Source: Pseudonocardia sp. 73-21 (GTDB lineage: Bacteria; Actinomycetota; Actinomycetes; Mycobacteriales; Pseudonocardiaceae). From it: 64,000 bases of DNA. The notes under the pieces are model-generated. The model was not told the origin of the DNA. It made no database searches and saw only the letters and a program-made list of their open reading frames with translations. Each line of letters begins with the position of its first letter. The first letter of the stretch is position 1. The DNA lies in contig NZ_MKVV01000047.1 in NCBI RefSeq assembly GCF_001899645.1, positions 28,745-92,744 on the forward strand. Direction: 5' to 3'. Below, one piece after another: positions 1 to 64,000 of this stretch. Both the position numbers and the translations under genes were made by a program.

Positions 1-156
1 GTGTGGTTGCGGTGCGAACAGCCGCGTGCCCTCCCACTCCGACGGCAACCAGTACGCGGCGCCGGTACGCCGGGCGTAGGTGGCGCCGTAGGCGTACTGC
101 AGGAGACGGTTACCGAACCGGCCCTGCCAGCGCAGCTGAAGGAGGGTGTCGCTCAC
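1..156 (-). CDS. Glycosyltransferase, GT11 (alpha-1,2-fucosyltransferase)-like, N-terminal part, runs off the window
   Basis: The minus strand reads 52 codons from a GTG at 156 to the window edge without a stop. The start of the protein contains GRFGNRLLQYAYGATYAR, which resembles the G-x-x-G-N-x-x-x-Q-Y motif at the N-terminus of GT11 alpha-1,2-fucosyltransferases and related sugar transferases. That motif begins the donor-binding fold; the HxRRxD motif would lie beyond the edge. It is divergent from the fused sugar-modifying gene at 292, with 135 bp between them as shared promoter space. The neighbours are two more fucosyltransferase-superfamily proteins, which supports a cell-surface or secondary-metabolite glycosylation role. 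The fragment is too short to assign donor or acceptor. Confidence 0.6.
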   Translation of the reverse strand, partial: MSDTLLQLRWQGRFGNRLLQYAYGATYARRTGAAYWLPSEWEGTRLFAPQPH

Positions 157-291
157 GCCGGCTGGTCCCACCCCTCGTGCATGTCACGGAATGCCCGACA
201 CAGCGAGCGCGGACGCTAGCGGATCGTGGCATGCCTGGCTAGCGTCTGCGACCACCGAAGGTCGGATCCGGTGCGCCCGAGAGGATCTGTC

Positions 292-2604
292 GTGGCTCCG
301 TTGGAACGCTGGTACAACACCATCGTCGCCGCCCCTCCCCGACTCGGAGCGTGGCTCGACGATCGCCGACCCGCGCTGCGTGACCCGTGGGGTGGCCCGC
401 TCAACGGGCAACCGAAGCGGCAGCAGATCGTCCGGGACCTGCACGCGGCGATCGGGTTCGAGCACGTCGTCGAGACGGGCACCAACCGCGGGTCCAGCAC
501 CGCGTTCTTCGCCGTGGTCTGCGGAGTCCCGGTTTCCACCGTAGAGCTCATCCCCCGGATGGCCGCCTACTGCCGACGTCGCTTGGCCGTCCACGCAGAG
601 GTGGCAGTCACCTGCGGGGACTCCCGCCGTTTCCTCCGGGACCTGGCCGCCCGGCCGCAGGCGCGGCAGGAGACGACGCTGTTCTACCTCGACGCCCACG
701 GCGACGACGACCTGCCGCTGGCCGAGGAACTGGAGATCATCGCCGAGAGCTGGGACAACGCCGTAGTCATGATCGACGACTTCGAAGTCCCCACGGATCC
801 CGGGTACGGCTACGACAACCACGGCCCGGGCAAGGCACTGACCCTCGCCTATCTGCCCCGGCTGCCAGGGTGGCGGATCTTCTTCCCGGCCGCGAGTGCC
901 GCGGAGGAGGCGGGCGCCCGGCGGGGTTGCGTCGTACTCGCTTCCCCCTCGCTGGGCGGCGTCGTCGAGACCGTTCCCTCGCTGGTCCGCGGCCCGGACG
1001 ATCGCAGGGCCGCCCCGGCAGGCGAGGTCGCCGTCACCTACGACAACTCGAACTCCGATGGCGTCGGGTCGCAGCTGCAGCGAATCTTCGGGTTATGGGC
1101 CCTCTCGCGCGGCCTCGGCATCAGGTACGTGCACACGCCGCTCGGCCGTGTCGGCTACCAGGGCCTCATGCCGCTGCTTGAGGGGTCCCTGGAACCCGAC
1201 TTCGTCGACCGGTTCAACGCGTTCTTCACGCTGCCCTCCGACGAATTCGACCGGGAGCGCTGCGAGGTCGTCACGATCCATGGCCCGACGCCCCACGACA
1301 TCGAGCAGCTGCGGGAACGGGCCGCCGCGACCGGACGGCCGGTGCTGGTGTCGGCATGCCATCCCTTCGGCTACACCGACCACGTGCCGGAGGCCTGCTC
1401 CCGCATCCGCGTCGTCAGCCCCTACCGCCATCACCGCCCCACCGGGCCGATTCGCGTGTGCGTACACCTGCGGCGCGGCGACAACAGCTTCACCGGCCGC
1501 CCCGACCGTGACGAGCGCCTGCAGCCCAACGCCTACTACCTGCAGGTCCTCGCCACGCTGACCGACGAGCTGGCCAAGCAGGGCCTGCCGTTCCTGATCC
1601 GCATCCACACCGAGGTGCCACCGCACGCAGTCACCCTGCAACCCGGCGCTGAGGGCATCTACTTCCGCCTCGACGAACCGGGCACTGTGGACCCGGCCGA
1701 GATCGCGCTCGAGGAGTTCGCGGCGGTGCCGAACGTCGAGGTCGTGGCCAACGTCGACCCGAAAGAGGTGCTCGACGACTTCGCCACCGCCGACATCCTG
1801 GTGCTGTCGCGGTCCTCACTTGGCTACTTCGCCGGCCAGCTCAACCCGCATGGCGTGATCGTCTACTCCGAATGGTGGCACCCGCCGCTGCCGGGCTGGC
1901 TGGTCGCGACCCAGGACGGTGGCCTGGACCGCGTCGCGCTCGCTGCTCGGCTGGCGCAGCTGGCGCGAGGCCGCAGGAGGATCCGGCGCGCCGATGCTAG
2001 CGTGCGCGTGGTGAACCAGGAGCTTCGCGACCGCGGTTACGTCGCCTGCAAAGGCCTGCTCGATCCATCGCTCGCACGGGTGCTCTGGACGACGCTGCTG
2101 CTCAACCAGTGGCGCGGTGAGGCCTTCCGCGACAACCACGTCCCGACCGCTGCCAGCGTCGCCGGGTCGGCGACGACCGACGCGCTACTGCTGGACCTGC
2201 GGCCGCGGATCGAGGAGATTTCCGGCTGCCACCTCGTGCCCACCTACAGCTACGCCCGCCTCTACTTCCGCGGCGACGGCCTGATCCGCCACCGTGACCG
2301 CCAGGCCTGCGAGATCAGCGTCTCCATCCATCTCGGCAGAGTCGGCGGCGACGGCAGCCTCTGCTTCGGCGCCGACGACCGCGTCGACATGGACGAGGGC
2401 GACGGCGCGGTCTACCTCGGCTGCGCCACCGACCACTGGCGGGCACCGTTCGCCGGCTACACGATGGGCCAGGTCTTCCTGCACTACGTCGACCGGGACG
2501 GTCCCTATGCCCAGCAAGCCTTCGACGGGCGCCCCGAACGCTTCCCCACATCGCTCGTCACCGACCTGACCGGCCCCGCGCACACGGCACCCGCACGACC
2601 GTGA
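292..2604 (+). CDS. Three-domain protein: class I methyltransferase-like / fucosyltransferase-superfamily / 2OG-Fe(II) oxygenase-like
   Basis: A 770-residue protein starting at GTG 292, preceded by AGAGGA six bases upstream; in-frame GTGs at 226 and 271 lack such a site. Residues about 1-235 form a Rossmann methyltransferase-like domain (VETGTNRGSST glycine loop, then YLDAHGDDD and a DDFE acidic motif). Residues about 245-560 resemble the GT11/GT23/O-fucosyltransferase superfamily, with the HLRRGD motif (HxRRxD) and a late DILVLSRSSLGYFAG segment. Residues about 575-765 look like a prolyl-4-hydroxylase type 2OG-Fe(II) dioxygenase: RHRD supplies the HxD pair and DHWRAPF the distal His plus an Arg for 2-oxoglutarate. 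The stop overlaps the next gene by 4 bp (GTGA). I infer sequential transfer, methylation and hydroxylation of a sugar or glycoconjugate; the substrate is unknown. I do not recognise this exact architecture. Confidence 0.7.
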   Translation: MAPLERWYNTIVAAPPRLGAWLDDRRPALRDPWGGPLNGQPKRQQIVRDLHAAIGFEHVVETGTNRGSSTAFFAVVCGVPVSTVELIPRMAAYCRRRLAVHAEVAVTCGDSRRFLRDLAARPQARQETTLFYLDAHGDDDLPLAEELEIIAESWDNAVVMIDDFEVPTDPGYGYDNHGPGKALTLAYLPRLPGWRIFFPAASAAEEAGARRGCVVLASPSLGGVVETVPSLVRGPDDRRAAPAGEVAVTYDNSNSDGVGSQLQRIFGLWALSRGLGIRYVHTPLGRVGYQGLMPLLEGSLEPDFVDRFNAFFTLPSDEFDRERCEVVTIHGPTPHDIEQLRERAAATGRPVLVSACHPFGYTDHVPEACSRIRVVSPYRHHRPTGPIRVCVHLRRGDNSFTGRPDRDERLQPNAYYLQVLATLTDELAKQGLPFLIRIHTEVPPHAVTLQPGAEGIYFRLDEPGTVDPAEIALEEFAAVPNVEVVANVDPKEVLDDFATADILVLSRSSLGYFAGQLNPHGVIVYSEWWHPPLPGWLVATQDGGLDRVALAARLAQLARGRRRIRRADASVRVVNQELRDRGYVACKGLLDPSLARVLWTTLLLNQWRGEAFRDNHVPTAASVAGSATTDALLLDLRPRIEEISGCHLVPTYSYARLYFRGDGLIRHRDRQACEISVSIHLGRVGGDGSLCFGADDRVDMDEGDGAVYLGCATDHWRAPFAGYTMGQVFLHYVDRDGPYAQQAFDGRPERFPTSLVTDLTGPAHTAPARP

Positions 2605-4166
2605 CCGACGCCCGGCGGCTGTTCTTCCCCGGCTACTACTCCGGGTACAGCAACAACAGGATGTCGCTGGACATCGCCGTCGTGCTGGCCCACCTCACCG
2701 GCCGCGTGCTGGTGCCCTACCGCTTCCGCATGCCGCGCCGGCACCCGATCGATCCCGACGACGACCGGGTTCTCGCGCCGATGGTGGTTCCGGACCTGTT
2801 CGACCTGCCCGTCACGTCGTCCGACGAGCACCTGCTCAAGACCTGGGTCTCCGTACCCGACGTCGCCCGTTGGGACTGGGAGCCGATCTACGAGTCCGTA
2901 ATCTGCGTCGGCCCCGTTCCACCCCGCGACGATGCCCAGTTCGCCGCGTTCCGCAACGGGCGCAGCCACGTCCACACGATCGGATCCATCGCGACCGATG
3001 ACCGAGACCTCCACATCACCACGGAGGCCCTCGGCAACTACTCGACGTCCTTCTACCTCGAAGACGAGCGCCGCCACGAGGTCGCCGACCTGATGCGGCA
3101 AGTCCGTCCGAAGCAGGCCTACCGCGACGCCGCCGATCGGATCACCGCCGGACTCGGCACCTACAACGCCATCCACCTGCGCCGCGGCGACTTCCTGACC
3201 AACGAGCTCTCCCGACGCGGCATCTCCCGCGCCGCAACAACCCACGGGTGGGAGGTCGTGGGCAACCTCGCCGCCCACATGAACCGCGACACACCACTGG
3301 TGATCTGCACCGATGGCACGGCCGGCGAGGAGATCTTCGGCCCGATCCAGCGTCACTTCCGCCACTCGGTCTTCCTCGACCAGCACCTGCGCGAGGACGC
3401 CGCGGCCCGCGACTGCGTGCGTAGCCTCCCGCAGCGCGGCGAGGCGGTCGACGCGCTGCTCACCCAACTCGTCGCCACCAAGGCCCACACGTTTGCCGGC
3501 ACCTTCTTCAGCACCTTCACCGGCTTGATCCACCGCATGCGGGGCTTCGTCGACCCGCACGCCGAGGCCCTCTACTGCTACGACGACTTCCAGTCGCCAC
3601 TCGTCCGATTCGACCACGGCGCTTTCCTACCCGTCGACGACGGACCCTTCACCTGGAACCAGGTGCGTTACCCCGTCTCGCCCGACGCCTACTCCTGGAT
3701 GCGCGAATGGCCCGAGGCGTGGCGGCCGGAACAGCTGGCCGCCGGCGTCGCGCCCTGTCCCGACGCGACGCTGAACCTGCCCGCTGACAGCGCGAGCCTG
3801 CACGGACGAGCACTGCGCTGCGTCGAGGACATCGACGGCCAGCCGGTGCTCATCGACTGGACCGACCCAGCCGATCACCCGTCCTGGGACATAGACGTCG
3901 AGGACCGCGAACACTACGAGGTCGAAATCCGATACGCATGCCCCCGAGAATCAGCCGGGAGCGCCTACACCGTCGGCTCCGGCCGAGGTGACGACCTGCT
4001 CGCGACCGTGCACGACACCGGCGCCTGGACCAGCTCGTCACCATGGCTTCCGCTGGGGCGGATCGCACTCCCGCCCGGTTCCACGACCTTGTCCGTGCGG
4101 GCACACGACCTGCGCGGGCTGGCGGTCATGAACCTCTGCGGTCTGCGGCTACGGCCGGTGGCCTGA
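2601..4166 (+). CDS. O-fucosyltransferase-like glycosyltransferase with C-terminal beta-sandwich domain
   Basis: A 521-residue protein translationally coupled to the preceding fusion gene by a GTGA overlap. The N-terminal GYYSGYSNNRMSLDIAVVLA segment and the NAIHLRRGDF motif near residue 190 are typical of the protein O-fucosyltransferase/GT65-68 superfamily, where HxRRxD binds GDP-sugar. The segment with CTDGTAGEEIF and the later TFAGTFFSTFTGLIHRMRG matches the second Rossmann half of these enzymes. Residues about 385-521 are a separate region rich in beta-strand-forming residues, resembling a carbohydrate-binding or fucosidase-type C-terminal sandwich. No signal peptide is visible, so it probably acts in the cytoplasm on a nucleotide-sugar donor. 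Acceptor unknown; it probably works with the adjacent fusion protein on the same glycan. Confidence 0.65.
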   Translation: MTDARRLFFPGYYSGYSNNRMSLDIAVVLAHLTGRVLVPYRFRMPRRHPIDPDDDRVLAPMVVPDLFDLPVTSSDEHLLKTWVSVPDVARWDWEPIYESVICVGPVPPRDDAQFAAFRNGRSHVHTIGSIATDDRDLHITTEALGNYSTSFYLEDERRHEVADLMRQVRPKQAYRDAADRITAGLGTYNAIHLRRGDFLTNELSRRGISRAATTHGWEVVGNLAAHMNRDTPLVICTDGTAGEEIFGPIQRHFRHSVFLDQHLREDAAARDCVRSLPQRGEAVDALLTQLVATKAHTFAGTFFSTFTGLIHRMRGFVDPHAEALYCYDDFQSPLVRFDHGAFLPVDDGPFTWNQVRYPVSPDAYSWMREWPEAWRPEQLAAGVAPCPDATLNLPADSASLHGRALRCVEDIDGQPVLIDWTDPADHPSWDIDVEDREHYEVEIRYACPRESAGSAYTVGSGRGDDLLATVHDTGAWTSSSPWLPLGRIALPPGSTTLSVRAHDLRGLAVMNLCGLRLRPVA

Positions 4167-4336
4167 GCCGCCGGCCACAGCCACACAGTCCGGAGTCCCC
4201 GCTGACCCGATCGCGCCCAGCCGATCACCCCAGGTCCAGCCAGCTGTGACACGCCCACACGACGACGATCGCTCCGTTCGATCGAAACGCAGGGCGCCGC
4301 TCGGCAGATACCTCATAGGCACTGGTAGATCGTGGG

Positions 4337-4411
4337 TGGGGCGGGTGGGGTTCGAACCCACGACCTGACGGGTTATGAGTCCGCTGCTCTGACCAGCTGA
4401 GCTACCGCCCC
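4337..4411 (-). tRNA. tRNA with CAT anticodon (elongator Met, possibly Ile2)
   Basis: The minus strand folds as a full cloverleaf. The acceptor stem GGGGCGG pairs with CCGCCCC, the D-arm has GCTC/GAGC stems, the anticodon loop is CTCATAA, and the T-arm is GTGGG-TTCGAAC-CCCAC. The 3' CCA is not encoded. The G1-C72 pair excludes an initiator tRNA. The last pair of the anticodon stem (31-39) is an A-C mismatch, which is slightly odd. The CAT anticodon fits elongator tRNA-Met; an Ile tRNA carrying lysidine at the wobble position cannot be excluded by eye. The gene lies between the glycosyltransferase patch and core-like genes. Confidence 0.93.
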
Positions 4412-4441
4412 GGGCCAGACGGAGCCTACCGGCGACCGGGT

Positions 4442-5827
4442 TCAGTCCTCCAGCGGCTCGATGACGGCCGGGCCGTGCGGTGGCAGGCCCGACATCCAGA
4501 GTGCCTCCGGGTCATCCTCCACCAGCCACGACGGGCGGCGGTGTTCGGTGTCCTGGCCGCGGCCGCCCGCACCGCCCATCGGCATGAGCGGGGTGTGGCC
4601 GTTCGTAGTCCGGGACGACGAGCCGGTGGCTGACGGGCTCGGTTCCCCTGTCCCCGGCGTCGAGGGTCGTCCCGATACGGAACGGGGTTCCGTCACCCCG
4701 CCTGCCTTCGGCTCCGGGGCGCCTGCGGCCGAGCGGCCCGCGAGGTCACCGGACCCCGCCCCGGGGAGAGACGAGCCGGGAAACGAGGTGCCGGGACGCG
4801 ATGTCCAGGGTTGGCCCGGCACCCAGCCGGAACGGCCCGCTTCCGCGTCGGTGGGGTTCGGGGTGAGACGGGTGGCGGGCAACGGTCCGCCGACCCGTGG
4901 GGCGCTGGGTGGTGTTCGCCCGGCCGGGGTGCCACCGGGCAGGGACGGTGCCGCCGCGCTGGGGGTCGGGATGGCGCTGCCCGGTTTCACGGTGGATCCG
5001 CCCGGGGTGGCTGCACCACCGCTGCGACCTCCCGTTCCGGCCGGGGCGGGTAGCAGGGTCGAGCCGGAGGCTGATGGCGCATCGACGTTCGGTGGAACGG
5101 TCACCGACCCGCCTGCGCCACCGGACGGCGGCACGACGGATGCAAGGCCCCCTGGGCCAGCGCCGGTGGTAGATGCGCCGGTCCCGCCGGCGGCTCCCGC
5201 CGGTGTGACGGCATGCGCGCCGGAGCGGAGCGAGCCGCCTCCCCAACCCGGGGCCTGTGGCTGGGCACCCACGGACACGTCCGGTGCGGCGATCTGCGGC
5301 GGGTCGAAGCCCTGGAAGATGTAGGTGAGGTTGTGGTTGGAGTTGTTCTGGTAGAGGTGCGCGCCTTCGACGGCGACGGTGTGGGCCTGCTCGGCGACGA
5401 CCCCGACCTGGGGGTTGGGGGGCGAGACACCACCCTTGCCGGCCGGCGGCAGATCCGGGACGGGCGTGGCGGCCGCGTCCGCCGCGGCCTGCATGTCGGT
5501 GCGGGCGCGGGCGAAGTAGGCCGCCTGCTCCTGCAGCGCGTAGGTGGCGAGGCGGGCGTGCTCGGCGCCCACCTCCCCCGCCGAGACGACCTTGAGCACG
5601 TGCTGGCGGGCGGCGTCGGCCGCCTGGCCCTGCTGGGCGTGCTGGCTCTTGACCAGGACGGCCCGAAGGTCCCCGACGGCCTTGTCGAGGGTCTCCGCCA
5701 GCGAGCTGTAGACCTGGGACGTGGTCTGGAGGCTGTCGGAGCCCGGGCCCAGCACGATCGGATCGTGCAGGTCAGGGAGCGCGTAGCTCTCGAAGGGGAC
5801 GTTGGTGCCCGGGTAGGTCTCCGACAT
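4442..5827 (-). CDS. PPE-like/ESX-associated protein with long Pro/Gly/Ser-rich tail
   Basis: A 461-residue protein starting at ATG 5827 behind GAGGGAG. Residues about 1-140 look helical and heptad-like (LQTTSQVYSSLAETLDKAVGDLR and following), resembling the alpha-helical N-terminal domains of PPE/WXG100-superfamily proteins exported by type VII (ESX) systems. Residues about 150-461 are a low-complexity Gly/Pro/Ala/Ser/Thr region ending in an acidic stretch (WLVEDDPEALWMSGLPP). There is no signal peptide. Together with the 116-residue helical protein and the DUF3558 lipoprotein just upstream it forms a three-gene set of a kind I know from Pseudonocardiaceae. The role is probably export or cell-envelope related; no catalytic motif is visible. 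Confidence 0.6.
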   Translation of the reverse strand: MSETYPGTNVPFESYALPDLHDPIVLGPGSDSLQTTSQVYSSLAETLDKAVGDLRAVLVKSQHAQQGQAADAARQHVLKVVSAGEVGAEHARLATYALQEQAAYFARARTDMQAAADAAATPVPDLPPAGKGGVSPPNPQVGVVAEQAHTVAVEGAHLYQNNSNHNLTYIFQGFDPPQIAAPDVSVGAQPQAPGWGGGSLRSGAHAVTPAGAAGGTGASTTGAGPGGLASVVPPSGGAGGSVTVPPNVDAPSASGSTLLPAPAGTGGRSGGAATPGGSTVKPGSAIPTPSAAAPSLPGGTPAGRTPPSAPRVGGPLPATRLTPNPTDAEAGRSGWVPGQPWTSRPGTSFPGSSLPGAGSGDLAGRSAAGAPEPKAGGVTEPRSVSGRPSTPGTGEPSPSATGSSSRTTNGHTPLMPMGGAGGRGQDTEHRRPSWLVEDDPEALWMSGLPPHGPAVIEPLED

Positions 5828-5838
5828 CGCGTACTCCC

Positions 5839-6426
5839 TCAGCGCAGGGGTGGCAGGTTGGACAAGATCATTTCGGCCATGCGGCGGGACGGCGCGCATG
5901 CATCCGCCCGGGGACGGCCTGCGGTATCCGCTTCGACAGCCACGCCCTGGTAGTCCGCGATTCCGACATAAATCGAGCAGAATGCGCCGCCCGCGTCGGC
6001 GCGAACAGCGGGGTGGCCAGCCACCTCTAGCGGTGTGAACGTTGCCGTCGTGCCGCGAAGCAGATAGATGCCGTCAAGTGCCGGCAGGGTTGGACGAGTG
6101 CTCAGCTGAATACCACCGACATTGCCGGGGTCATTTGTGTACTTCCACGAGCAGTTGTCGGTGACACCGACGGTCTTGGCTTCGGCGGTGGCGGGATCAA
6201 GGTCGAGCTCAGTGAGCTGGGTCGGCGTGAGGAGCTCACACGCCTTGAATCCGCGCGCGTCGAGAGGCATCTGCACTGGCGGAGCCAAGCGAGGTGGCAG
6301 CTTCGCCTCGGATGACGGCGCTGACGAGGCCGGCGCCGGAGCCGGAGACCCCGACACCGACGTTGCACACCCGGCTGCGACCAGAACTCCACCCGCGACG
6401 GCGGCGATCCGCCGCTTCGCATTCAC
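5839..6426 (-). CDS. DUF3558-family lipoprotein
   Basis: A 195-residue protein with a lipoprotein signal: a short basic N-terminus (MNAKRR), a hydrophobic core and a VAAGC lipobox, so the Cys near residue 19 should be lipidated. A Ser/Pro/Ala-rich linker follows. The mature domain has the DUF3558 pattern: ACELLTPTQLTEL, then a Cys in NCSWKY and a Cys in FCSIYVG that could pair. DUF3558 lipoproteins occur in actinobacteria on the outer face of the membrane; their function is not established. The ATG overlaps the stop of the upstream ESX-like gene by 4 bp, and the PPE-like gene starts 11 bp downstream, so the three are probably co-transcribed. Confidence 0.85.
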   Translation of the reverse strand: MNAKRRIAAVAGGVLVAAGCATSVSGSPAPAPASSAPSSEAKLPPRLAPPVQMPLDARGFKACELLTPTQLTELDLDPATAEAKTVGVTDNCSWKYTNDPGNVGGIQLSTRPTLPALDGIYLLRGTTATFTPLEVAGHPAVRADAGGAFCSIYVGIADYQGVAVEADTAGRPRADACAPSRRMAEMILSNLPPLR

Positions 6427-6773
6427 GTAAGCCTGCTGTTGCTCTGCTCGACGGCGGGGTACGCGTCCACCTGTCGCTGAAGGGCATCCCGAGTGGCCTC
6501 GATCTGAGCCGCCCAGGCCCGGACGTAGGTTAACGCACGCTCTCCCATGACCGCGCCTTGCCGCGCAGCGTTTGTGCTGACCACGTCATACCCAGGAGGG
6601 TCGAAGTAGAACTGCTGCGACGAGATGACCGACCGCCTCACGTCGGCCGCGATCCGACTCAACTCCGCGATGCACTCCTGCGCCCGCTCCGGATCGACGA
6701 CGTAGCCCCCGGCCGCCCCCACGGCCCCGGACTCCTCGATGCTCGCCATCCACAACCGCCACTGGGCGCCCAT
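6423..6773 (-). CDS. Small helical ESX/WXG100-like protein
   Basis: A 116-residue protein starting at ATG 6773; a second in-frame ATG at 6749 is also possible. It is predicted to be mainly helical (PERAQECIAELSRIAADVRR; ALTYVRAWAAQIEATRDALQRQVDAY), with a loop containing FYFDPPGYDVVS between the helices. That matches the general shape of PE/WXG100-like partners in type VII secretion loci, though no clear WXG motif is present. It heads the set with the DUF3558 lipoprotein (4-bp ATGA overlap) and the PPE-like protein. I infer that it pairs with the PPE-like protein for export. No known catalytic motif. Confidence 0.6.
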   Translation of the reverse strand: MGAQWRLWMASIEESGAVGAAGGYVVDPERAQECIAELSRIAADVRRSVISSQQFYFDPPGYDVVSTNAARQGAVMGERALTYVRAWAAQIEATRDALQRQVDAYPAVEQSNSRLT

Positions 6774-6868
6774 GATGTCGCCCTGACGATCACCCTCATC
6801 AGCCCCCGGAAGCTCCACGCCGACCATCGTGACAGGCCGGCATGGAGCTTCGTGGCGTTTCGGAGAAA

Positions 6869-8005
6869 TCAGGCGGTCATGGCATGGACCCGCTTGCGCG
6901 TGTCCTTGGCCAGCCCCTCCGCCTGCTGCGCGACCTCGGAACCGACGACAGCGGCCCGCTCGGCCACGTCGTGCCCGAGCTTCGCGGCCTGGGTGGTGAC
7001 CTGGTCGATCACGCCGGGGGCCTTCTTCTCGAACTCCGACCACTTCTTCTCGGCCGTCTTCTGCAGCTTCGCCCCACGCTTCGCGGCCCGCTTCTGCAGC
7101 TCCGCGGCACGCTTCTCGGTGACCTTCTGCAGCTCGGCGGTGCGCTTCTCGGCCACCTTCTGGAACTCGCCGCCGCGCTTCTCCGCCACCTTCTGCAGGG
7201 CGGCGGCGCGCTTGGACGCCACCTTCTGCAGTTTGGCCTGGCGCTTCTGCACCTTCTTGTTCACCTTCGCGGCGCGCTCGGAGAGATCGCCGGAGACGTC
7301 GGAGGCCCGGCTCGCGAACTCCGTGCCCGCCTTCGAGGCGCGGTCCGACAGCGCCGCTCCGACGCCGGGGGCCATGCCGACGAGGCCCGCCGCGACACCG
7401 CTCACGGCGCCGCCTGCGTCGCTCGCGACCCCGGCGACCCTGGTGCCGACGTCCGACAGCGTGCCCGTGGCGTCGGAGGTGTGGCCGGTGAGGCTCGAGA
7501 CGGCGTTGGAGATCGACTCGGCCTGCTCCGAAACGGCGGCCGACGCGAGCCGGGCCGCACGCTTGCCGCGCCAGCCGAGGGACGGCTTGCCCGCGGTGTC
7601 GGAGGCCGCGATCAGCAGGCCGCCGAGGAGGCCGACGTTCTTGAAGAAGTGGACCTGCTGCTGGGCCTTGACCTCCGGGTCGGACTCCTCCCAGAAGCGG
7701 TGCCCGGCCAGCGTGGTCGGGATCAGGGACGCCGCGAGCGCGGTGGACGCCACCCGCGGGAACTTGCCGATCGCCAGCAGCGACCCGGCCGCGATCTTCA
7801 CGCCGGCGTCGACCTTGACGAGCATGACGTCGGTGGGACGCTGTTCGATCGGGGCGGCGTCGACGACCTTGTCGACGGCGGGCGCCATGGCGTCGAGAAC
7901 CGGCTTGGCCGCCTGCGCGTGTCCCTCGGGGGACCGCAGCGCATTGATACCACCGGTGATGAAAACGGCCGCCAACATGGGGCGGGCAACTCGTCGCAAC
8001 AGCAT
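6869..8005 (-). CDS. DoxX-family membrane protein with lysine/alanine-rich repeat tail
   Basis: A 378-residue protein. Residues about 1-145 match the DoxX family: hydrophobic helices, with MLAAVFITGGINALRSPEGHA near the start and FFKNVGLLGGLLIAASD later. After a basic stretch, the C-terminal 200 residues are first Ala/Ser/Thr-rich and then about ten imperfect 8-residue repeats of the type LQKVAEKR/ELQKVTEKR (residues about 215-310), which should form a long charged helix or coiled coil. DoxX proteins in mycobacteria take part in membrane-associated oxidant resistance complexes. The tail resembles histone-like or PHA-granule-associated repeat proteins and could bind nucleic acid or polyanions at the membrane (inference). 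Confidence 0.75.
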   Translation of the reverse strand: MLLRRVARPMLAAVFITGGINALRSPEGHAQAAKPVLDAMAPAVDKVVDAAPIEQRPTDVMLVKVDAGVKIAAGSLLAIGKFPRVASTALAASLIPTTLAGHRFWEESDPEVKAQQQVHFFKNVGLLGGLLIAASDTAGKPSLGWRGKRAARLASAAVSEQAESISNAVSSLTGHTSDATGTLSDVGTRVAGVASDAGGAVSGVAAGLVGMAPGVGAALSDRASKAGTEFASRASDVSGDLSERAAKVNKKVQKRQAKLQKVASKRAAALQKVAEKRGGEFQKVAEKRTAELQKVTEKRAAELQKRAAKRGAKLQKTAEKKWSEFEKKAPGVIDQVTTQAAKLGHDVAERAAVVGSEVAQQAEGLAKDTRKRVHAMTA

Positions 8006-8076
8006 GCTTCACGGTACCCATGAGGCCCCGGTGACAAACGCGGTGTGACCCGAAGCGGGGATGAGATCATGCGTTC

Positions 8077-9015
8077 GTGACGAGCAGGAGCCTGGCCATC
8101 GGGCTGGACATCGGCGGTACGAAGATCGCGGGGGCGGTGGTCGACGGGACCGGCGCCGTGCTCACGGAGATCACGGAGCCGACGCCGGAGGAGTCCGACG
8201 CCGGTTCCGTGACCGCCGTTCTCGTCGACATGATCGGACGGCTGCGGGCCGCGCACGAGGTCGTCACCATCGGGGTCGGTGCCGCCGGGATCGTCGAGTG
8301 GCCGGTCGGCACGACGCTGTGGGCCCCCAACAACGCCTACCGCGACTGGCCCGTGCGCGAGCACCTCGAGAAGATCACGGACCTGCCCGTCGTGGTCGAC
8401 AACGACGCCAACGTCGCCGCCCTCGCCGAGGCCCGTCTGGGCGAGCCCTATCCGAACATGGTGCTGGTCACCGTGGGTACCGGCATCGGCGGCGGCCTCG
8501 TGATGAACGGCGAGATCTACCGCGGCCCCACCGGTCGCGGCGCCGAGCTGGGCCACATCATCCTCAACCCCGACGGCCCGCGCTGCGGCTGCGGCAACCA
8601 CGGCTGCTTCGAGGCGTACGCGTCGGGCACGGCGCTGACCCGGATGGGCCGCGACGCCGCCGACGACGACCCCGATGGCCTCATCGCGCGGTTGGGTGCG
8701 GGCGATGTCACGGGTCGCACGGTGGTCGAGGCCGTCGAGCAGGGCGACGAGACCGCCAAGGCCCTGTTCGCGCGGTTGGGTCGGTGGCTCGGCGTCGGGA
8801 TCGCGTCACTCGCCAACATCTTCGAGGTCGACGCCGTGGTCGTCGGCGGTGGGCTCGTCGAGACCGGTGACCTGCTGCTGGCGCCCGCCCGGGCCGCGGC
8901 GCGCGAGTACGCCTACGCCCCGACGGCCCGCGGCATCCCGCCGATCGTGCCCGCGACGTTCGGCGGGGACGCCGGCAAGATCGGCGCGGCCCTCCTGGCC
9001 CTCGACCACATCTGA
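8077..9015 (+). CDS. glk: ROK-family glucokinase
   Basis: A 312-residue cytosolic sugar kinase, expected to phosphorylate glucose with ATP (or polyphosphate). It has the ROK ATP-binding DIGGTKIAGAVV loop near residue 10, VVDNDANVAALAEARLG with the catalytic Asp, GTGIGGGL, and the ROK signature with the zinc-binding cluster G-H-x(10)-C-x-C-G-x(2)-G-C (GHIILNPDGPRCGCGNHGC). Length and motif order fit actinobacterial glucokinases. The GTG at 8077 is the natural start; an AAGCGGGGATGAG stretch lies upstream. It is divergent from the DoxX gene, with 71 bp between. Other ROK sugar kinases (fructokinase, NAGK) are possible, but the zinc motif and overall pattern favour Glk. Confidence 0.9.
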   Translation: MTSRSLAIGLDIGGTKIAGAVVDGTGAVLTEITEPTPEESDAGSVTAVLVDMIGRLRAAHEVVTIGVGAAGIVEWPVGTTLWAPNNAYRDWPVREHLEKITDLPVVVDNDANVAALAEARLGEPYPNMVLVTVGTGIGGGLVMNGEIYRGPTGRGAELGHIILNPDGPRCGCGNHGCFEAYASGTALTRMGRDAADDDPDGLIARLGAGDVTGRTVVEAVEQGDETAKALFARLGRWLGVGIASLANIFEVDAVVVGGGLVETGDLLLAPARAAAREYAYAPTARGIPPIVPATFGGDAGKIGAALLALDHI

Positions 9016-9059
9016 TCCCACCCGGCGGGTTCGCCATCCGGCGCCCGAGGTGTCGTGAT

Positions 9060-9240
9060 CCCGCCGGACGACCCGTCGACAGGATCGCGAACTCACGCGG
9101 CGGAATCGCGAACTCGCCGCGTGGGATGGCGAACTCGCACGCCGGGACCCCGACTCGCGCGCACGCAGACCCCGACTCGCGCACGTCCTCACCGCGACTC
9201 GCGCGCACCTCGAGCCCGACTCGCGGGGCCGGGCGGGGGC
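9060..9240. repeat. Cluster of degenerate ACTCGCG-containing intergenic repeats
   Basis: The intergenic stretch between glk and the phoD-like gene holds a run of short degenerate copies built on GACTCGCG or GAACTCGC (for example GATCGCGAACTCACGCGGCG and CCCCGACTCGCGCGCACG). The copies begin roughly every 15-25 bp. The same core appears at 40396-40440 and, in the opposite orientation, inside the kinase linker at 29129-29200. No coding potential or strong hairpin explains it. Confidence 0.6.
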
Positions 9241-9264
9241 GGTGCGCCCGGTAGGGTGAGGGAC

Positions 9265-10935
9265 GTGTCACTCGTTCTCGGGCCTGTCCTGCGTCACGTC
9301 GGCGAGACCACCGCGCAGGTGTGGGTGCAGACCGAGGCAGCCGGGTCCGTCACGGTCCTGGGGTGCACGGCCCGCACCTTCGAGGTCGCCGGCCACCACT
9401 ACGCACTCGTTCCCGTCACGGGGCTGGAGCCCGACTCCGTCACCCCCTACGACGTGCGGTTCGACGGCGAGCAGGTGTGGCCGCTCCCGGCGAGCCCGTT
9501 CCCGGGCTGCCTGATCCGCACCCGCGGGCCGAAGGCCGGCGAGCACACGCGGATGATCTTCGGGTCGTGCCGCTACCCCAAGGTCGCCGACCCGAAGCTG
9601 TCCCGCGAGCTCGGCCTGGACGCGCTCGACGTCTACGCCGCGCGGATGGTCCACCGGCCCGTCGACGAGTGGCCCGACGCGCTGCTGCTGCTGGGCGACC
9701 AGGTCTACGCCGACGAGCTGACGCCGCAGAACCGCCGCCGCATCGCCGGGCGGCGCGGCCGGCACCCGGACTGGCCCGACGACGAGATCGTCGGCTTCGA
9801 CGAGTACGTCGGCCTCTACGACGACTCGTGGAAGGACCCGGAGGTGCGCTGGCTGATGTCGAGCGTGCCCACCGCGATGATCTTCGACGACCACGACGTG
9901 CGCGACGACTGGAACACCTCCGCCGCCTGGCGCGCCGAGATGAACGAGACCACCTGGTGGCGCACGCGCATCCGGTCGGCGCTCGCGTCGTACTGGGTCT
10001 ACCAGCACATCGGCAACCTCTCCCCCGACGAGCTCGCCGCCGATCCCGACTACCGCAAGGTCGTCGAGCACGAGGGCGACACGTGGCCGCTGCTGCAGGA
10101 GATCGCCGACCGCGCCGACGCCGAGACCGACGGTGCGAAGGGCGTGCGGTTCAGCTTCCGGTGGGACATCGGCCGCAACCGGCTGCTGATGATCGACTCC
10201 CGCAACGGCCGCATCCTCGACGGCGACGAGCACCTGATGCTGGGCGACCCGGAGTTCCGCTGGCTCGAGGAGCAGACCGCCGCGCCCGGCGCGATCGACC
10301 ACCTCGTCCTCGGCACGTCCGTGCCCTGGCTGCTGCCGCACGCGATCGGCGACCTGGAGACGGTCAACGAGATCGCCGCGGCCAAGCCGGGCCGCGCGGG
10401 GAAGCTCGGCGAGTCGGTCCGGCAGATCGCCGACCTCGAGCACTGGTCCGCGTTCCGGGTGTCGTTCGACCGGCTCGCCGCCATGATCGAACGGGCCGCC
10501 GGGAGCGGGCTCGCCACCGTCAACGTCCTGTCCGGGGACGTCCACCACAGCTACGCCGCCCGCGCGGAGATGTCCGGGGACGCCGCCGTCCACCAGCTCA
10601 CCTGCTCCCCCGTGCACAACAAGATGGACTGGTACGTGAAACCCGGGTTCCGGCTGGCCTGGTCGCGCGGGGCCAAGCGGTTCGCCGAGCGCTGGTCGCT
10701 GCGCGCCGGCGCCCCGCCCAAGCCCGTCACGTGGAAGAGGCTCGCCGGACCGCTGTTCGGCAACACCATCGCCACCCTCGACCTCGACGGACGCACCGCG
10801 CAGGTGTTCTTCGAGCAGCCCGTGTCCTCGGCCGCGCTGGTCGAGAAGGAGCGCCTGGAGCTGACATCACGGCGGACCACGATCACGGCCCCCGTCCCTG
10901 CCGCCCCACCGGTCGAGGAGAACTCGGCATCATGA
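9265..10935 (+). CDS. PhoD-type alkaline phosphatase / phosphodiesterase family protein
   Basis: A 556-residue metallophosphoesterase of the PhoD-like family. The GTG at 9265 follows GGTGAGGGAC; upstream in-frame codons run through the repeat region and are unlikely to be translated. An N-terminal fibronectin-like region (VLRHVGETTAQVWVQT) is followed by the catalytic domain: FGSCRYPK, LLLGDQVYADE with metal-binding Asp, MIFDDHDVRDDWN, and a late SGDVHHSYAA. These are the metal-binding motifs of the family. No Tat or Sec signal is seen, so it is probably cytoplasmic, unlike classical secreted PhoD. It overlaps the following acetyltransferase by ATGA, so the two are co-translated. Substrate unknown; it hydrolyses phosphate esters by family analogy. 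Confidence 0.85.
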   Translation: MSLVLGPVLRHVGETTAQVWVQTEAAGSVTVLGCTARTFEVAGHHYALVPVTGLEPDSVTPYDVRFDGEQVWPLPASPFPGCLIRTRGPKAGEHTRMIFGSCRYPKVADPKLSRELGLDALDVYAARMVHRPVDEWPDALLLLGDQVYADELTPQNRRRIAGRRGRHPDWPDDEIVGFDEYVGLYDDSWKDPEVRWLMSSVPTAMIFDDHDVRDDWNTSAAWRAEMNETTWWRTRIRSALASYWVYQHIGNLSPDELAADPDYRKVVEHEGDTWPLLQEIADRADAETDGAKGVRFSFRWDIGRNRLLMIDSRNGRILDGDEHLMLGDPEFRWLEEQTAAPGAIDHLVLGTSVPWLLPHAIGDLETVNEIAAAKPGRAGKLGESVRQIADLEHWSAFRVSFDRLAAMIERAAGSGLATVNVLSGDVHHSYAARAEMSGDAAVHQLTCSPVHNKMDWYVKPGFRLAWSRGAKRFAERWSLRAGAPPKPVTWKRLAGPLFGNTIATLDLDGRTAQVFFEQPVSSAALVEKERLELTSRRTTITAPVPAAPPVEENSAS

Positions 10936-11438
10936 ACGACCTCGGCCCCATCGCCGGACAGACCGTCGTCCTGCGGCCCAGCAGCGCCGCGCACGTGCCG
11001 CAGTTCATGGAGATCCTCGGCCACCCGGACATCGCCAAGTGGTGGGGCGGCTACGACCTGGAGCGCGTCCGGCGCGAGCTGCTCGGCCCGCAGGGCTACG
11101 CGATCGAGTTGGCCGGCGAGGTGGTCGGGCTGATCATCTACCGCGAGGAGCTCGACCCCGACCACCGCCACGCCGCGATGGACCTCGCCCTGCACCCCGA
11201 CCAGCAGGCCCAGGGCCTGGGCTGCGACGCGATGCGCGCGATGGCCCGGTTCCTGTTCCGCACCCGCGGCCACCACCGCGTGGTGATCGACCCGGCCGCG
11301 CACAACGAGCGGGCCATCCGCAGCTGCGGCCGCGCCGGGTTCCGGCCGGTGGGCATCATGCGCCGCTACGAGCGCTCCGCCGACGGCCAGTGGCACGACG
11401 GGCTGCTCATGGACCTGCTGGTCGAGGACCTGCGCTGA
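10932..11438 (+). CDS. GNAT acetyltransferase, AAC(6')-like
   Basis: A 168-residue GNAT protein starting in a 4-bp ATGA overlap with the phosphatase. VVLRPSSAAHVPQFMEILGHPDIAKWWGGYD, with a tryptophan pair and an early 'P.I..WW' pattern, resembles the aminoglycoside 6'-N-acetyltransferase / MbtK-like branch. DLALHPDQQAQGLGCDAMRAMARFLF contains the acetyl-CoA-binding Q/R-x-x-G-x-G/A region, followed by the conserved NERAIRSCGRAGFRPVG segment. It transfers an acyl group from CoA to an amine; whether the acceptor is a drug, lysine or polyamine cannot be told from sequence. Context gives no resistance island, so a housekeeping role is at least as likely as drug resistance. Confidence 0.8.
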   Translation: MNDLGPIAGQTVVLRPSSAAHVPQFMEILGHPDIAKWWGGYDLERVRRELLGPQGYAIELAGEVVGLIIYREELDPDHRHAAMDLALHPDQQAQGLGCDAMRAMARFLFRTRGHHRVVIDPAAHNERAIRSCGRAGFRPVGIMRRYERSADGQWHDGLLMDLLVEDLR

Positions 11439-11440
11439 CC

Positions 11441-11650
11441 CGCGCCTCGTCGGCGTGCGCGGCCGGCCCGCGCACGATGAGGTCCAGACCGAACGCGAAG
11501 CGTCGTCGCTGTCACCCTGGGTGAGCACGGGCCCGAGCGCGGCCGTCACCGGGAACCGGTCGGCGGGCAGCTGCGCGAAGTACCGGAACACCCGGGCGTA
11601 GTACTCACCGGGATCGCCGCCGTCGCGCTGCAGGTCGACGTGCTCCGCGG
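11441..11650 (-). pseudogene. Remnant of a TetR-family regulator, C-terminal end
   Basis: On the minus strand, a reading frame with VDLQRDGGDPGEYYARVFRYFAQLPADRF leads to VTAALGPVLTQGDSD. After a frameshift near 11505, RRFAFGLDLIVRGPAAHADEAR follows. This is the typical last helix pair of a TetR C-terminal domain (FxFGLDxxxxG). No helix-turn-helix or start remains; upstream the sequence turns directly into a piece of a transporter on the other strand. The frameshift and missing N-terminus show decay. Confidence 0.55.
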
Positions 11651-11913
11651 TCTCGATGGCGGTGGCCGGGGCGCTGCCGATGGTCGGCTCCGCGTCCGGG
11701 GTGCTCAACGCCGACCCGCAGCTCGGCGGAGCGGCGGCCATCGCGGTGCCGGGCACCGCGTTCTTCCAGCTCGTCGACGCCGGCGACCCGCTGGGCGCAT
11801 CCGAGGCGGTGCTCCGGACGACGTGCGGGCTGGTCCTGCTGACGGCGGCGCCGGCCTTCCTGCTCCCCCGCCGCGCCCGCCCCGCGGACGCGGCGGAGAC
11901 GGTCGCTCAGTAG
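11650..11913 (+). pseudogene. Remnant of a DHA2-type MFS transporter, C-terminal end
   Basis: About 86 codons ending at 11913 read MVGSASGVLNADPQLGGAAA, then IAVPGTAFF and a final hydrophobic helix before a basic/acidic tail. This matches the last two membrane helices of EmrB/QacA-type drug exporters. The other twelve helices are absent. It abuts the TetR remnant at about 11650 in a head-to-head arrangement, so the pair is probably what is left of a divergent regulator-exporter unit after an internal deletion. The end overlaps the 3' end of the following minus-strand gene by 7 bp. Confidence 0.55.
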
Positions 11914-12626
11914 CCGGTGCGCTCCAGCCACTGCGTCCAGGTCTTCTCGTCGCCGAGGACCTGGACGTCGTGCGTGCGGCGCACCGCGGCCAGCAGGAGC
12001 TCCACAGCCGTGCCGCGCACGGCGGCGTCGCCCTTGCCGTGGCCGTGCTCCCAGGTGACGTGATCGGCCGCGCCCCGGATCATCCACTCGCCGCCCGCCC
12101 CGGCGTCGGTGGCGTGCAGGTGCAGCGTGGCGCCGGCGTCGAGGACGGACGGGCGGGCCGTCACGAGATCCAACCACTCCGACAGCCCGTCGGCGGCCAG
12201 CTCGGGGGTCAGGTCGACCGGCACGCCCAGGGCGAGAGCGGCGTCGGCCCGGTGCACCGTCTCCTCGTGCAGGCGCCGCCGGATCCACCACGAGGCGGGC
12301 TTCGGACCGGTGAACGTCCAGATCGGGACGTCGGCGCCGGTGGCCGTCACCGCGTCGATCACATCGGCGGCGCACTCGTGCAGCCACTCCACGACGTCCC
12401 CGAGCGGCTTCCCACCCGCGACGGTGCGGGGATCGGCGGCCTGCGTGGCCCGCTCGCGCACCATCGTGGCCGCCCACCGGTGCCCCCGCCCGACGTGCCG
12501 GACGAGCTGCTGCAGCGTCCAGTCCGGGCAGGTGGGGATCGGCGTCGCGGGGTCGGCGTCGCGGGTCAGTTCACCGAGGAGGCGGTTCTGCTCGATCAGG
12601 GCGGCTGCGTAGTCCACGCGTGGCAC
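11907..12626 (-). CDS. Maleylpyruvate isomerase / DinB-like family protein (mycothiol-dependent type)
   Basis: A 239-residue protein of the MDMPI family. GTG 12626 is chosen because GGAAGG lies eight bases upstream; GTG 12617 is too far. The N-terminal helix bundle has CPDWTLQQLVRHVGRGHRW, with the conserved His that binds zinc in this family. Further metal-site candidates are the His in LHECAADV and in RRRLHEETVHRADA; the last is the HxxxxHR motif typical of actinobacterial members. The C-terminal domain (AVELLLAAVRRTH) matches the MDMPI C-domain. Family enzymes use mycothiol as thiol cofactor; the true substrate here is unknown. It stands alone between remnants. Confidence 0.85.
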   Translation of the reverse strand: MPRVDYAAALIEQNRLLGELTRDADPATPIPTCPDWTLQQLVRHVGRGHRWAATMVRERATQAADPRTVAGGKPLGDVVEWLHECAADVIDAVTATGADVPIWTFTGPKPASWWIRRRLHEETVHRADAALALGVPVDLTPELAADGLSEWLDLVTARPSVLDAGATLHLHATDAGAGGEWMIRGAADHVTWEHGHGKGDAAVRGTAVELLLAAVRRTHDVQVLGDEKTWTQWLERTGY

Positions 12627-12652
12627 GATAGCCGCCTTCCGGCCACCCGATA

Positions 12653-12972
12653 GTGGTGATCGACTCATCATTCGTCCTCGACGTCCGTGCCACCGTCGAG
12701 ACCCCAGCCAACCCCGTCGACGACGCGCGCGGCCGCGGCGCCGACACCGACGACCCGGCGATCGCAAGAACCCCGGCCGGTCCCATCGGCGGCACGCAGG
12801 ACCCCGACGGGGCCGCCACCGATCCCGCGTCACTGCCGCGCTTCCGAACGGGCTGCTGGCCGTGCAGGACGGGCCGATCACCCCCGCTGTGCTCACCGAC
12901 GGTGAACCCCGCCCGAACACCCACCTCGAGTTCCTCGACGCGGGCGTGGTGATCGGACGCCCGGGTGCATGA
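12653..12972 (+). pseudogene. Decayed 3-phytase-like gene (internally deleted)
   Basis: The first frame (12653 onward) contains VRATVETPANPVDD and, further on, ADTDDPAI, matching the N-terminal signature of beta-propeller phytases (VxATVETxxV...DDPAIW). A frame change near 12838 then gives LPNGLLAVQDG, the family's last-blade signature (GLLxVQDG), and ends HLEFLDAGVVIGRPGA at 12972. About 250 central residues are missing, so the gene has lost most of the propeller. Assignment rests on these two short matches. Confidence 0.5.
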
Positions 12973-13001
12973 CCCGCGGACGGATCGGGTAAGAAACGGG
13001 C

Positions 13002-13310
13002 ATGGCGCCTGAGACCCGCGAATGGTCGGTCCCCGCACCGGTTCGAACTCTGCTGTGGTGGCCCGCGATCTCGTTCGTGCTGGTCGTCGTCGATCCGGAG
13101 GCGGCCACCGGGGTGATCGTCGGGGCCGGGCTGGTACTGGCCCTGCTCGGCGGCCTCCTGGCCGCCGCGGCACGGCGGCTGACCCGCCGCAGGGAGGCGC
13201 TGGTGGCGCGCGAGACCACCATGGAGATTCCCCTGGCTGAGTTCTCCCTCGACGGCGATCTGCCCACCGCCCGCATCCCCCGCGTCCCCACCCAGCGGGA
13301 CGCCGCCTGA
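13002..13310 (+). CDS. Small membrane protein, unknown function
   Basis: A 102-residue protein starting at ATG 13002. It has two predicted membrane helices (LLWWPAISFVLVVV and VIVGAGLVLALLGGLLAAA), then a basic stretch (RRLTRRREALVARE) and a short acidic soluble tail. It lies in the same direction as icmF but 97 bp upstream of it, with a candidate operator between, so co-transcription is uncertain. No family recognised. Confidence 0.65.
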   Translation: MAPETREWSVPAPVRTLLWWPAISFVLVVVDPEAATGVIVGAGLVLALLGGLLAAAARRLTRRREALVARETTMEIPLAEFSLDGDLPTARIPRVPTQRDAA

Positions 13311-13342
13311 GAGCTTCCTCTCGCCGTTCCAGGTTCCCTTGT

Positions 13343-13361
13343 ACGTCCGATAGTAGGATGT
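13343..13361. promoter_or_regulatory. Candidate operator upstream of icmF
   Basis: ACGTCCGATAGTAGGATGT is an imperfect inverted repeat with ACGTCC/GGATGT arms around a 7-base centre, in the A/T-richer stretch 47 bp before the icmF start. Position and symmetry suggest a dimeric regulator (TetR or similar) site or an overlapping promoter. No cognate regulator is adjacent. Confidence 0.35.
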
Positions 13362-13407
13362 CATAGTAAATCCAGGGGCACGCGTCACGGCGAGAGGACA
13401 GACCGTC

Positions 13408-16400
13408 ATGGACCTGCACGTTCCCACCCACCCGGTGCGTTTCGTGACCGCCGCGAGCCTGTTCGACGGGCACGACGCCGCGATCAACATCATGCGGCGG
13501 ATCCTGCAGCGCCAGGGCGCCGAGGTGATCCACCTGGGCCACAACCGCTCGGTGGACGAGGTGGTGGCCGCCGCGATCCAGGAGGACGCGCAGGGCGTCG
13601 CCATCAGCTCGTACCAGGGCGGGCACGTCGAGTACTTCTCCTACCTGGTGGAACTGTTGCGCGAGCGCGGCGCGGGGCACGTGAAGGTCTACGGCGGGGG
13701 CGGCGGGGTGATCGTGCCGCGCGAGATCGACCTGCTGCACAGCCGCGGCGTCGCCCGCATCTTCTCCCCCGAGGACGGCCAGCACCTCGGCCTCCCGGGA
13801 ATGATCAACATCATGATCCGGGAGTGCGACGTCGACCTCGCCGACACTCCCCCGGCCTCGCTGGACGGCCTCTACACCGGCGAGCCGGCCACCCTGGCCC
13901 GGATGCTGACGCTGGCGGAAGCCGGACGACTGCCCGAGGGGCTCGACCTCACGCCCCGGCGCGAGGTGCCGGTCCTGGGGATCACGGGCACCGGTGGCTC
14001 GGGAAAGTCGTCGCTCACCGACGAGCTCGTGCGCCGCTTCCGCCTCGACCAGGAGGACAAGCTCCGCATCGCCGTGCTCGCGGTCGACCCCACCCGGCGC
14101 AAGGGCGGCGGAGCCCTGCTGGGCGACCGGATCCGGATGAACACCCTCGTCGGCGACCAGGTGTTCTTCCGGTCCATGGCCACCCGCTCCGACGACGGGC
14201 ACCTCCCCGAGCAGCTGGCCGACGTGCTGGCCGTGCTCAAGGCCGCGTCGTTCGACCTGGTGATCGTCGAGACGCCCGGCATCGGCCAGGGCGACGCCGC
14301 GATCGTGCCGTTCGTCGACCGCTCGCTGTACGTGATGACGCCGGAGTTCGGCGCCGCGTCGCAGCTCGAGAAGATCGACATGCTGGACTTCGCCGACGCC
14401 GTGGCCATCAACAAGTTCGAGCGCCGCGGCGCCGAGGACGCCCGCCGCGACGTGGGCCGTCAGCTCGTGCGCAACCGCGAGGCGTTCGGCGCAGGCTGGG
14501 AGGACATGCCCGTCTACGGCACGTCCGCGGCCACGTTCAACGACGACGGCGTCACCGCGCTCTACCAGCACCTCGTCGAGATCCTGGGCGAGAACGGGCT
14601 GGTGGCGGGCGAGGGCCGGCTGCCGCGGACTGACCGCAAGACGTCCTCCGAGCACGCCGCCGTCATCCCGGCGAACAAGACCCGGTACCTCGCCGACATC
14701 GCGGAGACCGTGCGGCGCTACCACGAGGCCACCGAGAAGCAGGTCGACGCGGCGCGCACCCGCCAGCACCTGCGCACCGCCCGGGAGCTGGTCGGCGAGG
14801 CCGTCGACGAGCAGCTGACGAAGGCCGAGAAGGCTCTCGCGCCGGAAGCGGCCGAGCTGCTCGACACGTGGGCCCAGGTGGTGGAGGACTACTCCGGCGA
14901 CGAGCTGGTCGTGACGATCCGCGACAAGGAGCTGCGCACCCAGCTCACGCGGGAGACGTTGTCGGGCAACAAGGTGCGCCGGGTGTCGCTGCCGCGCTTC
15001 ACCGAGGACGCCGACCTGCTGCGCTTCCTGCGCGACGAGAACCTTCCGGGCAGGTTCCCGTTCACCGCCGGGGTGTTCCCGTTCAAGCGCGAGGGCGAGG
15101 ACCCGGCGCGCATGTTCGCCGGCGAGGGCGACGCGTTCCGCACCAACCGCCGCTTCCAGCTCCTGTCGGCCGACTCCGACGCCAAGCGCCTGTCCACCGC
15201 GTTCGACTCCGTGACGCTGTACGGCCGCGACCCCGACACCCGTCCGGACGTCTACGGCAAGGTCGGTACGTCGGGTGTCTCGATCGCGACGCTCGAGGAC
15301 ATGAAGGTGCTCTACGGCGGGTTCGACCTGACCTCGCCGAGCACCTCGGTGTCGATGACGATCAACGGCCCGGCGCCCACGATCCTCGCGTTCTACCTCA
15401 ACACCGCCATCGACCAGACGCTGGAACGCTTCCGCGACGAGGAGGGCCGCGAGCCCGACGACGCCGAGCGCGAGGAGCTCACCGCGTTCACGCTCGCGAA
15501 CGTGCGCGGCACCGTTCAGGCCGACATCCTCAAGGAGGACCAGGGCCAGAACACCTGCATCTTCTCCACCGAGTTCAGCCTGCGGATGATGGCCGACATC
15601 CAGGAGTGGTTCATCCGCCACAAGGTGCGGAACTTCTACTCCGTCTCGATCTCCGGCTACCACATCGCCGAGGCCGGGGCGAACCCCATCAGCCAGCTCG
15701 CGTTCACGCTGTCCAACGGCTTCACGTTCGTCGAGAGCTACCTCGCGCGCGGCATGGACATCGACGACTTCGCGCCCAACCTGTCGTTCTTCTTCTCCAA
15801 CGGCATGGACGCCGAGTACTCGGTGATCGGCCGGGTGGCCCGCCGGATCTGGGCCGTCGCGATGCGGGAGCGCTACGGCGCCAACGAGCGGTCGCAGAAG
15901 CTCAAGTACCACGTGCAGACGTCCGGTCGGTCCCTGCACGCGCAGGAGATGAACTTCAACGACATCCGCACCACGCTCCAGGCGCTCTGCGCGCTCTACG
16001 ACAACGCGAACTCGCTGCACACGAACGCCTACGACGAGGCCGTGACGACCCCGACGGAGGAGTCGGTGCGGCGCGCGATGGCCATCCAGATGATCATCAA
16101 CAAGGAGTGGGGCCTCTCGATGAACGAGAACCCGCTCCAGGGTTCGTTCGTCATCGACGAGCTCACCGACCTCGTCGAGCAGGCCGTGCTGGCCGAGTTC
16201 GACCGCATCTCCGAGCGCGGCGGCGTGCTGGGCGCGATGGAGACCGGCTACCAGCGCGGCCGCATCCAGGACGAGTCGATGCTCTACGAGCACCGCAAGC
16301 ACGACGGCTCGCTGCCGATCGTCGGGGTGAACACGTTCGTCAAGCCCGAGTCGGACGTCTCGCCCACCGAGATCGAGCTCGCCCGCGCCACGGAGGAGGA

Positions 16401-16605
16401 GAAGAAGAGCCAGCTCGACCGGCTCGCCGACTTCCAGGGACGGCACTCCGACGACGCCCAGGAGGCGTTGCGCCGCCTGCAGGACGTGGCCACGGGCGAC
16501 GGCAACGTCTTCGACGAGCTGATGAAGGCGGCCCGGGTGTGCAGCCTGGGCCAGCTGACGGACGCGTTCTTCGAGGTGGGCGGGCAGTACCGGAGAAATA
16601 TGTAG
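13408..16605 (+). CDS. icmF: Fused isobutyryl-CoA mutase IcmF
   Basis: A 1065-residue adenosylcobalamin enzyme that rearranges isobutyryl-CoA and n-butyryl-CoA; some relatives accept pivalyl- or isovaleryl-CoA. Domain order is diagnostic. An N-terminal B12-binding domain contains the DGHDAA cobalt-ligand motif near residue 22. A MeaB-like G-protein chaperone domain has the P-loop GTGGSGKSS near residue 194, and ETPGIGQGD and NKFERRG follow. The C-terminal mutase barrel has [29 protein letters not shown] and MNENPLQGS. Length fits IcmF (about 1,060-1,090). Start ATG 13408 follows GAGAGGA. Substrate choice depends on two active-site positions that must be aligned to known IcmF/PCM proteins. It is probably monocistronic, and a perfect hairpin follows the stop. 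Confidence 0.95.
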
Positions 16606-16608
16606 CTT

Positions 16609-16648
16609 GTGCGCGGATATCAGTGCCGGGGCACTGATATCCGCGCAC
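16609..16648. terminator. Bidirectional hairpin terminator after icmF
   Basis: GTGCGCGGATATCAGTGC (16609-16626) and its exact reverse complement (16631-16648) flank a CGGG loop, giving an 18-bp perfect stem with no U-tract. It lies between the convergent stops of icmF (16605) and the alpha/beta hydrolase (16656). U-less hairpins are common as terminators in actinobacteria. Confidence 0.8.
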
Positions 16649-16655
16649 GACCTGC

Positions 16656-17555
16656 TCAGGCGCCCAGGTGCTCTACGAACCAGTCGCGCGCCGGGCCGCT
16701 GGTCGCCTCCAGGCCGACCGTGTACGCGTCGAAATGGCCGCCCGGCACGATCACCAGCTTCTTCGGCTCGCGGGCGTGCTCGTACGCGTCGATGGCCAGG
16801 TGCGCGGGCGTGAGGTGGTCCTCGCGGGCCACCACCATCAGCAGCGGCGTGGGGCTGATCCGGCTGATGTAGCTGCCCGGCTCGTACTCCCCCAGCATCT
16901 CGACGGTCCGCAGGGTCACCTCGTTGCGCCACGACGGCGCCCGCAGCTTCCCGGTCTCGGTGAACCACGTCCACGAGTCCGGGGTGGGCAGGGCCGAGGG
17001 GGCGAGCGGGTCCTCGTCGACGACGGGCACCATCGCCGGCGGGTCGCCCGCGAACCGGGCGGCGCGGTCGGCGTCGAACATCTCGCGGAAGCCGGCCCGG
17101 AAGTCGGCCCGCACGAGCTCGCCGATGTTGGCCGAGCCGCTGACCAGCGGCACCTGCGCGACAACGGCCTTCACCCGGCGGTCGATGGCCCCGACGACCA
17201 GCACGTGCCCGCCGGAGTAGCTGCTGCCCCAGACACCGATCCGCGTGGCGTCCACCTCGTCCAGCGTCGAGGCGTAGGTGATGGCGTGGCGGTAGTCGCG
17301 CACCTGCTCCCACGGGTCGAGCTCCTGGCGCGGCTCGCCGTCGCTCGCGCCGGTGTTGCGGTTGTCGTAGACCAGCGCGTTGAGGCCTGCGGCGACGAAC
17401 ACCTCGGCGACGGAGTCGAGGTACATCTCCTTCACCGCGGAGAACCCGTGCGCCATCACGACGGTGGGCGCTCGCCCGGATGCCCCGTCTGCCCGGTAGA
17501 ACCAGCCCCGCAGGGTCACACCCTCGGCACTGAACTCGATGTCGCGTCGGCCCAC
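16656..17555 (-). CDS. Alpha/beta hydrolase (dipeptidyl-peptidase/acyl hydrolase-like)
   Basis: A 299-residue alpha/beta hydrolase. VVMAHGFSAVKEMYLDS carries the oxyanion-hole HG motif; GVWGSSYSGGH is the nucleophile elbow (G-x-S-x-S-G-G, probable Ser in SYSGG). The acid is likely the Asp in VVAREDHLTP and the His is in PGGHFDAY. The fold pattern and 'AVKEMYLDSVAEVF' resemble the DeoC-like/X-Pro or DUF1100-type acyl hydrolases found with polyketide or fatty-acid genes. No signal peptide is present, so it is cytoplasmic. GTG 17555 is preceded by GGAGCGATC. Substrate unknown. Confidence 0.85.
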   Translation of the reverse strand: MGRRDIEFSAEGVTLRGWFYRADGASGRAPTVVMAHGFSAVKEMYLDSVAEVFVAAGLNALVYDNRNTGASDGEPRQELDPWEQVRDYRHAITYASTLDEVDATRIGVWGSSYSGGHVLVVGAIDRRVKAVVAQVPLVSGSANIGELVRADFRAGFREMFDADRAARFAGDPPAMVPVVDEDPLAPSALPTPDSWTWFTETGKLRAPSWRNEVTLRTVEMLGEYEPGSYISRISPTPLLMVVAREDHLTPAHLAIDAYEHAREPKKLVIVPGGHFDAYTVGLEATSGPARDWFVEHLGA

Positions 17556-17634
17556 GATCGCTCCCGTCGTCGCCCCCGGACGCTCGACGATAGGTGACGC
17601 GGGGCCCCACAGGATGCCGCCGATCGGACCCTCC

Positions 17635-18486
17635 TCAGCCGGGCGAGCCCACCCCGCAGAGGAAGCGGCGGTTCGGTGTGGACTCCAGGCCTCCTGCCAC
17701 CATGTTCCAGACGTTGGTGTCGTAGGCCTCGCCGATGTGCCCGACCGGGTCGAGCGGGCAGAAGTCCTGCACGTACTGGTTGACGACGCCGGGCTCGCGG
17801 ACGAACGCCGTCTCCGTCGGGGTGACCAGCTCGTCGTAGCGCGAGGTGATCACCGTGTAGTCGACGTCGGGCCGGGCGATCGGGCCGTCGTTCAGCGTCG
17901 CGACCGCGGTGCCGCCGCTGCCGATCTGGCTGCAGGCCGGGCAGCCCACGGTCTTGAGCGCCTTGTCGACGGCGTCGCGCTCGGCCCGACCGAAGAGGTA
18001 GGCCAGGTTGTAGACGCCCGCGAAGGTGGTGCCGTGGGTGGGCGGGGCGATCGCCACCACCTTGCCGACCTGCACGTCCTGGGTCTTCGGCACGTAGAGC
18101 GACTGGAAGCCGCCCTCGGAGTGGCCGACCAGGTCGACCTTCGCCGCCCCCGTCCAGCCGCGCACCTTCGCGACGTAGGCGGCGATCTCCTGCGCCGACT
18201 CGTCGACGTCCCGCAGCCCGCCCACCAACGGGAACCCCTCGTATGCCCCGTAGGTGGACGCGAACGTGCAGTAGCCGCGGGCGGCGAGCCAGCCCTGCAG
18301 GACGTTGAGGTCCTCGTAGGAGGTGGCGCCCAGGCCGTGCAGCAGCACCACCGGGTCGGGGTGCTCCGCGCTCGGACGGCACGACGCGTCGTTGATGCCA
18401 CCGGTCGGCGCCGCGGCGGCAGGCACCGCCATCACCGTCAGGAGCGCCGCGACGGCGGCCACCAGTCCGATCCACCGCACCCGCAT
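17635..18486 (-). CDS. Secreted triacylglycerol lipase/esterase (lipase class 2)
   Basis: A 283-residue protein with a Sec signal (MRVRWIG, then VAAVAALLTVMAVPAAAAPTGG; cleavage probably after AAA). The mature enzyme has VVLLHGLGAT with the oxyanion-hole motif, the nucleophile elbow GHSEGG, ITSRYDELVTP with the probable catalytic Asp, and the late GHIGEAYD His. Four cysteines (NDASC, GYCTF, CPAC and later) could form disulfides. This matches the Lipase_2 family of secreted actinobacterial esterases such as LipA. It is divergent from a TetR gene, with palindromic sites between the two, so it is probably that regulator's target. Confidence 0.88.
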   Translation of the reverse strand: MRVRWIGLVAAVAALLTVMAVPAAAAPTGGINDASCRPSAEHPDPVVLLHGLGATSYEDLNVLQGWLAARGYCTFASTYGAYEGFPLVGGLRDVDESAQEIAAYVAKVRGWTGAAKVDLVGHSEGGFQSLYVPKTQDVQVGKVVAIAPPTHGTTFAGVYNLAYLFGRAERDAVDKALKTVGCPACSQIGSGGTAVATLNDGPIARPDVDYTVITSRYDELVTPTETAFVREPGVVNQYVQDFCPLDPVGHIGEAYDTNVWNMVAGGLESTPNRRFLCGVGSPG

Positions 18487-18512
18487 GAGGTCTCCCCGAC
18501 GACGACCAGCAG

Positions 18513-18548
18513 CGATACCGAACGGTATCGAGTACCGTTGAGTATCGG
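18513..18548. promoter_or_regulatory. TetR operator between lipase and tetR genes
   Basis: CGATACCGAACGGTATCG (18513-18530) is a perfect palindrome with 8-bp arms and a 2-bp centre. A second, degenerate copy (GAGTACCGTTGAGTATCG, 18530-18547) follows directly. The pair sits between the divergent lipase (start 18486) and TetR (start 18579) genes, the usual place for an autoregulated TetR operator that also controls the neighbour. Confidence 0.65.
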
Positions 18549-18578
18549 GATCGCGCGGAGAATGTCAAGATAGCGATC

Positions 18579-19208
18579 ATGAGCAAGCCGATCCGCACCC
18601 GCCCCACCCGCTCCGAGACCCGGCGCCGGGTGCTGGACGCGGCGTTCGCGGTGTTCGGTGAGCGGGGCATCGCCGCGTCGTCGCTGGCCGAGGTGGCCCG
18701 CGAGGCGGGGCTCACCAAGGGCGCGGTCTACTCCAACTTCCGCGGCAAGGACGACCTCGTGCTCGCGCTCATGGAGGAGCACGCGATGCACCGCCTGTCC
18801 GGCGCGCTGGCCGGGATCACCCCGACCACCGACGTCGACGAGGCGCTGGCGACGGCCGCGACGGTGCTGGTGCGGAGCATGCACGACGGGGCGGCGTGGC
18901 ACCGCCTGCTCGCGGAGTACTTCGCGCTGTCGCACCGCGACCCCGACCGGCGGGAAGGGCTGCGCCTGCGCCGCCGCGAGGCCCGCGACGCGGTGGCCCG
19001 GGCGCTGGTCCAGGTGGCCGAGACCACCGGCATCCGGCTCCCGCTCCCCGCTCCCGACCTCGCCGCCGTGCTGTTCGCGCTGAGCAACGGCATGGCGATG
19101 GAATCGGCCATCGACCCCGACGGCGTGCCCGACGACCTGCTCGGCCGCGTGCTGGCGCTGATGTTCGCCGGTTCCGCCGGGCGCGTGCCGCGGCCCCGTT
19201 CGGGGTAG
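18579..19208 (+). CDS. TetR-family transcriptional regulator
   Basis: A 209-residue regulator. Residues about 10-60 form the TetR helix-turn-helix: RRRVLDAAFAVFGERGIAASSLAEVAREAGLTKGAVYSNFRGKDDLVLALME. The remaining helical domain should bind an acyl or hydrophobic ligand. It is divergent from the secreted lipase, with a perfect palindrome in the 92-bp gap; I infer control of the lipase and of itself. The type II NADH dehydrogenase gene begins 9 bp downstream in the same direction and may be co-transcribed. Confidence 0.9.
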   Translation: MSKPIRTRPTRSETRRRVLDAAFAVFGERGIAASSLAEVAREAGLTKGAVYSNFRGKDDLVLALMEEHAMHRLSGALAGITPTTDVDEALATAATVLVRSMHDGAAWHRLLAEYFALSHRDPDRREGLRLRRREARDAVARALVQVAETTGIRLPLPAPDLAAVLFALSNGMAMESAIDPDGVPDDLLGRVLALMFAGSAGRVPRPRSG

Positions 19209-19217
19209 AACGGGTCC

Positions 19218-20516
19218 ATGGCGGACAGGGTGCTGGTGGTCGGTGGCGGGTTCGCGGGCATGTACGCCGTACGTCGGCTGGCCGGTTCGGGCGCGGAGAT
19301 CACCCTGCTCGACCGCGGCACCAGCAACCTGTTCCAGCCGCTGCTCTACCAGTGCGCCACCGGCCTGCTGTCCGAGGGCCAGATCACGAGCCCGCTGCGC
19401 ACCCTGCTGCGCCGCCACCGCGACGTCCGCGTGATGCTCGGCGAGGCGCACGGCCTGGATCCCGAGCGACGGGTGGTCACGGCCCGCCGACCCGACGCCA
19501 CCACGTTCGACCTGCCCTACGACCACCTGGTCGTCGCGGCCGGGATGCGCCAGTCCTACTTCGGCCACCCCGAGTTCGCCCGGCACGCGCCCGGCATGAA
19601 GAGCATCGACGACGCGCTGACGATCCGCCGCCGGGTGCTCGGCGCGTTCGAGATGGCCGAGACGCTGCCCCGGGCCGAGGAGCGCCGCGAGTGGCTGACC
19701 TTCGCCGTCGCGGGCGCCGGACCCACGGGCGTCGAGCTGGCGGGGCAGATCCGCGAGCTGGCCCTGCGCACGATCGAGCGGGAGTTCCGCCGGATCGACC
19801 CGGCCGAGGCCCGCGTCCTGCTGTTCGACGGCGGCACGGCCGTGCTGAAGTCGTTCGGGCCCACCCTGTCGCGCCGGGCCCAGCAGACGCTGGCCGCGCT
19901 GGGCGTCGAGACCGTGCTCGGCGTGCGCGTCACCGACGTCGACGCGACGGGTCTGGTCACCACGGCGAAGGACGGCACCACCACCCGCTACGCCGCCCGC
20001 ACGGTGCTGTGGACGGCCGGCGTCGAGGCCGCCCCGTTCCTCGCCACCGTCGCGACGGCCCTGGGGGCCACGCCGGACAAGCAGGGCCGCATCCCCGTGC
20101 AGCCGGACCTGACGGTGGCCGGACATCCGGAGATCCGCGTGGTCGGTGACGTGATGAGCCTGCGCGACCTGCCGGGCGTGGCCGAGGTGGCGATGCAGTC
20201 GGGCCACCACGCCGGTTCGGAGATCCGCCGCAGGATCGCCGACCCGGCCGCGTCCGGCACGCCGTTCCGCTACCGCGACCTGGGCAGTGCCGCCTACATC
20301 AGCCGCGGGCACGCCGTGCTGTCGGTGGGGCCGATCCGGCTGTCGGGCTTCGTGGGCTGGGTCGCCTGGGGCGCCATCCACATCGCGTTCCTGGCCGGGG
20401 TGCGCAACCGCTTCGCGACGCTCACGTCGTGGCTGCTCACACTCGGGTTCCGCCGTCGGGCCGAGCGGGCGCTGACCTACGGCGACCCGTCGACGGCCGA
20501 CCAGCCCTACGGCTGA
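19218..20516 (+). CDS. ndh: Type II NADH dehydrogenase (NDH-2), FAD-dependent
   Basis: A 432-residue flavoprotein oxidoreductase that passes electrons from NADH to menaquinone without pumping protons. The N-terminal FAD loop is VLVVGGGFAGMYAVRRL; the NADH loop is FAVAGAGPTGVELAGQI near residue 165; the second FAD motif is IRVVGDVMSL near residue 308. The family's quinone-side AMQSGHHAG is also present. A C-terminal amphipathic or hydrophobic segment (GFVGWVAWGAIHIAFLAGVRNR) provides the membrane anchor, as in mycobacterial Ndh. It starts 9 bp after the TetR stop. Its end overlaps the convergent MFS gene by 10 bp. Confidence 0.88.
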   Translation: MADRVLVVGGGFAGMYAVRRLAGSGAEITLLDRGTSNLFQPLLYQCATGLLSEGQITSPLRTLLRRHRDVRVMLGEAHGLDPERRVVTARRPDATTFDLPYDHLVVAAGMRQSYFGHPEFARHAPGMKSIDDALTIRRRVLGAFEMAETLPRAEERREWLTFAVAGAGPTGVELAGQIRELALRTIEREFRRIDPAEARVLLFDGGTAVLKSFGPTLSRRAQQTLAALGVETVLGVRVTDVDATGLVTTAKDGTTTRYAARTVLWTAGVEAAPFLATVATALGATPDKQGRIPVQPDLTVAGHPEIRVVGDVMSLRDLPGVAEVAMQSGHHAGSEIRRRIADPAASGTPFRYRDLGSAAYISRGHAVLSVGPIRLSGFVGWVAWGAIHIAFLAGVRNRFATLTSWLLTLGFRRRAERALTYGDPSTADQPYG

Positions 20517-21730
20517 GGAGCCCGGATCCGCCGCAGGGTCAGGGCCAGCGTGAGCGCGCCGCCCAGCAGCAGCGTCACGAACCCGACCAGGCCGGTCCAG
20601 CCCGCGAGATCGAACGCGACCCCGCCCAGCGCACCGCCGACGCTGCTGCCCGCGTAGTAGCAGAACAGGTACAGCGACGACGCCTGCCCCGGCGCACCCC
20701 CGGGCAGCAGCGACGCCCGGCGCCCCACCCAGCTGCTGGCCACCGAGTGCGCGCCGAAGAACCCGACGGTGACGAGCAGCAGCCCGGCCACCACCGTCGG
20801 CAGCACGTCGGGAAGCGTCACCCAGCCCCCGACGATCGCCACCGCGACGGCGCCCCACATCACCTTCCGACGCCCGATCCGGTCGCCGAGCCGACCGGCC
20901 CCGGTGGACGCCCCGGTGCCGGCGACATAGCCGAGGAAGATCAGCCCGGTCAGCCAGCCCGGCAGGTCGAACGGGGCGGCGAGCAGCCGGAAGCCGAGGT
21001 AGTTGTAGACCGTCACGAACGAGCCCATGAGCAGGAAGGCGACGCCGAACAGGCACAGCAGGCCGGGGTCGCGCAGGTGGGTGCGCAGCGGCCGGCCCAG
21101 CTCGCGCAGCCGGACCTTCGGCGGCGTGGGGGCGAGGGTCGGCGGCAGCAGTGCGCGGAACGCCACCATGCAGCCCAGCGACAGCAGCCCGATCACGCCC
21201 AGCGCCACCCGCCAGCCGGCGACGTCGGACACGAACCCGGCGACGAGCCGTCCCGACAGCCCGCCGAGCGTGTTGCCCGCGATGAGCAGGCCGACCGCGC
21301 CGCCGAGCCAGCGCGGTGCGACCTCCGCCGTCACGTGGGCCATCGCGAGCGCGGGCAGGGCCGCGAGCGCGACGCCCTGCAGCGCCCGGATGCCGACGAG
21401 CGCCGCGAACGTCGGCGCGAACGGCGCGAGCAGCCCCAGCACCGCCGACGCCCCGAGCGCGACGGTCATCACCCGGCGCCGGCCCCACGACTCCGCGACG
21501 GCCGAGAGCGGCACGACGGCCAGCGCGAGCGTGCCGGTCGTGGCCGAGAGCACCAGGCTGGACGTGGACGACGACACACCGAACTGCGCGGCCAGCGTGG
21601 GCAGCAGCCCCTGCACGCAGTAGACCAGCACGAACGTGGCCAGCCCGGCGCACCACATCGCCACGCCGAGGCGCTTGTAGCCGGGGGTGCCCCGCTCGTG
21701 GAGAACCGGGGCCGGAAGAGTCGTTGCCAT
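20507..21730 (-). CDS. MFS transporter, YnfM/AraJ-like
   Basis: A 407-residue protein with twelve predicted membrane helices, starting at ATG 21730. The loop between helices 2 and 3 has AESWGRRRVMTV and the symmetric C-half motif is GRLGDRIGRRKVMWG, both MFS signatures. Overall pattern (YCVQGLLPTLAAQFGVS, ALAMAHVTAEVAPRWLGGAVGL) matches the YnfM-type drug/metabolite exporter branch. Such genes usually sit divergent from a LysR regulator; here only a truncated LysR-like remnant is left at 21790-22044, with a T-N11-A site still present in between. Substrate unknown. Confidence 0.88.
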   Translation of the reverse strand: MATTLPAPVLHERGTPGYKRLGVAMWCAGLATFVLVYCVQGLLPTLAAQFGVSSSTSSLVLSATTGTLALAVVPLSAVAESWGRRRVMTVALGASAVLGLLAPFAPTFAALVGIRALQGVALAALPALAMAHVTAEVAPRWLGGAVGLLIAGNTLGGLSGRLVAGFVSDVAGWRVALGVIGLLSLGCMVAFRALLPPTLAPTPPKVRLRELGRPLRTHLRDPGLLCLFGVAFLLMGSFVTVYNYLGFRLLAAPFDLPGWLTGLIFLGYVAGTGASTGAGRLGDRIGRRKVMWGAVAVAIVGGWVTLPDVLPTVVAGLLLVTVGFFGAHSVASSWVGRRASLLPGGAPGQASSLYLFCYYAGSSVGGALGGVAFDLAGWTGLVGFVTLLLGGALTLALTLRRIRAPQP

Positions 21731-21758
21731 TGCTGACGACCGTACGAGCCGTGATCGG

Positions 21759-21773
21759 ATGCGTCCAATGCAT
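21759..21773. promoter_or_regulatory. LysR-type T-N11-A site
   Basis: ATGCGTCCAATGCAT has ATGC/GCAT arms and a T-N11-A spacing, the classical LysR box. It lies 29 bp before the MFS start and 17 bp before the truncated LysR-like gene. It looks like the surviving operator of the regulator-exporter pair. Confidence 0.4.
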
Positions 21774-21789
21774 GTCCGCAGGAGACAGG

Positions 21790-22044
21790 ATGCAGACACG
21801 CATGAGACGGCGGCGGCGCCCGCCACTCGGCACCGATGCCGAGTCCTGCACGGCCGCGTCGGGCCGGCGCATCGCCGTGGCGCCGGCGGAGGCCGCCGGA
21901 GAGCCGTTCGTGCGCTCCCTGCCCGGCTACGGGCTCCGCGGCACCGTCGACGCGCGCGACCGCCCGCTCACCGCGCCCGCGCGGGCCCTGCTGGAGTCCG
22001 TCCGGGGCCGTGAGCGGCTCAGGCCGGCGTCGTCAGCCCCATGA
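21790..22044 (+). pseudogene. Truncated LysR-family regulator
   Basis: An ATG at 21790 with GGAGAC upstream reads MQTRMR, like a LysR N-terminus, then passes into a basic nonsense stretch. It continues with GRRIAVAPAEAAGEPFVRSL and, at the end, DARDRPLTAPARALLESVRG, which is the typical LysR substrate-domain C-terminus (RRDRPLSPAARALLxxLR). The helix-turn-helix and most of the effector domain are missing, which implies an internal deletion of roughly 600 bp. The regulation of the adjacent MFS exporter is therefore probably lost. The last 26 bp overlap the convergent GNAT gene. Confidence 0.5.
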
Positions 22045-22699
22045 AGGTCAGGTTCTGGCGCAGCGTGAAGCCCAGGTGCTCGTAGAGCCGGATCGCCGGG
22101 ACGTTGTCCGCCGAGGCGTGCAGCATCGGGATGTCCCCGCGCTCGCGCACGACGGCGCCGACCGCCCGCACCAGCCGTCCGCCGAACCCGTGGCCCCGGA
22201 AGGCGGGGTCGGTGCAGACCGCGCTGATCTCCGTCCAGCCCGGCGGGTGCATCCGCTCCCCCGCCATCGACACCAGCGCGCCGTCACGGCGGATGCCCAG
22301 GTAGGTGCCGGTGAGGCGGGTGCGTTCCAGGAACGGGCCGGGCCGGGTGCGGGCCACGAGGTCGAGCATCTCGGGCACGTCGGCCGCACCGAGGACGACG
22401 GCCTCGGGATCGGGCGCCACCACCATCGCGGAGCCGTCCATCTGGACGCCCGGCAGCGACATCCCGACCGTCCAGCCCTCCGGCGGCGTGCGCAGCGGAC
22501 CCGCGATGACCACGGTCTCCCCCGGCCCGGCCAGCGCCGCGAGATCGGCCCAGTCCTGCGGCTCGGGCTCCAGCGGCAGCGCGGCGAAGGGGGCGACGTC
22601 GGGCAGGTAGCGCGCGGCGCGGCCCTTGCGCTCGGCGAGCGTCTCGTGGGGGCCGGTCAACGAGGTCCAGGCCGGGTTGTCGAGGGGATGTCCGGGCAC
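22019..22699 (-). CDS. GNAT acetyltransferase, FR47/RimI-like
   Basis: A 226-residue protein. Residues about 115-226 are the GNAT domain: ISAVCTDPAFRGHGFGGRLVRAVGAVVRERG contains the acetyl-CoA-binding R-G-x-G-x-G region, and NVPAIRLYEHLGFTLRQNLTFMG is the usual final strand pattern of FR47-type members. The N-terminal half is a family-specific region (PGHPLDNPAWTSLTG). GTG 22699 is used; an alternative GTG at 22717 would overlap a TAACC/GGTTA inverted repeat. Acceptor unknown. It is divergent from the metal-receptor-like gene. Confidence 0.82.
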   Translation of the reverse strand: MPGHPLDNPAWTSLTGPHETLAERKGRAARYLPDVAPFAALPLEPEPQDWADLAALAGPGETVVIAGPLRTPPEGWTVGMSLPGVQMDGSAMVVAPDPEAVVLGAADVPEMLDLVARTRPGPFLERTRLTGTYLGIRRDGALVSMAGERMHPPGWTEISAVCTDPAFRGHGFGGRLVRAVGAVVRERGDIPMLHASADNVPAIRLYEHLGFTLRQNLTFMGLTTPA

Positions 22700-22708
22700 G
22701 GGTGGAGA

Positions 22709-22724
22709 TAACCACACCGGGTTA
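22709..22724. promoter_or_regulatory. TAACC-N6-GGTTA inverted repeat in a divergent promoter
   Basis: TAACC (22709-22713) and GGTTA (22720-22724) flank six bases in the 49-bp gap between the divergent GNAT and helical-backbone receptor genes. It could be an operator serving both. No regulator is adjacent. Confidence 0.3.
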
Positions 22725-22748
22725 CCGTGGGCGCATGGTGATCGCTTC

Positions 22749-23498
22749 ATGACCGTCGACGACGAGGGCCGTTCCGTGCCCGTGCCCACCGAGGTCCGCC
22801 GGGTCGTGAGCATCGTCCCGTCGCTGACCGAGGCGGTGGCGGCCACCGCGCCCGGACTGCTGGTGGGCGCCACCGACTGGTGCACCCACCCCGCCGACCT
22901 CGACGTCCCGCGCATCCGCGGCACCAAGAACCCCGATGTCGACGCGATCGTCGCCCTGCGGCCGGACCTCGTGGTGGCCAACCAGGAGGAGAACCGCGTC
23001 GGTGACCTCGACGCGCTGCGCGCCGCGGGTGTCGCCGTGTACGTCACCGACATCCGCACCCTCGACGGCGCGTTCGGCTCGCTGGACCGCATGCTCGCCG
23101 CGTGCGGGCTGGCCCGGCCCGGGTGGCTCGACGACGCGGAGAAGGCCTGGTCCGCCGTACCCGAGCCCGCCGAACGGCGCCGGGCCGTGATCCCGATCTG
23201 GCGGAAGCCCTGGATGGCGGTCGGCAGCGACACGTTCACCGGCGCGGTGCTCGCGCGGCTGGGTGTGGACAACGTGCTGGACGCGAGCGAGGAGCGCTAC
23301 CCGAGGTTCGACCCGGCCGGACTACCCCCCGTCGACCTCGCGGTGCTGCCCGACGAGCCCTACCTCTTCACCGCCGACGACGGGCCCGAGGCGTTCCCCG
23401 GTGTGCCGTCGGCGCTGGTCAGCGGCCGGCTGCTCACCTGGTACGGCCCGAGCCTCGCCGAGGCCGCCCGCGATCTCCCCGCCTCCCTGGCCGGGTAG
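22749..23498 (+). CDS. Helical-backbone metal receptor-like (BtuF/TroA-type) protein, cytoplasmic
   Basis: A 249-residue protein with the class III periplasmic-binding fold of B12/siderophore receptors: RRVVSIVPSLTEAVAATAP, VGATDWCTHP, RIRGTKNPDVDAIVALRPDLVVAN, then a long connecting helix and the second lobe (PIWRKPWMAVGSDTFTGAVLARLGVDNVL). Unlike transport receptors it has no signal peptide or lipobox, so it should stay in the cytosol. Such soluble forms are widespread in actinobacteria and their function is unclear; cobalamin or metal-complex binding is an inference. No ABC transporter genes are adjacent. No strong ribosome site is visible before ATG 22749, so a leaderless mRNA is possible. 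Confidence 0.75.
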   Translation: MTVDDEGRSVPVPTEVRRVVSIVPSLTEAVAATAPGLLVGATDWCTHPADLDVPRIRGTKNPDVDAIVALRPDLVVANQEENRVGDLDALRAAGVAVYVTDIRTLDGAFGSLDRMLAACGLARPGWLDDAEKAWSAVPEPAERRRAVIPIWRKPWMAVGSDTFTGAVLARLGVDNVLDASEERYPRFDPAGLPPVDLAVLPDEPYLFTADDGPEAFPGVPSALVSGRLLTWYGPSLAEAARDLPASLAG

Positions 23499-23629
23499 CC
23501 GACCGCCTCCACGTCGCTGTGCCCCATGCCGGCTCGTAGCACTGCCTCCAGATCGAGGGCTCGTGCGCGGTCACCCTGATCCCCACCTCACCATCACCGC
23601 GATCCGGGCGCACGCCCTACCGTGACGGC

Positions 23630-24226
23630 ATGCTCGCGGTGCTCGACCTCATCGGTGTGGCCGTCTTCGCCGCGTCCGGGGCGCTCGCGGCGGTGCACGC
23701 GCGCCTCGACGTGTTCGGGGTGGTGGTGCTCGCCGCCGTCACCGCGCTGGGTGGGGGCATCGTGCGCGACCTGCTGCTCGGCATCACCCCGCCGAGCACC
23801 CTGCGCCAGTGGCCCTACCTGCTGGTTCCCGCCGTGGTGGCGCTGCTGGTGTTCCGCTGGCACCCCGCCGTGGCCCGGCTGCGCCTGGGCGTCCAGCTGG
23901 CCGACGCGCTCGGTCTCGCGCTGTTCGTGACCACCGGCACGACGGTGGCGCTGTCCACCGGCGCGCCCGCGATCACCGCCGCGCTGGTCGGCGTGATCAC
24001 GGGCGTCGGCGGTGGAGTGCTCCGTGACCTCCTGCTCAACGAGATCCCGACGGTGCTGCGCCGCGACATCTACGCGATCGCCGCGGCCGGCGGGGCGGTC
24101 GTGGTGGTGGCGGGCGACCGGCTGGGCCTGCCACAGGTCCCGGTCGCCCTGGCGGGTGCGGTGCTGGTGGCGGCGGTCCGGGTGCTGGCGCTGTGGCGCC
24201 GGTGGAACGCCCCGATGCCGCGGTGA
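23630..24226 (+). CDS. TRIC/YadS-family membrane protein (trimeric intracellular cation channel family)
   Basis: A 198-residue membrane protein with about seven helices and an internal duplication: LDLIGVAVFAASGALAAV with ALGGGIVRDLLLG in the first half, and LADALGLALFVTTGTTVAL with GVGGGVLRDLLLNE in the second. The paired GGG-x-x-RDLL motifs are the family signature (UPF0126) and line the ion path in prokaryotic TRIC channels. It probably conducts monovalent cations or transports small solutes. It is convergent with the azoreductase gene, and a tandem 14-bp repeat spans the gap. The 131 bp upstream hold no recognisable feature. Confidence 0.88.
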   Translation: MLAVLDLIGVAVFAASGALAAVHARLDVFGVVVLAAVTALGGGIVRDLLLGITPPSTLRQWPYLLVPAVVALLVFRWHPAVARLRLGVQLADALGLALFVTTGTTVALSTGAPAITAALVGVITGVGGGVLRDLLLNEIPTVLRRDIYAIAAAGGAVVVVAGDRLGLPQVPVALAGAVLVAAVRVLALWRRWNAPMPR

Positions 24227-24248
24227 TCCCCGCGGGGTGATCCCCGCG
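24222..24248. repeat. Tandem 14-bp repeat spanning two stop codons
   Basis: GGTGATCCCCGCG occurs at 24222-24234 and again at 24236-24248, one base apart. The central CCCCGCGGGG is self-complementary. It covers the stop of the TRIC-like gene and abuts the convergent azoreductase stop, so it may act as a short bidirectional terminator. Confidence 0.45.
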
Positions 24249-24905
24249 TCAGGCTGCCGCGGCCGCGACCAGCTCGGCGTGGGCCCGGCCGGTCTCGGCC
24301 GCCTTCTCGTGGGCGTTCGCGAGGTTGGTGGCGGCCAGGTCGCGCAGGTCGGCCATCGCCGGGTTCACGTCGGCCAGCGTCAGCTCCGCCTCGACCAGGG
24401 TCACGTCGGTGCCGAAGACGTCCCGGAAGATCTGCAGCAGGTACGGGGTGGCGTGGTCCCAGCCCGCGCGCGGGGTGCCGGCGCCGTAGCCGCCACCCCG
24501 CGCGAGCACGAGCGTCAGCGGGCGACCGGCCAGCGGCGTGGTGCCGGGGCTGAACCGCGGGTCAGTGATCAGCAGGTCGATCCAGGTCTTGAGGTGCTGG
24601 GAGAGGCCGAAGTTGTACAGCGGCGCGCCGATCACGGCGGCGTCGGCGCCAATGAGCTCGTCGGCGAGCGTCGCGGCGAGGGCCTGCGCGGAGCGCTGCT
24701 GCTCGCTGCGCTGGTCCTCGGGGGTGTAGCCGGCCGTGGCGGCCACGGGCCAGACGTCGGCCGGCAGCGGCGACGCGCCGAGGTCGCGGCGGACGACGGT
24801 GTCGCCCGGGTGCTTCCCGAGCCAGGAGGAGACCAGGGTGTCGGCGACCTGACGGGTCACCGAGCCCTCGGTGCGGATGCTGCTGTCGAGACGGAAGAGG
24901 GTCAT
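24249..24905 (-). CDS. azoR: FMN-dependent NADH-azoreductase
   Basis: A 218-residue flavodoxin-fold reductase that uses NADH to reduce quinones or azo compounds by two electrons. ATG 24905 is preceded by AGGAGATCCCG. N-terminal FRLDSSIRTEGSVTRQVADTLV is the FMN phosphate loop; APLYNFGLSQHLKTWIDLL is the isoalloxazine-binding P-x-Y-N-F motif; the ARGGGYGAGTP loop completes the site. Length and motifs match AzoR. It is divergent from a MarR-type regulator across a 104-bp gap with repeated GATCG half-sites, so quinone or electrophile induction through that regulator is likely. Confidence 0.9.
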   Translation of the reverse strand: MTLFRLDSSIRTEGSVTRQVADTLVSSWLGKHPGDTVVRRDLGASPLPADVWPVAATAGYTPEDQRSEQQRSAQALAATLADELIGADAAVIGAPLYNFGLSQHLKTWIDLLITDPRFSPGTTPLAGRPLTLVLARGGGYGAGTPRAGWDHATPYLLQIFRDVFGTDVTLVEAELTLADVNPAMADLRDLAATNLANAHEKAAETGRAHAELVAAAAA

Positions 24906-24950
24906 CGGGATCTCCTGGGGGGGTGTGCGGGTACCTAGATGTTCTGTGAA

Positions 24951-24991
24951 GCAGACGATCGTGTCAACAGATCGTATGCCAGATCGCATTC
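24951..24991. promoter_or_regulatory. Candidate MarR-type operator region between azoR and marR genes
   Basis: The gap contains ACGATCGT (a perfect 8-bp palindrome at 24955-24962) and two direct copies of AGATCG-Y-AT (24969-24977 and 24981-24989). Repeated GATCG half-sites within 40 bp of both divergent starts are consistent with a MarR dimer site, but the exact boundaries are a guess. Confidence 0.35.
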
Positions 24992-25009
24992 CACGGGTAG
25001 GCTGGGACC

Positions 25010-25507
25010 GTGAGCACCCCCACCGGCGTCGAGAACGACCTCGGCTGGGCGCTGGGCCAGGTCATGCGGGCCCATCTGCGCACCGCCCAGGAGGTGGTGG
25101 GCGAGCTGCCCGGCGGCCCCCGCGGCTACCAGGTGCTCGCGGTCGCGGGCCGGGGCGAGCCCAGCAGCCAGCTCGCGCTCGCGCAGAAGCTCGGCGTCGA
25201 CCGCACGGTCATGACCTACCTCCTCGACGACCTGGAGACCGCCGGCCTCATCGAGCGGCGCCCCGATCCGGCCGACCGCCGCGCCCGCCGCGTGGTGCTC
25301 ACCGAGGCCGGGCAGGCCCGCCTGTGCGAGCTGGAGCGCCGCTTCCGTTCCGCCGAGCAGCACCTGCTCGACCCCCTCGACGAGGGCGAGCGCACGGTGC
25401 TGCGCGACCTCCTGCAACGCCTCGCCACGCACACCGGCCTGCCCGCGGCCGGCGCGTGCCAGGTGGCCGAGGAACTGGCGTCGGCGGACCGCCCGCTCCG
25501 CCCCTGA
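25010..25507 (+). CDS. MarR-family transcriptional regulator
   Basis: A 165-residue winged-helix protein, starting at GTG 25010. The wHTH is SSQLALAQKLGVDRTVMTYLLDDLETAGLIERRPDPADRRARRVVLTEAG, with the MarR wing motif DxRxRRVxLT. Flanking helices form the dimer interface. It has a single native cysteine near residue 149 (AGACQVAEE), not at the usual N-terminal sensing position, so ligand binding is likelier than thiol switching. Divergence from azoR suggests it represses that gene. Confidence 0.9.
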   Translation: MSTPTGVENDLGWALGQVMRAHLRTAQEVVGELPGGPRGYQVLAVAGRGEPSSQLALAQKLGVDRTVMTYLLDDLETAGLIERRPDPADRRARRVVLTEAGQARLCELERRFRSAEQHLLDPLDEGERTVLRDLLQRLATHTGLPAAGACQVAEELASADRPLRP

Positions 25508-25531
25508 CCCGCAGCCCCCACCCGGGGTGCG

Positions 25532-27364
25532 TCAGCGGACGCCGACGTCCAGCTCGCCGGTGATGCGACGCTGTACGGCCGCCACCGCCCGGAACGCCTC
25601 CCGCAGCGACGCCCTGGTCACCGGGGAGAGATCCCGGGGGCGCACCAGGTCGTCGGGTTCCGCGCCGGCGCGCAGCTGCTCGACCTGGTGGTCCAGCCGC
25701 AGCGCCAGGACGAGGTGGAACGCCTCCTCCAGCGTGGCCGCCGCGCCCGCGTCGAGCACCCCGTCGGCCGCGGCCGCGCGCAGCCGGGCGGGGGTGGACG
25801 CGCTGGTCACACCGGCCGTCATCCCCGCCCAGCGGGCGAGGTCGACGACCGGGACGAGACCCCCGCGCTTCAGGTCCAGCGTGCCGCGACGGGCGCCGGA
25901 GTGCTCCACCACGAAGTCGCGCAGGAACCCCGTGGGCGGGCGGTGGGCCAGCGCATAGCGGGCGAGCAGCCGCAGCATCTCGGGATGGCGCCGCGCGTCG
26001 CGGAAGACGTCGGGCACCGGCAGGCTGGACCGGATCCCCCACACCGGACGCGCGTCCACCACCAGCGAGACGAGGATCGGCGCCTTCTCCTGCAACGGGT
26101 CGCGCAACCAGCTCCGGGCAGCGGCCGCCCACGCCTCGTAGGAGCGGCGGAACAACGGGTTGGTGGCCACGGCGCCGTTGGTGTCGGCCCGGTAGCCGGC
26201 CGCGGCGAGGCCCGCGAGCACCCGCTCGGCGAACGTGCGGCCGTAGGCGGCGGCCCCGGCGTCACCCTCGGGCCCGGCCCACACCAGCGCACTGTCCACA
26301 TCGGATGACGGCACGGCCTCGCGGCGGGCCAGGCTGCCCAGCGCCAGCCACGTCAGCGGACGGGGCGGCGGGCCCAGCTCCGCGACGGCCAGCTCGGCGA
26401 GGCGGCGGGTGACGGCGTCGGCCACCACCGCGGTGATCCCGGCGACGTCCGCGGCGGCGACCCGGGCGTCGTGCAGGGCGATCACCGTGGGCGTCAGCTC
26501 GGCGGCGGCCCGGGTCACCTCGTCGACCGAGCCGGCCCGCGCGATGGCCGCCCGCAGCCCGAAGCTGCCGCGGGTGGTGGCCGCGACGACGTCGACGTCC
26601 TCGAGCACGCCCAGCACCTCGCCGTTCGCGGCGAGCACCGGGGCGTGGCGGATGCCGCGGTCGAGCATGTCGAGCAGCACCTCGCCGCCGAGGCGGTCGG
26701 CGGCGGCGGTCCAGGCGGGGGCGCTCATCGCGTCGCGGACCGGAGCCGCGGTGTCGGTGGCGTCCGCGATCACCACCCGCAGGTCCCGGTCGGTGAGGAT
26801 CCCGACGCGGCCCGGCCCCAGGGGCACCACCACGGCGGACGCCCCGCAGGCCGTCATGCGCTGGGCGGCCTCGCGGATCGGGGTGTCCGGCGTGGCGGTG
26901 CACAGCGGGGCGCGCAGCAGGTCGCCCACCGCGCGCTGCGTCGGGTCCGGGCCGACGTGCGGGGTCGGGGCCAGCAGCGTCGGCGCGAGCAGCGACCGGG
27001 CGACGTAGCGCAGCCCCTCCGGCCGTCCCAGCAGCGGGCGGACGGCGTCGGCGGGCAGCCGTAGGCACCGGGTGGCCCCGCGCGCGACGGCCGTGAAGCC
27101 CAGCGGCAGCCCGGCCAGCATCGCCGCGTGGCCGAACAGCTCACCGGGCCCGAGCAGGTCGAGCACCCGCGAGCCCAGCACCAGCTCGACCAGACCGCCC
27201 TCGACGATGCGGACGTGTTCCGGCGGGCGCTCCCCCGGCGCGAGGACCGTGGCGCCGGAGCGGTACTCCTCGGGCTCCGCCACCGCGGCGAGGGCGGCGA
27301 GCTCGGCGTCGTCGAGCGCGTCGAAGGGCGGATGCGCCCTCAGGAACGCCGACGCACCGCCCAC
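25532..27364 (-). CDS. cNMP-binding / CBS / DUF294 nucleotidyltransferase-like signalling protein
   Basis: A 610-residue three-part protein. Residues about 10-120 are a cyclic-nucleotide-binding fold (LAPGERPPEHVRIVEGGLVELVL, then GPGELFGHAAMLAGLP). Residues about 145-270 are a CBS pair (MTACGASAVVVPLGPGRVGILTDRDLR; RHAPVLAANGEVLGVLEDVD). Residues about 300-610 are the DUF294 putative nucleotidyltransferase plus its substrate-binding domain, with GSLARREAVPSSDVDSALVW, the G-S-x-(9)-D-x-D motif of GlnD/GlnE-type transferases. It probably modifies a protein partner in response to nucleotide levels. In many bacteria such proteins lie beside acetate permease or DNA polymerase III epsilon-like genes; neither is seen here, so no partner is suggested. 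GTG 27364 starts it. Confidence 0.88.
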   Translation of the reverse strand: MGGASAFLRAHPPFDALDDAELAALAAVAEPEEYRSGATVLAPGERPPEHVRIVEGGLVELVLGSRVLDLLGPGELFGHAAMLAGLPLGFTAVARGATRCLRLPADAVRPLLGRPEGLRYVARSLLAPTLLAPTPHVGPDPTQRAVGDLLRAPLCTATPDTPIREAAQRMTACGASAVVVPLGPGRVGILTDRDLRVVIADATDTAAPVRDAMSAPAWTAAADRLGGEVLLDMLDRGIRHAPVLAANGEVLGVLEDVDVVAATTRGSFGLRAAIARAGSVDEVTRAAAELTPTVIALHDARVAAADVAGITAVVADAVTRRLAELAVAELGPPPRPLTWLALGSLARREAVPSSDVDSALVWAGPEGDAGAAAYGRTFAERVLAGLAAAGYRADTNGAVATNPLFRRSYEAWAAAARSWLRDPLQEKAPILVSLVVDARPVWGIRSSLPVPDVFRDARRHPEMLRLLARYALAHRPPTGFLRDFVVEHSGARRGTLDLKRGGLVPVVDLARWAGMTAGVTSASTPARLRAAAADGVLDAGAAATLEEAFHLVLALRLDHQVEQLRAGAEPDDLVRPRDLSPVTRASLREAFRAVAAVQRRITGELDVGVR

Positions 27365-27399
27365 GGGCCCATCCTTCCCGATACCTACGGCGGGTGGCG

Positions 27400-28306
27400 A
27401 TGCGGTGGCCCTGCCCGCCGTCGTCGCCCTGCCGCCGCGCCCGAGGTGCTGGTCCTCACCGACGGGGCACCGGTGCGCGCCGCCGCCCTGGCCACGGCGA
27501 CCGCGTCCGGAGCGCGCACGGCCACCGTCCCCCGCGCCGACCCGCGCAACGCCCCGGCACGGCGCTCTACGGCACCCCCGGCAGCGCCGCCCTGAGCGTG
27601 CTCGGCGAGCAGGACCTCCCGGCGTCGGCGGCCCGGGCGAAGCAGCTCGCCGCGCAATACCAGCCGTTGGTGAGGGAGACCGTCGTCCCGGCGCTCGAGC
27701 TGATCACGACGGTCGCCGGCGCCACCCCGGGCGCCGACGGCGACTACTCCTCGGAGCTCTCCCCCGCCGCCGTCCGCCCGTGGGTGGACGCGGCGAAGGC
27801 CGCCGGCGTCTACGTCGTGCTGACCTGCAGCCCGGCCGCGCCGACTTCCTCACCCAGGCGTAGCGCTACGCCGACCTGCTGGCCGAGCCGAACGTCGGTC
27901 TGGCCCTGGACCCGGAGAGGCGGCTGGGCCCGAACGAGGTGCACCGCGTGCAGATCGGCTCGGTGGGCGTCGACGAGGTGAACCGCGCGGTCACGTGGCT
28001 CGCCGACCTCACGCGCGACAAGGCACTGCCGCAGAAGCTCCTGATGCTGCACCGGTTCGGCTCACGATGATCAAGGACAGGGCCCGGCTGGACACCTCCC
28101 GCGACGAGCTGGCCGTGGTGATCCACTCCGACGGTTTCGGCACCCCGTCGGAGAAGACGGCCACCTGGAACGCCCTGCACGGCGCCGCACCGGCGAACAT
28201 CCGCTGGAGCTGGAAGAACTTCATCGACGAGGACAAGCCGACGTTCACGCCCGCCCAGACGGTGCCGATCCCACCGACGCCACCGGTGTTCGTCAGCTAC
28301 CAGTAG
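27400..28306 (+). pseudogene. Decayed actinobacterial secreted/lipoprotein gene (glycosidase-like fold), multiple frameshifts
   Basis: Successive frames on the plus strand join into one protein. EVLVLTDGAPVRAAALATAT comes first (about 27440), then GTALYGTPGSAALSVLGEQD and DYSSELSPAAVRPWVDAAKA. Near 27840 the frame shifts to ADFLTQA, followed directly by an in-frame TAG. RYADLLAEPNVGLALDPE and SVGVDEVNRAVTWLADLTRD continue, and after another break near 28065 the sequence ends NFIDEDKPTFTP...FVSYQ at 28306. The pieces match a conserved mycobacterial/actinobacterial hypothetical lipoprotein whose intact form contains VYVVLDLQPGR. At least three frame changes and one stop make it non-functional. 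It fills the gap between two intact genes. Confidence 0.75.
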
Positions 28307-28315
28307 GTTCTACCC

Positions 28316-30292
28316 GTGGAGACCTTCGGGCCCTACCAGCTGTTGGAGCGGCTCGGGCGTGGCGGGATGGGCGAGGTCTTCCGCGCGCACGACACGGTGC
28401 GTGACCGTCTCGTCGCGCTCAAGCGCCTCATCCCGGACCTCGCCGACGACCCGGCGTTCGAGGCGCGGTTCCGCCGCGAGTCTGCGCTGGTCGCGAAGCT
28501 GAACGAGCCGCACATCATCCCGATCCACGACTTCGGCACCATCGACGGCCGGCTCTACCTCGACATGCGTCTCGTCGAGGGCGACGACCTGGGCGACCTC
28601 CTCCGGCGGGACGGCCCGCTGACGCCCGAACGGGCCGTCGACGTGATCACGCAGCTCGCGAGCGCCCTCGACGCCGCCCACGCCGACGGCCTGGTGCACC
28701 GCGACGTCAAGCCCTCGAACGCGCTGGTCACTGCGGGTGGGTTCGTCTACCTCGTGGACTTCGGCATCGCCCGCTCCATCACCGGCGACACGTCGCTGAC
28801 GGCCACCGGTTCCACGGTCGGGACGCTGCACTACATGGCCCCCGAGCGGTTCGACGGCCGGCGGATCGACGGCCGCGCCGACGTCTACGCGCTGGCCTGC
28901 GTGCTGCACGAGGCCCTGACCGGGAGCAGGCCCTTCCCCGCCACAGGCCAGCTGGCCGTGATGGGCGCGCACCTGACGAGGGACCCACCACGCCCGTCCG
29001 AGCTGCGCGAGGGCATCCCGGGGAGCCTGGACGCGGTGGTGGCGCGCGGGATGGCGAAGGACCCCGACGCCCGCTACCCCACGGCCGGCGCCCTGGCGGC
29101 GGCGGCGCGGACGGCCCTGACCGCACCCCCGCGAGTCGGGGCCTCCGTGCCCGCGAGTCGGGGCCTCCGTGCGAACGGGTCGGGGGATTCGCGCGCACCG
29201 GGAGTCCCGTGGCTGCCCACGCCGGCCCCGGGCGGGACCGGTGCGGGGAACCGGCGGAGGTGGCTCGTCGCCGCGGGTGTGGGCGCGGGTGTCGTGGCCG
29301 CCGCGATCGTGGGGGCGGTGACGCTGAGCGGCGGCGCCTCCGGCGCGGGGCTCGGACCGGTCGTCGACACCTCGTCGTTGCCGGCCCCCACCACCGCCCG
29401 CCCCGCTCCCACCACGACCTCGGCGCCCGCGGCGATCGGCCCGTTGGCCACCGTCACCGCCCGGACGCTGGCGATCAGCCGGGACGGCCGCACCGCCCTC
29501 GCCGTCGGGGAGGCCGACACCGACATCCTCGACGTCACGACGGGCGCGGTCCGCGCGACGGTGCCGGTCGGCGGCGCGTTCGTGCGGCCGGTCGTCGGCA
29601 CGGCCGCCTTCTCCCCCGGCGGCACGCGCGCCTACGTCGTCGACCAGGACGGCGGCCTGCACGTCATCGACGTCACCGCCGGTCGTGAGGTGGGCTCGGT
29701 GAGCGTCGGCAACTCGGGGGGCGGCATCGCCGTCAGCGCGGACGGCACGCGCGGCTACGTCACGACGTCGTCCACCGTCGCGGTGGTGGACCTGGCCGGG
29801 CCCACCGTGGCGAGCCGCATCGACGTCGGCAACGCCCCCGTCTCCGACGCCCTGGCCGCCGACGGCACGACGCTCTTCGTCTCCTGGTACGAGCTGCAGC
29901 AGACGGGTGCCGGGAAACTGCTGGTGGTGGACCCGGTCGCGGGCCGGGTCACGGCGGAGATCGCGGTCGGCGACTACGCGCGCGACGTCGCCGTCGCCGG
30001 GTCACGGGTCCTTGTCACGGCCCGGAACGACCTGTCGGTGGTGGACCCCGTCGTCGGCACCTCCCGGTTCGTGGCCGGCGTCGTCCCGCTCGGGATCGCC
30101 GCGTCGTCCGACGGGACCCGCGCCTACGCCCCCGTCGACGGCGGCCTGGCCGTGATCGACCCGGCCTCCGCGACGGTGCGCACGGTCCTGCCCGTGACCG
30201 ACCCGACCGGTCCCGTCGCCGTGATCGGGGACGGCCGGGTGCTGGTCGGCACCGCCACCGGGGTGACGGTGCTGGACGTCAGCCGCGAATGA
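28316..30292 (+). CDS. Membrane Ser/Thr protein kinase with extracytoplasmic beta-propeller (PknD-like)
   Basis: A 658-residue receptor-type Hanks kinase. Residues about 1-265 are the kinase domain: LGRGGMGEVFRA glycine loop, VALKRL lysine, HRDVKPSN catalytic loop, VDFGIAR, an activation loop with Ser/Thr residues (GDTSLTATGSTVGT) and APERFDGRRIDGRADVYALA. A juxtamembrane linker of about 45 residues includes two in-frame copies of a 22-bp DNA repeat related to the ACTCGCG intergenic element. One membrane helix spans residues about 315-338. Outside, after a Thr/Pro/Ala-rich stalk, YVTN-type repeats (AYVVDQDGGLHVIDV; GYVTTSSTVAVVDL; VTEIAV-type) form a beta-propeller sensor as in M. tuberculosis PknD. 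Ligand unknown. It is convergent with the choline locus, overlapping by 14 bp. Confidence 0.92.
   Translation: METFGPYQLLERLGRGGMGEVFRAHDTVRDRLVALKRLIPDLADDPAFEARFRRESALVAKLNEPHIIPIHDFGTIDGRLYLDMRLVEGDDLGDLLRRDGPLTPERAVDVITQLASALDAAHADGLVHRDVKPSNALVTAGGFVYLVDFGIARSITGDTSLTATGSTVGTLHYMAPERFDGRRIDGRADVYALACVLHEALTGSRPFPATGQLAVMGAHLTRDPPRPSELREGIPGSLDAVVARGMAKDPDARYPTAGALAAAARTALTAPPRVGASVPASRGLRANGSGDSRAPGVPWLPTPAPGGTGAGNRRRWLVAAGVGAGVVAAAIVGAVTLSGGASGAGLGPVVDTSSLPAPTTARPAPTTTSAPAAIGPLATVTARTLAISRDGRTALAVGEADTDILDVTTGAVRATVPVGGAFVRPVVGTAAFSPGGTRAYVVDQDGGLHVIDVTAGREVGSVSVGNSGGGIAVSADGTRGYVTTSSTVAVVDLAGPTVASRIDVGNAPVSDALAADGTTLFVSWYELQQTGAGKLLVVDPVAGRVTAEIAVGDYARDVAVAGSRVLVTARNDLSVVDPVVGTSRFVAGVVPLGIAASSDGTRAYAPVDGGLAVIDPASATVRTVLPVTDPTGPVAVIGDGRVLVGTATGVTVLDVSRE
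29129..29200. repeat. Tandem CGCGAGTCGG-type repeat inside the kinase linker
   Basis: CCGCGAGTCGGGGCCTCCGTG occurs at about 29129 and again 22 bp later, followed by a degenerate third part containing GGATTCGCGCGCACCGGGAGTC. The core CGCGAGTCGG is the reverse complement of the CCGACTCGCG core in the intergenic clusters near 9.1 and 40.4 kb. It lies in frame in the low-complexity juxtamembrane linker. Confidence 0.6.
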
Positions 30293-31856
30293 GGTCCGAG
30301 GCCTTCTCCCCGATCATCATGCAGGTGATGTTGGGGTTGATCGCCGGCAGGAACGGCAGGATCGACGCGTCGGCGATCCGCAGCCCCTCCACCCCGCGCA
30401 CGCGCAGCTGGGGGTCCACGACGGCCATCGGGTCGGAGCCCGGTCCCATCTTCGCCGTGCACGCCGGGTGGTAGACGGTGTTGTGGGTCTTGGTGATGTA
30501 GTCGACGAGGTCGTCGTCGGTCACCGCGTCCGGGCCCGGCGTCAGCTCCCGGGTGATCCACTCCTTGAGCGCGGGCTGCTCCGCGATCCGCCGCGCGAGC
30601 TTCACGCCGTGCAGCATGACGGCCATGTCGTGGCCCTCGGGGTCGGTGAAGTACCGCGGGTCGACCTTCGCCCGGTCGCGGAAGTCCAGCGAGCGCAGCC
30701 GCACCGTGCCCCGCGACCGTCCGCGTGTGACGTTGGGCGTGAGGCAGAAGCCGTTGTCGGTGGTCGGGTAGCCCCAGCGCACCGTGTTGAGGTCGAACGG
30801 CACCGAGCCGTAGTGCATCATCAGGTCCGGCCGGTCCAGCCCCTCCTCGGTGCGCGCGAACAGCCCGATCTCCCACCACTGCGTGGAGGTCGTGACCATC
30901 GGCTTGGCGGCCTCCCACATCACGAGGCCCTCGACGTGGTCGTCGAGGTTGGCGCCGACGCCGGGCGAGTCCACCAGCACGTCGAGGCCCATCTCGCGCA
31001 GGTGCGCGGACGGGCCGATCCCCGACAGCATCAGCAGCTTCGGGGTGTCGATCGCGCCGGTGGAGAGGATCACCTCGCGGCGGGCGTTCACCACCTGGCG
31101 GCCGGGGCCGATGTCCTGCTGGTACTCGACGCCGGTGGCCTTCCTCCCCACGAACAGGACCTTCGACGCCCACGCGCCCGTCCGGACCTCCAGGTTGGGC
31201 CGCGTGCCCATGATCGGGTGCAGGTACGCGTGCGACGACGACATGCGGGTGTTGTCGGCCGCGGCGTTGATCTGGAAGAACCCGGCGCCCTCGGTGACGG
31301 TGTGGCCCTCGTTGAACCGGACGGTGGGCAGCCCCACCGCCGCGGCCGCCTCGAGCACCGCCACCCCGCACGGGTCGTCCGGCGGGATCTGGCGCAGGTT
31401 GACCGGGCCGGAGCGGCCGTGGCCGTCCCACTCCCCGTCGTTGGTCTCCAGCCGCTTGATCAGCGGCCAGCACTCGTCGGCGCTCCAGCCGGTGCAGCCT
31501 CCTGCGGCCCACTCGTCGAGGTCCTCGCGCGGCGTCCAGAAGGCGATGCACGAGTTGTGCGACGAGCAGCCGCCGAGCACCTTCGCGCGCGCATGGCGCA
31601 GGAAGGAGTTGCCGTGCTGCTGTGGCTCGACGAGGTAGTCCCAGTCGTAGCCGGAGTCGAGCAGCCCCATCCAGTCCTCGAGCCGCAGGATCGCCGGATC
31701 GTCCACATCGGACGGCCCGGCCTCCAGCAGGCAGACGGTGACGGCGGGGTCCTCGGACAGCCGGGCGGCGAGCGCACAGCCCGACGACCCGCCGCCGACG
31801 ACGACGTAGTCGAACGTGTCGCTCATGCTGTCTGCGGAGCTCGCAAGCTCGCTCAC
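30279..31856 (-). CDS. betA: GMC-family oxidoreductase, choline dehydrogenase-like
   Basis: A 525-residue FAD enzyme expected to oxidise choline to betaine aldehyde. GTG 31856 is used: it sits in a GTGA overlap with the permease stop and has GGAGGAGG just upstream; ATG 31826 lacks a ribosome site. Motifs: FDYVVVGGGSSGCALAARL (FAD loop), LLEAGPSD, KVLGGCSSHNSC (GMC signature 1), STGAIDTPKLLMLSGIG (signature 2), and near the end the catalytic His in NTVYHPACTAKMG and Asn in AINPNITCMMIGEKASD. It lies in one operon with the permease and the aldehyde dehydrogenase, and betaine-degrading genes lie nearby, which supports choline over other alcohols. A different alcohol substrate is possible. Confidence 0.82.
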   Translation of the reverse strand: MSELASSADSMSDTFDYVVVGGGSSGCALAARLSEDPAVTVCLLEAGPSDVDDPAILRLEDWMGLLDSGYDWDYLVEPQQHGNSFLRHARAKVLGGCSSHNSCIAFWTPREDLDEWAAGGCTGWSADECWPLIKRLETNDGEWDGHGRSGPVNLRQIPPDDPCGVAVLEAAAAVGLPTVRFNEGHTVTEGAGFFQINAAADNTRMSSSHAYLHPIMGTRPNLEVRTGAWASKVLFVGRKATGVEYQQDIGPGRQVVNARREVILSTGAIDTPKLLMLSGIGPSAHLREMGLDVLVDSPGVGANLDDHVEGLVMWEAAKPMVTTSTQWWEIGLFARTEEGLDRPDLMMHYGSVPFDLNTVRWGYPTTDNGFCLTPNVTRGRSRGTVRLRSLDFRDRAKVDPRYFTDPEGHDMAVMLHGVKLARRIAEQPALKEWITRELTPGPDAVTDDDLVDYITKTHNTVYHPACTAKMGPGSDPMAVVDPQLRVRGVEGLRIADASILPFLPAINPNITCMMIGEKASDLIRG

Positions 31857-33370
31857 GGTGCCTCCTCCAGGTTCTGCCGCACGTGCTCCGGCAGCGTCCC
31901 GAGGTGGTGGCGGCCCCGCAACAGGAACCAGGCCAGCCCGATCACGACGATCGCGCCGATGAAGATGAACGCGATGAACCGCAGTGGCCCCTCGCCGTAG
32001 ACCTCGACCCGCGGCCAGGCCAGGTTGATCGCCATCGCGGCGCCCCACAGGACGGCGACGATGTTGACCGGCAACCCGAGCTTCCCGAGGGAGAAGTACC
32101 CCTTCGGGGCGTCCGGGCCGGGCCATTCACCCTTGAACCGCTTCAGCAGCATCGGCACCGTGACCAGCAGGTACGCCACGTAGATCATGATGACGGCCAC
32201 GCTCGTGACCGCCGTGAAGATCTCCGGGGTGCCGATGTTGACCGCCAGGATCAGCACCGCCACCACGCCGATGACCACCGCGGGCACCACCGGCGTCTTG
32301 CGCTTGGGGTCGATCCTCGCCAGCGCCGCGCCGGCGGGCAGGGCGTTGTCGCGGGCCATCGCGAACATCAGCCGGATGCCCGCGGTGTGCACGGCCAGCG
32401 CGCAGACCGTGATCGCGACGACGATGCAGACCAGGAACACCTTGCCCAGCGGGCCGCCGAGCGCCTGCAGCACGATCAGCTGCAGCCCGCCGGAGGCCTG
32501 GCCCAGCGCCGGGTCGGACAGGTTGGGCGCGGCGAGGATGCCGAAGAGCAGGATCAGGCCGCCGATGACGAACGACGCGATCACGGCGCGCAGGATCGCC
32601 GTGGGGCCGGTGCGGCGCGGGTCGACCGTCTCCTCACCGAGCGAGCTGGCCGTGTCGAAGCCGTACATGACGTAGGCCGACGCGATGGCCGCGATGAGGA
32701 ACGCCCCGGCGTACCCGCCCGGGCCCGAGGTGTAGCCGGTGGTGTCGACGATGACGCTCGGCGGGTTCACGATGTTGACCGCCAGGATGATCACCAGCAG
32801 GATCGCGGCGATCAGCTCGATGAACACGCCGGTGCTGTTGATCCGGGCCATCAGCTTGACGCCGAACGCGTTCACCACCGTCGTGAACACGACGAGGATC
32901 GCGCCCCAGATCACCGCGCTGAGGCCGAAGCTGGCGCCCGTGCCGTCGCCGACGAGCTGGAAGCCGCTCCAGATCTGCGGCAGCGTCACCTGGTAGGCCA
33001 GCACCACCGCGGCCAGCGTCACGACGGACGCCGTGAACATCATCCAGCCGGCCAGCCAGCTCACCGTGGGCCCCGCCAGCCGCTTGCTCCAGTTGTAGAC
33101 CGACCCGGCCACGGGGTAACGCCCCGCCAGCTCGGCGAAGCACAGCGCCACCATCAGCTGCCCGACGAACACCATCGGCCACGACCACCAGTAGGTCGGG
33201 CCTCCGTTGGCGAAGCCGAAGTAGAACAGCTGGAACGTGCCGGTCAGGATCGAGATGTAGCTGACCCCGGCCGCGAAGCTGGCGAACTTCCCGATGCTGC
33301 GTTCCAACGACTGGTTGTAGCCGAACTCGGCCATCCCGTCGTCGGTGGACCGATCTTCAGTGGTACTCAC
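31853..33370 (-). CDS. APC-superfamily amino acid/choline permease
   Basis: A 505-residue transporter with about twelve membrane helices, starting with GTG 33370 in a GTGA overlap with the aldehyde dehydrogenase. Motifs such as SIGKFASFAAGVSYISILTG, ALCFAELAGRYPVAGSVYNWSKRL and YGFDTASSLGEETVDPRRTGP identify the amino acid/choline (BAT1/ACT) branch of the APC superfamily. Its position between the choline dehydrogenase-like and betaine-aldehyde dehydrogenase-like genes suggests it imports choline or a related quaternary amine (inference); APC members for GABA or ethanolamine look similar. All three genes are coupled by 4-bp overlaps, so stoichiometric expression is likely. Confidence 0.85.
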   Translation of the reverse strand: MSTTEDRSTDDGMAEFGYNQSLERSIGKFASFAAGVSYISILTGTFQLFYFGFANGGPTYWWSWPMVFVGQLMVALCFAELAGRYPVAGSVYNWSKRLAGPTVSWLAGWMMFTASVVTLAAVVLAYQVTLPQIWSGFQLVGDGTGASFGLSAVIWGAILVVFTTVVNAFGVKLMARINSTGVFIELIAAILLVIILAVNIVNPPSVIVDTTGYTSGPGGYAGAFLIAAIASAYVMYGFDTASSLGEETVDPRRTGPTAILRAVIASFVIGGLILLFGILAAPNLSDPALGQASGGLQLIVLQALGGPLGKVFLVCIVVAITVCALAVHTAGIRLMFAMARDNALPAGAALARIDPKRKTPVVPAVVIGVVAVLILAVNIGTPEIFTAVTSVAVIMIYVAYLLVTVPMLLKRFKGEWPGPDAPKGYFSLGKLGLPVNIVAVLWGAAMAINLAWPRVEVYGEGPLRFIAFIFIGAIVVIGLAWFLLRGRHHLGTLPEHVRQNLEEAP

Positions 33371-34845
33371 GGGCGCTCCTCTCCAGAGAACCACCGCGAC
33401 GGCGCGGGGTCGGTGTTGTGCCAGATGTGCTTGTGCTCCTGGTACTCGGCCAGCCCGGTCAAACCGAGCTCGCGCCCGTTGCCCGACCGCTTCATCCCGC
33501 CCCACTCCGCCGCGGGGACGTAGGGGTGGTAGTCGTTGATCCACACCGTGCCGTGCCGCAGCGCCCCGGCGACCCGGTGCGCCTTCGCCATGTCGGGTGT
33601 CCAGACCGCGCCGGCGAGGCCGTACTCGGTGTCGTTGCCGAGCTCGATCGCCTCGGCCTCGGTGCGGAACGTCTCGACCGTCATGATCGGGCCGAACGTC
33701 TCCTCGCGGATCACGCGCATGTCGCGGCGGACCCCGGTGAGGATCGTCGGGCCGTAGAAGTAGCCCTTCTGCAGATCCGGGTCCTCGGGCCGCTTCCCGC
33801 CCAGGACCACCGTGGCGCCCTCGGCCTGCGCGGACGCCACGAAGTCCTCGATCTTCGCGCGGTGGGCGGCGGAGACCAGCGGGCCGACCTCGCTGCTGTC
33901 GTCGAGGCCGTTGCCCAGCCGGATCAGCGCGGCGCGCTTCGCGATCTCGGCCACCAGCTCGTCATGCATCGACTCCTCGACGATCAGCCGCGCCCCCGCC
34001 GAGCAGACCTGGCCGGAGTGCAGGAACACCGCGGTCATGGCCCAGTCGGCGGCGAGGTCGACTGGGGTGTCGGCGAACATGATGTTGGGGTTCTTGCCGC
34101 CCAGCTCCACGGCCACGCGCTTCACGGTGGCGGCGCTCGCGCGGATGATCGCCTGCCCGGTGGCCAGGCCGCCGGTGAAGCTGACCATGTCGACGTCGTC
34201 GTGCTCGGTGAGCGTGGCGCCCACCGACCGGCCGTCGCCGAGGACGATGTTGACCACGCCCGGCGGCACGCCCGCCTCCTCGCACAGCCGCACGAGCACG
34301 ATGCTGGTGAGCGGTGTGACCTCGCTGGGTTTGATCACCATCGTGTTGCCGGCGGCCAGCGCGGGCGCCACCTTCCACGACAGCTGCAGCAGCGGGTAGT
34401 TCCAGGGCGTGATCAGGGCGCAGACGCCGACGGGCTCGTGCACCACGCGGGACAGCACGTTGTCCATACCGGTGTCGACGATGCGCCCGGCGTCCTTGTC
34501 GGCCAGGTCGGCGTAGTAGCGGAACACCGCGGTGACGTCGTCGACGTCGATGCGGCTCTCCTTGAGCGTCTTGCCGGTGTCGAGGGTCTCGGTGTGCGCG
34601 ATCGACTCCTTGTCGCGCACGAGCAGCTCGGAGATCCGGCGCAGGATCGCGCCCCGCTCCGGGGCCGGGGTGGTGCGCCACGGCCCGGTGTCGAAGGCTG
34701 CGCGCGCCGCCGCCACCGCCCGGTCGACGTCGTCAGGTCCCGCCTGGTCCACCACCGCGGCGACGCTGGCGTCGAAGGGGTTGATCACCTCGGCGGTGCC
34801 CCCGGAGCCCGCTGTCCACATTCCGTCGATATAGAGGTCGGCCAC
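33367..34845 (-). CDS. betB: Betaine-aldehyde dehydrogenase-like ALDH
   Basis: A 492-residue NAD(P)-dependent aldehyde dehydrogenase. Start GTG 34845 is set by homology (VADLYIDGMW). Motifs: TPWNYPLLQLSWKVAPALAAGNTMVIKPSE (nucleotide fold), VELGGKNPNIMFAD with the general-base Glu, FLHSGQVCSAGARL with the catalytic Cys, ETFGPIMTVETF and a C-terminal SGNGRELGLTGLAEYQEHKH close to betaine-aldehyde dehydrogenases. It should oxidise betaine aldehyde to glycine betaine. It is first in the three-gene operon, divergent from the IclR gene across a 69-bp A/T-rich gap, so the IclR protein probably controls it. Confidence 0.87.
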   Translation of the reverse strand: MADLYIDGMWTAGSGGTAEVINPFDASVAAVVDQAGPDDVDRAVAAARAAFDTGPWRTTPAPERGAILRRISELLVRDKESIAHTETLDTGKTLKESRIDVDDVTAVFRYYADLADKDAGRIVDTGMDNVLSRVVHEPVGVCALITPWNYPLLQLSWKVAPALAAGNTMVIKPSEVTPLTSIVLVRLCEEAGVPPGVVNIVLGDGRSVGATLTEHDDVDMVSFTGGLATGQAIIRASAATVKRVAVELGGKNPNIMFADTPVDLAADWAMTAVFLHSGQVCSAGARLIVEESMHDELVAEIAKRAALIRLGNGLDDSSEVGPLVSAAHRAKIEDFVASAQAEGATVVLGGKRPEDPDLQKGYFYGPTILTGVRRDMRVIREETFGPIMTVETFRTEAEAIELGNDTEYGLAGAVWTPDMAKAHRVAGALRHGTVWINDYHPYVPAAEWGGMKRSGNGRELGLTGLAEYQEHKHIWHNTDPAPSRWFSGEERP

Positions 34846-34914
34846 TCCGATGATCGTGCCCGGATTCGACCCAGCGTCAAGCGTTCGGTCCCGTTTGGTG
34901 CTAATAGTTTTGCT

Positions 34915-35694
34915 ATGAGCAACACGGCTGGTCGCGACGGTGGTGTCCAATCCGTCGATCGGGCTATCAGCGTGCTGGAGATCCTCGCGCGACGCGGTGA
35001 GGCCGGGGTCAGCGAGGTCGCCTCCGAAATCGAGGTGCACAAGTCCACGGCGTTCCGGCTGCTCGGCGCGCTGGAGGGCCGCGGGCTCGTGGAACAGTCG
35101 GCCGACCGCGGCAAGTACCGCCTCGGCTTCGGCCTCATCCCGCTGGCCGGAGCCGTCTCCGACCGCCTCGACGTCACCCAGCAGGGCCGCGCGATCTGCC
35201 ACCGCATGGCCGAGGAGATGGGCGAGACGATCAACGTCGCCGTGCTCCAGGAGCACTGGGCGGTGAACGTCGACCAGGCCCGCGGTCCGTCGACGGTCGC
35301 CACGCACAACTGGATCGGTCGCCTCACGCCGCTGCATTGCACGTCGAGCGGGAAGGTGCTGCTGGCCCACCTGCCGGCGGAGCACCGTGCGGGCCTGCTC
35401 GCGGCGTCCGGGATGACGCGGCTCACGTCCGGCACCGTCACCAGCGCCGCGGCCCTCGACGTGGAGCTGGCCCGGGTGCGCGAGGACGGGTACGCCCTGG
35501 CCGTGGAGGAGTACGAGACGGGCCTGAACGCGGTGGCCGCGCCGGTCCTGGACCGGGCCGGCGAGGTGATCGCGGCGGTGAGCGTGAGCGGCCCGAGCTA
35601 CCGGCTCACCGAGGAGCGCCTCGCGACGCTGATCGAGCCGCTCAAGGCGGGGGCGGCGGAGATCAGCAAGAAGATGGGCTGGTTCGGCGAGTGA
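34915..35694 (+). CDS. IclR-family transcriptional regulator
   Basis: A 259-residue regulator. The winged helix is SVDRAISVLEILARRGEAGVSEVASEIEVHKSTAFRLLGALEGRGLVEQ. The IclR effector domain follows (LGFGLIPLAGAVSDRLDVTQ..., HCTSSGKVLLAHLP, YALAVEEYETGLNAVAAPVLDRAGEVIAAVSVSGP). It is divergent from the betB-like gene. The 69-bp gap is distinctly A/T-richer than its surroundings and contains the weak palindrome GCTAATAGTTTTGC at 34900-34913 next to the start codon. I infer ligand-responsive control of the choline operon, with choline, betaine aldehyde or betaine as possible effector. Confidence 0.9.
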   Translation: MSNTAGRDGGVQSVDRAISVLEILARRGEAGVSEVASEIEVHKSTAFRLLGALEGRGLVEQSADRGKYRLGFGLIPLAGAVSDRLDVTQQGRAICHRMAEEMGETINVAVLQEHWAVNVDQARGPSTVATHNWIGRLTPLHCTSSGKVLLAHLPAEHRAGLLAASGMTRLTSGTVTSAAALDVELARVREDGYALAVEEYETGLNAVAAPVLDRAGEVIAAVSVSGPSYRLTEERLATLIEPLKAGAAEISKKMGWFGE

Positions 35695-35771
35695 CGGCAC
35701 GTCTTCGCGGTTCGACCGCGACTTTCCCGAATCGTCCACGCAACCGGTGATCATCGGGCACGCTCCGCACC

Positions 35772-36455
35772 GTGAACGTTGTTCCGGGTGGGCCCGGGGT
35801 GTTCCGCGGGTCGGCAGCGGTCGCCGCCGGGCTCGTCACGTGGTCGCGGCTGTGTGGGCCCCGGTTCCGGAAGCTGTTCCCTGACATCTATGCGCCCGCG
35901 TCGGAGAAGGAGCCGACGCTGAAGCTCCGATCGCGGGGCGCCGGACTGCTCGTGGCCGGGCGGGGTGTGGTGTCGGGGTACTCGGCCGCCGAACTGCTCG
36001 GTGCACCGTGTGCCCCCGGCCGAAGTCACGGTGAGTGGGCGGCAACGGGAGCACCCGGGCCTGCTCGTCCACCGCGACCGGCTCGCCCCTGACGAGATCC
36101 AGCTCGTCGACGGCCTGTGGGGTCATCACTCCCCTGCGCACGGCGTTCGACCTCGCGCGCCTCCTCGACCTCGTCGAGGGTGTGGTGGCCGCCGTCGACG
36201 CGCTGGCCAACCGCTGCCGCTTCCACCCCGACCTGATCCCCGAACGGCGGTGTGGCTGGACATGGCGCGGCCCGAGCTGAAGATCGGCATCGAGTACGAG
36301 GGCGAGGTGCACGCGAGCACGGAGCGGGTCCTACGCGACGTGGGCCGCTACACGCGCCTGGTCGACGACACATGGCGGATCTACCGCTACACGAAGTACG
36401 AGGTGCACGGCGAGCCCGGCACGACATCGCCCAGCTCACCCGGGCACGTCGACTC
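35772..36455 (+). pseudogene. Decayed DUF559/AbiEi-type protein gene
   Basis: Joined frames give a protein of the actinobacterial 'type IV toxin-antitoxin AbiEi / DUF559' kind. VFRGSAAVAAGLVTWSRLCG and GPRFRKLFPDIYAPA come first, then VVSGYSAAELLGA. A frame change near 36010 leads to HPGLLVHRDRLAPDEIQLVDG. Another near 36120 gives VITPLRTAFDLARLLDLVEG and VVAAVDALANRCRFHPDLI; a third restores ARPELKIGIEYEGEVHAST, the Vsr-like endonuclease strand with the catalytic E-x-E region. At least three frame changes mean no functional product. The remnant separates the choline operon and its IclR gene from the betaine oxygenase pair. Confidence 0.7.
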
Positions 36456-36467
36456 CGACAGCAAGCG

Positions 36468-37601
36468 TCACGTGCCGTTCAACCGGTCGGCGACCCAGGC
36501 GTGGAACGTCGCGATGTGGTGCTCACTCGGGACGAGCACCCCGCCGTCGCGGTACGCCCGGCTGCTCATCCCGGGCTGGGTGCGCTCGCACGCCTCGAAA
36601 TCCTGCTGGTTGACGCGGTGGAACAGCTCCACGCTCGCATCGATGTCGGTCACCCCGGGGGCGAAGAGCCAGTCGCACTCCACCACGGTGCGGTCGGGGG
36701 CCAGCGGGGTCATGCGGTGGACGATCACGTGGTCGGGCACCAGGTTCACGAACACCTGCGGCTTGATGGTGATCGCGTAGTAGCGGCGGTCCTGCTCCTC
36801 GGTGACGCCGGGCAGCCGCTCGGCGCCGGCGCGGCCGTCCACCGTGAAACCCTCCGCCCCGGCGGCGAACTCCGCGCCGTGGCCGACGTAGTACTGCGCC
36901 GCGTAGCCGTCGGCGAACTCGGGCAGCACCTCCGTGAGCTCCGGGTGGATCGTGGCGCAGTGGTAGCACTCCATGAAGTTCTCGACGATCAGCTTCCAGT
37001 TGGCCGCCACGTCGTAGGTGATGCGGCGGCCCAGCGTCAGGTGCTCCACGTCGTAGTGCTCGATCGACGCGACGTCGCCGAGGCGCGTGACGATCTCGCC
37101 CAGTACGTCGTCCTCGAACGACGGGGGCTCCCCGGCGTCGTCGGAGCCCAGGCAGATCCAGACGTAGCCGAGCCACTCCCGCAGGTGTACGGGGCGCAGG
37201 CCGTACTCGACGCGGTCGACGTCGGGCATGGACGTCAGGTTGGGGGCGGCGATGAGCTTGCCGGTGAAGTCGTAGGTCCAGGCGTGGTAGGAGCACTGGA
37301 GGTTGCGGCGCAGCTGCCCCGCAGGCTCTGCACACACCCGCGCACCACGGTGCCGGCACACGTTGAGGAAGCCGCGCACGACGCCGTCACGACCGCGGAC
37401 GAGCACCACGCTCTCCCGGCCCACCGTCACCGTGCGGAACGCGCCAGGACCGGTGAGGTCGGCCGCGAGCGCGACGCAGGTCCACGTGGTCTCGAAGATC
37501 CGTTCCTGCTCGCGCGCGAAGACGGACGCGTCGGTGTACGCAGAGCCTGGCGGGGTGCGGATGAGGCTGGGCTGAGCGAGACCGGGCTCGGCGAGTGTCA
37601 C
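36468..37601 (-). CDS. Rieske aromatic-ring-hydroxylating-type oxygenase, glycine betaine monooxygenase (GbcA)-like
   Basis: A 377-residue Rieske oxygenase alpha subunit. The Rieske cluster motif is CRHRG...CSYHAW (residues about 85-110); the mononuclear iron site is ENFMECYHCATIHPEL near residue 205, with a later Asp expected as third ligand. The N-terminus (REQERIFETTWTCVALAADL) and the absence of aromatic-pocket motifs place it with quaternary-amine demethylases (GbcA, stachydrine demethylase) rather than classical aromatic dioxygenases. It would remove a methyl group from glycine betaine, giving dimethylglycine and formaldehyde. GTG 37601 overlaps the ferredoxin stop (GTGA). Its redox partner here is a Rieske ferredoxin instead of the flavodoxin-reductase type GbcB, whose gene is not visible. 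Confidence 0.82.
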   Translation of the reverse strand: MTLAEPGLAQPSLIRTPPGSAYTDASVFAREQERIFETTWTCVALAADLTGPGAFRTVTVGRESVVLVRGRDGVVRGFLNVCRHRGARVCAEPAGQLRRNLQCSYHAWTYDFTGKLIAAPNLTSMPDVDRVEYGLRPVHLREWLGYVWICLGSDDAGEPPSFEDDVLGEIVTRLGDVASIEHYDVEHLTLGRRITYDVAANWKLIVENFMECYHCATIHPELTEVLPEFADGYAAQYYVGHGAEFAAGAEGFTVDGRAGAERLPGVTEEQDRRYYAITIKPQVFVNLVPDHVIVHRMTPLAPDRTVVECDWLFAPGVTDIDASVELFHRVNQQDFEACERTQPGMSSRAYRDGGVLVPSEHHIATFHAWVADRLNGT

Positions 37602-37927
37602 GAGGCGGCTTCGAGCGCGGCGCCGTCGGCCAGCAGCACGTACACCGCATCCCCCTCCAGCACCACGGTGTGCGTGCGGACGGGCTCGCGCGCCAGCAGA
37701 CCGTCGGGCTCGCCGGTGCGCAGGTCGAAGATGGCCGCGTGCAGCGGGCACTCCACCTCGCACCCCTCGAGCCACCCGTCGGCGAGCGAGGCGTCCTGGT
37801 GGGTGCAGGTGTCGTCGATGGCGTAGAGCTCGCCGTCGTCGGTGTGGAACACCGACACCGGCGGGCTGAGCGGCAGGCGGCGGGCACTGCCGCGAGGCAT
37901 GTCGGCGAGGGCGCAGACGTGGATCAT
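37598..37927 (-). CDS. Rieske [2Fe-2S] ferredoxin
   Basis: A 109-residue electron carrier starting at ATG 37927 behind CGGAGACC. The Rieske motif is CTHQDASLADG...CPLHAAIFD, with two Cys and two His ligands; the overall length and the DLRTGEP segment match the ferredoxin components of ring-hydroxylating dioxygenases (NdoA/HcaC type). It is translationally coupled to the betaine-type oxygenase downstream, so it should deliver electrons to it. A cognate reductase gene is not in the window. Confidence 0.9.
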   Translation of the reverse strand: MIHVCALADMPRGSARRLPLSPPVSVFHTDDGELYAIDDTCTHQDASLADGWLEGCEVECPLHAAIFDLRTGEPDGLLAREPVRTHTVVLEGDAVYVLLADGAALEAAS

Positions 37928-38044
37928 GTCGGTCTCCGGGAGCGCAGTGCGGAACGGCGTGCACAACGCGCAACAGCGTCGCTGGCGCGGAGGGGGCCTG
38001 TCAAGCCCGCAAACGGACTGGAAAACAGCCCGTAACCTGGGTGA

Positions 38045-39244
38045 TCAGTCCTTTTCGGGCGTCGCCGCCAGCGGCCGCGCCGCCCCGGACGCCAGCAGGC
38101 CCAGCACCAGTGCCCCGAGCACCACGAACAGCGCGTGCAGGATGCCCGCGTGCTCGGCGAGCAGCCCGATCAACGGCGGTCCCGCGAGGAACGCCGTGTA
38201 GCCGATCGAGCTCACGACCGACACGCGGGCCGCCGCCCGTGCGGGGTCGTCCGCGGCGGCGCTCATGCCCACCGGGAAGCCCAGCGAGGCCCCGACCCCC
38301 CACAGCAGCGCCCCGGCGAGCGCGACGGGCGTGGAGCCGCCGAGCAGCACCAGCAGCAGGCCCGCCACCCCGAGGACGGCCATCGTCCGCAGGATCGCCA
38401 CGCGCCCGAACCGCTCCAGCGCCGCTCCGCCGAACGTCCGCCCGAATGTCATCGCGACGACGAAGAACCCGTACCCGACGGCGCCGAGCGTCTGGTCGGT
38501 GCGGTAGCCGTCGACGAACGCGACGGCAAGCCAGTCGTTCGCGCTGCCCTCGGTGAACGCGAACCCGAGCACCATCAGCCCGACCAGCAGCGTCCGCGGC
38601 TCGCGCCAGGCGGCCAGGGTGCCGGATCCGGCGGAGCGCTCCTCGACCGGCGCGGGGACGTGCGCCGTGAACCGTCGCGTGGCCACCGTGACGATGACCG
38701 GCACCAGGGCCGCGACCACGATCACCTGCACGGCGAGCGGCACACCGGTGGCGGCCGAGAGGGCGCCCAGCCCGGCGCCGGTGACCGTCCCGAGGCTGAA
38801 CGCGGCGTGCAACCGCGGCATCAGCGACCGGCCCAGCCGGCGCTCGACGTCCGCGCCCTCGACGTTCATCGCGACGTCCCAGATCCCGCTGCCGAGCCCG
38901 GTGAACACGAGACCGACCGCGGCCGGGAGCACCACGCCGGCGACCAGGCCCACCACCAGCAGCGCCAGCCCGAGGGCCACCGACAGCGCCCCCGTCAGCA
39001 CCGTGCGGCCGGGACCGAGCTTGTGCACGATCGGCCCGGACAGCGGCAGCCCGGCGATCGAGCCGCCCGAGAGGCACAGCAGCAGCAGCCCGAGCTGCGC
39101 CGACGACAGTCCCAGCGCGTCGCGGATCGCCGGCGTGCGCGAGATGAACGAGGCGAAGGCCAGCCCGTTCACGGCGAACGCGACGACGACGGCCGTGCGG
39201 GCACGGGAGAGCTCGGGGGCGGGCCGAGCCCGGGTGGTGGTCAC
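38045..39244 (-). CDS. MFS transporter (YbjJ/fucose-permease-like)
   Basis: A 399-residue protein with twelve predicted membrane helices. FAVNGLAFASFISRTPAIRDALGLSSAQLGLLLL and GSGIWDVAMNVEGADVERRLGRSLMPRLHAAFSLGTVTGAG are hallmarks of the YbjJ-type MFS branch (inner membrane exporters often annotated as sugar or fucose permease-like). It is divergent from a LacI-type regulator, with a perfect 16-bp palindrome between, which suggests a sugar or nucleoside link. Transport direction and substrate are not visible. 117 bp separate it from the Rieske ferredoxin gene upstream; I see nothing in that gap. Confidence 0.87.
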   Translation of the reverse strand: MTTTRARPAPELSRARTAVVVAFAVNGLAFASFISRTPAIRDALGLSSAQLGLLLLCLSGGSIAGLPLSGPIVHKLGPGRTVLTGALSVALGLALLVVGLVAGVVLPAAVGLVFTGLGSGIWDVAMNVEGADVERRLGRSLMPRLHAAFSLGTVTGAGLGALSAATGVPLAVQVIVVAALVPVIVTVATRRFTAHVPAPVEERSAGSGTLAAWREPRTLLVGLMVLGFAFTEGSANDWLAVAFVDGYRTDQTLGAVGYGFFVVAMTFGRTFGGAALERFGRVAILRTMAVLGVAGLLLVLLGGSTPVALAGALLWGVGASLGFPVGMSAAADDPARAAARVSVVSSIGYTAFLAGPPLIGLLAEHAGILHALFVVLGALVLGLLASGAARPLAATPEKD

Positions 39245-39256
39245 GCTGGAACTCCG

Positions 39257-39272
39257 ATCGAATCGATTCGAT
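39257..39272. promoter_or_regulatory. LacI-type operator palindrome
   Basis: ATCGAATCGATTCGAT is a perfect 16-bp palindrome 12 bp upstream of the MFS start and 55 bp upstream of the LacI-type start. A central CG within an even palindrome is typical of LacI/GalR-family operators, although here the centre is CGATTCG-like around C/G steps rather than the standard AACG-CGTT. Confidence 0.7.
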
Positions 39273-39327
39273 GAGCGACGATACGGGTCGTTCCCGCGCA
39301 GCTCAACCCGGCCGCTACCGTCGGACG

Positions 39328-40386
39328 ATGTCCGGACGCCCGACGCTCGCCGCCGTCGCGGCCCTCGCCGGCGTGTCCCCGTCCACCGCGTCGCTGGCGT
39401 TCTCGGGCAGCCCGCGGGTCACCGTCGCCACCCGCGAGCGCGTCCTGACCGCCGCCGCGGAGCTCGGCTACGCGGGCCCCGACCCGATCGCCGCCTCCCT
39501 GCGGCGCGGGCGCAGTGGCGTGATCGGCGCGGTCGTCGGCGAGCGCCTGCTCTACGCGTTCCGCGACCCCGTGGCCATCCAGCTGCTCGACGGCATCACC
39601 GAGGTGCTGGGCGCCGAGGGCCTCGGGCTGCTGCTGCTCGCCGGCGACACCGGCCGCCCGTCGATCGAGCAGATCACCCGCATCCCGCTGGACGCTGCGA
39701 TCTTCGCCACCTGCGGGCTGGAGGACGACCCGGCCCTGGAGGCGTTGCGCGCCAGGGGTGTTCCGGTCGTGGCGGTGGAGGGACCGGTGGCCGAGGGCGT
39801 CACGCTCGTCGACATCGACGACCGCGGCGGCACCGCCGACCTCGCCCGCCACCTGCACGGCCTCGGCCACCGGCGCGTCGAGGCGATCGCGATGCCGCTG
39901 CGCCTCGACGGCACCCGCGGACCCGTCGACGCCGCCCGTCGTGCCCGCGCCCACTACCGCGACGTGCGGCACCGCATGGAGGGCGTCGAGGACGTGTTCG
40001 GGCCCGTGCCGATCTTCGAGACCGCGAGCAACGCCGTCGCCGAGGGCACCACGGCGGGCCGCATCCTGCTCGACGTACCCGCGCACCGGCGCCCCACGGC
40101 CGTCATCGCGCAGAGCGACGTGCTGGCCGCCGGGGTCCTGCAGGCCGCCGCCGACCTGGGCCTCGACGTGCCCGGCGACGTGTCCGTGGCCGGTTTCGAC
40201 GGCGCCGACCTGCACTGGCTCGGCGCCACCCGCCTCACCACGGTCGTGCAGCCCACGGAGGTGAAGGGCCGCGCCGCCGCCCAGGCCGCCATCGCACTGG
40301 TGGCCGGCGAGCGACCGGCGGATGTGGTGTTCCCGGTGAGCCTGCGGATCGGCACCACGAGCGGCCCGCCGCCCTCCGCGATGTGA
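39328..40386 (+). CDS. LacI-family transcriptional regulator
   Basis: A 352-residue repressor. The helix-turn-helix and hinge are TLAAVAALAGVSPSTASLAFSGSPRVTVATRERVLTAAAELGY. The periplasmic-binding-like effector domain ends with DVPGDVSVAGFDGADLHWLGATRLTTVVQPTEVKGRAAAQAA, the usual LacI/GalR C-terminal signature. ATG 39328 is chosen because it gives the standard N-terminus. It is divergent from the YbjJ-like exporter across an 83-bp gap containing the perfect operator palindrome; self- and exporter control are likely. Effector unknown. Confidence 0.9.
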   Translation: MSGRPTLAAVAALAGVSPSTASLAFSGSPRVTVATRERVLTAAAELGYAGPDPIAASLRRGRSGVIGAVVGERLLYAFRDPVAIQLLDGITEVLGAEGLGLLLLAGDTGRPSIEQITRIPLDAAIFATCGLEDDPALEALRARGVPVVAVEGPVAEGVTLVDIDDRGGTADLARHLHGLGHRRVEAIAMPLRLDGTRGPVDAARRARAHYRDVRHRMEGVEDVFGPVPIFETASNAVAEGTTAGRILLDVPAHRRPTAVIAQSDVLAAGVLQAAADLGLDVPGDVSVAGFDGADLHWLGATRLTTVVQPTEVKGRAAAQAAIALVAGERPADVVFPVSLRIGTTSGPPPSAM

Positions 40387-40395
40387 CGTCCCGGG

Positions 40396-40440
40396 CGCCG
40401 GAATCCGCCGACTCGCGCACGCGAAACCGCCGACTCGCGG
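40396..40440. repeat. Two copies of the CCGACTCGCG intergenic element
   Basis: CCGACTCGCGCACGCGAAAC at about 40408 is followed by CCGACTCGCGGGGTGG at about 40430. Both share the core seen in the 9.1-kb cluster and, inverted, in the kinase linker at 29.1 kb. They sit between the LacI-type and TetR-type genes. Confidence 0.55.
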
Positions 40441-40494
40441 GGTGGAAGCGGTCAACCGTGACTGTTCAGTCGCCCCAACGGCTACGCTGACCGG

Positions 40495-41115
40495 GTGAGC
40501 ACCCCCGATCCACGGCCCCTGGGCCGGCGCGAGGAGCGCACGGCCACCAGCCGTGCGCGCATCCTCGACGCGGCGGTGGCCTGCCTCGTCGAGTCGGGGT
40601 ACGCGGGCGCCACCACCCTGCGCATCCAGGCCCGGGCGGGCGTCTCCCGCGGGCGGCTGCTGCACCACTTCCCCTCCCGCGACGAGCTGCTGGTCGCGGC
40701 GTCGCGGCACCTGGCCACCGAGCGGCTGCGCGACACGGGGATGCGCGTGGACGACCTGGGCGACCACCTCACGCCCGCCGAGCGCCTCGACCGCGCCGTC
40801 GAGCTGATGTGGGAGACGTTCTCCGAGCCGCACTTCTGGGCCGCCGTCGAGCTCTGGACCGCCGCCCGCACCAACCACGAGCTGCGCGACGCCGTGCTGC
40901 CCGAGGAGCGCGAGATCCTGGCGGCCGTGCGCGCCGGGATGGCGCGCTTCTACGGGCCGGAGCTGGTGTCGCACCCGCGGTACCTGCACGTGCGCGACCT
41001 GCTGTTCACGAGCATGCGCGGCGTCGGGCTGACCTACGCGCTCGAGCACCGCGATCCCCGTACCGACCCCCACCTGCCGATGTGGAAGGACGTGGCCCGT
41101 GAGCTCCTCACCTGA
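40495..41115 (+). CDS. TetR-family transcriptional regulator
   Basis: A 206-residue regulator with the TetR helix-turn-helix RARILDAAVACLVESGYAGATTLRIQARAGVSRGRLLHHFPSRDELLVAAS (residues about 20-70). The helical ligand domain contains LWTAARTNHELRDAVLPEEREI. It begins at GTG 40495 and its last 17 bp overlap the start of the UBP-type zinc finger gene, so the two are translationally linked. Target genes are not obvious; the zinc-finger protein and threonine ammonia-lyase follow in the same direction. Confidence 0.88.
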   Translation: MSTPDPRPLGRREERTATSRARILDAAVACLVESGYAGATTLRIQARAGVSRGRLLHHFPSRDELLVAASRHLATERLRDTGMRVDDLGDHLTPAERLDRAVELMWETFSEPHFWAAVELWTAARTNHELRDAVLPEEREILAAVRAGMARFYGPELVSHPRYLHVRDLLFTSMRGVGLTYALEHRDPRTDPHLPMWKDVARELLT

Positions 41116-41452
41116 GCACGCGATCGATCCGAACGTGGCCCCCAGCGGCGCCGGGTGCGTCGAGTGCGACGCGGCCGGTGGATGGTGGGTGCACCTGCGC
41201 CGGTGCGCGCAGTGCGGCCACGTCGGCTGCTGCGACTCCTCCCCCGCCCAGCACGCCACCGCCCACTTCACCGCCACCGGCCACCCGGTCGTGCAGAGCT
41301 TCGAGCCGGGCGAGGACTGGTTCTGGGACTACTCGACGAACGACGCGCTGGACGGCCCCGAGCTGGCCGGCCCGGCCCACCACCCGCTGGACCAGCCGGC
41401 CCCGGGCCCGGCCGGGCGGGTCCCGGCGGACTGGCAGAGCCACATCCACTGA
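41099..41452 (+). CDS. UBP-type zinc finger protein
   Basis: A 117-residue protein. GCVECDAAGGWWVHLRRCAQCGHVGCCDSSPAQHATAHFTATGHPVVQSFEPGEDWFWDY is the UBP-type (ZnF-UBP) zinc finger, with the C-x2-C, C-x2-C, C and His ligands and the W/Y aromatic pocket that in eukaryotes binds the ubiquitin C-terminus. Bacterial forms occur mostly in actinobacteria as small stand-alone proteins; the ligand may be the C-terminal GG of a Pup-free or ThiS-like tail, or a peptide end, but this is not established. It starts at GTG inside the TetR gene (17-bp overlap). The tail is Pro/Ala-rich. Confidence 0.85.
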   Translation: MSSSPEHAIDPNVAPSGAGCVECDAAGGWWVHLRRCAQCGHVGCCDSSPAQHATAHFTATGHPVVQSFEPGEDWFWDYSTNDALDGPELAGPAHHPLDQPAPGPAGRVPADWQSHIH

Positions 41453-41508
41453 CGACGCAGGGGTGGGGCGCGGCGTCGGTCGCCGGTCGCGCGGAGGAGA
41501 ATCTGGCC

Positions 41509-42741
41509 GTGATCGCCGACTCCGTCTCCGCCGCTGCCGCCCGCCTCGCCGGGGTCGTCCTCAGCACCCCCCTGCAGCCCAACCTCCGGCTCTCCGCCGC
41601 CACCGGCGCGGACGTGTGGCTCAAGCGCGAGGACCTGCAGGTCGGGCGCTCCTACAAGCTGCGCGGCGCCTACAACCTCCTCGCCGGCCTGGACGCCACC
41701 GAGCGTGCCGCGGGAGCGGTGTGCGCGAGTGCCGGCAACCACGGGCAGGGCGTCGCGTACGCGTGTCGGGAGCTGGGCATCCGCGGGCGCGTGCACGTCC
41801 CGAGCACCACGCCCCGGCAGAAGCGCGAGCGGATCCGGGCGCTGGGTGGCGAGGCCGTGGAGCTCGTCGTCGCGGGCGACACCTACGACGAGGCGGCCGC
41901 CGCGGCCGCCGAGCACGCGCTGCACACCGGCGCCACCGTCGTCCCCGCGTTCGACGACGAGCGCACCATCGCCGGGCAGGGCACCGTCGGCGTCGAGATC
42001 GTCGAGCAGCTCGGGAAGGCACCGGACGTCGTGGTGCTGCCCGTCGGCGGCGGCGGGCTGCTCGCCGGCGTCGGCAGCTGGCTGGCCGCGCGGTACCCGG
42101 AGGTCCGGATCATCGGCGTCGAGCCCGCCGGCGCCGCCGGGATGGCCGCGGCGTTCGGGGCGGCCGGGCCGGTGGTGCTGCCCGAGCTCGACACGTTCGT
42201 CGACGGCGCCGCCGTGCGCCGCGTCGGGGACGTGACGTTCCCGCTGGTCCGGGCGTGCGGCGCCGAGCTGATGACGGTGGACGAGGGCCGCGTCTGCACC
42301 GAGATGCTCGACCTCTACCAGACCGACGGCATCATCGCCGAGCCCGCGGGCGCGCTCGCCACCGCGGCCCTGGACGACCTCGTCGTCGCCGGCGAGACCG
42401 TCGTCTGCCTGCTGTCGGGCGGCAACAACGACGTCAGCCGCTACGGCGAGGTGGTGGAGCGCTCGCTGGTGCACCGTGGGCTCAAGCACTACTTCCTCGT
42501 GGAGTTCCCGCAGGAGCCGGGCGCCCTGCGCCGGTTCCTCGACGAGGTGCTCGGCCCGGACGACGACATCGTGCTGTTCGAGTACGTCAAGCGCGACAAC
42601 CGGGAGACCGGCGCCGCGCTGGTGGGCGTCGAGATCACCGCGCGGGACGCCTACGACCCGCTGTGGAAGCGCATGGAGGCGAGCCCGCTGACGATCCAGC
42701 TGGTGGCGCCGGGCACCACCGCGTACCGGTTCCTGGTCTGA
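41509..42741 (+). CDS. ilvA: Threonine ammonia-lyase (threonine dehydratase)
   Basis: A 410-residue PLP enzyme converting threonine to 2-oxobutanoate and ammonia, the first step towards isoleucine. GTG 41509 has GGAGGAG eight bases upstream. The PLP lysine is in GRSYKLRGAYN; CASAGNHGQGVAY is the substrate loop; PVGGGGLLAGVGSW binds the PLP phosphate. The C-terminal approx. 85 residues (YFLVEFPQEPGALRRFLDEVLGPDDDI) form one ACT-like regulatory domain, the short biosynthetic form common in actinobacteria, consistent with isoleucine feedback control. It is followed by a GC-rich inverted repeat. Confidence 0.92.
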   Translation: MIADSVSAAAARLAGVVLSTPLQPNLRLSAATGADVWLKREDLQVGRSYKLRGAYNLLAGLDATERAAGAVCASAGNHGQGVAYACRELGIRGRVHVPSTTPRQKRERIRALGGEAVELVVAGDTYDEAAAAAAEHALHTGATVVPAFDDERTIAGQGTVGVEIVEQLGKAPDVVVLPVGGGGLLAGVGSWLAARYPEVRIIGVEPAGAAGMAAAFGAAGPVVLPELDTFVDGAAVRRVGDVTFPLVRACGAELMTVDEGRVCTEMLDLYQTDGIIAEPAGALATAALDDLVVAGETVVCLLSGGNNDVSRYGEVVERSLVHRGLKHYFLVEFPQEPGALRRFLDEVLGPDDDIVLFEYVKRDNRETGAALVGVEITARDAYDPLWKRMEASPLTIQLVAPGTTAYRFLV

Positions 42742-42778
42742 ACCACCCGGGGCTCCGCTGCGTACGTCCTGGTGCAGG

Positions 42779-42823
42779 CCGGCGGCCGTCCTTGGGGAGG
42801 GGAATCCGCATGACGGCCGCCGG
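42779..42823. terminator. Inverted repeat after ilvA
   Basis: CCGGCGGCCGTC (42779-42790) pairs with GACGGCCGCCGG (42812-42823) across a 21-base loop, starting 38 bp after the ilvA stop. A 12-bp GC stem with a long loop is a plausible factor-assisted or U-less terminator; the loop contains a purine-rich GGGGAGGGGAA. Confidence 0.5.
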
Positions 42824-42959
42824 CGCGCGTTCCCAGGGGGCACCCTGAGAGGACGCGCATAACCTACCGTAACCGCGTGACGGCACCCCTGCCCGATGGA
42901 CGGGGTTCGACACGGTCCGTACCGTCAACGGGAGTGGTCCACCGGCGAGGGGCGTGGCG

Positions 42960-43241
42960 ATGGCGAGTTACAGCGGTGAGAAGGACGCGTACCTCAAGCG
43001 GCTGCGCCGGATCGAGGGTCAGGTCCGGGGCCTGCAGCGGATGGTCGAGGAGGACAAGTACTGCATCGACATCCTGACGCAGGTGTCCGCAGCCACCAAG
43101 GCGCTGCAGTCGTTCTCCCTGGAGCTGCTCGACGAGCACCTGGCCACGTGCGTGGTGCACGCGGCGCAGGCCGGCGGCGCGGAGGCCGAGGAGAAGGTCC
43201 GCGAGGCCTCCGACGCCATCGCCCGTCTTGTCCGCTCCTAG
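42960..43241 (+). CDS. csoR: CsoR-type copper-sensing repressor
   Basis: A 93-residue all-helical metal sensor of the CsoR/RcnR family. The Cu(I) ligand set is visible: the Cys in KYCIDILTQ and, about 25 and 29 residues later, the His and Cys in EHLATCVVHAA, the canonical C-H-C triad. YLKRLRRIEGQVRGLQRMVEEDKYC is the DNA-contacting helix start. ATG 42960 follows GAGGGG; GTG 42954 is the alternative. CsoR represses copper efflux genes such as copA/copZ and its own gene; no P-type ATPase is adjacent, so its target must lie elsewhere. Confidence 0.92.
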   Translation: MASYSGEKDAYLKRLRRIEGQVRGLQRMVEEDKYCIDILTQVSAATKALQSFSLELLDEHLATCVVHAAQAGGAEAEEKVREASDAIARLVRS

Positions 43242-43278
43242 CGGGACCGGGCCGGCCGGCTCCGCGTAGCAGCGCGCC

Positions 43279-43344
43279 TCAGGACTCGGCCGCCACGGCC
43301 CCCACCGGTGTGCGGCGGAAGGCCTGCTGCATCAGGGTCGCCAC
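43279..43344 (-). CDS. Possible 21-residue small protein
   Basis: GTG 43344 with a well-placed GAGGAGC upstream opens a 22-codon frame (ending VGAVAAES) that stops with TGA at 43279. The peptide is basic in the middle (QQAFRRTP) and otherwise hydrophobic. Nothing else explains the 190 bp between csoR and the GH18-like gene. No family recognised; it could also be a leader peptide. Evidence is only the ribosome site and frame. Confidence 0.35.
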   Translation of the reverse strand: MATLMQQAFRRTPVGAVAAES

Positions 43345-43430
43345 GTGAGCTCCTCGGGGTTCGTGATCGGTGAAGGATCCCCGGTGCCCGATACGGGCGC
43401 GAGCCGCCGAACGGCTCTCATGGATGGATT

Positions 43431-44408
43431 TCAGCCGGACACCGCGGCGAAACCACCGAGCAGCCGCGTGAACGCGAGGTCCTCCTGGGCGATGCCACTG
43501 CAGTCGACGGCCGGCTTCACCGCGTCCGGGCAGCCCCCCGTGTCGCGGCCCAGCGACCAGATCCCGACGTGCCCGAGCCCCCGCGAGCGGGCGAACTCGA
43601 GCACCTTCGTCGCGTCGGCGACCGTGGTGACGGGCCCGGCGTCGTTGCGGCCCACCATGACGGTGAGGCCGAGGGTCCGGTTCTGGACGGCCTCGCTCGC
43701 GTCGGGGTAGACCGACCGCATCTGGTCGAGGGTGGCCTGCCCGGCGTCCACCATCGCCTGGCCCCAGTCGCCGCCGGTGCGGAAGTTCATGTCCATCCCG
43801 TTCACCGAGAGCCGGACGCCCGCCGCGACGGTCTTCCGCACCAGGTCGAGGCCGGCCGGGGTCAGCCCGGCGAGGTCGATGGGCAGCGTGAGCGTCACCG
43901 CCGTGCCCCGGCTGCGCTGCACCTGCGCCAGCGCGGTGGCGATCCTCGTGGCGTCGACGGGCGCCTCGATGTCGACGTCGAGCCGCTGCGCGCGCACCGC
44001 GTCGAGCAGTCCGGTGTAGGCGCCCGCCAGCTTGTCGGCCGTGCCGCACGCGTTCTCCAGGTAGGTGCCGACCGCTCCCCCGGTGCCGACGACGACGTCA
44101 CCACCGGCCTTGCGGAACGCGTCGACCGCGGCGCCCAGTGCCGGGTCGGCCGCCGGGACGGTGCCGCCCCACATCGGGTTGCAGCCGCCGGGTCCGGCCA
44201 GCGCGAACGCCAGCGTCACGTGCTTCAGGCCGGTGGCCGCGGCCACCTGGGCCAGGTCGGGCCGCTTGACGGAGACGTCGACGTAGGGGGCGAACGCCAC
44301 GCCGGGAGTGATCTCCGTGGACGGCGACGGCGAGCCCGTGACGACGCTCTGGCACCCGGTGAGGGCGAGCAGGAGCAGGGCGAGCAGGGCCCGGCGGAGG
44401 CCCGCCAT
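43431..44408 (-). CDS. GH18-like lipoprotein (chitinase-fold)
   Basis: A 325-residue exported protein with a lipobox (ALLLLALTGC) after a basic start. The mature part has GVAFAPYVDVSVKRPDL, LKHVTLAFALAGPGGCNPMWGG and a beta-strand RLDVDIEAPVD, corresponding to the GH18 DxxDxDxE strand. Here the strand reads LDVDIEAP: D-x-D-x-E is kept, so hydrolysis is possible. GIWSLGRDTGGCP is the final barrel strand. This type (Streptomyces chitinase C-like, carbohydrate-binding) hydrolyses or binds beta-1,4-GlcNAc polymers. Start and upstream stop share one base (TGATG), so it is coupled to the deacetylase/GT2 gene and likely trims or binds the polymer made by that enzyme. Confidence 0.8.
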   Translation of the reverse strand: MAGLRRALLALLLLALTGCQSVVTGSPSPSTEITPGVAFAPYVDVSVKRPDLAQVAAATGLKHVTLAFALAGPGGCNPMWGGTVPAADPALGAAVDAFRKAGGDVVVGTGGAVGTYLENACGTADKLAGAYTGLLDAVRAQRLDVDIEAPVDATRIATALAQVQRSRGTAVTLTLPIDLAGLTPAGLDLVRKTVAAGVRLSVNGMDMNFRTGGDWGQAMVDAGQATLDQMRSVYPDASEAVQNRTLGLTVMVGRNDAGPVTTVADATKVLEFARSRGLGHVGIWSLGRDTGGCPDAVKPAVDCSGIAQEDLAFTRLLGGFAAVSG

Positions 44409-46519
44409 CACCGGCCCCCGGCGGCCGCGCCGGCGCCGCCGAAGTCGCCGACCCGCTTGAGCTTCTGCCAGCGCAACCTCACCCCGGCCAGCGCGGTGCC
44501 CATGGACTTGATCAGCACCGCGTACATCATCTGCCGGTAGACGAGCTGCTGGAGCGGCATCCACAGCAGGGGCAGCGGGTTCTCCCGCTCCATGCCGAAG
44601 GCGAGCAGGCCCGAGAGCATCTGGATGCCCAGCACCGCGCCCCACAGCTGCAGGGTCCGGACGGGGTCGAGCGCGACGAGACCGTAGACCAGGAAGACGT
44701 CGATCAGCGGCGCCAGCATCGGGAGCATCACCTGGAACAGCGCGAGGTTCAGCAGCCCCACCCGGCCCATCCGCCCGGCCGGGCCCGAGCGGAACACCGA
44801 CCCGCGGTGCTTCCACATCGCCTGCATGGTGCCGTAGCTCCAGCGGTAGCGCTGCCGCCAGAGCTGCTGGAGCGTGGTGGGGGCCTCCGTCCAGGCCCGG
44901 GCCCGCTCCTCGTAGACGATCTGCCAGCCGGCGGCGCAGACCGCCATCGTCAGGTCGGTGTCCTCGGCGAGGGTGTCGTCGCTGACCAGGCCCGCCTGCA
45001 GCAACGCCGTGCGGCGGAACGCCCCGACCGCACCCGGGATGGTGGTCATACAGCCGAGCAGGTCCTGGATCCGGCGGTCGATGTTGAACCCGATGACGTA
45101 CTCGATGTGCTGCCAGCGGCCCACCAGCTTCTTCCGGTTGGCGACCTTCGCGTTCCCCGAGACGGCGCCGACCTCGGGCCGGGCGAACGGCTGGACGAGC
45201 AGCCGCACGGTGGAGGGCTCGAAGACCGTGTCCCCGTCGATCATCACCACGATCTCGTGGCGCGCGTGCTTGATGCCGTTGTTCAGCGCCGCAGGCTTGC
45301 CGCCGTTGGCCTGCCGGATCAGCCGGACGCCGGGCAGGTTGAGCCCGCGGACGATCGCGGCGGTCTCGTCGGTGGACCCGTCGTCCACGACGATGATCTC
45401 GATGGGGTGCTCGCTGGCCATCAGGGAGCGCACGGTGGCGGCGATGCACTCCTTCTCGTTGTAGGCCGGGACGATCACCGACACGGGCGCGGTGACGGGC
45501 GGCCCCCACCGGAAGCGCTTCGGGTTACGTCGGACCGAGTGGTAGATCGCGAACACGAGCATCAGCGCCAGCCGCAGCAGCACCAGGCCGCCGGCCACCA
45601 GCAGCAGCCATCCCAGGGCCGCCACGATCGTCGTCGACACCGCCACCACCGCGAGCATCCCGTCGCCGACGGCCTTGTCGCGCTCGCGCGCCTGCTGGCC
45701 GGCGGGGGGCAGGCCGGTTGCCCTGGTGACGGTCGCGAACGTGTAGCCCCGGTCGCGCAGGGCCGGGATCACCCGGGCCAGCGCCGAGGCCAGCTGCGCG
45801 GGGCCGCCCTCGGAGGCGTCGACGGAGATGACCCGCCCGGCCTTGTCCGGCGTGACGACGGTCGCGAGGATCTCGTCGGTGGTGCGCCGCGTCCATCCGG
45901 CCGCCGAGACGTCGCTGAAGACCGACACCATGCCGTGGTCGGCCAGCCGGCGGACGAGCGCGAAGTGCTCGTCGTCGAGCCCGGCCACCGACGCGGAGTA
46001 CGGCGGTCGCACCAGGTAGGTCGTCCGGTCCACCGCGCCGGCCAGTGCGAGCTCGGTGAGGGTGAGCTCGCGGTCGAGCCGGGTGTCGGACACCGAGGCG
46101 AGGTCCTGGCTGGTGAACGTGCGGATCCCGATCTCCGATCCTGCGCCGAGGATCGAGCGGGCCGCCTCGGGGTGCTGCGCCACCACGGCCCCGCTGACGA
46201 AGAACGTGGCCGGCACACCGAAGTGGCTCAGGACGCCGAGGAGCTGGGCCGTGCGGGACGGGTCCGGCCCGCCGTCGATGGTGAAGGCGATGGTGCCCCT
46301 GGCCGGGGCGAACGTGCGGATCGGGCTGCTGCGGACGTCGACCACCGGGGCGCCGTGCGCCACCGCGAACGGCACCTGGCCGTTCGGCCCCGCGACCGCG
46401 GGGGCCGGGGCCTCGGTCAGGGTGCTGCCGCGCACCGTCCCGTCGATGACCAGGACGGTGCCGAAGACCAGGAGGATCGCGACGGAGAGCACCCAGGTGG
46501 GCCGGGGCAGGATCCTCAT
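44408..46519 (-). CDS. Polysaccharide deacetylase-like / GT2 glycosyltransferase fusion (exopolysaccharide synthase)
   Basis: A 703-residue membrane protein. A signal-anchor helix (residues 8-27) leads to an extracytoplasmic NodB-like domain (about 75-265), then a membrane helix (about 290-325), a cytoplasmic GT2 domain (about 345-590) and terminal membrane helices. GT2 motifs are intact: VDDGSTDET, MIDGDTVFEP, LAEDTDLTM and QRYRW. The deacetylase domain keeps ATFFVSG and RPPYS, but motif 1 reads TIDGGPDP (metal Asp replaced by Gly) and motif 2 reads IRTFTSQDL, lacking both metal-binding His. It is therefore probably inactive as a metal hydrolase. The GT2 part resembles PgaC/IcaA/BcsA-type synthases, so a GlcNAc- or glucose-based polymer is likely. 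Confidence 0.85.
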   Translation of the reverse strand: MRILPRPTWVLSVAILLVFGTVLVIDGTVRGSTLTEAPAPAVAGPNGQVPFAVAHGAPVVDVRSSPIRTFAPARGTIAFTIDGGPDPSRTAQLLGVLSHFGVPATFFVSGAVVAQHPEAARSILGAGSEIGIRTFTSQDLASVSDTRLDRELTLTELALAGAVDRTTYLVRPPYSASVAGLDDEHFALVRRLADHGMVSVFSDVSAAGWTRRTTDEILATVVTPDKAGRVISVDASEGGPAQLASALARVIPALRDRGYTFATVTRATGLPPAGQQARERDKAVGDGMLAVVAVSTTIVAALGWLLLVAGGLVLLRLALMLVFAIYHSVRRNPKRFRWGPPVTAPVSVIVPAYNEKECIAATVRSLMASEHPIEIIVVDDGSTDETAAIVRGLNLPGVRLIRQANGGKPAALNNGIKHARHEIVVMIDGDTVFEPSTVRLLVQPFARPEVGAVSGNAKVANRKKLVGRWQHIEYVIGFNIDRRIQDLLGCMTTIPGAVGAFRRTALLQAGLVSDDTLAEDTDLTMAVCAAGWQIVYEERARAWTEAPTTLQQLWRQRYRWSYGTMQAMWKHRGSVFRSGPAGRMGRVGLLNLALFQVMLPMLAPLIDVFLVYGLVALDPVRTLQLWGAVLGIQMLSGLLAFGMERENPLPLLWMPLQQLVYRQMMYAVLIKSMGTALAGVRLRWQKLKRVGDFGGAGAAAGGR

Positions 46520-46528
46520 GGCCGACGA

Positions 46529-47323
46529 TCAGCCGTTCCCGGCGGGGGCGGCCGGGCCCGTCGCGGGGCCGGTCGTGCCGGTGCCCGTCGTACCGGTCGT
46601 ACCGGTCGTGCCGGTCGTCCCCGTGGTGCCCGTGCCGGTGGTGCCGGTCGTCCCCGTGGTGCCCGTGGTGCCCGTGCCGGTCGTCCCCGTGGTGCCGGTC
46701 CCGGTCGTCCCCGTGGTGCCGGTCCCGGTCGTCCCCGTGGTGCCGGTGCCCGTGGTGCCGGTCGTACCCGTCGTTCCGGTGCCCGTCGTTCCCGTGCCGG
46801 TGGTCGTGGTCGTGGCGGGCGGCTCGACGACGGGCGGGTGCACGACCGGCGGGGAGGAGGCCGGGCTCTGCAGCGGCGCTTGCACGGCGACCCGCGCCTC
46901 CTTCTTCGGCGCCGGCTTGGTGACCGGCACGACCTTCGGCCTCGGCGCCGGCCGCCGAGTGGCGTGGGACACATTCTGCACCGGCTCGGTGACGAACGCC
47001 ACAGGCGCGGGCGCCGGGGGCTTGGCGGCCGCCGCCGGGATCAGGAACGGGACGACGTTGCCGAGGGCGACGGTGGATCCCACCGACGGCAGCGCCAGCG
47101 CGACGCCCACGACCCCGAGGAAGCCCACCAGCAGCAGCATGAGGATGCAGCCGGTGGCCCGGATGAGCTTGCGCCGCGTGCCGCTGTCGTCGACGAACAC
47201 CGGCGGGGCCTCGGCGGCCGGCGCGGGGGCGAGCATGCTGCCGGGAACGCAGACGGTGACCTCGTCGCTGTACGGGCGGCCAGCGAACCGGGCGGGCCCG
47301 TGGTTCATCGTGTTCGCCATCAT
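46529..47323 (-). CDS. Membrane-anchored protein with Thr/Gly-repeat C-terminus
   Basis: A 264-residue protein starting at ATG 47323 behind AGGAGCGC. Residues about 1-55 are cytoplasmic, one membrane helix spans about 58-80 (GCILMLLLVGFLGVVGVALA), and the outer part is Pro/Ala/Lys-rich, followed from about residue 170 by a low-complexity Thr-Gly tail (TGTTGTTGTG-type) to the end. The tail resembles flexible wall-spanning or O-mannosylation-prone stalks. It lies 9 bp upstream of the deacetylase/GT2 fusion and opens the operon. I infer a wall-crossing partner of polymer export; no enzymatic motif is present. The DNA repeat makes the tail prone to length change. Confidence 0.7.
   Translation of the reverse strand: MMANTMNHGPARFAGRPYSDEVTVCVPGSMLAPAPAAEAPPVFVDDSGTRRKLIRATGCILMLLLVGFLGVVGVALALPSVGSTVALGNVVPFLIPAAAAKPPAPAPVAFVTEPVQNVSHATRRPAPRPKVVPVTKPAPKKEARVAVQAPLQSPASSPPVVHPPVVEPPATTTTTGTGTTGTGTTGTTGTTGTGTTGTTGTGTTGTTGTGTTGTTGTGTTGTTGTTGTTGTGTTGTTGTTGTTGTTGTGTTGPATGPAAPAGNG
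46576..46815. repeat. Minisatellite-like repeat coding the Thr/Gly tail
   Basis: About 240 bp of the plus strand are built from 9-bp words of the type GTCGTACCG, GTCGTCCCC and GTGGTGCCG. Longer blocks of about 24 bp (CCGGTCGTCCCCGTGGTG plus six bases) recur three times near 46680-46750. On the coding (minus) strand they give Thr-Gly-Thr/Thr-Thr-Gly words. Unit homogeneity suggests slippage or unequal recombination. Confidence 0.75.
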
Positions 47324-47463
47324 GCCTCTGCGCTCCTGGTGCGCCGGGGCGGTGTGTCCGCCCGATGGGAGAAGACTGCCGCGCGGCGGGCCGGAGGGTA
47401 ATGATCGCGGGGACCAGGTCCCCACCCCACGTGTGACAGGCCTTCCTACCCATCAGGCAAGGG

Positions 47464-48984
47464 TCATCCGACGAGCCTCTCCTTGATCTCGGTCTTGAGC
47501 ACCTTGCCCACCGTGGAGCGGGGCAGATCGGGCCAGATCTCGATCTGCTTCGGGGTCTTGACGCTGCCGATGCGCTCCTTGACGAACGCGGTGATGGCCG
47601 CGGGATCGGCCTCGACGCCCGGCTGCGGCTGGACGACCGCCACCACCCGCTCGCCCCACTTGTCGTCGGGCAGGCCGACCACGCCGCAGTCGCGGACGGC
47701 GGGGTGGGCCATCAGCGCCTGCTCGACCTCGGCCGAGTACACGTTGAAGCCGCCGGTGATGATCATGTCCTTGGCGCGGTCGACGATGAACAGGAAGCCG
47801 TCCCCGTCGAGGTAGCCGATGTCGCCGGTGTGGTGCCACCCGTGCGCCGACGCCTCCGCGGTGGCCTCGGGGTTCTTGTAGTACCCGGCCATCACCAGCG
47901 AGCTGCGGACGACGATCTCGCCGCGTTCGCCCTGATCCAGCAGCCGCCCGTCACCACCCATGATGCCGACGGTGACCAGCGGCCCCGGCCGGCCCGCCGA
48001 CGCGAGCCGGTGGGTCGCCACCGTGCCGTCGGCGTCGAAGTGGTCGCGCGGGGCCATCATCGACACCATCATCGGCGCCTCGGACTGCCCGAACAGCTGC
48101 GCCATCACGGGACCGATGTCGGTGAGCGCCTGCTCCAGGCGGGCGGGCGACATGGGCGCGGCGCCGTACCAGAAGCACTGCAGCGACGAGAGGTCCGTGG
48201 CCGCGAGCTTCTCGTGCGCCAGCAGCATGTAGATCACCGTGGGCGGCAGGAACGTGTGCGTGACGCTGCGGCGCGGGACGATCTCCAGGAACCCCTCCAG
48301 GTCGGGCCCGGCCATCACCACGATCTGCCCGCCGAGCGCCATCACGGGGAAGCACAGCACCCCGGCGGCGTGGGTGAGCGGGGCCATGGCGAGGTAGACC
48401 GGGCGCCCCTCGAAGGGGTACCCCATGAGCGTCAGGGCCGTCATCGTCTCGATGTTGCGGTCGGTGAGCTGCACGCCCTTGGGACGGCCGGTGGTGCCGC
48501 CGGTTCCGACGATCATGACCGTGTCGTCGACCGGGGTCGGGTCGAACTCCGCGCCGTCGGCCAGCCACGCGTCCATGCCGTCGTCGATGCAGACGAACGT
48601 GCGGACCTGCGGGAGCTGCGACCGCATCTGCTCCACCAGCGCGGCGTACGGGGTGCGGTAGAACAGGCACACGCAGTCGAAGAGGTCGAGCAGCTCCGCG
48701 TTCTCGCCCGCGGTGTTGCGCGGGTTGATCGGGCACCACACCGCGCCGCGGCGCGCGATGCCGAACACCGTGGCGAACGCGAGGGGGTCGTTGCCGGACA
48801 GGATGCCGACCTTGTCGCCGGCCGCGACGCCCGAACGCGCGAGCGCCCGGGCGACGGACCAGCTGTGGTCGACCACGTCGCCGTAGGTGAGGGTGACGTC
48901 GTCCGCCCCGGACATCGATGCGGTGAGACAGGGGGCGTCGCGGCCGAGCGACGCCCCCTTGTCCAGGTAGTCGGTGAGGGTCAC
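47464..48984 (-). CDS. Acyl-CoA ligase (FadD-like, AMP-forming)
   Basis: A 506-residue ANL-superfamily enzyme that activates a carboxylic acid with ATP and CoA. Motifs: VGTGGTTGRPKGV (P-loop A3), FGQSEAP (A5), the YYKNPEATAEASAHGWHHTGDIGYLDGDGFLFIVDRAKDMIITGGFNVYSAEVE core (A7-A8), and PRSTVGKVLK with the catalytic Lys (A10). GTG 48984 overlaps the SDR stop (GTGA), so the two are coupled. Partnering with an SDR and a divergent TetR suggests breakdown of a fatty, steroid-side-chain or aromatic acid; the acid itself is not deducible. Confidence 0.88.
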   Translation of the reverse strand: MTLTDYLDKGASLGRDAPCLTASMSGADDVTLTYGDVVDHSWSVARALARSGVAAGDKVGILSGNDPLAFATVFGIARRGAVWCPINPRNTAGENAELLDLFDCVCLFYRTPYAALVEQMRSQLPQVRTFVCIDDGMDAWLADGAEFDPTPVDDTVMIVGTGGTTGRPKGVQLTDRNIETMTALTLMGYPFEGRPVYLAMAPLTHAAGVLCFPVMALGGQIVVMAGPDLEGFLEIVPRRSVTHTFLPPTVIYMLLAHEKLAATDLSSLQCFWYGAAPMSPARLEQALTDIGPVMAQLFGQSEAPMMVSMMAPRDHFDADGTVATHRLASAGRPGPLVTVGIMGGDGRLLDQGERGEIVVRSSLVMAGYYKNPEATAEASAHGWHHTGDIGYLDGDGFLFIVDRAKDMIITGGFNVYSAEVEQALMAHPAVRDCGVVGLPDDKWGERVVAVVQPQPGVEADPAAITAFVKERIGSVKTPKQIEIWPDLPRSTVGKVLKTEIKERLVG

Positions 48985-49766
48985 ATGCCCATTCCGCCGT
49001 CGACCGGCAGCCCGATGCCGTTGACGAAGCGGGACTGGTCGGAGGCGAGGAAGACCACGGCGTCGGCGATGTCGGAGACCTCGCCCAGCCGGCCGGACGG
49101 GGTGAGCCCGATGACCGCACCGACGGCGGCGTCGGGGCTCTCGAACAGGCCCAGCGCGGAGGTCTCGACGGCGAGCTTGACGCCCATGTCGGTGGCCACC
49201 AGGCCCGGGTAGATGCAGTTGACGCGCACGCCGTAGCCGAGCCGGCCCGACTCCGCGGCCGCGATGCGGGTGATGCGGTCGACGGCGGACTTGGTGCCTG
49301 AGTAGCCCGCGATGCCGGGGAAGGCGATGGTGGCGGCCACCGAGGAGATGTTGATGACCGTGCCGCCCTGGCCTGCGGCGCCGTCGGGCTTCATCGCGCG
49401 GAAGGCGTGCTTGATGCCCAGCGTGGTGCCCAGGATGTTGACGTCGAGCATCGTGCGCAGCTCGTCGGCGTCGGTGTCGATGATCAGCGAGGTGACCTCG
49501 ATGCCGGCGTTGTTGACGACGATGTCGAGCCCGCCGAACTCCGCGACGGTGTGCGCGACCGCGGCCTCCCAGTCGGCGTCGCTGGTGATGTCGAGCGAGA
49601 CGAAGCCCGCGCCCTCGAGACCTGCGGCCGTCTGCTCCCCGACGTCCTTGAGCACGTCCGCGATCATCACGCGGGCCCCGGCTGCGGTGAGCGCCTCCGC
49701 CATGCCGGCCCCCAACCCGCGGGCTCCTCCGGTGACGAGCGCCCGACGTCCGTTCAGTTGAGTCAT
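48981..49766 (-). CDS. Short-chain dehydrogenase/reductase (SDR)
   Basis: A 261-residue classical SDR. NAD(P) loop TGGARGLGAGMAEAL, NNAGIEV, the catalytic Ser in INISSVAA, the Y-x-x-x-K motif in YSGTKSAVDR, and the C-terminal GRLGEVSDIADAVVFLASDQSRFVNGIGLPVDGGMGM are all present. An Asp after beta-2 (MIADVL) favours NAD(H). Likely a 3-hydroxyacyl or hydroxysteroid dehydrogenase acting with the coupled acyl-CoA ligase. It starts at ATG 49766, divergent from a TetR gene across a 97-bp gap with a GTCAA/TTGAC palindrome. Confidence 0.9.
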   Translation of the reverse strand: MTQLNGRRALVTGGARGLGAGMAEALTAAGARVMIADVLKDVGEQTAAGLEGAGFVSLDITSDADWEAAVAHTVAEFGGLDIVVNNAGIEVTSLIIDTDADELRTMLDVNILGTTLGIKHAFRAMKPDGAAGQGGTVINISSVAATIAFPGIAGYSGTKSAVDRITRIAAAESGRLGYGVRVNCIYPGLVATDMGVKLAVETSALGLFESPDAAVGAVIGLTPSGRLGEVSDIADAVVFLASDQSRFVNGIGLPVDGGMGM

Positions 49767-49828
49767 CCGAGGTCCTCTCGCGATCTCCAGTGATCCGGAC
49801 CACAAGGTAGGGCGGATTCTGGACGACT

Positions 49829-49842
49829 GTCAAGATTTTGAC
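49829..49842. promoter_or_regulatory. Candidate TetR operator GTCAA-N4-TTGAC
   Basis: GTCAAGATTTTGAC has perfect 5-bp arms around four bases, 22 bp before the TetR start and 62 bp before the SDR start. Its position in the divergent promoter region suits an autoregulated TetR operator controlling the SDR/ligase operon. Confidence 0.55.
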
Positions 49843-49863
49843 GTTCGGCTACCCTGGGTCGCG

Positions 49864-50535
49864 ATGGCCACCGCAGGGAAGGTCGACCGACCCCAGGTCG
49901 ACAGGGTCGACAGGGTCGACAGGGTCGACAGGGTCGACAGGGTCGACAAGGTCGAGGAGCGCCGCCGCGAGCTCGCGGACGCGGCGCTCCAGACGCTGTC
50001 CGCCCTCGGTTACGCGCGCACCAGCCTGCGCGAGATCGCCCAGAACTCGGCGTTCTCCCACGGCGTCCTGCACTACTACTTCCGCGACAAGGTCGACCTG
50101 ATCACCTACTGCGTGCGGCGGTACAAGGCGGTCTGCGTGCAGCGCTACGACCAGATCGTGGCCACCGCCCGCACCCCCGAGGGTCTCGCGCAGGGTTTCG
50201 CCGACGGGCTCGTGGCCACCCTCGTCGCCGACGCGCACATGCACCGGCTCTGGTACGACCTGCGCTCGCAGGCGCTGTTCGAGGACTCGTTCCGCGCGGA
50301 CGTGCTGGAGATCGACTCCACGCTGGAGCGGATGATCTGGCGGATCGTCAGCCGGTACGCCGAGCTCACCGGCTCGCCGGTGCTCACCGGCGAGTCGATG
50401 ACCTACGCGATGTTCGACGGGCTGTTCCAGCAGGCCCTGCTGCGGCACCTGGCCGGCCAGGAGGGTGCGGAGGTGCACCTGCACGCGAGCGTGCGCCGGC
50501 TGATCGACCAGGTGGTGCCGGCTACTTCCCGTTGA
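49864..50535 (+). CDS. TetR-family regulator with a VDR-repeat N-terminal arm
   Basis: A 223-residue regulator. Residues about 10-28 are an unusual repeat QVDRVDRVDRVDRVDRVDKV, coded by six tandem copies of a 9-bp unit. The helix-turn-helix follows: RRRELADAALQTLSALGYARTSLREIAQNSAFSHGVLHYYFRDKVDLITY. The ligand domain contains LWYDLRSQALFEDSFRADVLEIDS. It is divergent from the SDR/acyl-CoA-ligase operon and probably regulates it. The charged arm may extend the DNA-binding surface, as N-terminal arms do in other TetR proteins; copy number could vary between strains. The end overlaps a small convergent gene by 14 bp. Confidence 0.88.
   Translation: MATAGKVDRPQVDRVDRVDRVDRVDRVDKVEERRRELADAALQTLSALGYARTSLREIAQNSAFSHGVLHYYFRDKVDLITYCVRRYKAVCVQRYDQIVATARTPEGLAQGFADGLVATLVADAHMHRLWYDLRSQALFEDSFRADVLEIDSTLERMIWRIVSRYAELTGSPVLTGESMTYAMFDGLFQQALLRHLAGQEGAEVHLHASVRRLIDQVVPATSR
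49896..49949 (+). repeat. Six tandem 9-bp repeats inside a tetR gene
   Basis: The unit GGTCGACAG occurs five times exactly (49896-49940), followed by a sixth with one change (GGTCGACAA). All copies are in frame and encode Val-Asp-Arg. Each contains the palindrome GTCGAC. Confidence 0.9.
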
Positions 50536-50650
50536 TCAGGCTGGTGCCGGCCGGGCCGCCGTCCTTCTTGCCCTTCTTGATGGCGCGCTTCTCCTTGAGG
50601 GACTTCCCGGACTTCTTGGTGGCTGTCTGGCGCGGAGACTTGTCGGTCAT
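50522..50650 (-). CDS. Small lysine-rich conserved protein
   Basis: A 42-residue basic protein (MTDKSPRQTATKKSGKSLKE and on to GTSLINGK), starting at ATG 50650 with AGGAGCGTC upstream. Eleven or so lysines and no hydrophobic core suggest a ribosome- or nucleic-acid-associated peptide. Small proteins of this composition are widespread in actinobacteria, without known function. It overlaps the convergent TetR gene by 14 bp. Confidence 0.7.
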   Translation of the reverse strand: MTDKSPRQTATKKSGKSLKEKRAIKKGKKDGGPAGTSLINGK

Positions 50651-50705
50651 GACGCTCCTGGCGGGGGTGCGGGACGAGGTGCCCCGGACGGCCGTGGAAG
50701 TGACC

Positions 50706-51161
50706 CTACGCCGTCGAGTGGTAGGCGTGGTGCGCGTCATGGGCCAGCAGGAACGCGCCCTGCGCCACGATTCCCGCGCTCGCCCCGGCCGCGGCACCGC
50801 TGCCGCGGCGCCATCGCCACAGCGCCAGCCCGCCCACGACGTACCCGGCGTCGAGACCCACGTTGACCAGCAGGATCCGCCGCAGCCTCCGGCCCTCCAC
50901 CCGCAGCTCGGCCGGCTCGTAGGGGTCGGCGAGCCGCGCCATCCGGCGTTTGCGCAGCCGTTCGGCCACCACCACGATGGCGAGGTCCATCGCGCCCCAG
51001 CCCGCGTTCTGCATCCCGAACGCCCGCCGCCACGGGTCGTGCCGGAACCGGCCGGCGAACCCCAGCCCGCCCACGACACCGGCCGCGCCCCAGACGGCGG
51101 TGGTCCGGGCGAGCGCCACCTCCCGAGCCCAGGGATCCCCTTCGGTCACACCTCGCAGCAT
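50706..51161 (-). CDS. DUF6992-like small membrane protein
   Basis: A 151-residue protein with about four predicted membrane helices: TTAVWGAAGVVGGLGF, NAGWGAMDLAIVVVAERL, ILLVNVGLDAGYVVGGLALW and the C-terminal IVAQGAFLLAHDAHHAYH. The pattern W-G-x-x-N-A-x-W-G-x-x-D and the terminal His cluster are typical of a small actinobacterial/bacteroidete family of unknown function. ATG 51161 is preceded by GAGGTGTGACC. The gene is flanked upstream by inverted repeats. Confidence 0.65.
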   Translation of the reverse strand: MLRGVTEGDPWAREVALARTTAVWGAAGVVGGLGFAGRFRHDPWRRAFGMQNAGWGAMDLAIVVVAERLRKRRMARLADPYEPAELRVEGRRLRRILLVNVGLDAGYVVGGLALWRWRRGSGAAAGASAGIVAQGAFLLAHDAHHAYHSTA

Positions 51162-51164
51162 GCC

Positions 51165-51240
51165 CCACGGCGGTGATCACGGCACGGCGGTCGCCCGTGG
51201 AGATCACCGGACGACATCGGCGCCTTGATCACCGCCGTGG
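51165..51240. repeat. 15-bp perfect inverted repeat with 46-bp spacer
   Basis: CCACGGCGGTGATCA (51165-51179) and its exact complement TGATCACCGCCGTGG (51226-51240) bracket 46 bp that contain a third partial copy (CGGCGGTCGCCCGTGGAGATCACC). It lies immediately upstream of the DUF6992-like start. It could be a repeat element or a regulatory site. Confidence 0.55.
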
Positions 51241-51251
51241 AGGCAGAACCT

Positions 51252-51291
51252 GTTGCAGCGCACGGCCGCGTGGTCGTGCCGGAGCTGCAAC
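51252..51291. terminator. Nested hairpin downstream of a tetR gene
   Basis: GTTGCAGC (51252-51259) pairs with GCTGCAAC (51284-51291), and inside it GCACG pairs with CGTGC. It lies 28 bp beyond the stop of the minus-strand TetR gene at 51319, so it is a plausible terminator for it. Confidence 0.45.
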
Positions 51292-51318
51292 CCCCGTTGA
51301 GCAGCACGACCTGGACGG

Positions 51319-51900
51319 TCACACCGCGTCCGACGGCGGCGGCAGGAGGCCGGGCGCGGGGCGCAGGCCGTCGATCAGGAGGGCGAGGTAGCGGCGGCGG
51401 TCGGCGCCCCCGGGATCCCGGTCGTCCGCGGTGGCCAGGGCCATCACCACCACCGCCGCGAGGTCGCGGGCCCGCAGCTCCGGCCGCACCACCCCCGCGT
51501 CCAGGGCGCGGCGCAGCAGCCGGTCGAGCCAGCTCAGGTAGCTCTCGACCATGTCGACGTCGATGGCGCCGGCCTCGTGGGCCACGGCGAGCACCGTGCG
51601 GTGCGACGCCACGGACTCGACGAGCGCCTCGAGCGTGGCCACGAGCTCCCGCCAGGGCTCGTCGTGGCCGATGGCCGTGGCGGGCTGGATCTCCGTGGCC
51701 ACCACGTGCTCCAGCACCGCGCGGACGAGCTGGTCGCGGTTGCGGAAGCGCCGGTAGAGGGTGGCCACGCCGACACCGGCGCGGCGCGCGACCTCGTCGA
51801 GCGCCACGCCGGCACCCAGCTCCTCGAACGCCTCCGCCGCGGCCACCACGATGCGGTCGTGGTTGCGCGCGGCGTCGGCGCGCATCACCCGGGCCGTCAC
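51319..51900 (-). CDS. TetR-family transcriptional regulator
   Basis: A 193-residue regulator (GTG 51900; ATG 51885 is an equally possible start, and neither has a clear ribosome site). The helix-turn-helix is DRIVVAAAEAFEELGAGVALDEVARRAGVGVATLYRRFRNRDQLVRAVLEH. The C-terminal domain (ALDAGVVRPELRARDLAAVVVMALAT) matches the TetR_C33/SCO-type class. It lies 10 bp downstream of the ferredoxin/P450 pair in the same direction, so it may be expressed with them and regulate them. Confidence 0.88.
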   Translation of the reverse strand: MTARVMRADAARNHDRIVVAAAEAFEELGAGVALDEVARRAGVGVATLYRRFRNRDQLVRAVLEHVVATEIQPATAIGHDEPWRELVATLEALVESVASHRTVLAVAHEAGAIDVDMVESYLSWLDRLLRRALDAGVVRPELRARDLAAVVVMALATADDRDPGGADRRRYLALLIDGLRPAPGLLPPPSDAV

Positions 51901-51910
51901 GGCGTAGAAG

Positions 51911-52102
51911 CTAGTCGACGATCCTGAGGGCACTGGACGGGCAGAGCGACACGGCCTCGCGGGCGAGGTCGGCGTCGGCACCCTCGGGGTCCTCCACCAG
52001 CACCACGACGATGCCGTCGTCGTCCTGGTCGAAGACGGTATCGGACGTGCCGACGCACAGCCCGGCCCCGATGCACACGTCGCGATCGGCCACGATCTTC
52101 AT
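51911..52102 (-). CDS. 3Fe-4S-type ferredoxin, P450 partner
   Basis: A 63-residue ferredoxin. VCIGAGLCVGTSD has C-x5-C spacing with Gly where a fourth ligand would be, and SLCPSSAL supplies the third Cys, the typical [3Fe-4S] pattern of actinobacterial P450 ferredoxins. Acidic residues dominate. It starts 13 bp downstream of the P450 gene and should deliver electrons to that enzyme from an unlinked reductase. Confidence 0.92.
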   Translation of the reverse strand: MKIVADRDVCIGAGLCVGTSDTVFDQDDDGIVVVLVEDPEGADADLAREAVSLCPSSALRIVD

Positions 52103-52115
52103 GTCACTCCTCGGC

Positions 52116-53357
52116 TCACCAGGTGACGGGCAGCGAGTGCAGCCCGTAGATGAAGTGGTACGCCCGGAACGGGATCTCGTCGAACGGGAGCGCCGACGCC
52201 AGGTCCGGGAAGCGCTTCAGCAGCGCCGGGAACGCGATCCGCATCTCCATGCGGGCCAGCGGCGCGCCGAGGCAGTGGTGCACGCCGTGCCCGAACGCGA
52301 TGTGCCCCATCGAGCCCCGCCTGACGTCGAGCGTGTCGGGGTCGTCGATGAACGACGGGTCCCGGTTCGCCGACGGCAGTGCGCAGAGGACCAGCTCGCC
52401 CTTCGGGATGTGCTGCCCGGCGATCTCGACGTCCTGCGTGGTGGTGCGCGCGACGCCGGTGTGCACGATCGACAGCCACCGCATCAGCTCCTCGACGGCC
52501 GGCACGATCGCGTCGGGGTCGTCGCGGACGAGGGCGAGCTGGTCGGGGTGCCGCAGCAGGGCGAGCGTGCCCAGCCCCAGCATGTTGGACGTGGTCTCGT
52601 GCCCGGCCACCAGCAGCAGCGACGCGAGGCCGGCGAGCTCGTCGTCGGTGATCTCCGCAGCGCCGTCCTGCGCCTCCGCGGTAGAGAGTCCGTCGGCGCC
52701 GTGCTCGCGCACCAGCATGCCGAGCATGTCCTCGCCCGGATCCGCCTTCGCGCCCGCGACCAGCTTCTCCATGTACGCGCGCCCCTCGCGCTGAAGCGCG
52801 ATCCGCTCCGGCATGGGGATCGAGAGGTCCAGCTGGCGTGCGGTGCGGTGCTGGAACTCGTCGCGGTCGGCGTAGGGCACGCCGAGCAGCTCGCAGATCA
52901 CCAGCGACGGGATCGGCAGCGCGAACGACGGCACGAGGTCGGCCGGGCTGCCGGCGGCCTCCATGGCGTCGAGGTGCTGATCGACGATCTCCACGATCCG
53001 CGGCTCGAGACGCCGCATCCGCCGGACGGTGAACTCCGGCGTGAGGAACCGGCGCAGCCGCGTGTGGTCGGGCGGGTCGGTGGCCAGCATCTGCCCGGCC
53101 AGCGCCTTGCGCTTCTCCTCGGCGGAGCGCGGGTCGTCGGGCAGGGAGAACGCGAGCTGCGAGGCGTTGCTGAAGCGCGTGGCGTCGGCGAGGACGTCGC
53201 GCACGTCGTCGTGGCGGGCGACCAGCCAGGCCGGCATCCCGAACGTCGACGTGACGCGGCGGACCCCCTCGGACTCGCGGACCTCGGCCAGCTCCGCCAC
53301 CGGGTCGAAGTGGTCGCGGCGCATGTGGAGCGGCAGCTCGGGTGGTGCCTGTGTCAT
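52116..53357 (-). CDS. Cytochrome P450 (CYP105/107-like)
   Basis: A 413-residue soluble bacterial P450. ATG 53357 follows GGGAAGGGACATCC. The I-helix oxygen groove is LVAGHETTSN, the K-helix ExxR is EELMR, and the heme loop is FGHGVHHCLGAPLARMEMRIAF with the axial Cys. DPPDHTRLRR and the length fit the actinobacterial class I enzymes. The ferredoxin gene follows directly, and a TetR gene after it. Natural substrates of such P450s include fatty acids, terpenoids and macrolides; nothing here narrows the choice. Confidence 0.95.
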   Translation of the reverse strand: MTQAPPELPLHMRRDHFDPVAELAEVRESEGVRRVTSTFGMPAWLVARHDDVRDVLADATRFSNASQLAFSLPDDPRSAEEKRKALAGQMLATDPPDHTRLRRFLTPEFTVRRMRRLEPRIVEIVDQHLDAMEAAGSPADLVPSFALPIPSLVICELLGVPYADRDEFQHRTARQLDLSIPMPERIALQREGRAYMEKLVAGAKADPGEDMLGMLVREHGADGLSTAEAQDGAAEITDDELAGLASLLLVAGHETTSNMLGLGTLALLRHPDQLALVRDDPDAIVPAVEELMRWLSIVHTGVARTTTQDVEIAGQHIPKGELVLCALPSANRDPSFIDDPDTLDVRRGSMGHIAFGHGVHHCLGAPLARMEMRIAFPALLKRFPDLASALPFDEIPFRAYHFIYGLHSLPVTW

Positions 53358-53424
53358 GGATGTCCCTTCCCCGACGGATGACGACGCGCCCGACGCTACC
53401 ACCGAAGCGATAGTGCGCTCTCAG

Positions 53425-54150
53425 TTACGACGAAGCGGACGAACCGCGCAGGTGCTCGTCGAAGAAGCGCAGGATGCGCGTCCACGCGTCCTCCGACGAC
53501 GGCCCGTGGTACCCGAGACCGGCCACGCGCATGAGCACCGACAGCGGCCCGACGTTGAGCCGGTTCATGAACGAGTGCCCGGCGTCGGGGTACTCCTTGA
53601 CGTCGTGCACCACGCCGGCCTCGGTCAGCGCCGTCTCCAGCTTCGCGGCGGCCCCCCTCAAGCCGCGGTCCTTGGCGCCGTAGCTGGCCACGACCGGGCA
53701 CGCGCCGCGCAGCACCGTGGCGGCATCCTTGGGGACCAGGCCGTAGTTCGGGGCGGACGCGTCGAACTCGCGCGTGGCCGCGACCAGCGCGAACCCGCCG
53801 CCCATGCAGAACCCGATGATGCCGACCTTGCCGGTGCAGTCGGGCCGGGCCGCGAGCCAGCTGCGGACGGCCTCGATGTCGTCGAACGCCGGGCCCTTGC
53901 CGGCCGCCATCGCCGACATCGTCGACCGCAGGCAGCGCAGCGCCCCGCCCGCGGTGAACATGTCGGGGGCGACGGCGAGGTAGCCGGCGGCGGCGAGCCG
54001 CTCGGCCTGCACGCGGGTGTCGTCGTCGAGGCCGAACGCCTCGTGGATGACGACGACGCCGGGCCACGGGCCCTCGCCGACCGGCGGGACGGCGAGGTGC
54101 GCCTTCAGGGACGGTGCCGTGGCGGCACCGGGAACGGAGATGGCGGGCAC
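53425..54150 (-). CDS. Dienelactone hydrolase family protein
   Basis: A 241-residue alpha/beta hydrolase. GTG 54150 is placed by GGAGGATCC upstream. [15 protein letters not shown] is the family's E-x-x-G-L-x-x-x-x-R region (Glu and Arg of the dienelactone site), [13 protein letters not shown] is the nucleophile elbow with Cys, [12 protein letters not shown] carries the Asp and AGHSFMN the His. The Cys nucleophile separates DLH from Ser hydrolases. It is soluble and cytosolic. Role: hydrolysis of dienelactones in aromatic breakdown or of related esters. It is divergent from the lysozyme-like gene. Confidence 0.88.
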
Positions 54151-54225
54151 GGGGATCCTCCAGGGGGAACGGGTGATCGTGAGTCTGCCGTCCGGCCGCT
54201 CCGGGCGCAGGAGCACCATGGGGGA

Positions 54226-55002
54226 ATGGGCAAGTGGGTGGCCGGGGTGCTCGCGTTCGCCGTCGTCGGGGCGCTCGTGGTCGCCGTGGTGGTGCTGCGG
54301 CCGTTCTCGTCGCCGGGCTGCGCCACGGCCGCCGCCGGTTCGGCCGACATGACGGTCGAGCAGGCCGACAACGCCGCCACCATCGCCGGCGTCGGCATCG
54401 CTCAGGGCATGCCCGACCACGCCGTCACCGTCGCGCTGGCCACGGCACTGCAGGAGTCGGGGCTGCGGAACCTCACCGGCGGCGACCGTGACTCCGCGGG
54501 TCTGTTCCAGCAGCGCCCCAGCCAGGGCTGGGGAACGTACGCGCAGGTCACCGACCCCGTCCACGCCGCCACCGCGTTCTACGCCAAGCTCCGCTCCGAG
54601 CCCGACTGGCCCTCGTTGAGCGTGACCGAGGCGGCTCAGCTCGTGCAGCGCTCGGCCGCTCCCGAGGCCTACGCGAGGTGGGAACCACGGGCCCGGTCCA
54701 TGGCTGCCGCCCTGACCGGCGAGTTCCCCGCCGCCCTGACCTGCCACGACCTGACGCTCACCGTCCCCGGCGCGGACGTCGCCACGCTGGCGGGCCAGGA
54801 GCTGGGCACCACCCGGCTCAGCGGCGCCCAGCCCCGGACCCGGGGCTGGGCCTACGCCACCTGGCTCGTGGCGCACGCCGCCCGCCTGGGCCTCGACCAG
54901 GTCGACTACGACGGCCGCACCTGGACCGCGTCGTCGGGCGCGTGGACCACCACCGGGCCGACGGACGGCGTGCTGGCCCTGCACCGCGCCACCGCGCCCT
55001 GA
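54226..55002 (+). CDS. Secreted/membrane-anchored lysozyme-like domain protein
   Basis: A 258-residue protein with an N-terminal membrane helix ([20 protein letters not shown]), then [44 protein letters not shown] and [35 protein letters not shown]. The E near residue 86 in ALQESGL and the [12 protein letters not shown] segment recall lysozyme-superfamily (transglycosylase-like) folds. Proteins of this family are common in actinobacteria and often mislabelled 'heavy metal transporter'. It probably acts on or binds the cell wall; catalysis is not shown. ATG 54226 is used. Confidence 0.72.
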
Positions 55003-55037
55003 GCGGAGGGCTCGCCCCTCCCCCGCCGTGAGGGTCC

Positions 55038-55211
55038 GGACGCCGGGAACGGCTGGAGGACCAGCTCGCCGGGCACCCACGTCAGCACGCAGCGCTCGCC
55101 GTGGCCGGGCTCGTCCGGGAGACCTACCTCGTCGGGCCGCGCGACACCCCGGACGCCGACGAGTGGCGCACCCGGATCGGGTGGCCGGTCTTCCGGACCT
55201 CCGCCTCGTGA
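55038..55211 (+). pseudogene. C-terminal remnant of a GyrI-like effector domain (MerR-type regulator)
   Basis: The frame from 55038 reads [13 protein letters not shown] and then [20 protein letters not shown] before RIGWPV and a stop at 55211. 'YLVGPxDTxDPxxWRTEIxWPV' is the typical last strand of GyrI-like domains fused to MerR or AraC regulators. No start codon, ribosome site or DNA-binding domain precedes it, so it is a fragment. The rest of the 490-bp gap holds the riboswitch candidate. Confidence 0.5.
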
Positions 55212-55250
55212 CCGGGGGTCGGAATACTCTGTTCGCCGTAGCCGTGGGGC

Positions 55251-55490
55251 CGTTCGTGGCGCCGAGCCGTCCGGTCGTCGCACACCGTGGCGGAAGTTGC
55301 CCGCAGGCGATCACGGAATGGTTACGGTCTCTCTCGCCTGGTCGGCATCTCGTCCGCCGATCGGTGCGCCTGGTCGGCTCCGGGTTCCTGCCCGCCGACG
55401 CTCCCCACGGGCGCCGCCTCGCACCAGGGCAGGAGCCTGTTCGTCCCGAACCCCAGTCGGGACGAGCGAGCGCCCGGCACAAAGGACGCT
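55251..55490 (+). ncRNA. Candidate c-di-AMP (ydaO/yuaA-type) riboswitch leader
   Basis: The 240 bp before the NlpC/P60 start are non-coding and structured. GGTTCCTGCCC-type and GGGCAGGAGCC sequences (about 55382 and 55430) are complementary, CCCACGGGCG lies between them, and the 3' part has TTCGTCCCGAACCCCAGTCGGGACGAGCGAGCGCC, reminiscent of the conserved CCCGAACCC end of ydaO RNAs. The 5' part has CGCCGAGCCGTCCGG, like the CGCCGAA start. NlpC/P60 hydrolases and Rpf proteins in actinobacteria are commonly under this riboswitch. The exact boundaries and class need a covariance-model search. Confidence 0.55.
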
Positions 55491-55495
55491 CCCCG

Positions 55496-56419
55496 ATGCC
55501 CAAGCACTGCGCGGCGCTCCCCGGCGCCTCGAACGAACTCCTCGGCAGCAGTGGTGCCGAGCTCGCCACCGCTCTCCTGGAGCGGTTCGGGTTCATCCCG
55601 GAGCCGCGCGACGGCGGCCCCCGCCGGCACGCCGCCGCTGTGCCCACGCTGCCGCCGTACGCCCCGAAGCAGCGGACCAGGCGCACCGGGCTGCCGAGCA
55701 AGCCGGTGATGGCCGCCATGTCGGTCACGGCCATCGGCGCCGTCGCCGCGGTCACCGCCACCGGCCAGTTCGCCGCCGTGGCGCCCGTCCGGGCCTCGCT
55801 GTCTCTGCCGGACCAGGCGCCTGCGACGGCGGCCCCGATCGCGGCCCCGATCGCGGCCCCGCCCGTCGCCTCCACGCTGACCTCAGCCCTGCAGACCGTC
55901 CACGTCTCGTCGATCGTCGACGACGCTACGAGCGCCGCCAAGACGTTCGCCGCCCGGGCGGCCGCCGCGAAGGCCGACGCGGCCAAGAAGGCGGAGGCGG
56001 CGAAGGCGGCGGCCGTGGCCCACGTCCCCCGCCCGACGCCGGGCACCGACGCGCCGAAGGTGTCCGCGGGAGCGGGCGTCGGCGCCGCGGCGCTGGCCGT
56101 CGCCGAAGGCAAGATCGGCACGCCGTACGTGTGGGGCGCCTCGGGCCCGAACGCCTTCGACTGCTCCGGGCTCGTCATGTGGGCGTTCAAGCAGGTCGGT
56201 GTCTCGCTGCCCCGCACCGCGGCGGCTCAGTCGCAGGTGGGCACGGCGGTCTCGAAGGGCGACCTGCAGCCGGGCGACCTCGTGTTCTTCTACTCCCCCG
56301 TGAGCCACGTGGGCATCTACCTGGGCGACGGCAAGGTCCTCAACGCCACGCAGTCCGGCGAGCCCGTGCAGATCAGCAACATGGCCTACATGCCGTTCCA
56401 CAACGCGCGCCGCGTCTGA
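55496..56419 (+). CDS. NlpC/P60-family peptidoglycan endopeptidase
   Basis: A 307-residue secreted wall hydrolase. ATG 55496. A basic N-terminus leads to a hydrophobic segment ([21 protein letters not shown], about residues 77-97) acting as signal or anchor. Then comes an Ala/Lys-rich helix ([21 protein letters not shown]) and the NlpC/P60 domain: [24 protein letters not shown] with the catalytic Cys, [20 protein letters not shown] with the His, and a third polar residue (NATQSG). It cleaves D-Glu to diaminopimelate type peptide bonds in peptidoglycan. The riboswitch-like leader suggests c-di-AMP control of wall remodelling. Confidence 0.92.
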
Positions 56420-56432
56420 TGTAGTCAGGGGT

Positions 56433-57224
56433 ATGCGCGCCGAGCAGGAGACCTACACCCACGGACACGCCCCGAGCGTGCTGCGCTCCCACGTGTCCCG
56501 GACGGTGGACAACTCCGCCGCCTACCTGGCGCCGCACCTCCGTCCGGCCGACCGCCTGCTCGACGTCGGGTGTGGCCCGGGCACGATCACGCTCGACCTG
56601 GCCGGGCGCGTGGGCCACGTCGTGGGCATCGAGCCGGTGGAGGCACCCCTGGCGGGGGCCCGGGAGCTCGCGGCCGGCACCGGCAACGTCGAGTTCCGGC
56701 TCGGCGACGTCTACGCGCTCGACGATCCCGACGGTTCCTACGACGTGGTGCACGCCCACCAGGTGCTGCAGCACCTGACCGACCCGGTCGCCGCGCTGCG
56801 CGAGATGCTGCGCGTGAGCCGCCGACTGGTGGCCGCCCGCGACGCCGACTACGCCGCCATGGCCTGGTACCCGGCCGACCCGCGGCTCGACCGCTGGCTG
56901 GAGATCTACCGCGCCGTCGCCCACGGCAACGGCGCCGAGCCCGACGCCGGCCGCCGGATGCTCGCGTGGGCGCGCGCGGCCGGCGCCGCCGACGTCACTC
57001 CGTCGACGTCGGTGTGGTCGTACTCCACGCCCGAGGAGCGGGCCTGGTGGGGCGGGGTGTGGGCCGACCGGATCCTCACCTCGTCGATCACGCGGCAGGC
57101 GGTGGACGGCGGCCACGCCACCCTCGACGAGCTCACCGGGATCGCGGAGGCCTGGAAGCGCTGGGCCGCGGACGCCGACGGCTGGTTCGCGATCCTCCAC
57201 GGCGAGATCCTGCTGCGGCGGTAG
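56433..57224 (+). CDS. Class I SAM-dependent methyltransferase
   Basis: A 263-residue UbiE/COQ5-like methyltransferase. Motif I is LLDVGCGPGTITLDLAGRVG, the acidic residue after beta-2 is in VVGIEPVE, motif II-like FRLGDVYALDDPDGSYDVVHAHQVLQHLTDPVAALREMLRVSR follows. The substrate half is rich in Trp. Starts with ATG 56433, 13 bp after the NlpC/P60 stop, but without obvious functional link. Substrate unknown; small-molecule methylation is likely. Confidence 0.88.
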   Translation: MRAEQETYTHGHAPSVLRSHVSRTVDNSAAYLAPHLRPADRLLDVGCGPGTITLDLAGRVGHVVGIEPVEAPLAGARELAAGTGNVEFRLGDVYALDDPDGSYDVVHAHQVLQHLTDPVAALREMLRVSRRLVAARDADYAAMAWYPADPRLDRWLEIYRAVAHGNGAEPDAGRRMLAWARAAGAADVTPSTSVWSYSTPEERAWWGGVWADRILTSSITRQAVDGGHATLDELTGIAEAWKRWAADADGWFAILHGEILLRR

Positions 57225-57301
57225 AAGGGCCTGGAGGTCGTCCAGCACGGCCTGGGGCCGGGGTTCGACAGCGATGCGGTCATCGTGGCGCCGGACATCT
57301 C

Positions 57302-57317
57302 GTTACCGTCCGGCAAC
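57302..57317. promoter_or_regulatory. GlnR-box-like sequence upstream of the nitrilase cluster
   Basis: GTTACCGTCCGGCAAC fits gTnAC-N6-GaAAc, the actinobacterial GlnR half-site pair, with one mismatch (GCAAC). It lies 67-82 bp before the flavoprotein start; GCAAC is repeated 10 bp further on. GlnR activates nitrogen-limitation genes, which suits the nitrogen-starvation link of this cluster. Confidence 0.4.
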
Positions 57318-57383
57318 AGTCCGCAACGCGGGCGAGTTCCGGAGGCAACAGCTCGGCATAGCGGGATCGCTTCACTCGTTCCC

Positions 57384-58763
57384 ATGCCCGAGCCCACTCT
57401 GACCGCCCTCTGGCCGGAAGTCATCCACCGACCGGTCGTGGTCATCGGCGGCGGCCAGGCCGGGCTGTCGATGAGCTGGTGGCTCACCCACCGCGGCATC
57501 GACCACGTGGTGCTCGAGCGCGACCGCGTCGCGACCGAGTGGCGCAACCGGCGCTGGGACTCCTTCTGCCTGGTCACCCCGAACTGGCAGTGCCGGCTCC
57601 CCGGCTTCCCGTACTCCGGCGACCAGCCCGACGGCTTCATCGTCCGTGACGAGATCGTCGCCTACCTGGAGAAGTTCGCCGCCTCGTTCGACCCGCCACT
57701 GCTGGAGGGCGTGTCGGCCACCCGGCTGCGCCGCCGCTCCGACGGCACGTTCGAGATCCGCACCGACCGCGGCACGATCACCGCCGACCAGGTCGTGGTG
57801 GCCACCGGCCCGTACCAGGTGCCGCGCATCCCACGGATGGCCGAGCGCGTGCCCGAACACGTCCTGCAGCTGCACTCGTCGCAGTACAAGAACTCTGCGA
57901 CGCTGCCCGACGGCGCCGTGCTCGTGGTGGGCACCGGGCAGTCGGGCTGCCAGATCGCCGAGGACCTGCACCTCGACGGCCGCACCGTCCACCTCGCCAC
58001 CGGTTCGGCGCCGCGCGTCGCCCGCTGGTACCGCGGCCGCGACGTCGTGGCCTGGCTCGACGACATGGGCACCTACACCCGCGGCATCGACAAGTTCGAC
58101 GACGACAGGTTCGACGACGCCGACGCCGTGCGCTTCCGCGCCAACCACTACGTCACCGGCCGCGACGGCGGGCACGACATCGACCTGCGGGCCTTCGCCA
58201 CCGAGGGCATGGCCCTGCACGGGCGGCTCACCGGCATCTCCAACGGCCGGCTGACGTTCGGCCGCGACCTGCGCGCCAACCTCGACGGCGCCGACGCGGT
58301 ATCCGAGTCGATCAAGGGCTCGATCGACGCCTACATCACCCGCGAAGGCATCGACGCCCCCGCCGAGGCCGGCTACACCCCGGTGTGGGAACCCGGCCCC
58401 GAGGCCGAGAACCCGCCGGACCTCGACCTGGCGGCCGCGGGCATCACCACGGTCATCTGGAGCACCGGCTACGGCCGCGACGACCGCTGGATCGAGCTGC
58501 CGATCTTCAACGGCCGCGGTTACCCCAGCCACGACCGCGGCGTCACCAGCCAGCCGGGCCTGTACTTCATCGGCCTGCCCTGGCAGTACACCTGGGGCTC
58601 CGGCCGGTTCGCCGGCGTGGCCGCCGACGCCGAGTACCTGGTCAAGGAGATCGTCGCCACCCGGCGCAGTGCGGTGGCCACGGGCCTGCACTGGCTGGCC
58701 GGCACGCCGCAGGAGACCTACCCCCTCGACGACGACTGGTCCGCGCCGCGGACCGTCGCCTGA
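57384..58763 (+). CDS. MSMEG_0569-family flavin-dependent oxidoreductase
   Basis: A 459-residue flavoprotein of the monooxygenase-like FAD/NAD(P) type. FAD loop VVVIGGGQAGLSMSWWL; the W-R-x-x-x-W-D-S-F segment (WRNRRWDSFCLVTPNWQCRLPGFPY) is a flavin-monooxygenase hallmark; the NADPH loop is VLVVGTGQSGCQIAEDL near residue 180; a late ATG-like motif is IWSTGYGRDDRWI. The pattern matches the MSMEG_0569 family found in Nit1C nitrilase clusters. In the intact cluster it works with radical SAM and nitrilase proteins on an unknown nitrogenous metabolite. No ribosome site precedes ATG 57384, so translation may be leaderless. Confidence 0.88.
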   Translation: MPEPTLTALWPEVIHRPVVVIGGGQAGLSMSWWLTHRGIDHVVLERDRVATEWRNRRWDSFCLVTPNWQCRLPGFPYSGDQPDGFIVRDEIVAYLEKFAASFDPPLLEGVSATRLRRRSDGTFEIRTDRGTITADQVVVATGPYQVPRIPRMAERVPEHVLQLHSSQYKNSATLPDGAVLVVGTGQSGCQIAEDLHLDGRTVHLATGSAPRVARWYRGRDVVAWLDDMGTYTRGIDKFDDDRFDDADAVRFRANHYVTGRDGGHDIDLRAFATEGMALHGRLTGISNGRLTFGRDLRANLDGADAVSESIKGSIDAYITREGIDAPAEAGYTPVWEPGPEAENPPDLDLAAAGITTVIWSTGYGRDDRWIELPIFNGRGYPSHDRGVTSQPGLYFIGLPWQYTWGSGRFAGVAADAEYLVKEIVATRRSAVATGLHWLAGTPQETYPLDDDWSAPRTVA

Positions 58764-58791
58764 TCAGTACCCACAAGGAAGAGGACCAGGA

Positions 58792-59304
58792 ATGGCTGAA
58801 CTGACCGATCTCGAGAAGCAGAGCATCGAGGAGATCGCCCACCCGTCGCTGCCCGAGGGCTCCACCATCTACGGTGGCACCAAGGTCTTCCCCGACTACC
58901 AGGCCGAGCCCGGCGAGACCTACTTCACCCTCGTGCACGGCATCGCCCACGAGTCCTCGGTCAGCTTCGTCGCGATCCTGCAGGCCACCCGCGCCCTGCG
59001 GAAGGGCTTCGAGTCCGCCGTCTACTTCTACGGGCCCGGCTCGCTCAACTGCCTGGCCACCCGCGGCTTCCCCACCACCGGCAACTCCGCGTTCCCCGGC
59101 GAGCACAACATCAACTCCTCGCTGGAGACGTTCATCAAGGAGGGCGGCAAGGTGTTCTGCTGCCGCTTCGGGCTGTCGCTGCACGGCGCCCGCGAGGAGG
59201 ACCTCATCGCCGGGGTCATCCCCACCCACCCCCTCGACGTCCAGGACGCGCTGATCCACTACGCCCGCAAGGGCGCCATCATCAACTCCACCTACATGTT
59301 CTGA
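58792..59304 (+). CDS. MSMEG_0572/Sll0783-family nitrogen starvation response protein
   Basis: A 170-residue protein starting at ATG 58792 with AGGAGACCAGG-like purines upstream (GAAGAGGACCAGG). PEGSTIYGGTKVFPDYQAEPGETYFTLVHGIAHESSVSFVAILQATRALRKGFESAVYFYGPGS and HNINSSLETFIKEGGKVFCCRFGLSLHGAREEDLI match the MSMEG_0572/Sll0783 family with hardly any gaps. The cyanobacterial homologue is induced on nitrogen starvation and affects PHB accumulation. Its biochemical role is not known; the fold resembles DsrE-like proteins, and the C-C pair (FCCRFG) is notable. It lies 28 bp behind the flavoprotein gene. Confidence 0.92.
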   Translation: MAELTDLEKQSIEEIAHPSLPEGSTIYGGTKVFPDYQAEPGETYFTLVHGIAHESSVSFVAILQATRALRKGFESAVYFYGPGSLNCLATRGFPTTGNSAFPGEHNINSSLETFIKEGGKVFCCRFGLSLHGAREEDLIAGVIPTHPLDVQDALIHYARKGAIINSTYMF

Positions 59305-59324
59305 GTTCGTTCTGAACGGACCCC

Positions 59325-59355
59325 GGCCGGGCCGTCACCCCTCGGCGGCCCGGCC
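59325..59355 (+). terminator. GC hairpin between MSMEG_0572-like and nitrilase genes
   Basis: GGCCGGGCCG (59325-59334) and CGGCCCGGCC (59346-59355) form a perfect 10-bp stem with an 11-base loop, 40 bp upstream of the nitrilase start. It may attenuate read-through or stabilise the upstream mRNA, splitting expression within the cluster. Confidence 0.55.
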
Positions 59356-59394
59356 GACCCGTCCCGACGGGACACCCACAGATCGGTAGGAGCA

Positions 59395-60222
59395 ATGACG
59401 GCTTTGCGCATGGCCGCGGTCTCGGCGCCGTTCGGGCGTGACCTCGACGAGTGCTTCACCCGGATCACCGGGCTCATCGGCCAGGCCCGCGACGCCGGCG
59501 TCCGGCTGCTGGCCCTGCCGGAGGCCTGCCTCGGTGGCTACCTGGCCGATCTCAACGGCGCGGCCGCGATGCCGCCGTCGTTCCCCGTCGACGGACCGGA
59601 GATCGCCCGGCTGGCCGCACTGGCCGGCGACGTGGTCGTGACGGCCGGCTACTGCGAGGCCGCAGGGGACGAGATCTTCAACAGCGCCGTCTGCGTCACC
59701 GGCGACGGTGTGCTCGGCAACTACCGCAAGGTCCACCAGCCGCTGCGCGAGGACGCCTCCTACTCCGCGGGCGACGGCTTCCGCGCCTTCGACACTCCGG
59801 TCGGCCGGATCGGCATGCAGATCTGCTACGACAAGGCCTTCCCCGAGGCGGCGAGGGCGCTAGCGCTCGACGGCGCCGGGGTGGTCGTGTCGATGTCGGC
59901 CTGGCCCATCAGCGCCACCGACCCCCACCCCGACCCGGCCCGGGACCGCTGGACGCGCCGCTTCGACCTGTTCGACCGCGCCCGCGCGCTGGAGAACCAG
60001 ATCGTCTGGGTGTCGTCGAACCAGTTCGGCACCTTCGGCTCGCTGCGGTTCGCCGCCAGCGCCAAGGTCGTGGACCCGGGCGGCGAGATCGTGGCCTGGA
60101 CCAAGCAGGACGAGGGCCTCGCCGTGGCCGAGATCGACGTGGACGCGGCGCTGGAGTCGTTCCGACACGGGATGGGTCACCTGCGCGACCGACGCCCGGA
60201 GACCTACACGGCCGCCGCCTAG
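59395..60222 (+). CDS. Nit1-type nitrilase / carbon-nitrogen hydrolase
   Basis: A 275-residue member of the nitrilase superfamily. The catalytic triad is visible: Glu in LALPEACLGGY (about residue 43), Lys in GNYRKVHQPL (about 112), Cys in MQICYDKAFPEAARALAL (about 144). The family's Glu-side DASYSAGDGFRAFDTPVGRIG and the late NQFGTFGSLRFAASAKVVDPGGEI are conserved. It matches the nitrilases of Nit1C clusters. It would hydrolyse a nitrile or amide C-N bond in a metabolite handled with the two upstream proteins. ATG 59395 is preceded by GGTAGGAGCA. After it the cluster ends. Confidence 0.9.
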   Translation: MTALRMAAVSAPFGRDLDECFTRITGLIGQARDAGVRLLALPEACLGGYLADLNGAAAMPPSFPVDGPEIARLAALAGDVVVTAGYCEAAGDEIFNSAVCVTGDGVLGNYRKVHQPLREDASYSAGDGFRAFDTPVGRIGMQICYDKAFPEAARALALDGAGVVVSMSAWPISATDPHPDPARDRWTRRFDLFDRARALENQIVWVSSNQFGTFGSLRFAASAKVVDPGGEIVAWTKQDEGLAVAEIDVDAALESFRHGMGHLRDRRPETYTAAA

Positions 60223-60448
60223 CGGTCGGTATTGCCCAGCCCATGGCCGGGGAGCGGACTCGGCGAGCCGGGTCCGGTTGCGCCGTTCAGCGTTGCCATC
60301 GACCCACGGGGTCGCGCACGTCCTCGGTGAAGTCGATCCGGGAGCGATCATCGACCGGGACGTCGCCGATCACACGCACGGCTCGTCCACGTCGACGTCG
60401 AGCAATCCCCAGGGGCAGGGGGTTCGCAGCGGCGGTGATCGGAGGCTG

Positions 60449-60780
60449 TCGGGGTGCGGGCCGCGCTCGACGGAGCCGCGCGAGAAGCCCCGCTCGGCGT
60501 GGCGACGGTGTGTCTACGCCGCGCCGAACCCCTGCTGGCAACTCGACGCCACCGAGTACGTGCCGACCGGTGGACGCAAGTGCGTGATCTTCCAGCTCAT
60601 CGACGACCATTCCCGCTACCCGCTCGCCTCCCGGGCCGCGGCCGGTGAGACCGCCCAGGACACGGTCGCGGTCTTCGACAAGGCCGTGGCCGCCCACGGC
60701 GTGCCAGAGCGGCTGCTGACCGACAACGGGCCCGCGCTCAACCCGTCGCGGCGCGGCCTGGTCGTCGAGCTCGTTGCACC
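60449..60780 (+). pseudogene. Truncated IS481-type transposase
   Basis: A frame on the plus strand reads REKPRSAWRRCVYAAPNPCWQLDATEYV, then CVIFQLIDDHSRYPLASRAA and GVPERLLTDNGPALNPSRRG. This is the DDE integrase core of IS481/IS3-group transposases, with the first Asp in QLDATEY and the second in LTDNGPAL; the third acidic residue and the C-terminus are missing. The N-terminal helix-turn-helix is unrecognisable. It breaks off near 60780 and no terminal inverted repeats were found. The 230 bp between the nitrilase stop and this remnant hold nothing intact. Confidence 0.8.
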
Positions 60781-60827
60781 CGACCCCGCCCGCAGCCCGA
60801 CAAAACCGGCGCGAGCGCCGGGAGCTC

Positions 60828-61184
60828 TCAGCTCGTTATCCGGAACGCCCAGAACGTCATCTGGTCGCGCAGCTGCGACAGCTCCCGCACGGCCTCGCGG
60901 TACTGCTGCTCGGGGGCGTCGTCGATCGCGAAGACGGCGTCCTCGTACGCGGTGCGGGCGATGTCGAGCGCCTGGTCCGGGTTGTCCCAGTGCTCGAACC
61001 ACGCGCCGGCGTGGGCGCCGGCCAGCGCGAGGCGCACGGGGTCGGCGGGCGGCAGGACCTCGCACGACAACCGCGTGGCCTCCGCGAACGTCGCGCGGGC
61101 CGCGTCGTGCCGTCCGGCCGCGAGCGCGGACAGCGCTGCGTCCTGGAGCTCGAACACGTGCTCCTGATCCACCGTGCGGGCCAT
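60828..61184 (-). CDS. Small helical (TPR-like) protein, unknown function
   Basis: A 118-residue protein starting at ATG 61184 with GGGAGGTG well placed upstream. Helical pairs such as LQDAALSALAAGRHDAARATFAEATRLSCEV and AWFEHWDNPDQALDIARTAYEDAVFAI resemble tetratricopeptide-like repeats, so protein binding is likely. It is divergent from a 93-residue protein across 44 bp. No specific family recognised. Confidence 0.7.
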   Translation of the reverse strand: MARTVDQEHVFELQDAALSALAAGRHDAARATFAEATRLSCEVLPPADPVRLALAGAHAGAWFEHWDNPDQALDIARTAYEDAVFAIDDAPEQQYREAVRELSQLRDQMTFWAFRITS

Positions 61185-61228
61185 CGCGCACCTCCCGGAA
61201 GAGCTTCGTCCCAGGATACGGTGCGCGC

Positions 61229-61510
61229 ATGCCCACCGACGACATCGACGTCCTCGAGATCCTGGAGAAGATTCCACAGCTCCTGGACGCCCAGATCTGG
61301 CGTATCGCCCACCGCTGCCGTGCCTACCGGGCGCGAGCCGACGGCGAGGACCAGACCGTGGAGCTGGAGATGAGCGTGGACACCGCGGGCCGCTGGATCG
61401 TGGTGGCCCGCGACGAGGAGCGGAACCTCACCGCGCAGGGCGTGGCGATGCCGGGCCTCAACGGCGCGATCCACATGGTGCCCTGGTACATGCTCGACGA
61501 CGAGGCCTAA
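61229..61510 (+). CDS. Small conserved protein, unknown function
   Basis: A 93-residue protein (ATG 61229). An acidic N-terminal helix (DDIDVLEILEKIPQLLDAQIWRIAHRCRAYRARAD) is followed by strands (TVELEMSVDTAGRWIVVARDEERNL) and a hydrophobic end (GAIHMVPWYMLDDEA). The first part resembles a short helix-swap dimerisation segment. No homologous family recalled. Its stop overlaps the convergent VOC gene by 4 bp. Confidence 0.65.
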   Translation: MPTDDIDVLEILEKIPQLLDAQIWRIAHRCRAYRARADGEDQTVELEMSVDTAGRWIVVARDEERNLTAQGVAMPGLNGAIHMVPWYMLDDEA

Positions 61511-61869
61511 CCGATCGGGCGGGTCAGGTTGACGGTGTTGCCGTCGGGGTCCTGCACGTGCGCCACGCGCTGGCCCCACGGCATGTCGTTCGGCGGGCCG
61601 AGCACGGTGCCGCCGAGGGCCTCCACCTGCGGCAGCAGCGCGTCGACGTCCGGGACGTCCACGCTGAGCAGCAGGCGACCGGCCGGTCCGGTGCCGACCC
61701 CGGTGTCGGACACGAACCCGATCTCGGAGTCGCCGACCCGCAGGCCGACGAAGAAGGCGGGCCCCTCGTCGGGCACCCGCGACACCTGGGTGCCGCCGAA
61801 CAGCTCGGTGTAGAAGCGCAGCAGGTCGTCGAACCGGGCGGTGACGATCACGGTCTGGACGGTGGGCAC
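61507..61869 (-). CDS. VOC-superfamily (glyoxalase/bleomycin-resistance-like) protein
   Basis: A 120-residue VOC protein. VQTVIVTARFDDLLRFYTELFG and HVQDPDGNTVNLTRPIG are the paired beta-alpha-beta-beta-beta signatures. One conserved metal-type Glu is replaced (the terminal D-P-D-G-N-x-V-N lacks the usual E), so metal catalysis is doubtful and ligand binding is likelier. ATG 61869. It lies 13 bp downstream of the MBL-fold gene in the same direction and may be in its operon. Confidence 0.85.
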   Translation of the reverse strand: MPTVQTVIVTARFDDLLRFYTELFGGTQVSRVPDEGPAFFVGLRVGDSEIGFVSDTGVGTGPAGRLLLSVDVPDVDALLPQVEALGGTVLGPPNDMPWGQRVAHVQDPDGNTVNLTRPIG

Positions 61870-61882
61870 GGCGGTCTCCGGT

Positions 61883-62935
61883 TCAGGCGGCGAGACGGAA
61901 GGCGGACCCGCTGGAGCCGGCCGTCCATGCGGTGGGCAGCGCGGCGGCCAGCGCGTGCTGGGCCCGCCAGCCGGTGCAGTGTCCCGGCACCAGGAGGTCG
62001 GGGGCCAGCGCGGTCAGCTCCGCGACCGTCGGGGCGATGACCGGCTCGAACGCCGGCCCGCCCAGGTGCAGGCCACCGAGGAGGGCGTGCAGGGTCGGCA
62101 CGCCCGTGAGGCGCTGCGCGTGGCGCACGATGTTCACGACGCCGGCGTGGCCGCAGCCGGTGAGCACGACGAGGCCGCGGCCACGGACGTGGACGACGAG
62201 CGCCTGGTCGTCGATCACCAGCGGGTCGTGGCGCCAATCGTGGCCGGACCACGCCTGGTGCGCGGGCGGCATGCCGCGTTCGAACTCCGTGGTGCGGTCG
62301 ACCTCGCCGGTGATCAGCACGCACCCGTCGACGAGCAGCGACGGCTGCCGGCGCTCGACGACCGCGAACCCCTCGCCGTCGAGCGCCCGTCTGCTCAGCG
62401 TGGGCATGGCCTCGGGCTCCCGGCCGGGCACGGCGAGACGCCGGCGCGCCCAGATCCCGGGGTGCACCACCATCGGCAGCGACCGGACGCTGCGCCGGCC
62501 GACCAGCCCGGCCAGACCACCGGCGTGGTCGAAGTGACCGTGGCTCAGCACCACCCCCTGGATCCCGGACAGGTCGATCCCGAGCCGGTTCGCGTTGGTG
62601 ACCATTGCGTCCGGCGACAGGCCGGTGTCGAACAGCAGGGTCGTGTCGGTCTCCCCGCGACGCACCGTGACCAGCGCGGAGAACCCGTGCTCGGCCACGA
62701 GCCCGACGTTCGTGGACCCGCCCTCGAACTGCGCGGCGGCGGCCGTGGCGACACCGAACGGGGTGCGTGTGGTGCGGTCGTCACCGGTCAGCAGTGCGTC
62801 GTAGGTGTTGTCCACGAGCGTCGTGATGCGCACCTCGTCGACCGGTTCTAGCGCGATCGGGTCGACGGCGGCGCCCGGCGCCGGGCGAGGGGCGGACACG
62901 CGGGCCTCGCGGGGATCGGACGACGATTCGCACAT
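61883..62935 (-). CDS. MBL-fold metallo-hydrolase (dihydropterin-synthase-like type)
   Basis: A 350-residue metallo-beta-lactamase-fold protein starting at ATG 62935. The metal site is LSHGHFDHAGGL (H-x-H-x-D-H), with a further His in GCGHAGVVN and another in VPGHCTGW. LVDNTYDALL near the N-terminus and LFDTGLSPDAMVTNANRLGIDLS are typical of the subgroup annotated as beta-ribofuranosylaminobenzene 5'-phosphate-derived dihydropterin synthase-like. The true reaction of bacterial members is unknown. No signal peptide. It is next to a VOC protein gene. Confidence 0.85.
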   Translation of the reverse strand: MCESSSDPREARVSAPRPAPGAAVDPIALEPVDEVRITTLVDNTYDALLTGDDRTTRTPFGVATAAAAQFEGGSTNVGLVAEHGFSALVTVRRGETDTTLLFDTGLSPDAMVTNANRLGIDLSGIQGVVLSHGHFDHAGGLAGLVGRRSVRSLPMVVHPGIWARRRLAVPGREPEAMPTLSRRALDGEGFAVVERRQPSLLVDGCVLITGEVDRTTEFERGMPPAHQAWSGHDWRHDPLVIDDQALVVHVRGRGLVVLTGCGHAGVVNIVRHAQRLTGVPTLHALLGGLHLGGPAFEPVIAPTVAELTALAPDLLVPGHCTGWRAQHALAAALPTAWTAGSSGSAFRLAA

Positions 62936-62955
62936 GACCGCGAGGCTATCGGGCC

Positions 62956-63564
62956 CTACCGCGTCGTCCACGCGGTCGCCGCCGGCAGCACGGCCACCGT
63001 CACGACCACCCCGACGACCAGCACCGACGCCACGAGCACCAGCCTCCGGGCCCGCCCGGCCAGCGCCGTCGCGCGGACATCCCGCCACGACGACACGATC
63101 GCCTCCTTCAGGTGCCCCAGCACGTGCACCGTCATCACCGCACCCCACCCGACGAAACTCGCCTTGTGCGCGAACAGCAGCAGCCCCGCCGTGGCGGGGG
63201 TGACCGCGAGCAGCGCGACGCCCGTCCCGAGCACCGCCAGGCTGGACGCGATCACGACGGGGCCGAGGACGCGCAGCACCGGATGGGGCGGCCCCTTCCG
63301 CACGTAGGGCGCCGACCCGCGGTAGTACCGCACGAACCGGTAGCCGGTGGTGGCCGTCTTGAGCAGCACCGGCGCGATCAGCACGATCCCCACGACCACG
63401 TGCACGACGAGCAGCCGCCGCACGCTCAGGATCGTCACCCCCTCGGCGGCGAACAGCACCAGCAGGACCATGCCGACGAGCGACGTCAGGCGGGTGTTCC
63501 CCTCAGCGCCCCCGTCGGGTCGGGCCGGGGCCGTGACGCTGCCGGGCCGCTCGATGATGTCCAC
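62956..63564 (-). CDS. Multi-pass membrane protein, unknown function
   Basis: A 202-residue protein with about five membrane helices (LTSLVGMVLLVLFAAEGVTIL, LLVVHVVVGIVLIAPVLL, VLGPVVIASSLAVLGTGVALLAV, ASFVGWGAVMTVHVLGHL, LVLVASVLVVGVVVTVAVL). Paired His in helices (LVVHVVVG; FAHKASF; VHVLGH) are placed as in cytochrome b561-like or DUF4405-type heme proteins, so heme binding is possible. GTG 63564 is the best start, though its ribosome site is weak. Divergent from the phosphoesterase gene. Confidence 0.7.
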   Translation of the reverse strand: MDIIERPGSVTAPARPDGGAEGNTRLTSLVGMVLLVLFAAEGVTILSVRRLLVVHVVVGIVLIAPVLLKTATTGYRFVRYYRGSAPYVRKGPPHPVLRVLGPVVIASSLAVLGTGVALLAVTPATAGLLLFAHKASFVGWGAVMTVHVLGHLKEAIVSSWRDVRATALAGRARRLVLVASVLVVGVVVTVAVLPAATAWTTR

Positions 63565-63652
63565 ATCGCCCAGCGTCCACCGGAATTCTTGGAACCCGCT
63601 GGGACCGCACCCGCTCCCGGTCCCCCGGGGGGAGCGGGGGACAGTGGTCGTC

Positions 63653-64000
63653 ATGAACCGGCTCCTCCCCGCGCTGGGCGCCGTGCTGCTGACGGCGGTC
63701 GCGGCGTGCTCGACCGTCACCGCCACCCCCGATCCCGACGCCACCGGACCCACCGTCACGTCCGTGCCCGGGGCGCTCCCCCGGCCCGACCACGTCATGC
63801 TCGTGGTCTTCGAGAACGAGGACAGCACGGCCGTGTTCGGTGCCTCGACCGCGCCGTACCTCAACTCCCTCGCGGCGTCCGGGGCCGCCTTCACCGACGC
63901 GCACGGGGTGGCCCATCCCAGCCAGCCCAACTACGTCGCGCTGTTCTCGGGCGGCACCCAGGGCGTCAGCAGCGACGCCTGCCCGCAGGCGCTCAGCGGC
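63653..64000 (+). CDS. Secreted phosphoesterase/acid phosphatase family lipoprotein, N-terminal part
   Basis: The first 116 codons of a gene that runs off the window. The start is ATG 63653. A lipoprotein signal (MNRLLPALGAVLLTAVAACS, lipobox VAAC) is followed by a Thr/Pro-rich linker and PDHVMLVVFENEDSTAVFG, APYLNSLAASGAAFTDAHGVAHPSQPNYVALFSGG. That is the N-terminal metal and nucleophile region of the phosphoesterase family (PF04185; acid phosphatase AcpA / phospholipase C type). Whether it acts on phosphomonoesters or phospholipids needs the missing part. Confidence 0.85.
   Translation, partial: MNRLLPALGAVLLTAVAACSTVTATPDPDATGPTVTSVPGALPRPDHVMLVVFENEDSTAVFGASTAPYLNSLAASGAAFTDAHGVAHPSQPNYVALFSGGTQGVSSDACPQALSG

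Follow-up and report, generated by a model that had tools for sequence, protein, structure and literature searches.

Partial fusions of methyltransferase, glycosyltransferase, and oxygenase activities are known (WsaE, A064R, and EvdMO1). WsaE, of the S-layer glycan of Geobacillus stearothermophilus, carries an N-terminal methyltransferase and glycosyltransferase domains in one chain (PMC2943079). A064R of the chlorovirus PBCV-1 is a three-domain protein with glycosyltransferases and an O-methyltransferase (PMC9614988), and EvdMO1 of everninomicin is outlined as a methyltransferase-oxidase fusion of an oligosaccharide pathway. In addition, jumbo cyanophages have clusters of glycosyltransferases and another cluster with carbamoyltransferases, 2-oxoglutarate (2OG) oxygenases and, in variants, O-methyltransferases; the role proposed is to decorate capsular polysaccharide or to make a metabolite (PMC7824862). 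Here we describe a locus of a soil actinobacterium, Pseudonocardia sp. 73-21, in which one long gene, close to a rare-sugar biosynthesis gene, seems to join three enzymes. The window, that is, the whole stretch of DNA analysed, spans 64,000 nucleotides and contains the following features:

1 to 156, minus strand: 5' end of a gene that looks GT11-like by eye, start codon 154-156; it runs left to about L002:18992
292 to 2604, plus strand: tri-domain protein, 770 aa; alternative upstream start at 226
292 to 996, plus strand: region 1, residues 1-235, predicted COMT/Methyltransf_24-like SAM-dependent methyltransferase (profile and relatives)
691 to 780, plus strand: putative metal-site acids D134, D162, and D163 (YLDAH ... 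IDDF)
1000 to 1986, plus strand: region 2, residues 237-565, putative glycosyltransferase (76% identity to L004; alternating helix/strand model)
1465 to 1482, plus strand: HLRRGD motif of region 2, residues 392-397, read from the sequence
1987 to 2604, plus strand: region 3, residues 566-770, predicted 2OG-Fe(II) dioxygenase domain of the phrog_2954 family (profile, triad, and predicted fold)
2290 to 2442, plus strand: facial triad H667, D669, and H715 with the invariant R717 (alignments)
2601 to 4166, plus strand: gene 2, O-FucT-like, with a C-terminal part weakly golvesin-like (profiles below cut-off)
4335 to 4411, minus strand: tRNA-Met, the next feature rightward

By prediction, the tri-domain protein shares with WsaE an N-terminal methyltransferase-glycosyltransferase fusion, but WsaE has two rhamnosyltransferase domains and no oxygenase is mentioned in the excerpt (PMC2943079). 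In A064R, a second glycosyltransferase stands in place of the oxygenase as the third activity, and the methyltransferase is C-terminal; EvdMO1 has no glycosyltransferase by its brief description, whereas the tri-domain protein has a putative one. The jumbo cyanophage clusters consist of separate genes instead of one chain. A literature search of titles and abstract openings returned no description of a transferase, a methyltransferase, and an oxygenase in one chain. We put the chances at about even that this protein of 770 residues is a fusion enzyme that tailors glycans in a small Pseudonocardia sugar-decorating locus.

The tri-domain gene is one unbroken frame from GTG 292 (794 codons from stop to stop) with no N and no internal stop; its third-position G+C is 0.85-0.93 from 406 to 2565, and the coding pattern stays in phase across both domain joints. 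The GTG of gene 2 at 2601 overlaps the TGA of the tri-domain gene as GTGA. These results confirm the single frame and the coupling claimed by the initial annotation, and the motifs that it listed are present: ETGTNRGSST at residues 61-70, HLRRGD in region 2, HRD at 667-669, and the distal His at 715. The motifs exceed chance, since four proteins of other organisms share 40-48% identity with region 1, region 3 matches phrog_2954 at 4e-39 over residues 581-748, the triad and R717 are identical in all 21 aligned region 3 rows, and the gene order is kept in a second Pseudonocardia species.

The methyltransferase assignment of region 1 is supported by a profile match to catechol O-methyltransferases (COMT, 3.2e-6); the score against Methyltransf_24 (PF13578) was 15 bits, below the curated cut-off of 26.3. 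E61, G63, T64, and G67 of the putative SAM loop, together with D134, D162, and D163, are invariant in 5/5 rows of the region 1 alignment and line up with COMT, the acids of YLDAH ... IDDF with those of LDHW ... ADN; the three aspartates are putative Mg ligands. By its profile and alignment, region 1 is a predicted COMT-like methyltransferase. Its relatives sit in seeming polysaccharide loci: L016 and L007, whose genes were named by eye from the frames, and L013, where annotated glycosyltransferases adjoin.

HxRRxD motifs mark glycosyltransferases of the O-FucT, GT11, and GT23 types, and HLRRGD, a motif of this type, occurs in both region 2 sequences, that of the window and that of the relative. 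A HMMER scan at E<=1, whose filters drop most matches above 0.1, gave no Pfam match for region 2 or for region 3, and the profile of region 2 gave only chance-level matches in the PDB. Of the fucosyltransferase likeness proposed earlier for this region, the motif stands and a profile match to O-FucT, GT11, or GT23 in Pfam or the PDB is missing. We modelled regions 2-3 as one chain from a 21-row alignment that combined the window sequence with L026 and with 19 of 41 region 3 loci; near-duplicates, truncated copies, and three longer proteins (L032, L036, and L037) were excluded. The region 2 part of the model is partial, with ten-residue pLDDT means of 32-92. On the basis of HLRRGD and this partial model, region 2 is a putative glycosyltransferase. 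In a second fold comparison of the region 2-3 model, the list was filled by oxygenase-domain matches and named no glycosyltransferase, an absence that carries no weight. Comparison of the profiles of region 2 and gene 2 gave a probability of 2.4%, which does not establish common descent.

Gene 2 has its HLRRGD at its own residues 192-197. The O-FucT cut-off of 31.5 bits (PF10250) was reached neither by gene 2 (23.5 bits) nor by its relative (26.1 bits), and Golvesin_C matched the relative below cut-off (E 0.05); structure prediction of gene 2 gave no usable model (mean pLDDT 33). The divergent minus-strand gene starts within the first 156 bases of the window; its N-terminus is VSDTLLQLRWQGRFGNRLLQYAYG, its first residues contain GRFGNRLLQYAYG, and HLRRDD lies beyond a 25-base N gap that falls inside the gene directly left of the window. 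The divergent gene described by the initial annotation is present, and its GT11 likeness is by eye only. The part left of the gap had no Pfam match at E<=0.1, and among five genomes searched the C-terminal part was found in one, its own.

The dioxygenase assignment of region 3 is supported by its HxD...H triad and by a model in which a double-stranded beta-helix is confidently predicted (pLDDT mostly 80-93 over the domain), the very fold whose absence had been named as the main evidence against the earlier reading. This fold matches the Pseudomonas putida prolyl 4-hydroxylase (P4H) at 7.4e-9 and SnoN with a Z score of 16.1 (180 residues, 3.2 A). By sequence, no Pfam 2OG family matched the window protein at E<=1 or the relatives L015, L027, L029, and L052 at E<=0.1, and the best E of the region 3 profile against solved 2OG enzymes was 0.4. 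We read region 3 as a 2OG-type enzyme from the triad and the predicted fold; R717, a basic residue, is a candidate for 2-oxoglutarate binding.

The family matched by region 3, phrog_2954, is a phage family named "ferrochelatase" that is carried by marine viruses. Its proteins share the family profile, the triad (7/7 rows), and the predicted fold (E3SI68) with region 3; however, they are separate proteins (176 to 256 aa in four records), whereas region 3 is fused. The ferrochelatase model PF00762 matched neither the window protein (E<=1) nor any of four phage proteins labelled ferrochelatase, and the label is probably wrong. Region 3 ties the reported marine-phage "ferrochelatase" to 2OG-Fe(II) oxygenases; if this is confirmed by assay, the statements on phage haem genes in PMC11561400 and PMC9599517 would need rewording.

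A gene of the left flank codes for a GDP-mannose 3,5-epimerase; it matches solved members of that family at 1.7e-90 (8sg0), and the next-best family reaches 1.2e-26. Such enzymes make GDP-L-galactose or GDP-L-gulose, not deoxy-sugars. Neither gmd nor GDP-fucose synthase had a match over the curated cut-offs in the genome (99.98% complete), and the donor GDP-fucose was therefore dropped; the deoxy-sugar of the initial annotation found no support, while its sugar-modification patch did, from the epimerase on the left and the O-FucT-like gene, itself below the Pfam cut-off, on the right. Given this epimerase and the missing GDP-fucose pathway genes, GDP-L-galactose appears the likelier donor, although the epimerase is no proof of it. 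At E<=1e-60, the epimerase occurs in 5 of 62 Pseudonocardia genomes, including both that have the fused glycosyltransferase-oxygenase (GT-2OG); the copies of these two are 84% identical, and the other three are 55-56% identical. A kinase-like/2OG gene is convergent to the epimerase in both genomes (75% identical); the second genome has the two gene pairs on different contigs. No flippase, polymerase, or exporter was seen by eye among the left-flank frames of at least 100 codons that passed a composition filter (L002).

We propose that the epimerase would convert GDP-mannose to GDP-L-galactose (or L-gulose), and that the HxRRxD-type transferases (region 2, gene 2, and the divergent gene) would attach the L-hexose to an acceptor, which may be a surface glycan or a glycoprotein. 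Region 1, using SAM and a divalent metal, would O-methylate a hydroxyl group of a sugar, and region 3, with Fe(II), O2, and 2-oxoglutarate, would hydroxylate or further oxidise the product or a peptide carrier. If so, transfer, methylation, and oxidation of a sugar would all fall to a single chain, which would be useful for glycan engineering, and a bacterial use for GDP-L-galactose would be suggested.

Another reading, possible but doubtful to us, is that the enzymes act on a PqqD-(Pro-Thr)31 protein encoded nearby. The PqqD-like part of this protein (PF05402, 30.9 bits; cut-off, 23.4) would recruit them, its tail would be exported, region 3 and the kinase-like/2OG gene product would, as P4H-like oxygenases, hydroxylate prolines, and threonine or hydroxyproline would be glycosylated and methylated. 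On one strand, its gene is flanked by the GT11-like gene and the epimerase, a twin-arginine-like stretch (by eye) precedes the tail, and the 31 PT units mix two Pro and two Thr codons; however, the tail is a 12/18-base tandem array that slippage may explain. The best fold matches include prolyl hydroxylases, one of them with a (Ser-Pro)5 peptide, but sugar-acting oxygenases such as SnoN rank as high. The closest region 3 relative outside Pseudonocardia (L027, 51% identity) is located downstream of a protein that carries 26 TExSPG motifs, whose 24 DNA spellings argue against mere DNA repetition. Against this reading, the PqqD-PT gene was found in this genome only: PqqD matches occur in 7 of 62 genus genomes, in no frame do the seven loci of the other six carry four consecutive PT units, and genome G006, with a contig break at this place, lacks a PqqD match. 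HPr-rel-A cut-offs were also unreached (TIGR04352, 17.1-17.4 of 200 bits; TIGR04353, 19.3 of 35 bits). It is less probable still that this protein is a bacterial equivalent of the hydroxyproline-rich glycoproteins of plants, or of mucins, prolyl-hydroxylated by P4H-like oxygenases, L-galactosylated by O-FucT-like enzymes, and O-methylated, with three of these activities in one chain.

Tailoring of a secondary metabolite, in which a methylated sugar on a small molecule is oxidatively cyclised or epimerised as in orthosomycin or nogalamycin, seems unlikely. SnoN and SnoK (nogalamycin), EvdMO1 (6ec3), EvdO1, and HygX rank among the best fold matches, but likeness of fold does not establish function. 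By eye, the left-flank frames and the window as far as 9 kb had no recognisable polyketide or peptide synthase, and none was found in 10 further long window frames (Pfam at 1e-5; three matched nothing).

Returning to the glycan-tailoring fusion, GT-2OG plus gene 2 was found in 2 of 62 Pseudonocardia genomes; in the second, identity is 78% for regions 2-3 and 73% for gene 2. The initial annotation had named separate genes in relatives as evidence against it: in the one relative found, the methyltransferase is indeed unfused, that fusion being seen in the present genome alone, and GT and 2OG are fused as they are here. In the relative, unrelated sequence precedes GT, with GGGAGG 9 bases before a GTG. 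A frameshifted methyltransferase tail there was rejected, as the upstream sequence scored no better than shuffles (0.23-0.55 reached its score; three frames and DNA). An assembly or annotation artefact that joined a methyltransferase gene to a GT-2OG gene is very improbable: it could draw on this sole relative, with its non-homologous sequence and GGGAGG, and on the assembly gap 291 bases before the start used, but the relative's contig ends 110 bases upstream of its GTG, which makes that evidence weak, and the window frame is uninterrupted and in phase throughout.

More widely, genome contigs searched with the single protein sequence gave no match, no relative came from viral scans with the entire protein, with only region 2, or with gene 2, and plasmids had no gene 2 relative. 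Order-level profiles (397 genomes each, including its own) gave weak short matches in two other genomes for GT-2OG and one for gene 2, which we regard as chance; a phylum search added four weak matches (L009-L012, E 2e-8 to 9e-4). The predicted structure of A0A7S9XHF8 (virus NIOZ-UU159, 512 aa) matches the region 2-3 model, and this protein may be a GT-2OG fusion; it is named a glycosyltransferase with a DXD motif, by name a different type. Two viral methyltransferase rows (L068 and L076) were left out of an alignment. Finally, genes of the region 1 and region 3 types are close neighbours in two of the 84 viral loci found at E<=1e-4, on the contigs L104 and L078.

The initial annotation described one 770-residue frame with a methyltransferase glycine loop, an HxRRxD motif and an HxD...H motif, coupled by GTGA to an O-fucosyltransferase-like gene and divergent from a GT11-like gene. 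All of these features, from the frame and its GTGA overlap to the three motifs and the divergent start of the GT11-like gene, are present in the sequence, and the coding composition is in phase throughout the frame. The window is contig C47:28745–92744 of a genome of 7.09 Mb that is 99.98% complete; a 25-N gap lies inside the divergent GT11-like gene, and the window begins immediately after it. The two plus-strand genes are as follows:

292–2604, + strand, tri-domain protein: region 1 (residues 1–235), region 2 (237–565) and region 3 (566–770)
2601–4166, + strand, gene 2, O-fucosyltransferase-like

Assignment of region 3 to the 2-oxoglutarate (2OG) dioxygenases has evidence on both sides. Against it, sequence searches link region 3 neither to a Pfam 2OG family nor to a solved 2OG enzyme. 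In its favour, the triad H667, D669 and H715 is invariant in 21 of 21 aligned rows, and this part of the predicted structure is confident. Foldseek placed prolyl 4-hydroxylases (P4H) at the top (4j25, 7.4e-9), with SnoN, EvdMO1 and EvdO1 among the next matches. VIA-align gave Z 16.1 for SnoN (180 residues, 3.2 Å) and Z 15.8 for P4H (164 residues, 3.3 Å), so that the two are tied as matches to the predicted fold. The triad, the confident model and these fold matches together argue, as far as prediction tells, for the double-stranded beta-helix on which the dioxygenase reading of the initial annotation depended.

Relatives of region 3 occur as separate genes on a Cupriavidus plasmid, in Rhizobacter, on a contig filed as Porticoccaceae (phage-like by eye) and on 37 viral contigs. 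Region 3 also matched phrog_2954, a phage protein family named ferrochelatase (4e-39), and 156 of 50,697 phage records. Among the 25 of these 156 whose underlying features were listed, 19 were labelled ferrochelatase (spelling variants included), two 2OG oxygenase and four neither; in Synechococcus phage S-SCSM1, the same coordinates carry one label in the GenBank record and the other in RefSeq. We tested four ferrochelatase-labelled proteins of cyanophage and pelagiphage:

L147:2501–3100 and L147:3087–3617, two phage genes labelled ferrochelatase
L148:2411–3181, phage gene labelled ferrochelatase
L149:2429–3160, phage gene labelled ferrochelatase

All four keep every triad position, and none matched the ferrochelatase family PF00762. 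In addition, the BFVD "Ferrochelatase" of S-SM1 matched the model of regions 2 and 3 (9.8e-13, rmsd 1.8, 135 columns). The triad, the lack of a PF00762 match and this one shared predicted fold indicate that the ferrochelatase label of the phrog_2954 cyanophage and pelagiphage genes looks wrong. The label is in use: PMC11561400 reports seasonal enrichment of "ferrochelatase (phrog2954)", and PMC9599517 describes pelagiphages in which a 2OG oxygenase is adjacent whenever ferrochelatase is encoded. A small literature check found no paper calling the phage label "misannotated", though an earlier correction may exist; the Phold paper does not use the word "ferrochelatase" in its main text.

Region 1 shares 40–48% identity with plasmid proteins of Streptomyces and Azospirillum, the latter with additional residues at both ends, and with proteins of two further genomes (G106 and G042), whose neighbouring genes are polysaccharide-like by eye. 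Its PF13578 match was below cut-off; its profile reached catechol O-methyltransferases (COMT) at 3.2e-6, whose LDHW and ADN stretches align with D134 and D162/D163. In COMT, the acids of these stretches are Mg ligands. A viral scan found region 1 relatives in 47 loci; at L080:7293–8585 and L083:7239–8528, such a methyltransferase is preceded by about 250 residues that are glycosyltransferase-like by eye.

Region 2 matched no family in Pfam or in a PDB profile search, and a single relative was found (76% identity). Its model, of mixed confidence, shows alternating helices and strands, with HLRRGD after a predicted strand, and we infer a putative glycosyltransferase. The 512-aa A0A7S9XHF8 of virus NIOZ-UU159 (BFVD), named glycosyltransferase, matches the model of regions 2 and 3 and is possibly another glycosyltransferase–2OG fusion.

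The single relative of region 2 lies in a second Pseudonocardia genome (G006), where regions 2 and 3 (GT-2OG) are again followed by gene 2. There, GGGAGG stands 9 bases upstream of a GTG that corresponds to residue 232 and lies 110 bases from the end of the contig. The sequence upstream of this GTG has no methyltransferase resemblance in any frame, and the rest of G006, a 72%-complete genome, gave no methyltransferase match either. GT-2OG is thus the unit seen in more genomes, and the methyltransferase was either added to it in the window's lineage or lost in that of G006. Region-1-type and region-3-type genes occur together in 2 of 84 viral loci, both from the methyltransferase scan; such a pair mirrors the two outer domains in unfused form. 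At one of these loci (L104), the paired genes share 35 bases, given the first ATG as start, and lie next to a carbamoyltransferase-like gene and further 2OG genes, a set resembling a cyanophage cluster described in PMC7824862. Among known enzymes, WsaE (PMC2943079) and A064R (PMC9614988) are three-domain proteins that each combine a methyltransferase with two glycosyltransferases; EvdMO1 is described as a methyltransferase–oxidase fusion. Among the open-licence papers covered, none was found to describe a single chain with all three activities. The acceptor of the proposed sugar-modifying system may be a glycan, a protein tail or a small molecule.

The O-fucosyltransferase-like match of gene 2 was below cut-off in both species, and its C-terminal part weakly resembles golvesin-type domains, in the relative only (E 0.05). 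On the minus strand of the left flank (L002), in order of transcription, the GT11-like gene is followed by a PqqD-like protein and then GDP-mannose 3,5-epimerase:

L002:18309–18941, − strand, PqqD-like protein with a (Pro-Thr)31 tail and, by eye, a twin-arginine-like stretch, between the GT11-like gene and the epimerase
L002:15593–17305, + strand, convergent to these genes, kinase-like/2OG protein with a weakly HprK-related N-terminal part and a 2OG-Fe(II) oxygenase C-terminal part

The kinase-like/2OG protein is conserved in G006 (75%). The epimerase occurs at E≤1e-60 in five of 62 genus genomes, including both with GT-2OG; the chance of this under independence is C(5,2)/C(62,2)=0.005, a figure weakened by possible close kinship. 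In G006, the epimerase and kinase-like/2OG genes start one contig, and GT-2OG and gene 2 end another; the Pro-Thr repeat would fall in the stretch that is missing and plausibly broke the assembly there. Searches of the window's own genome found gmd and GDP-fucose synthase absent at a cut-off that 6 and 4 of 14 control genomes, respectively, exceeded.

TExSPG-repeat proteins are encoded near region-3-type oxygenases at two loci, Rhizobacter sp. Root1221 L027:6070–12116 (26 motifs, 24 different DNA spellings) and a Cupriavidus oxalaticus plasmid, L015:5265–10107 (12 and 12). Downstream follow a protein with no Pfam match above cut-off, the region-3-type oxygenase, a second 2OG oxygenase and an aldo/keto reductase; L015 also has an FkbM methyltransferase. 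These loci possibly encode a multi-core peptide precursor and tailoring enzymes; the string TEMSPG was not found in the literature searched.

To the right, ten long window frames beyond the tRNA were scanned with Pfam; three had no match, and none of the ten has an obvious tie to the sugar patch. The seven matched frames are a PhoD-like phosphatase, a GMC oxidoreductase, an aldehyde dehydrogenase, an acyl-CoA-synthetase-like enzyme, a dienelactone-hydrolase-like protein, a flavin oxidoreductase and, 40 kb off, a deacetylase–glycosyltransferase fusion. ARAGORN called a second tRNA, tRNA-Ala(ggc), at 50311–50400 (90 bases), which overlaps long open frames on both strands and is perhaps a false call. 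The deacetylase–glycosyltransferase fusion, at 44408–46519 on the minus strand, joins a polysaccharide deacetylase (74–176) and a family-2 glycosyltransferase (345–563) in one chain of 703 residues.
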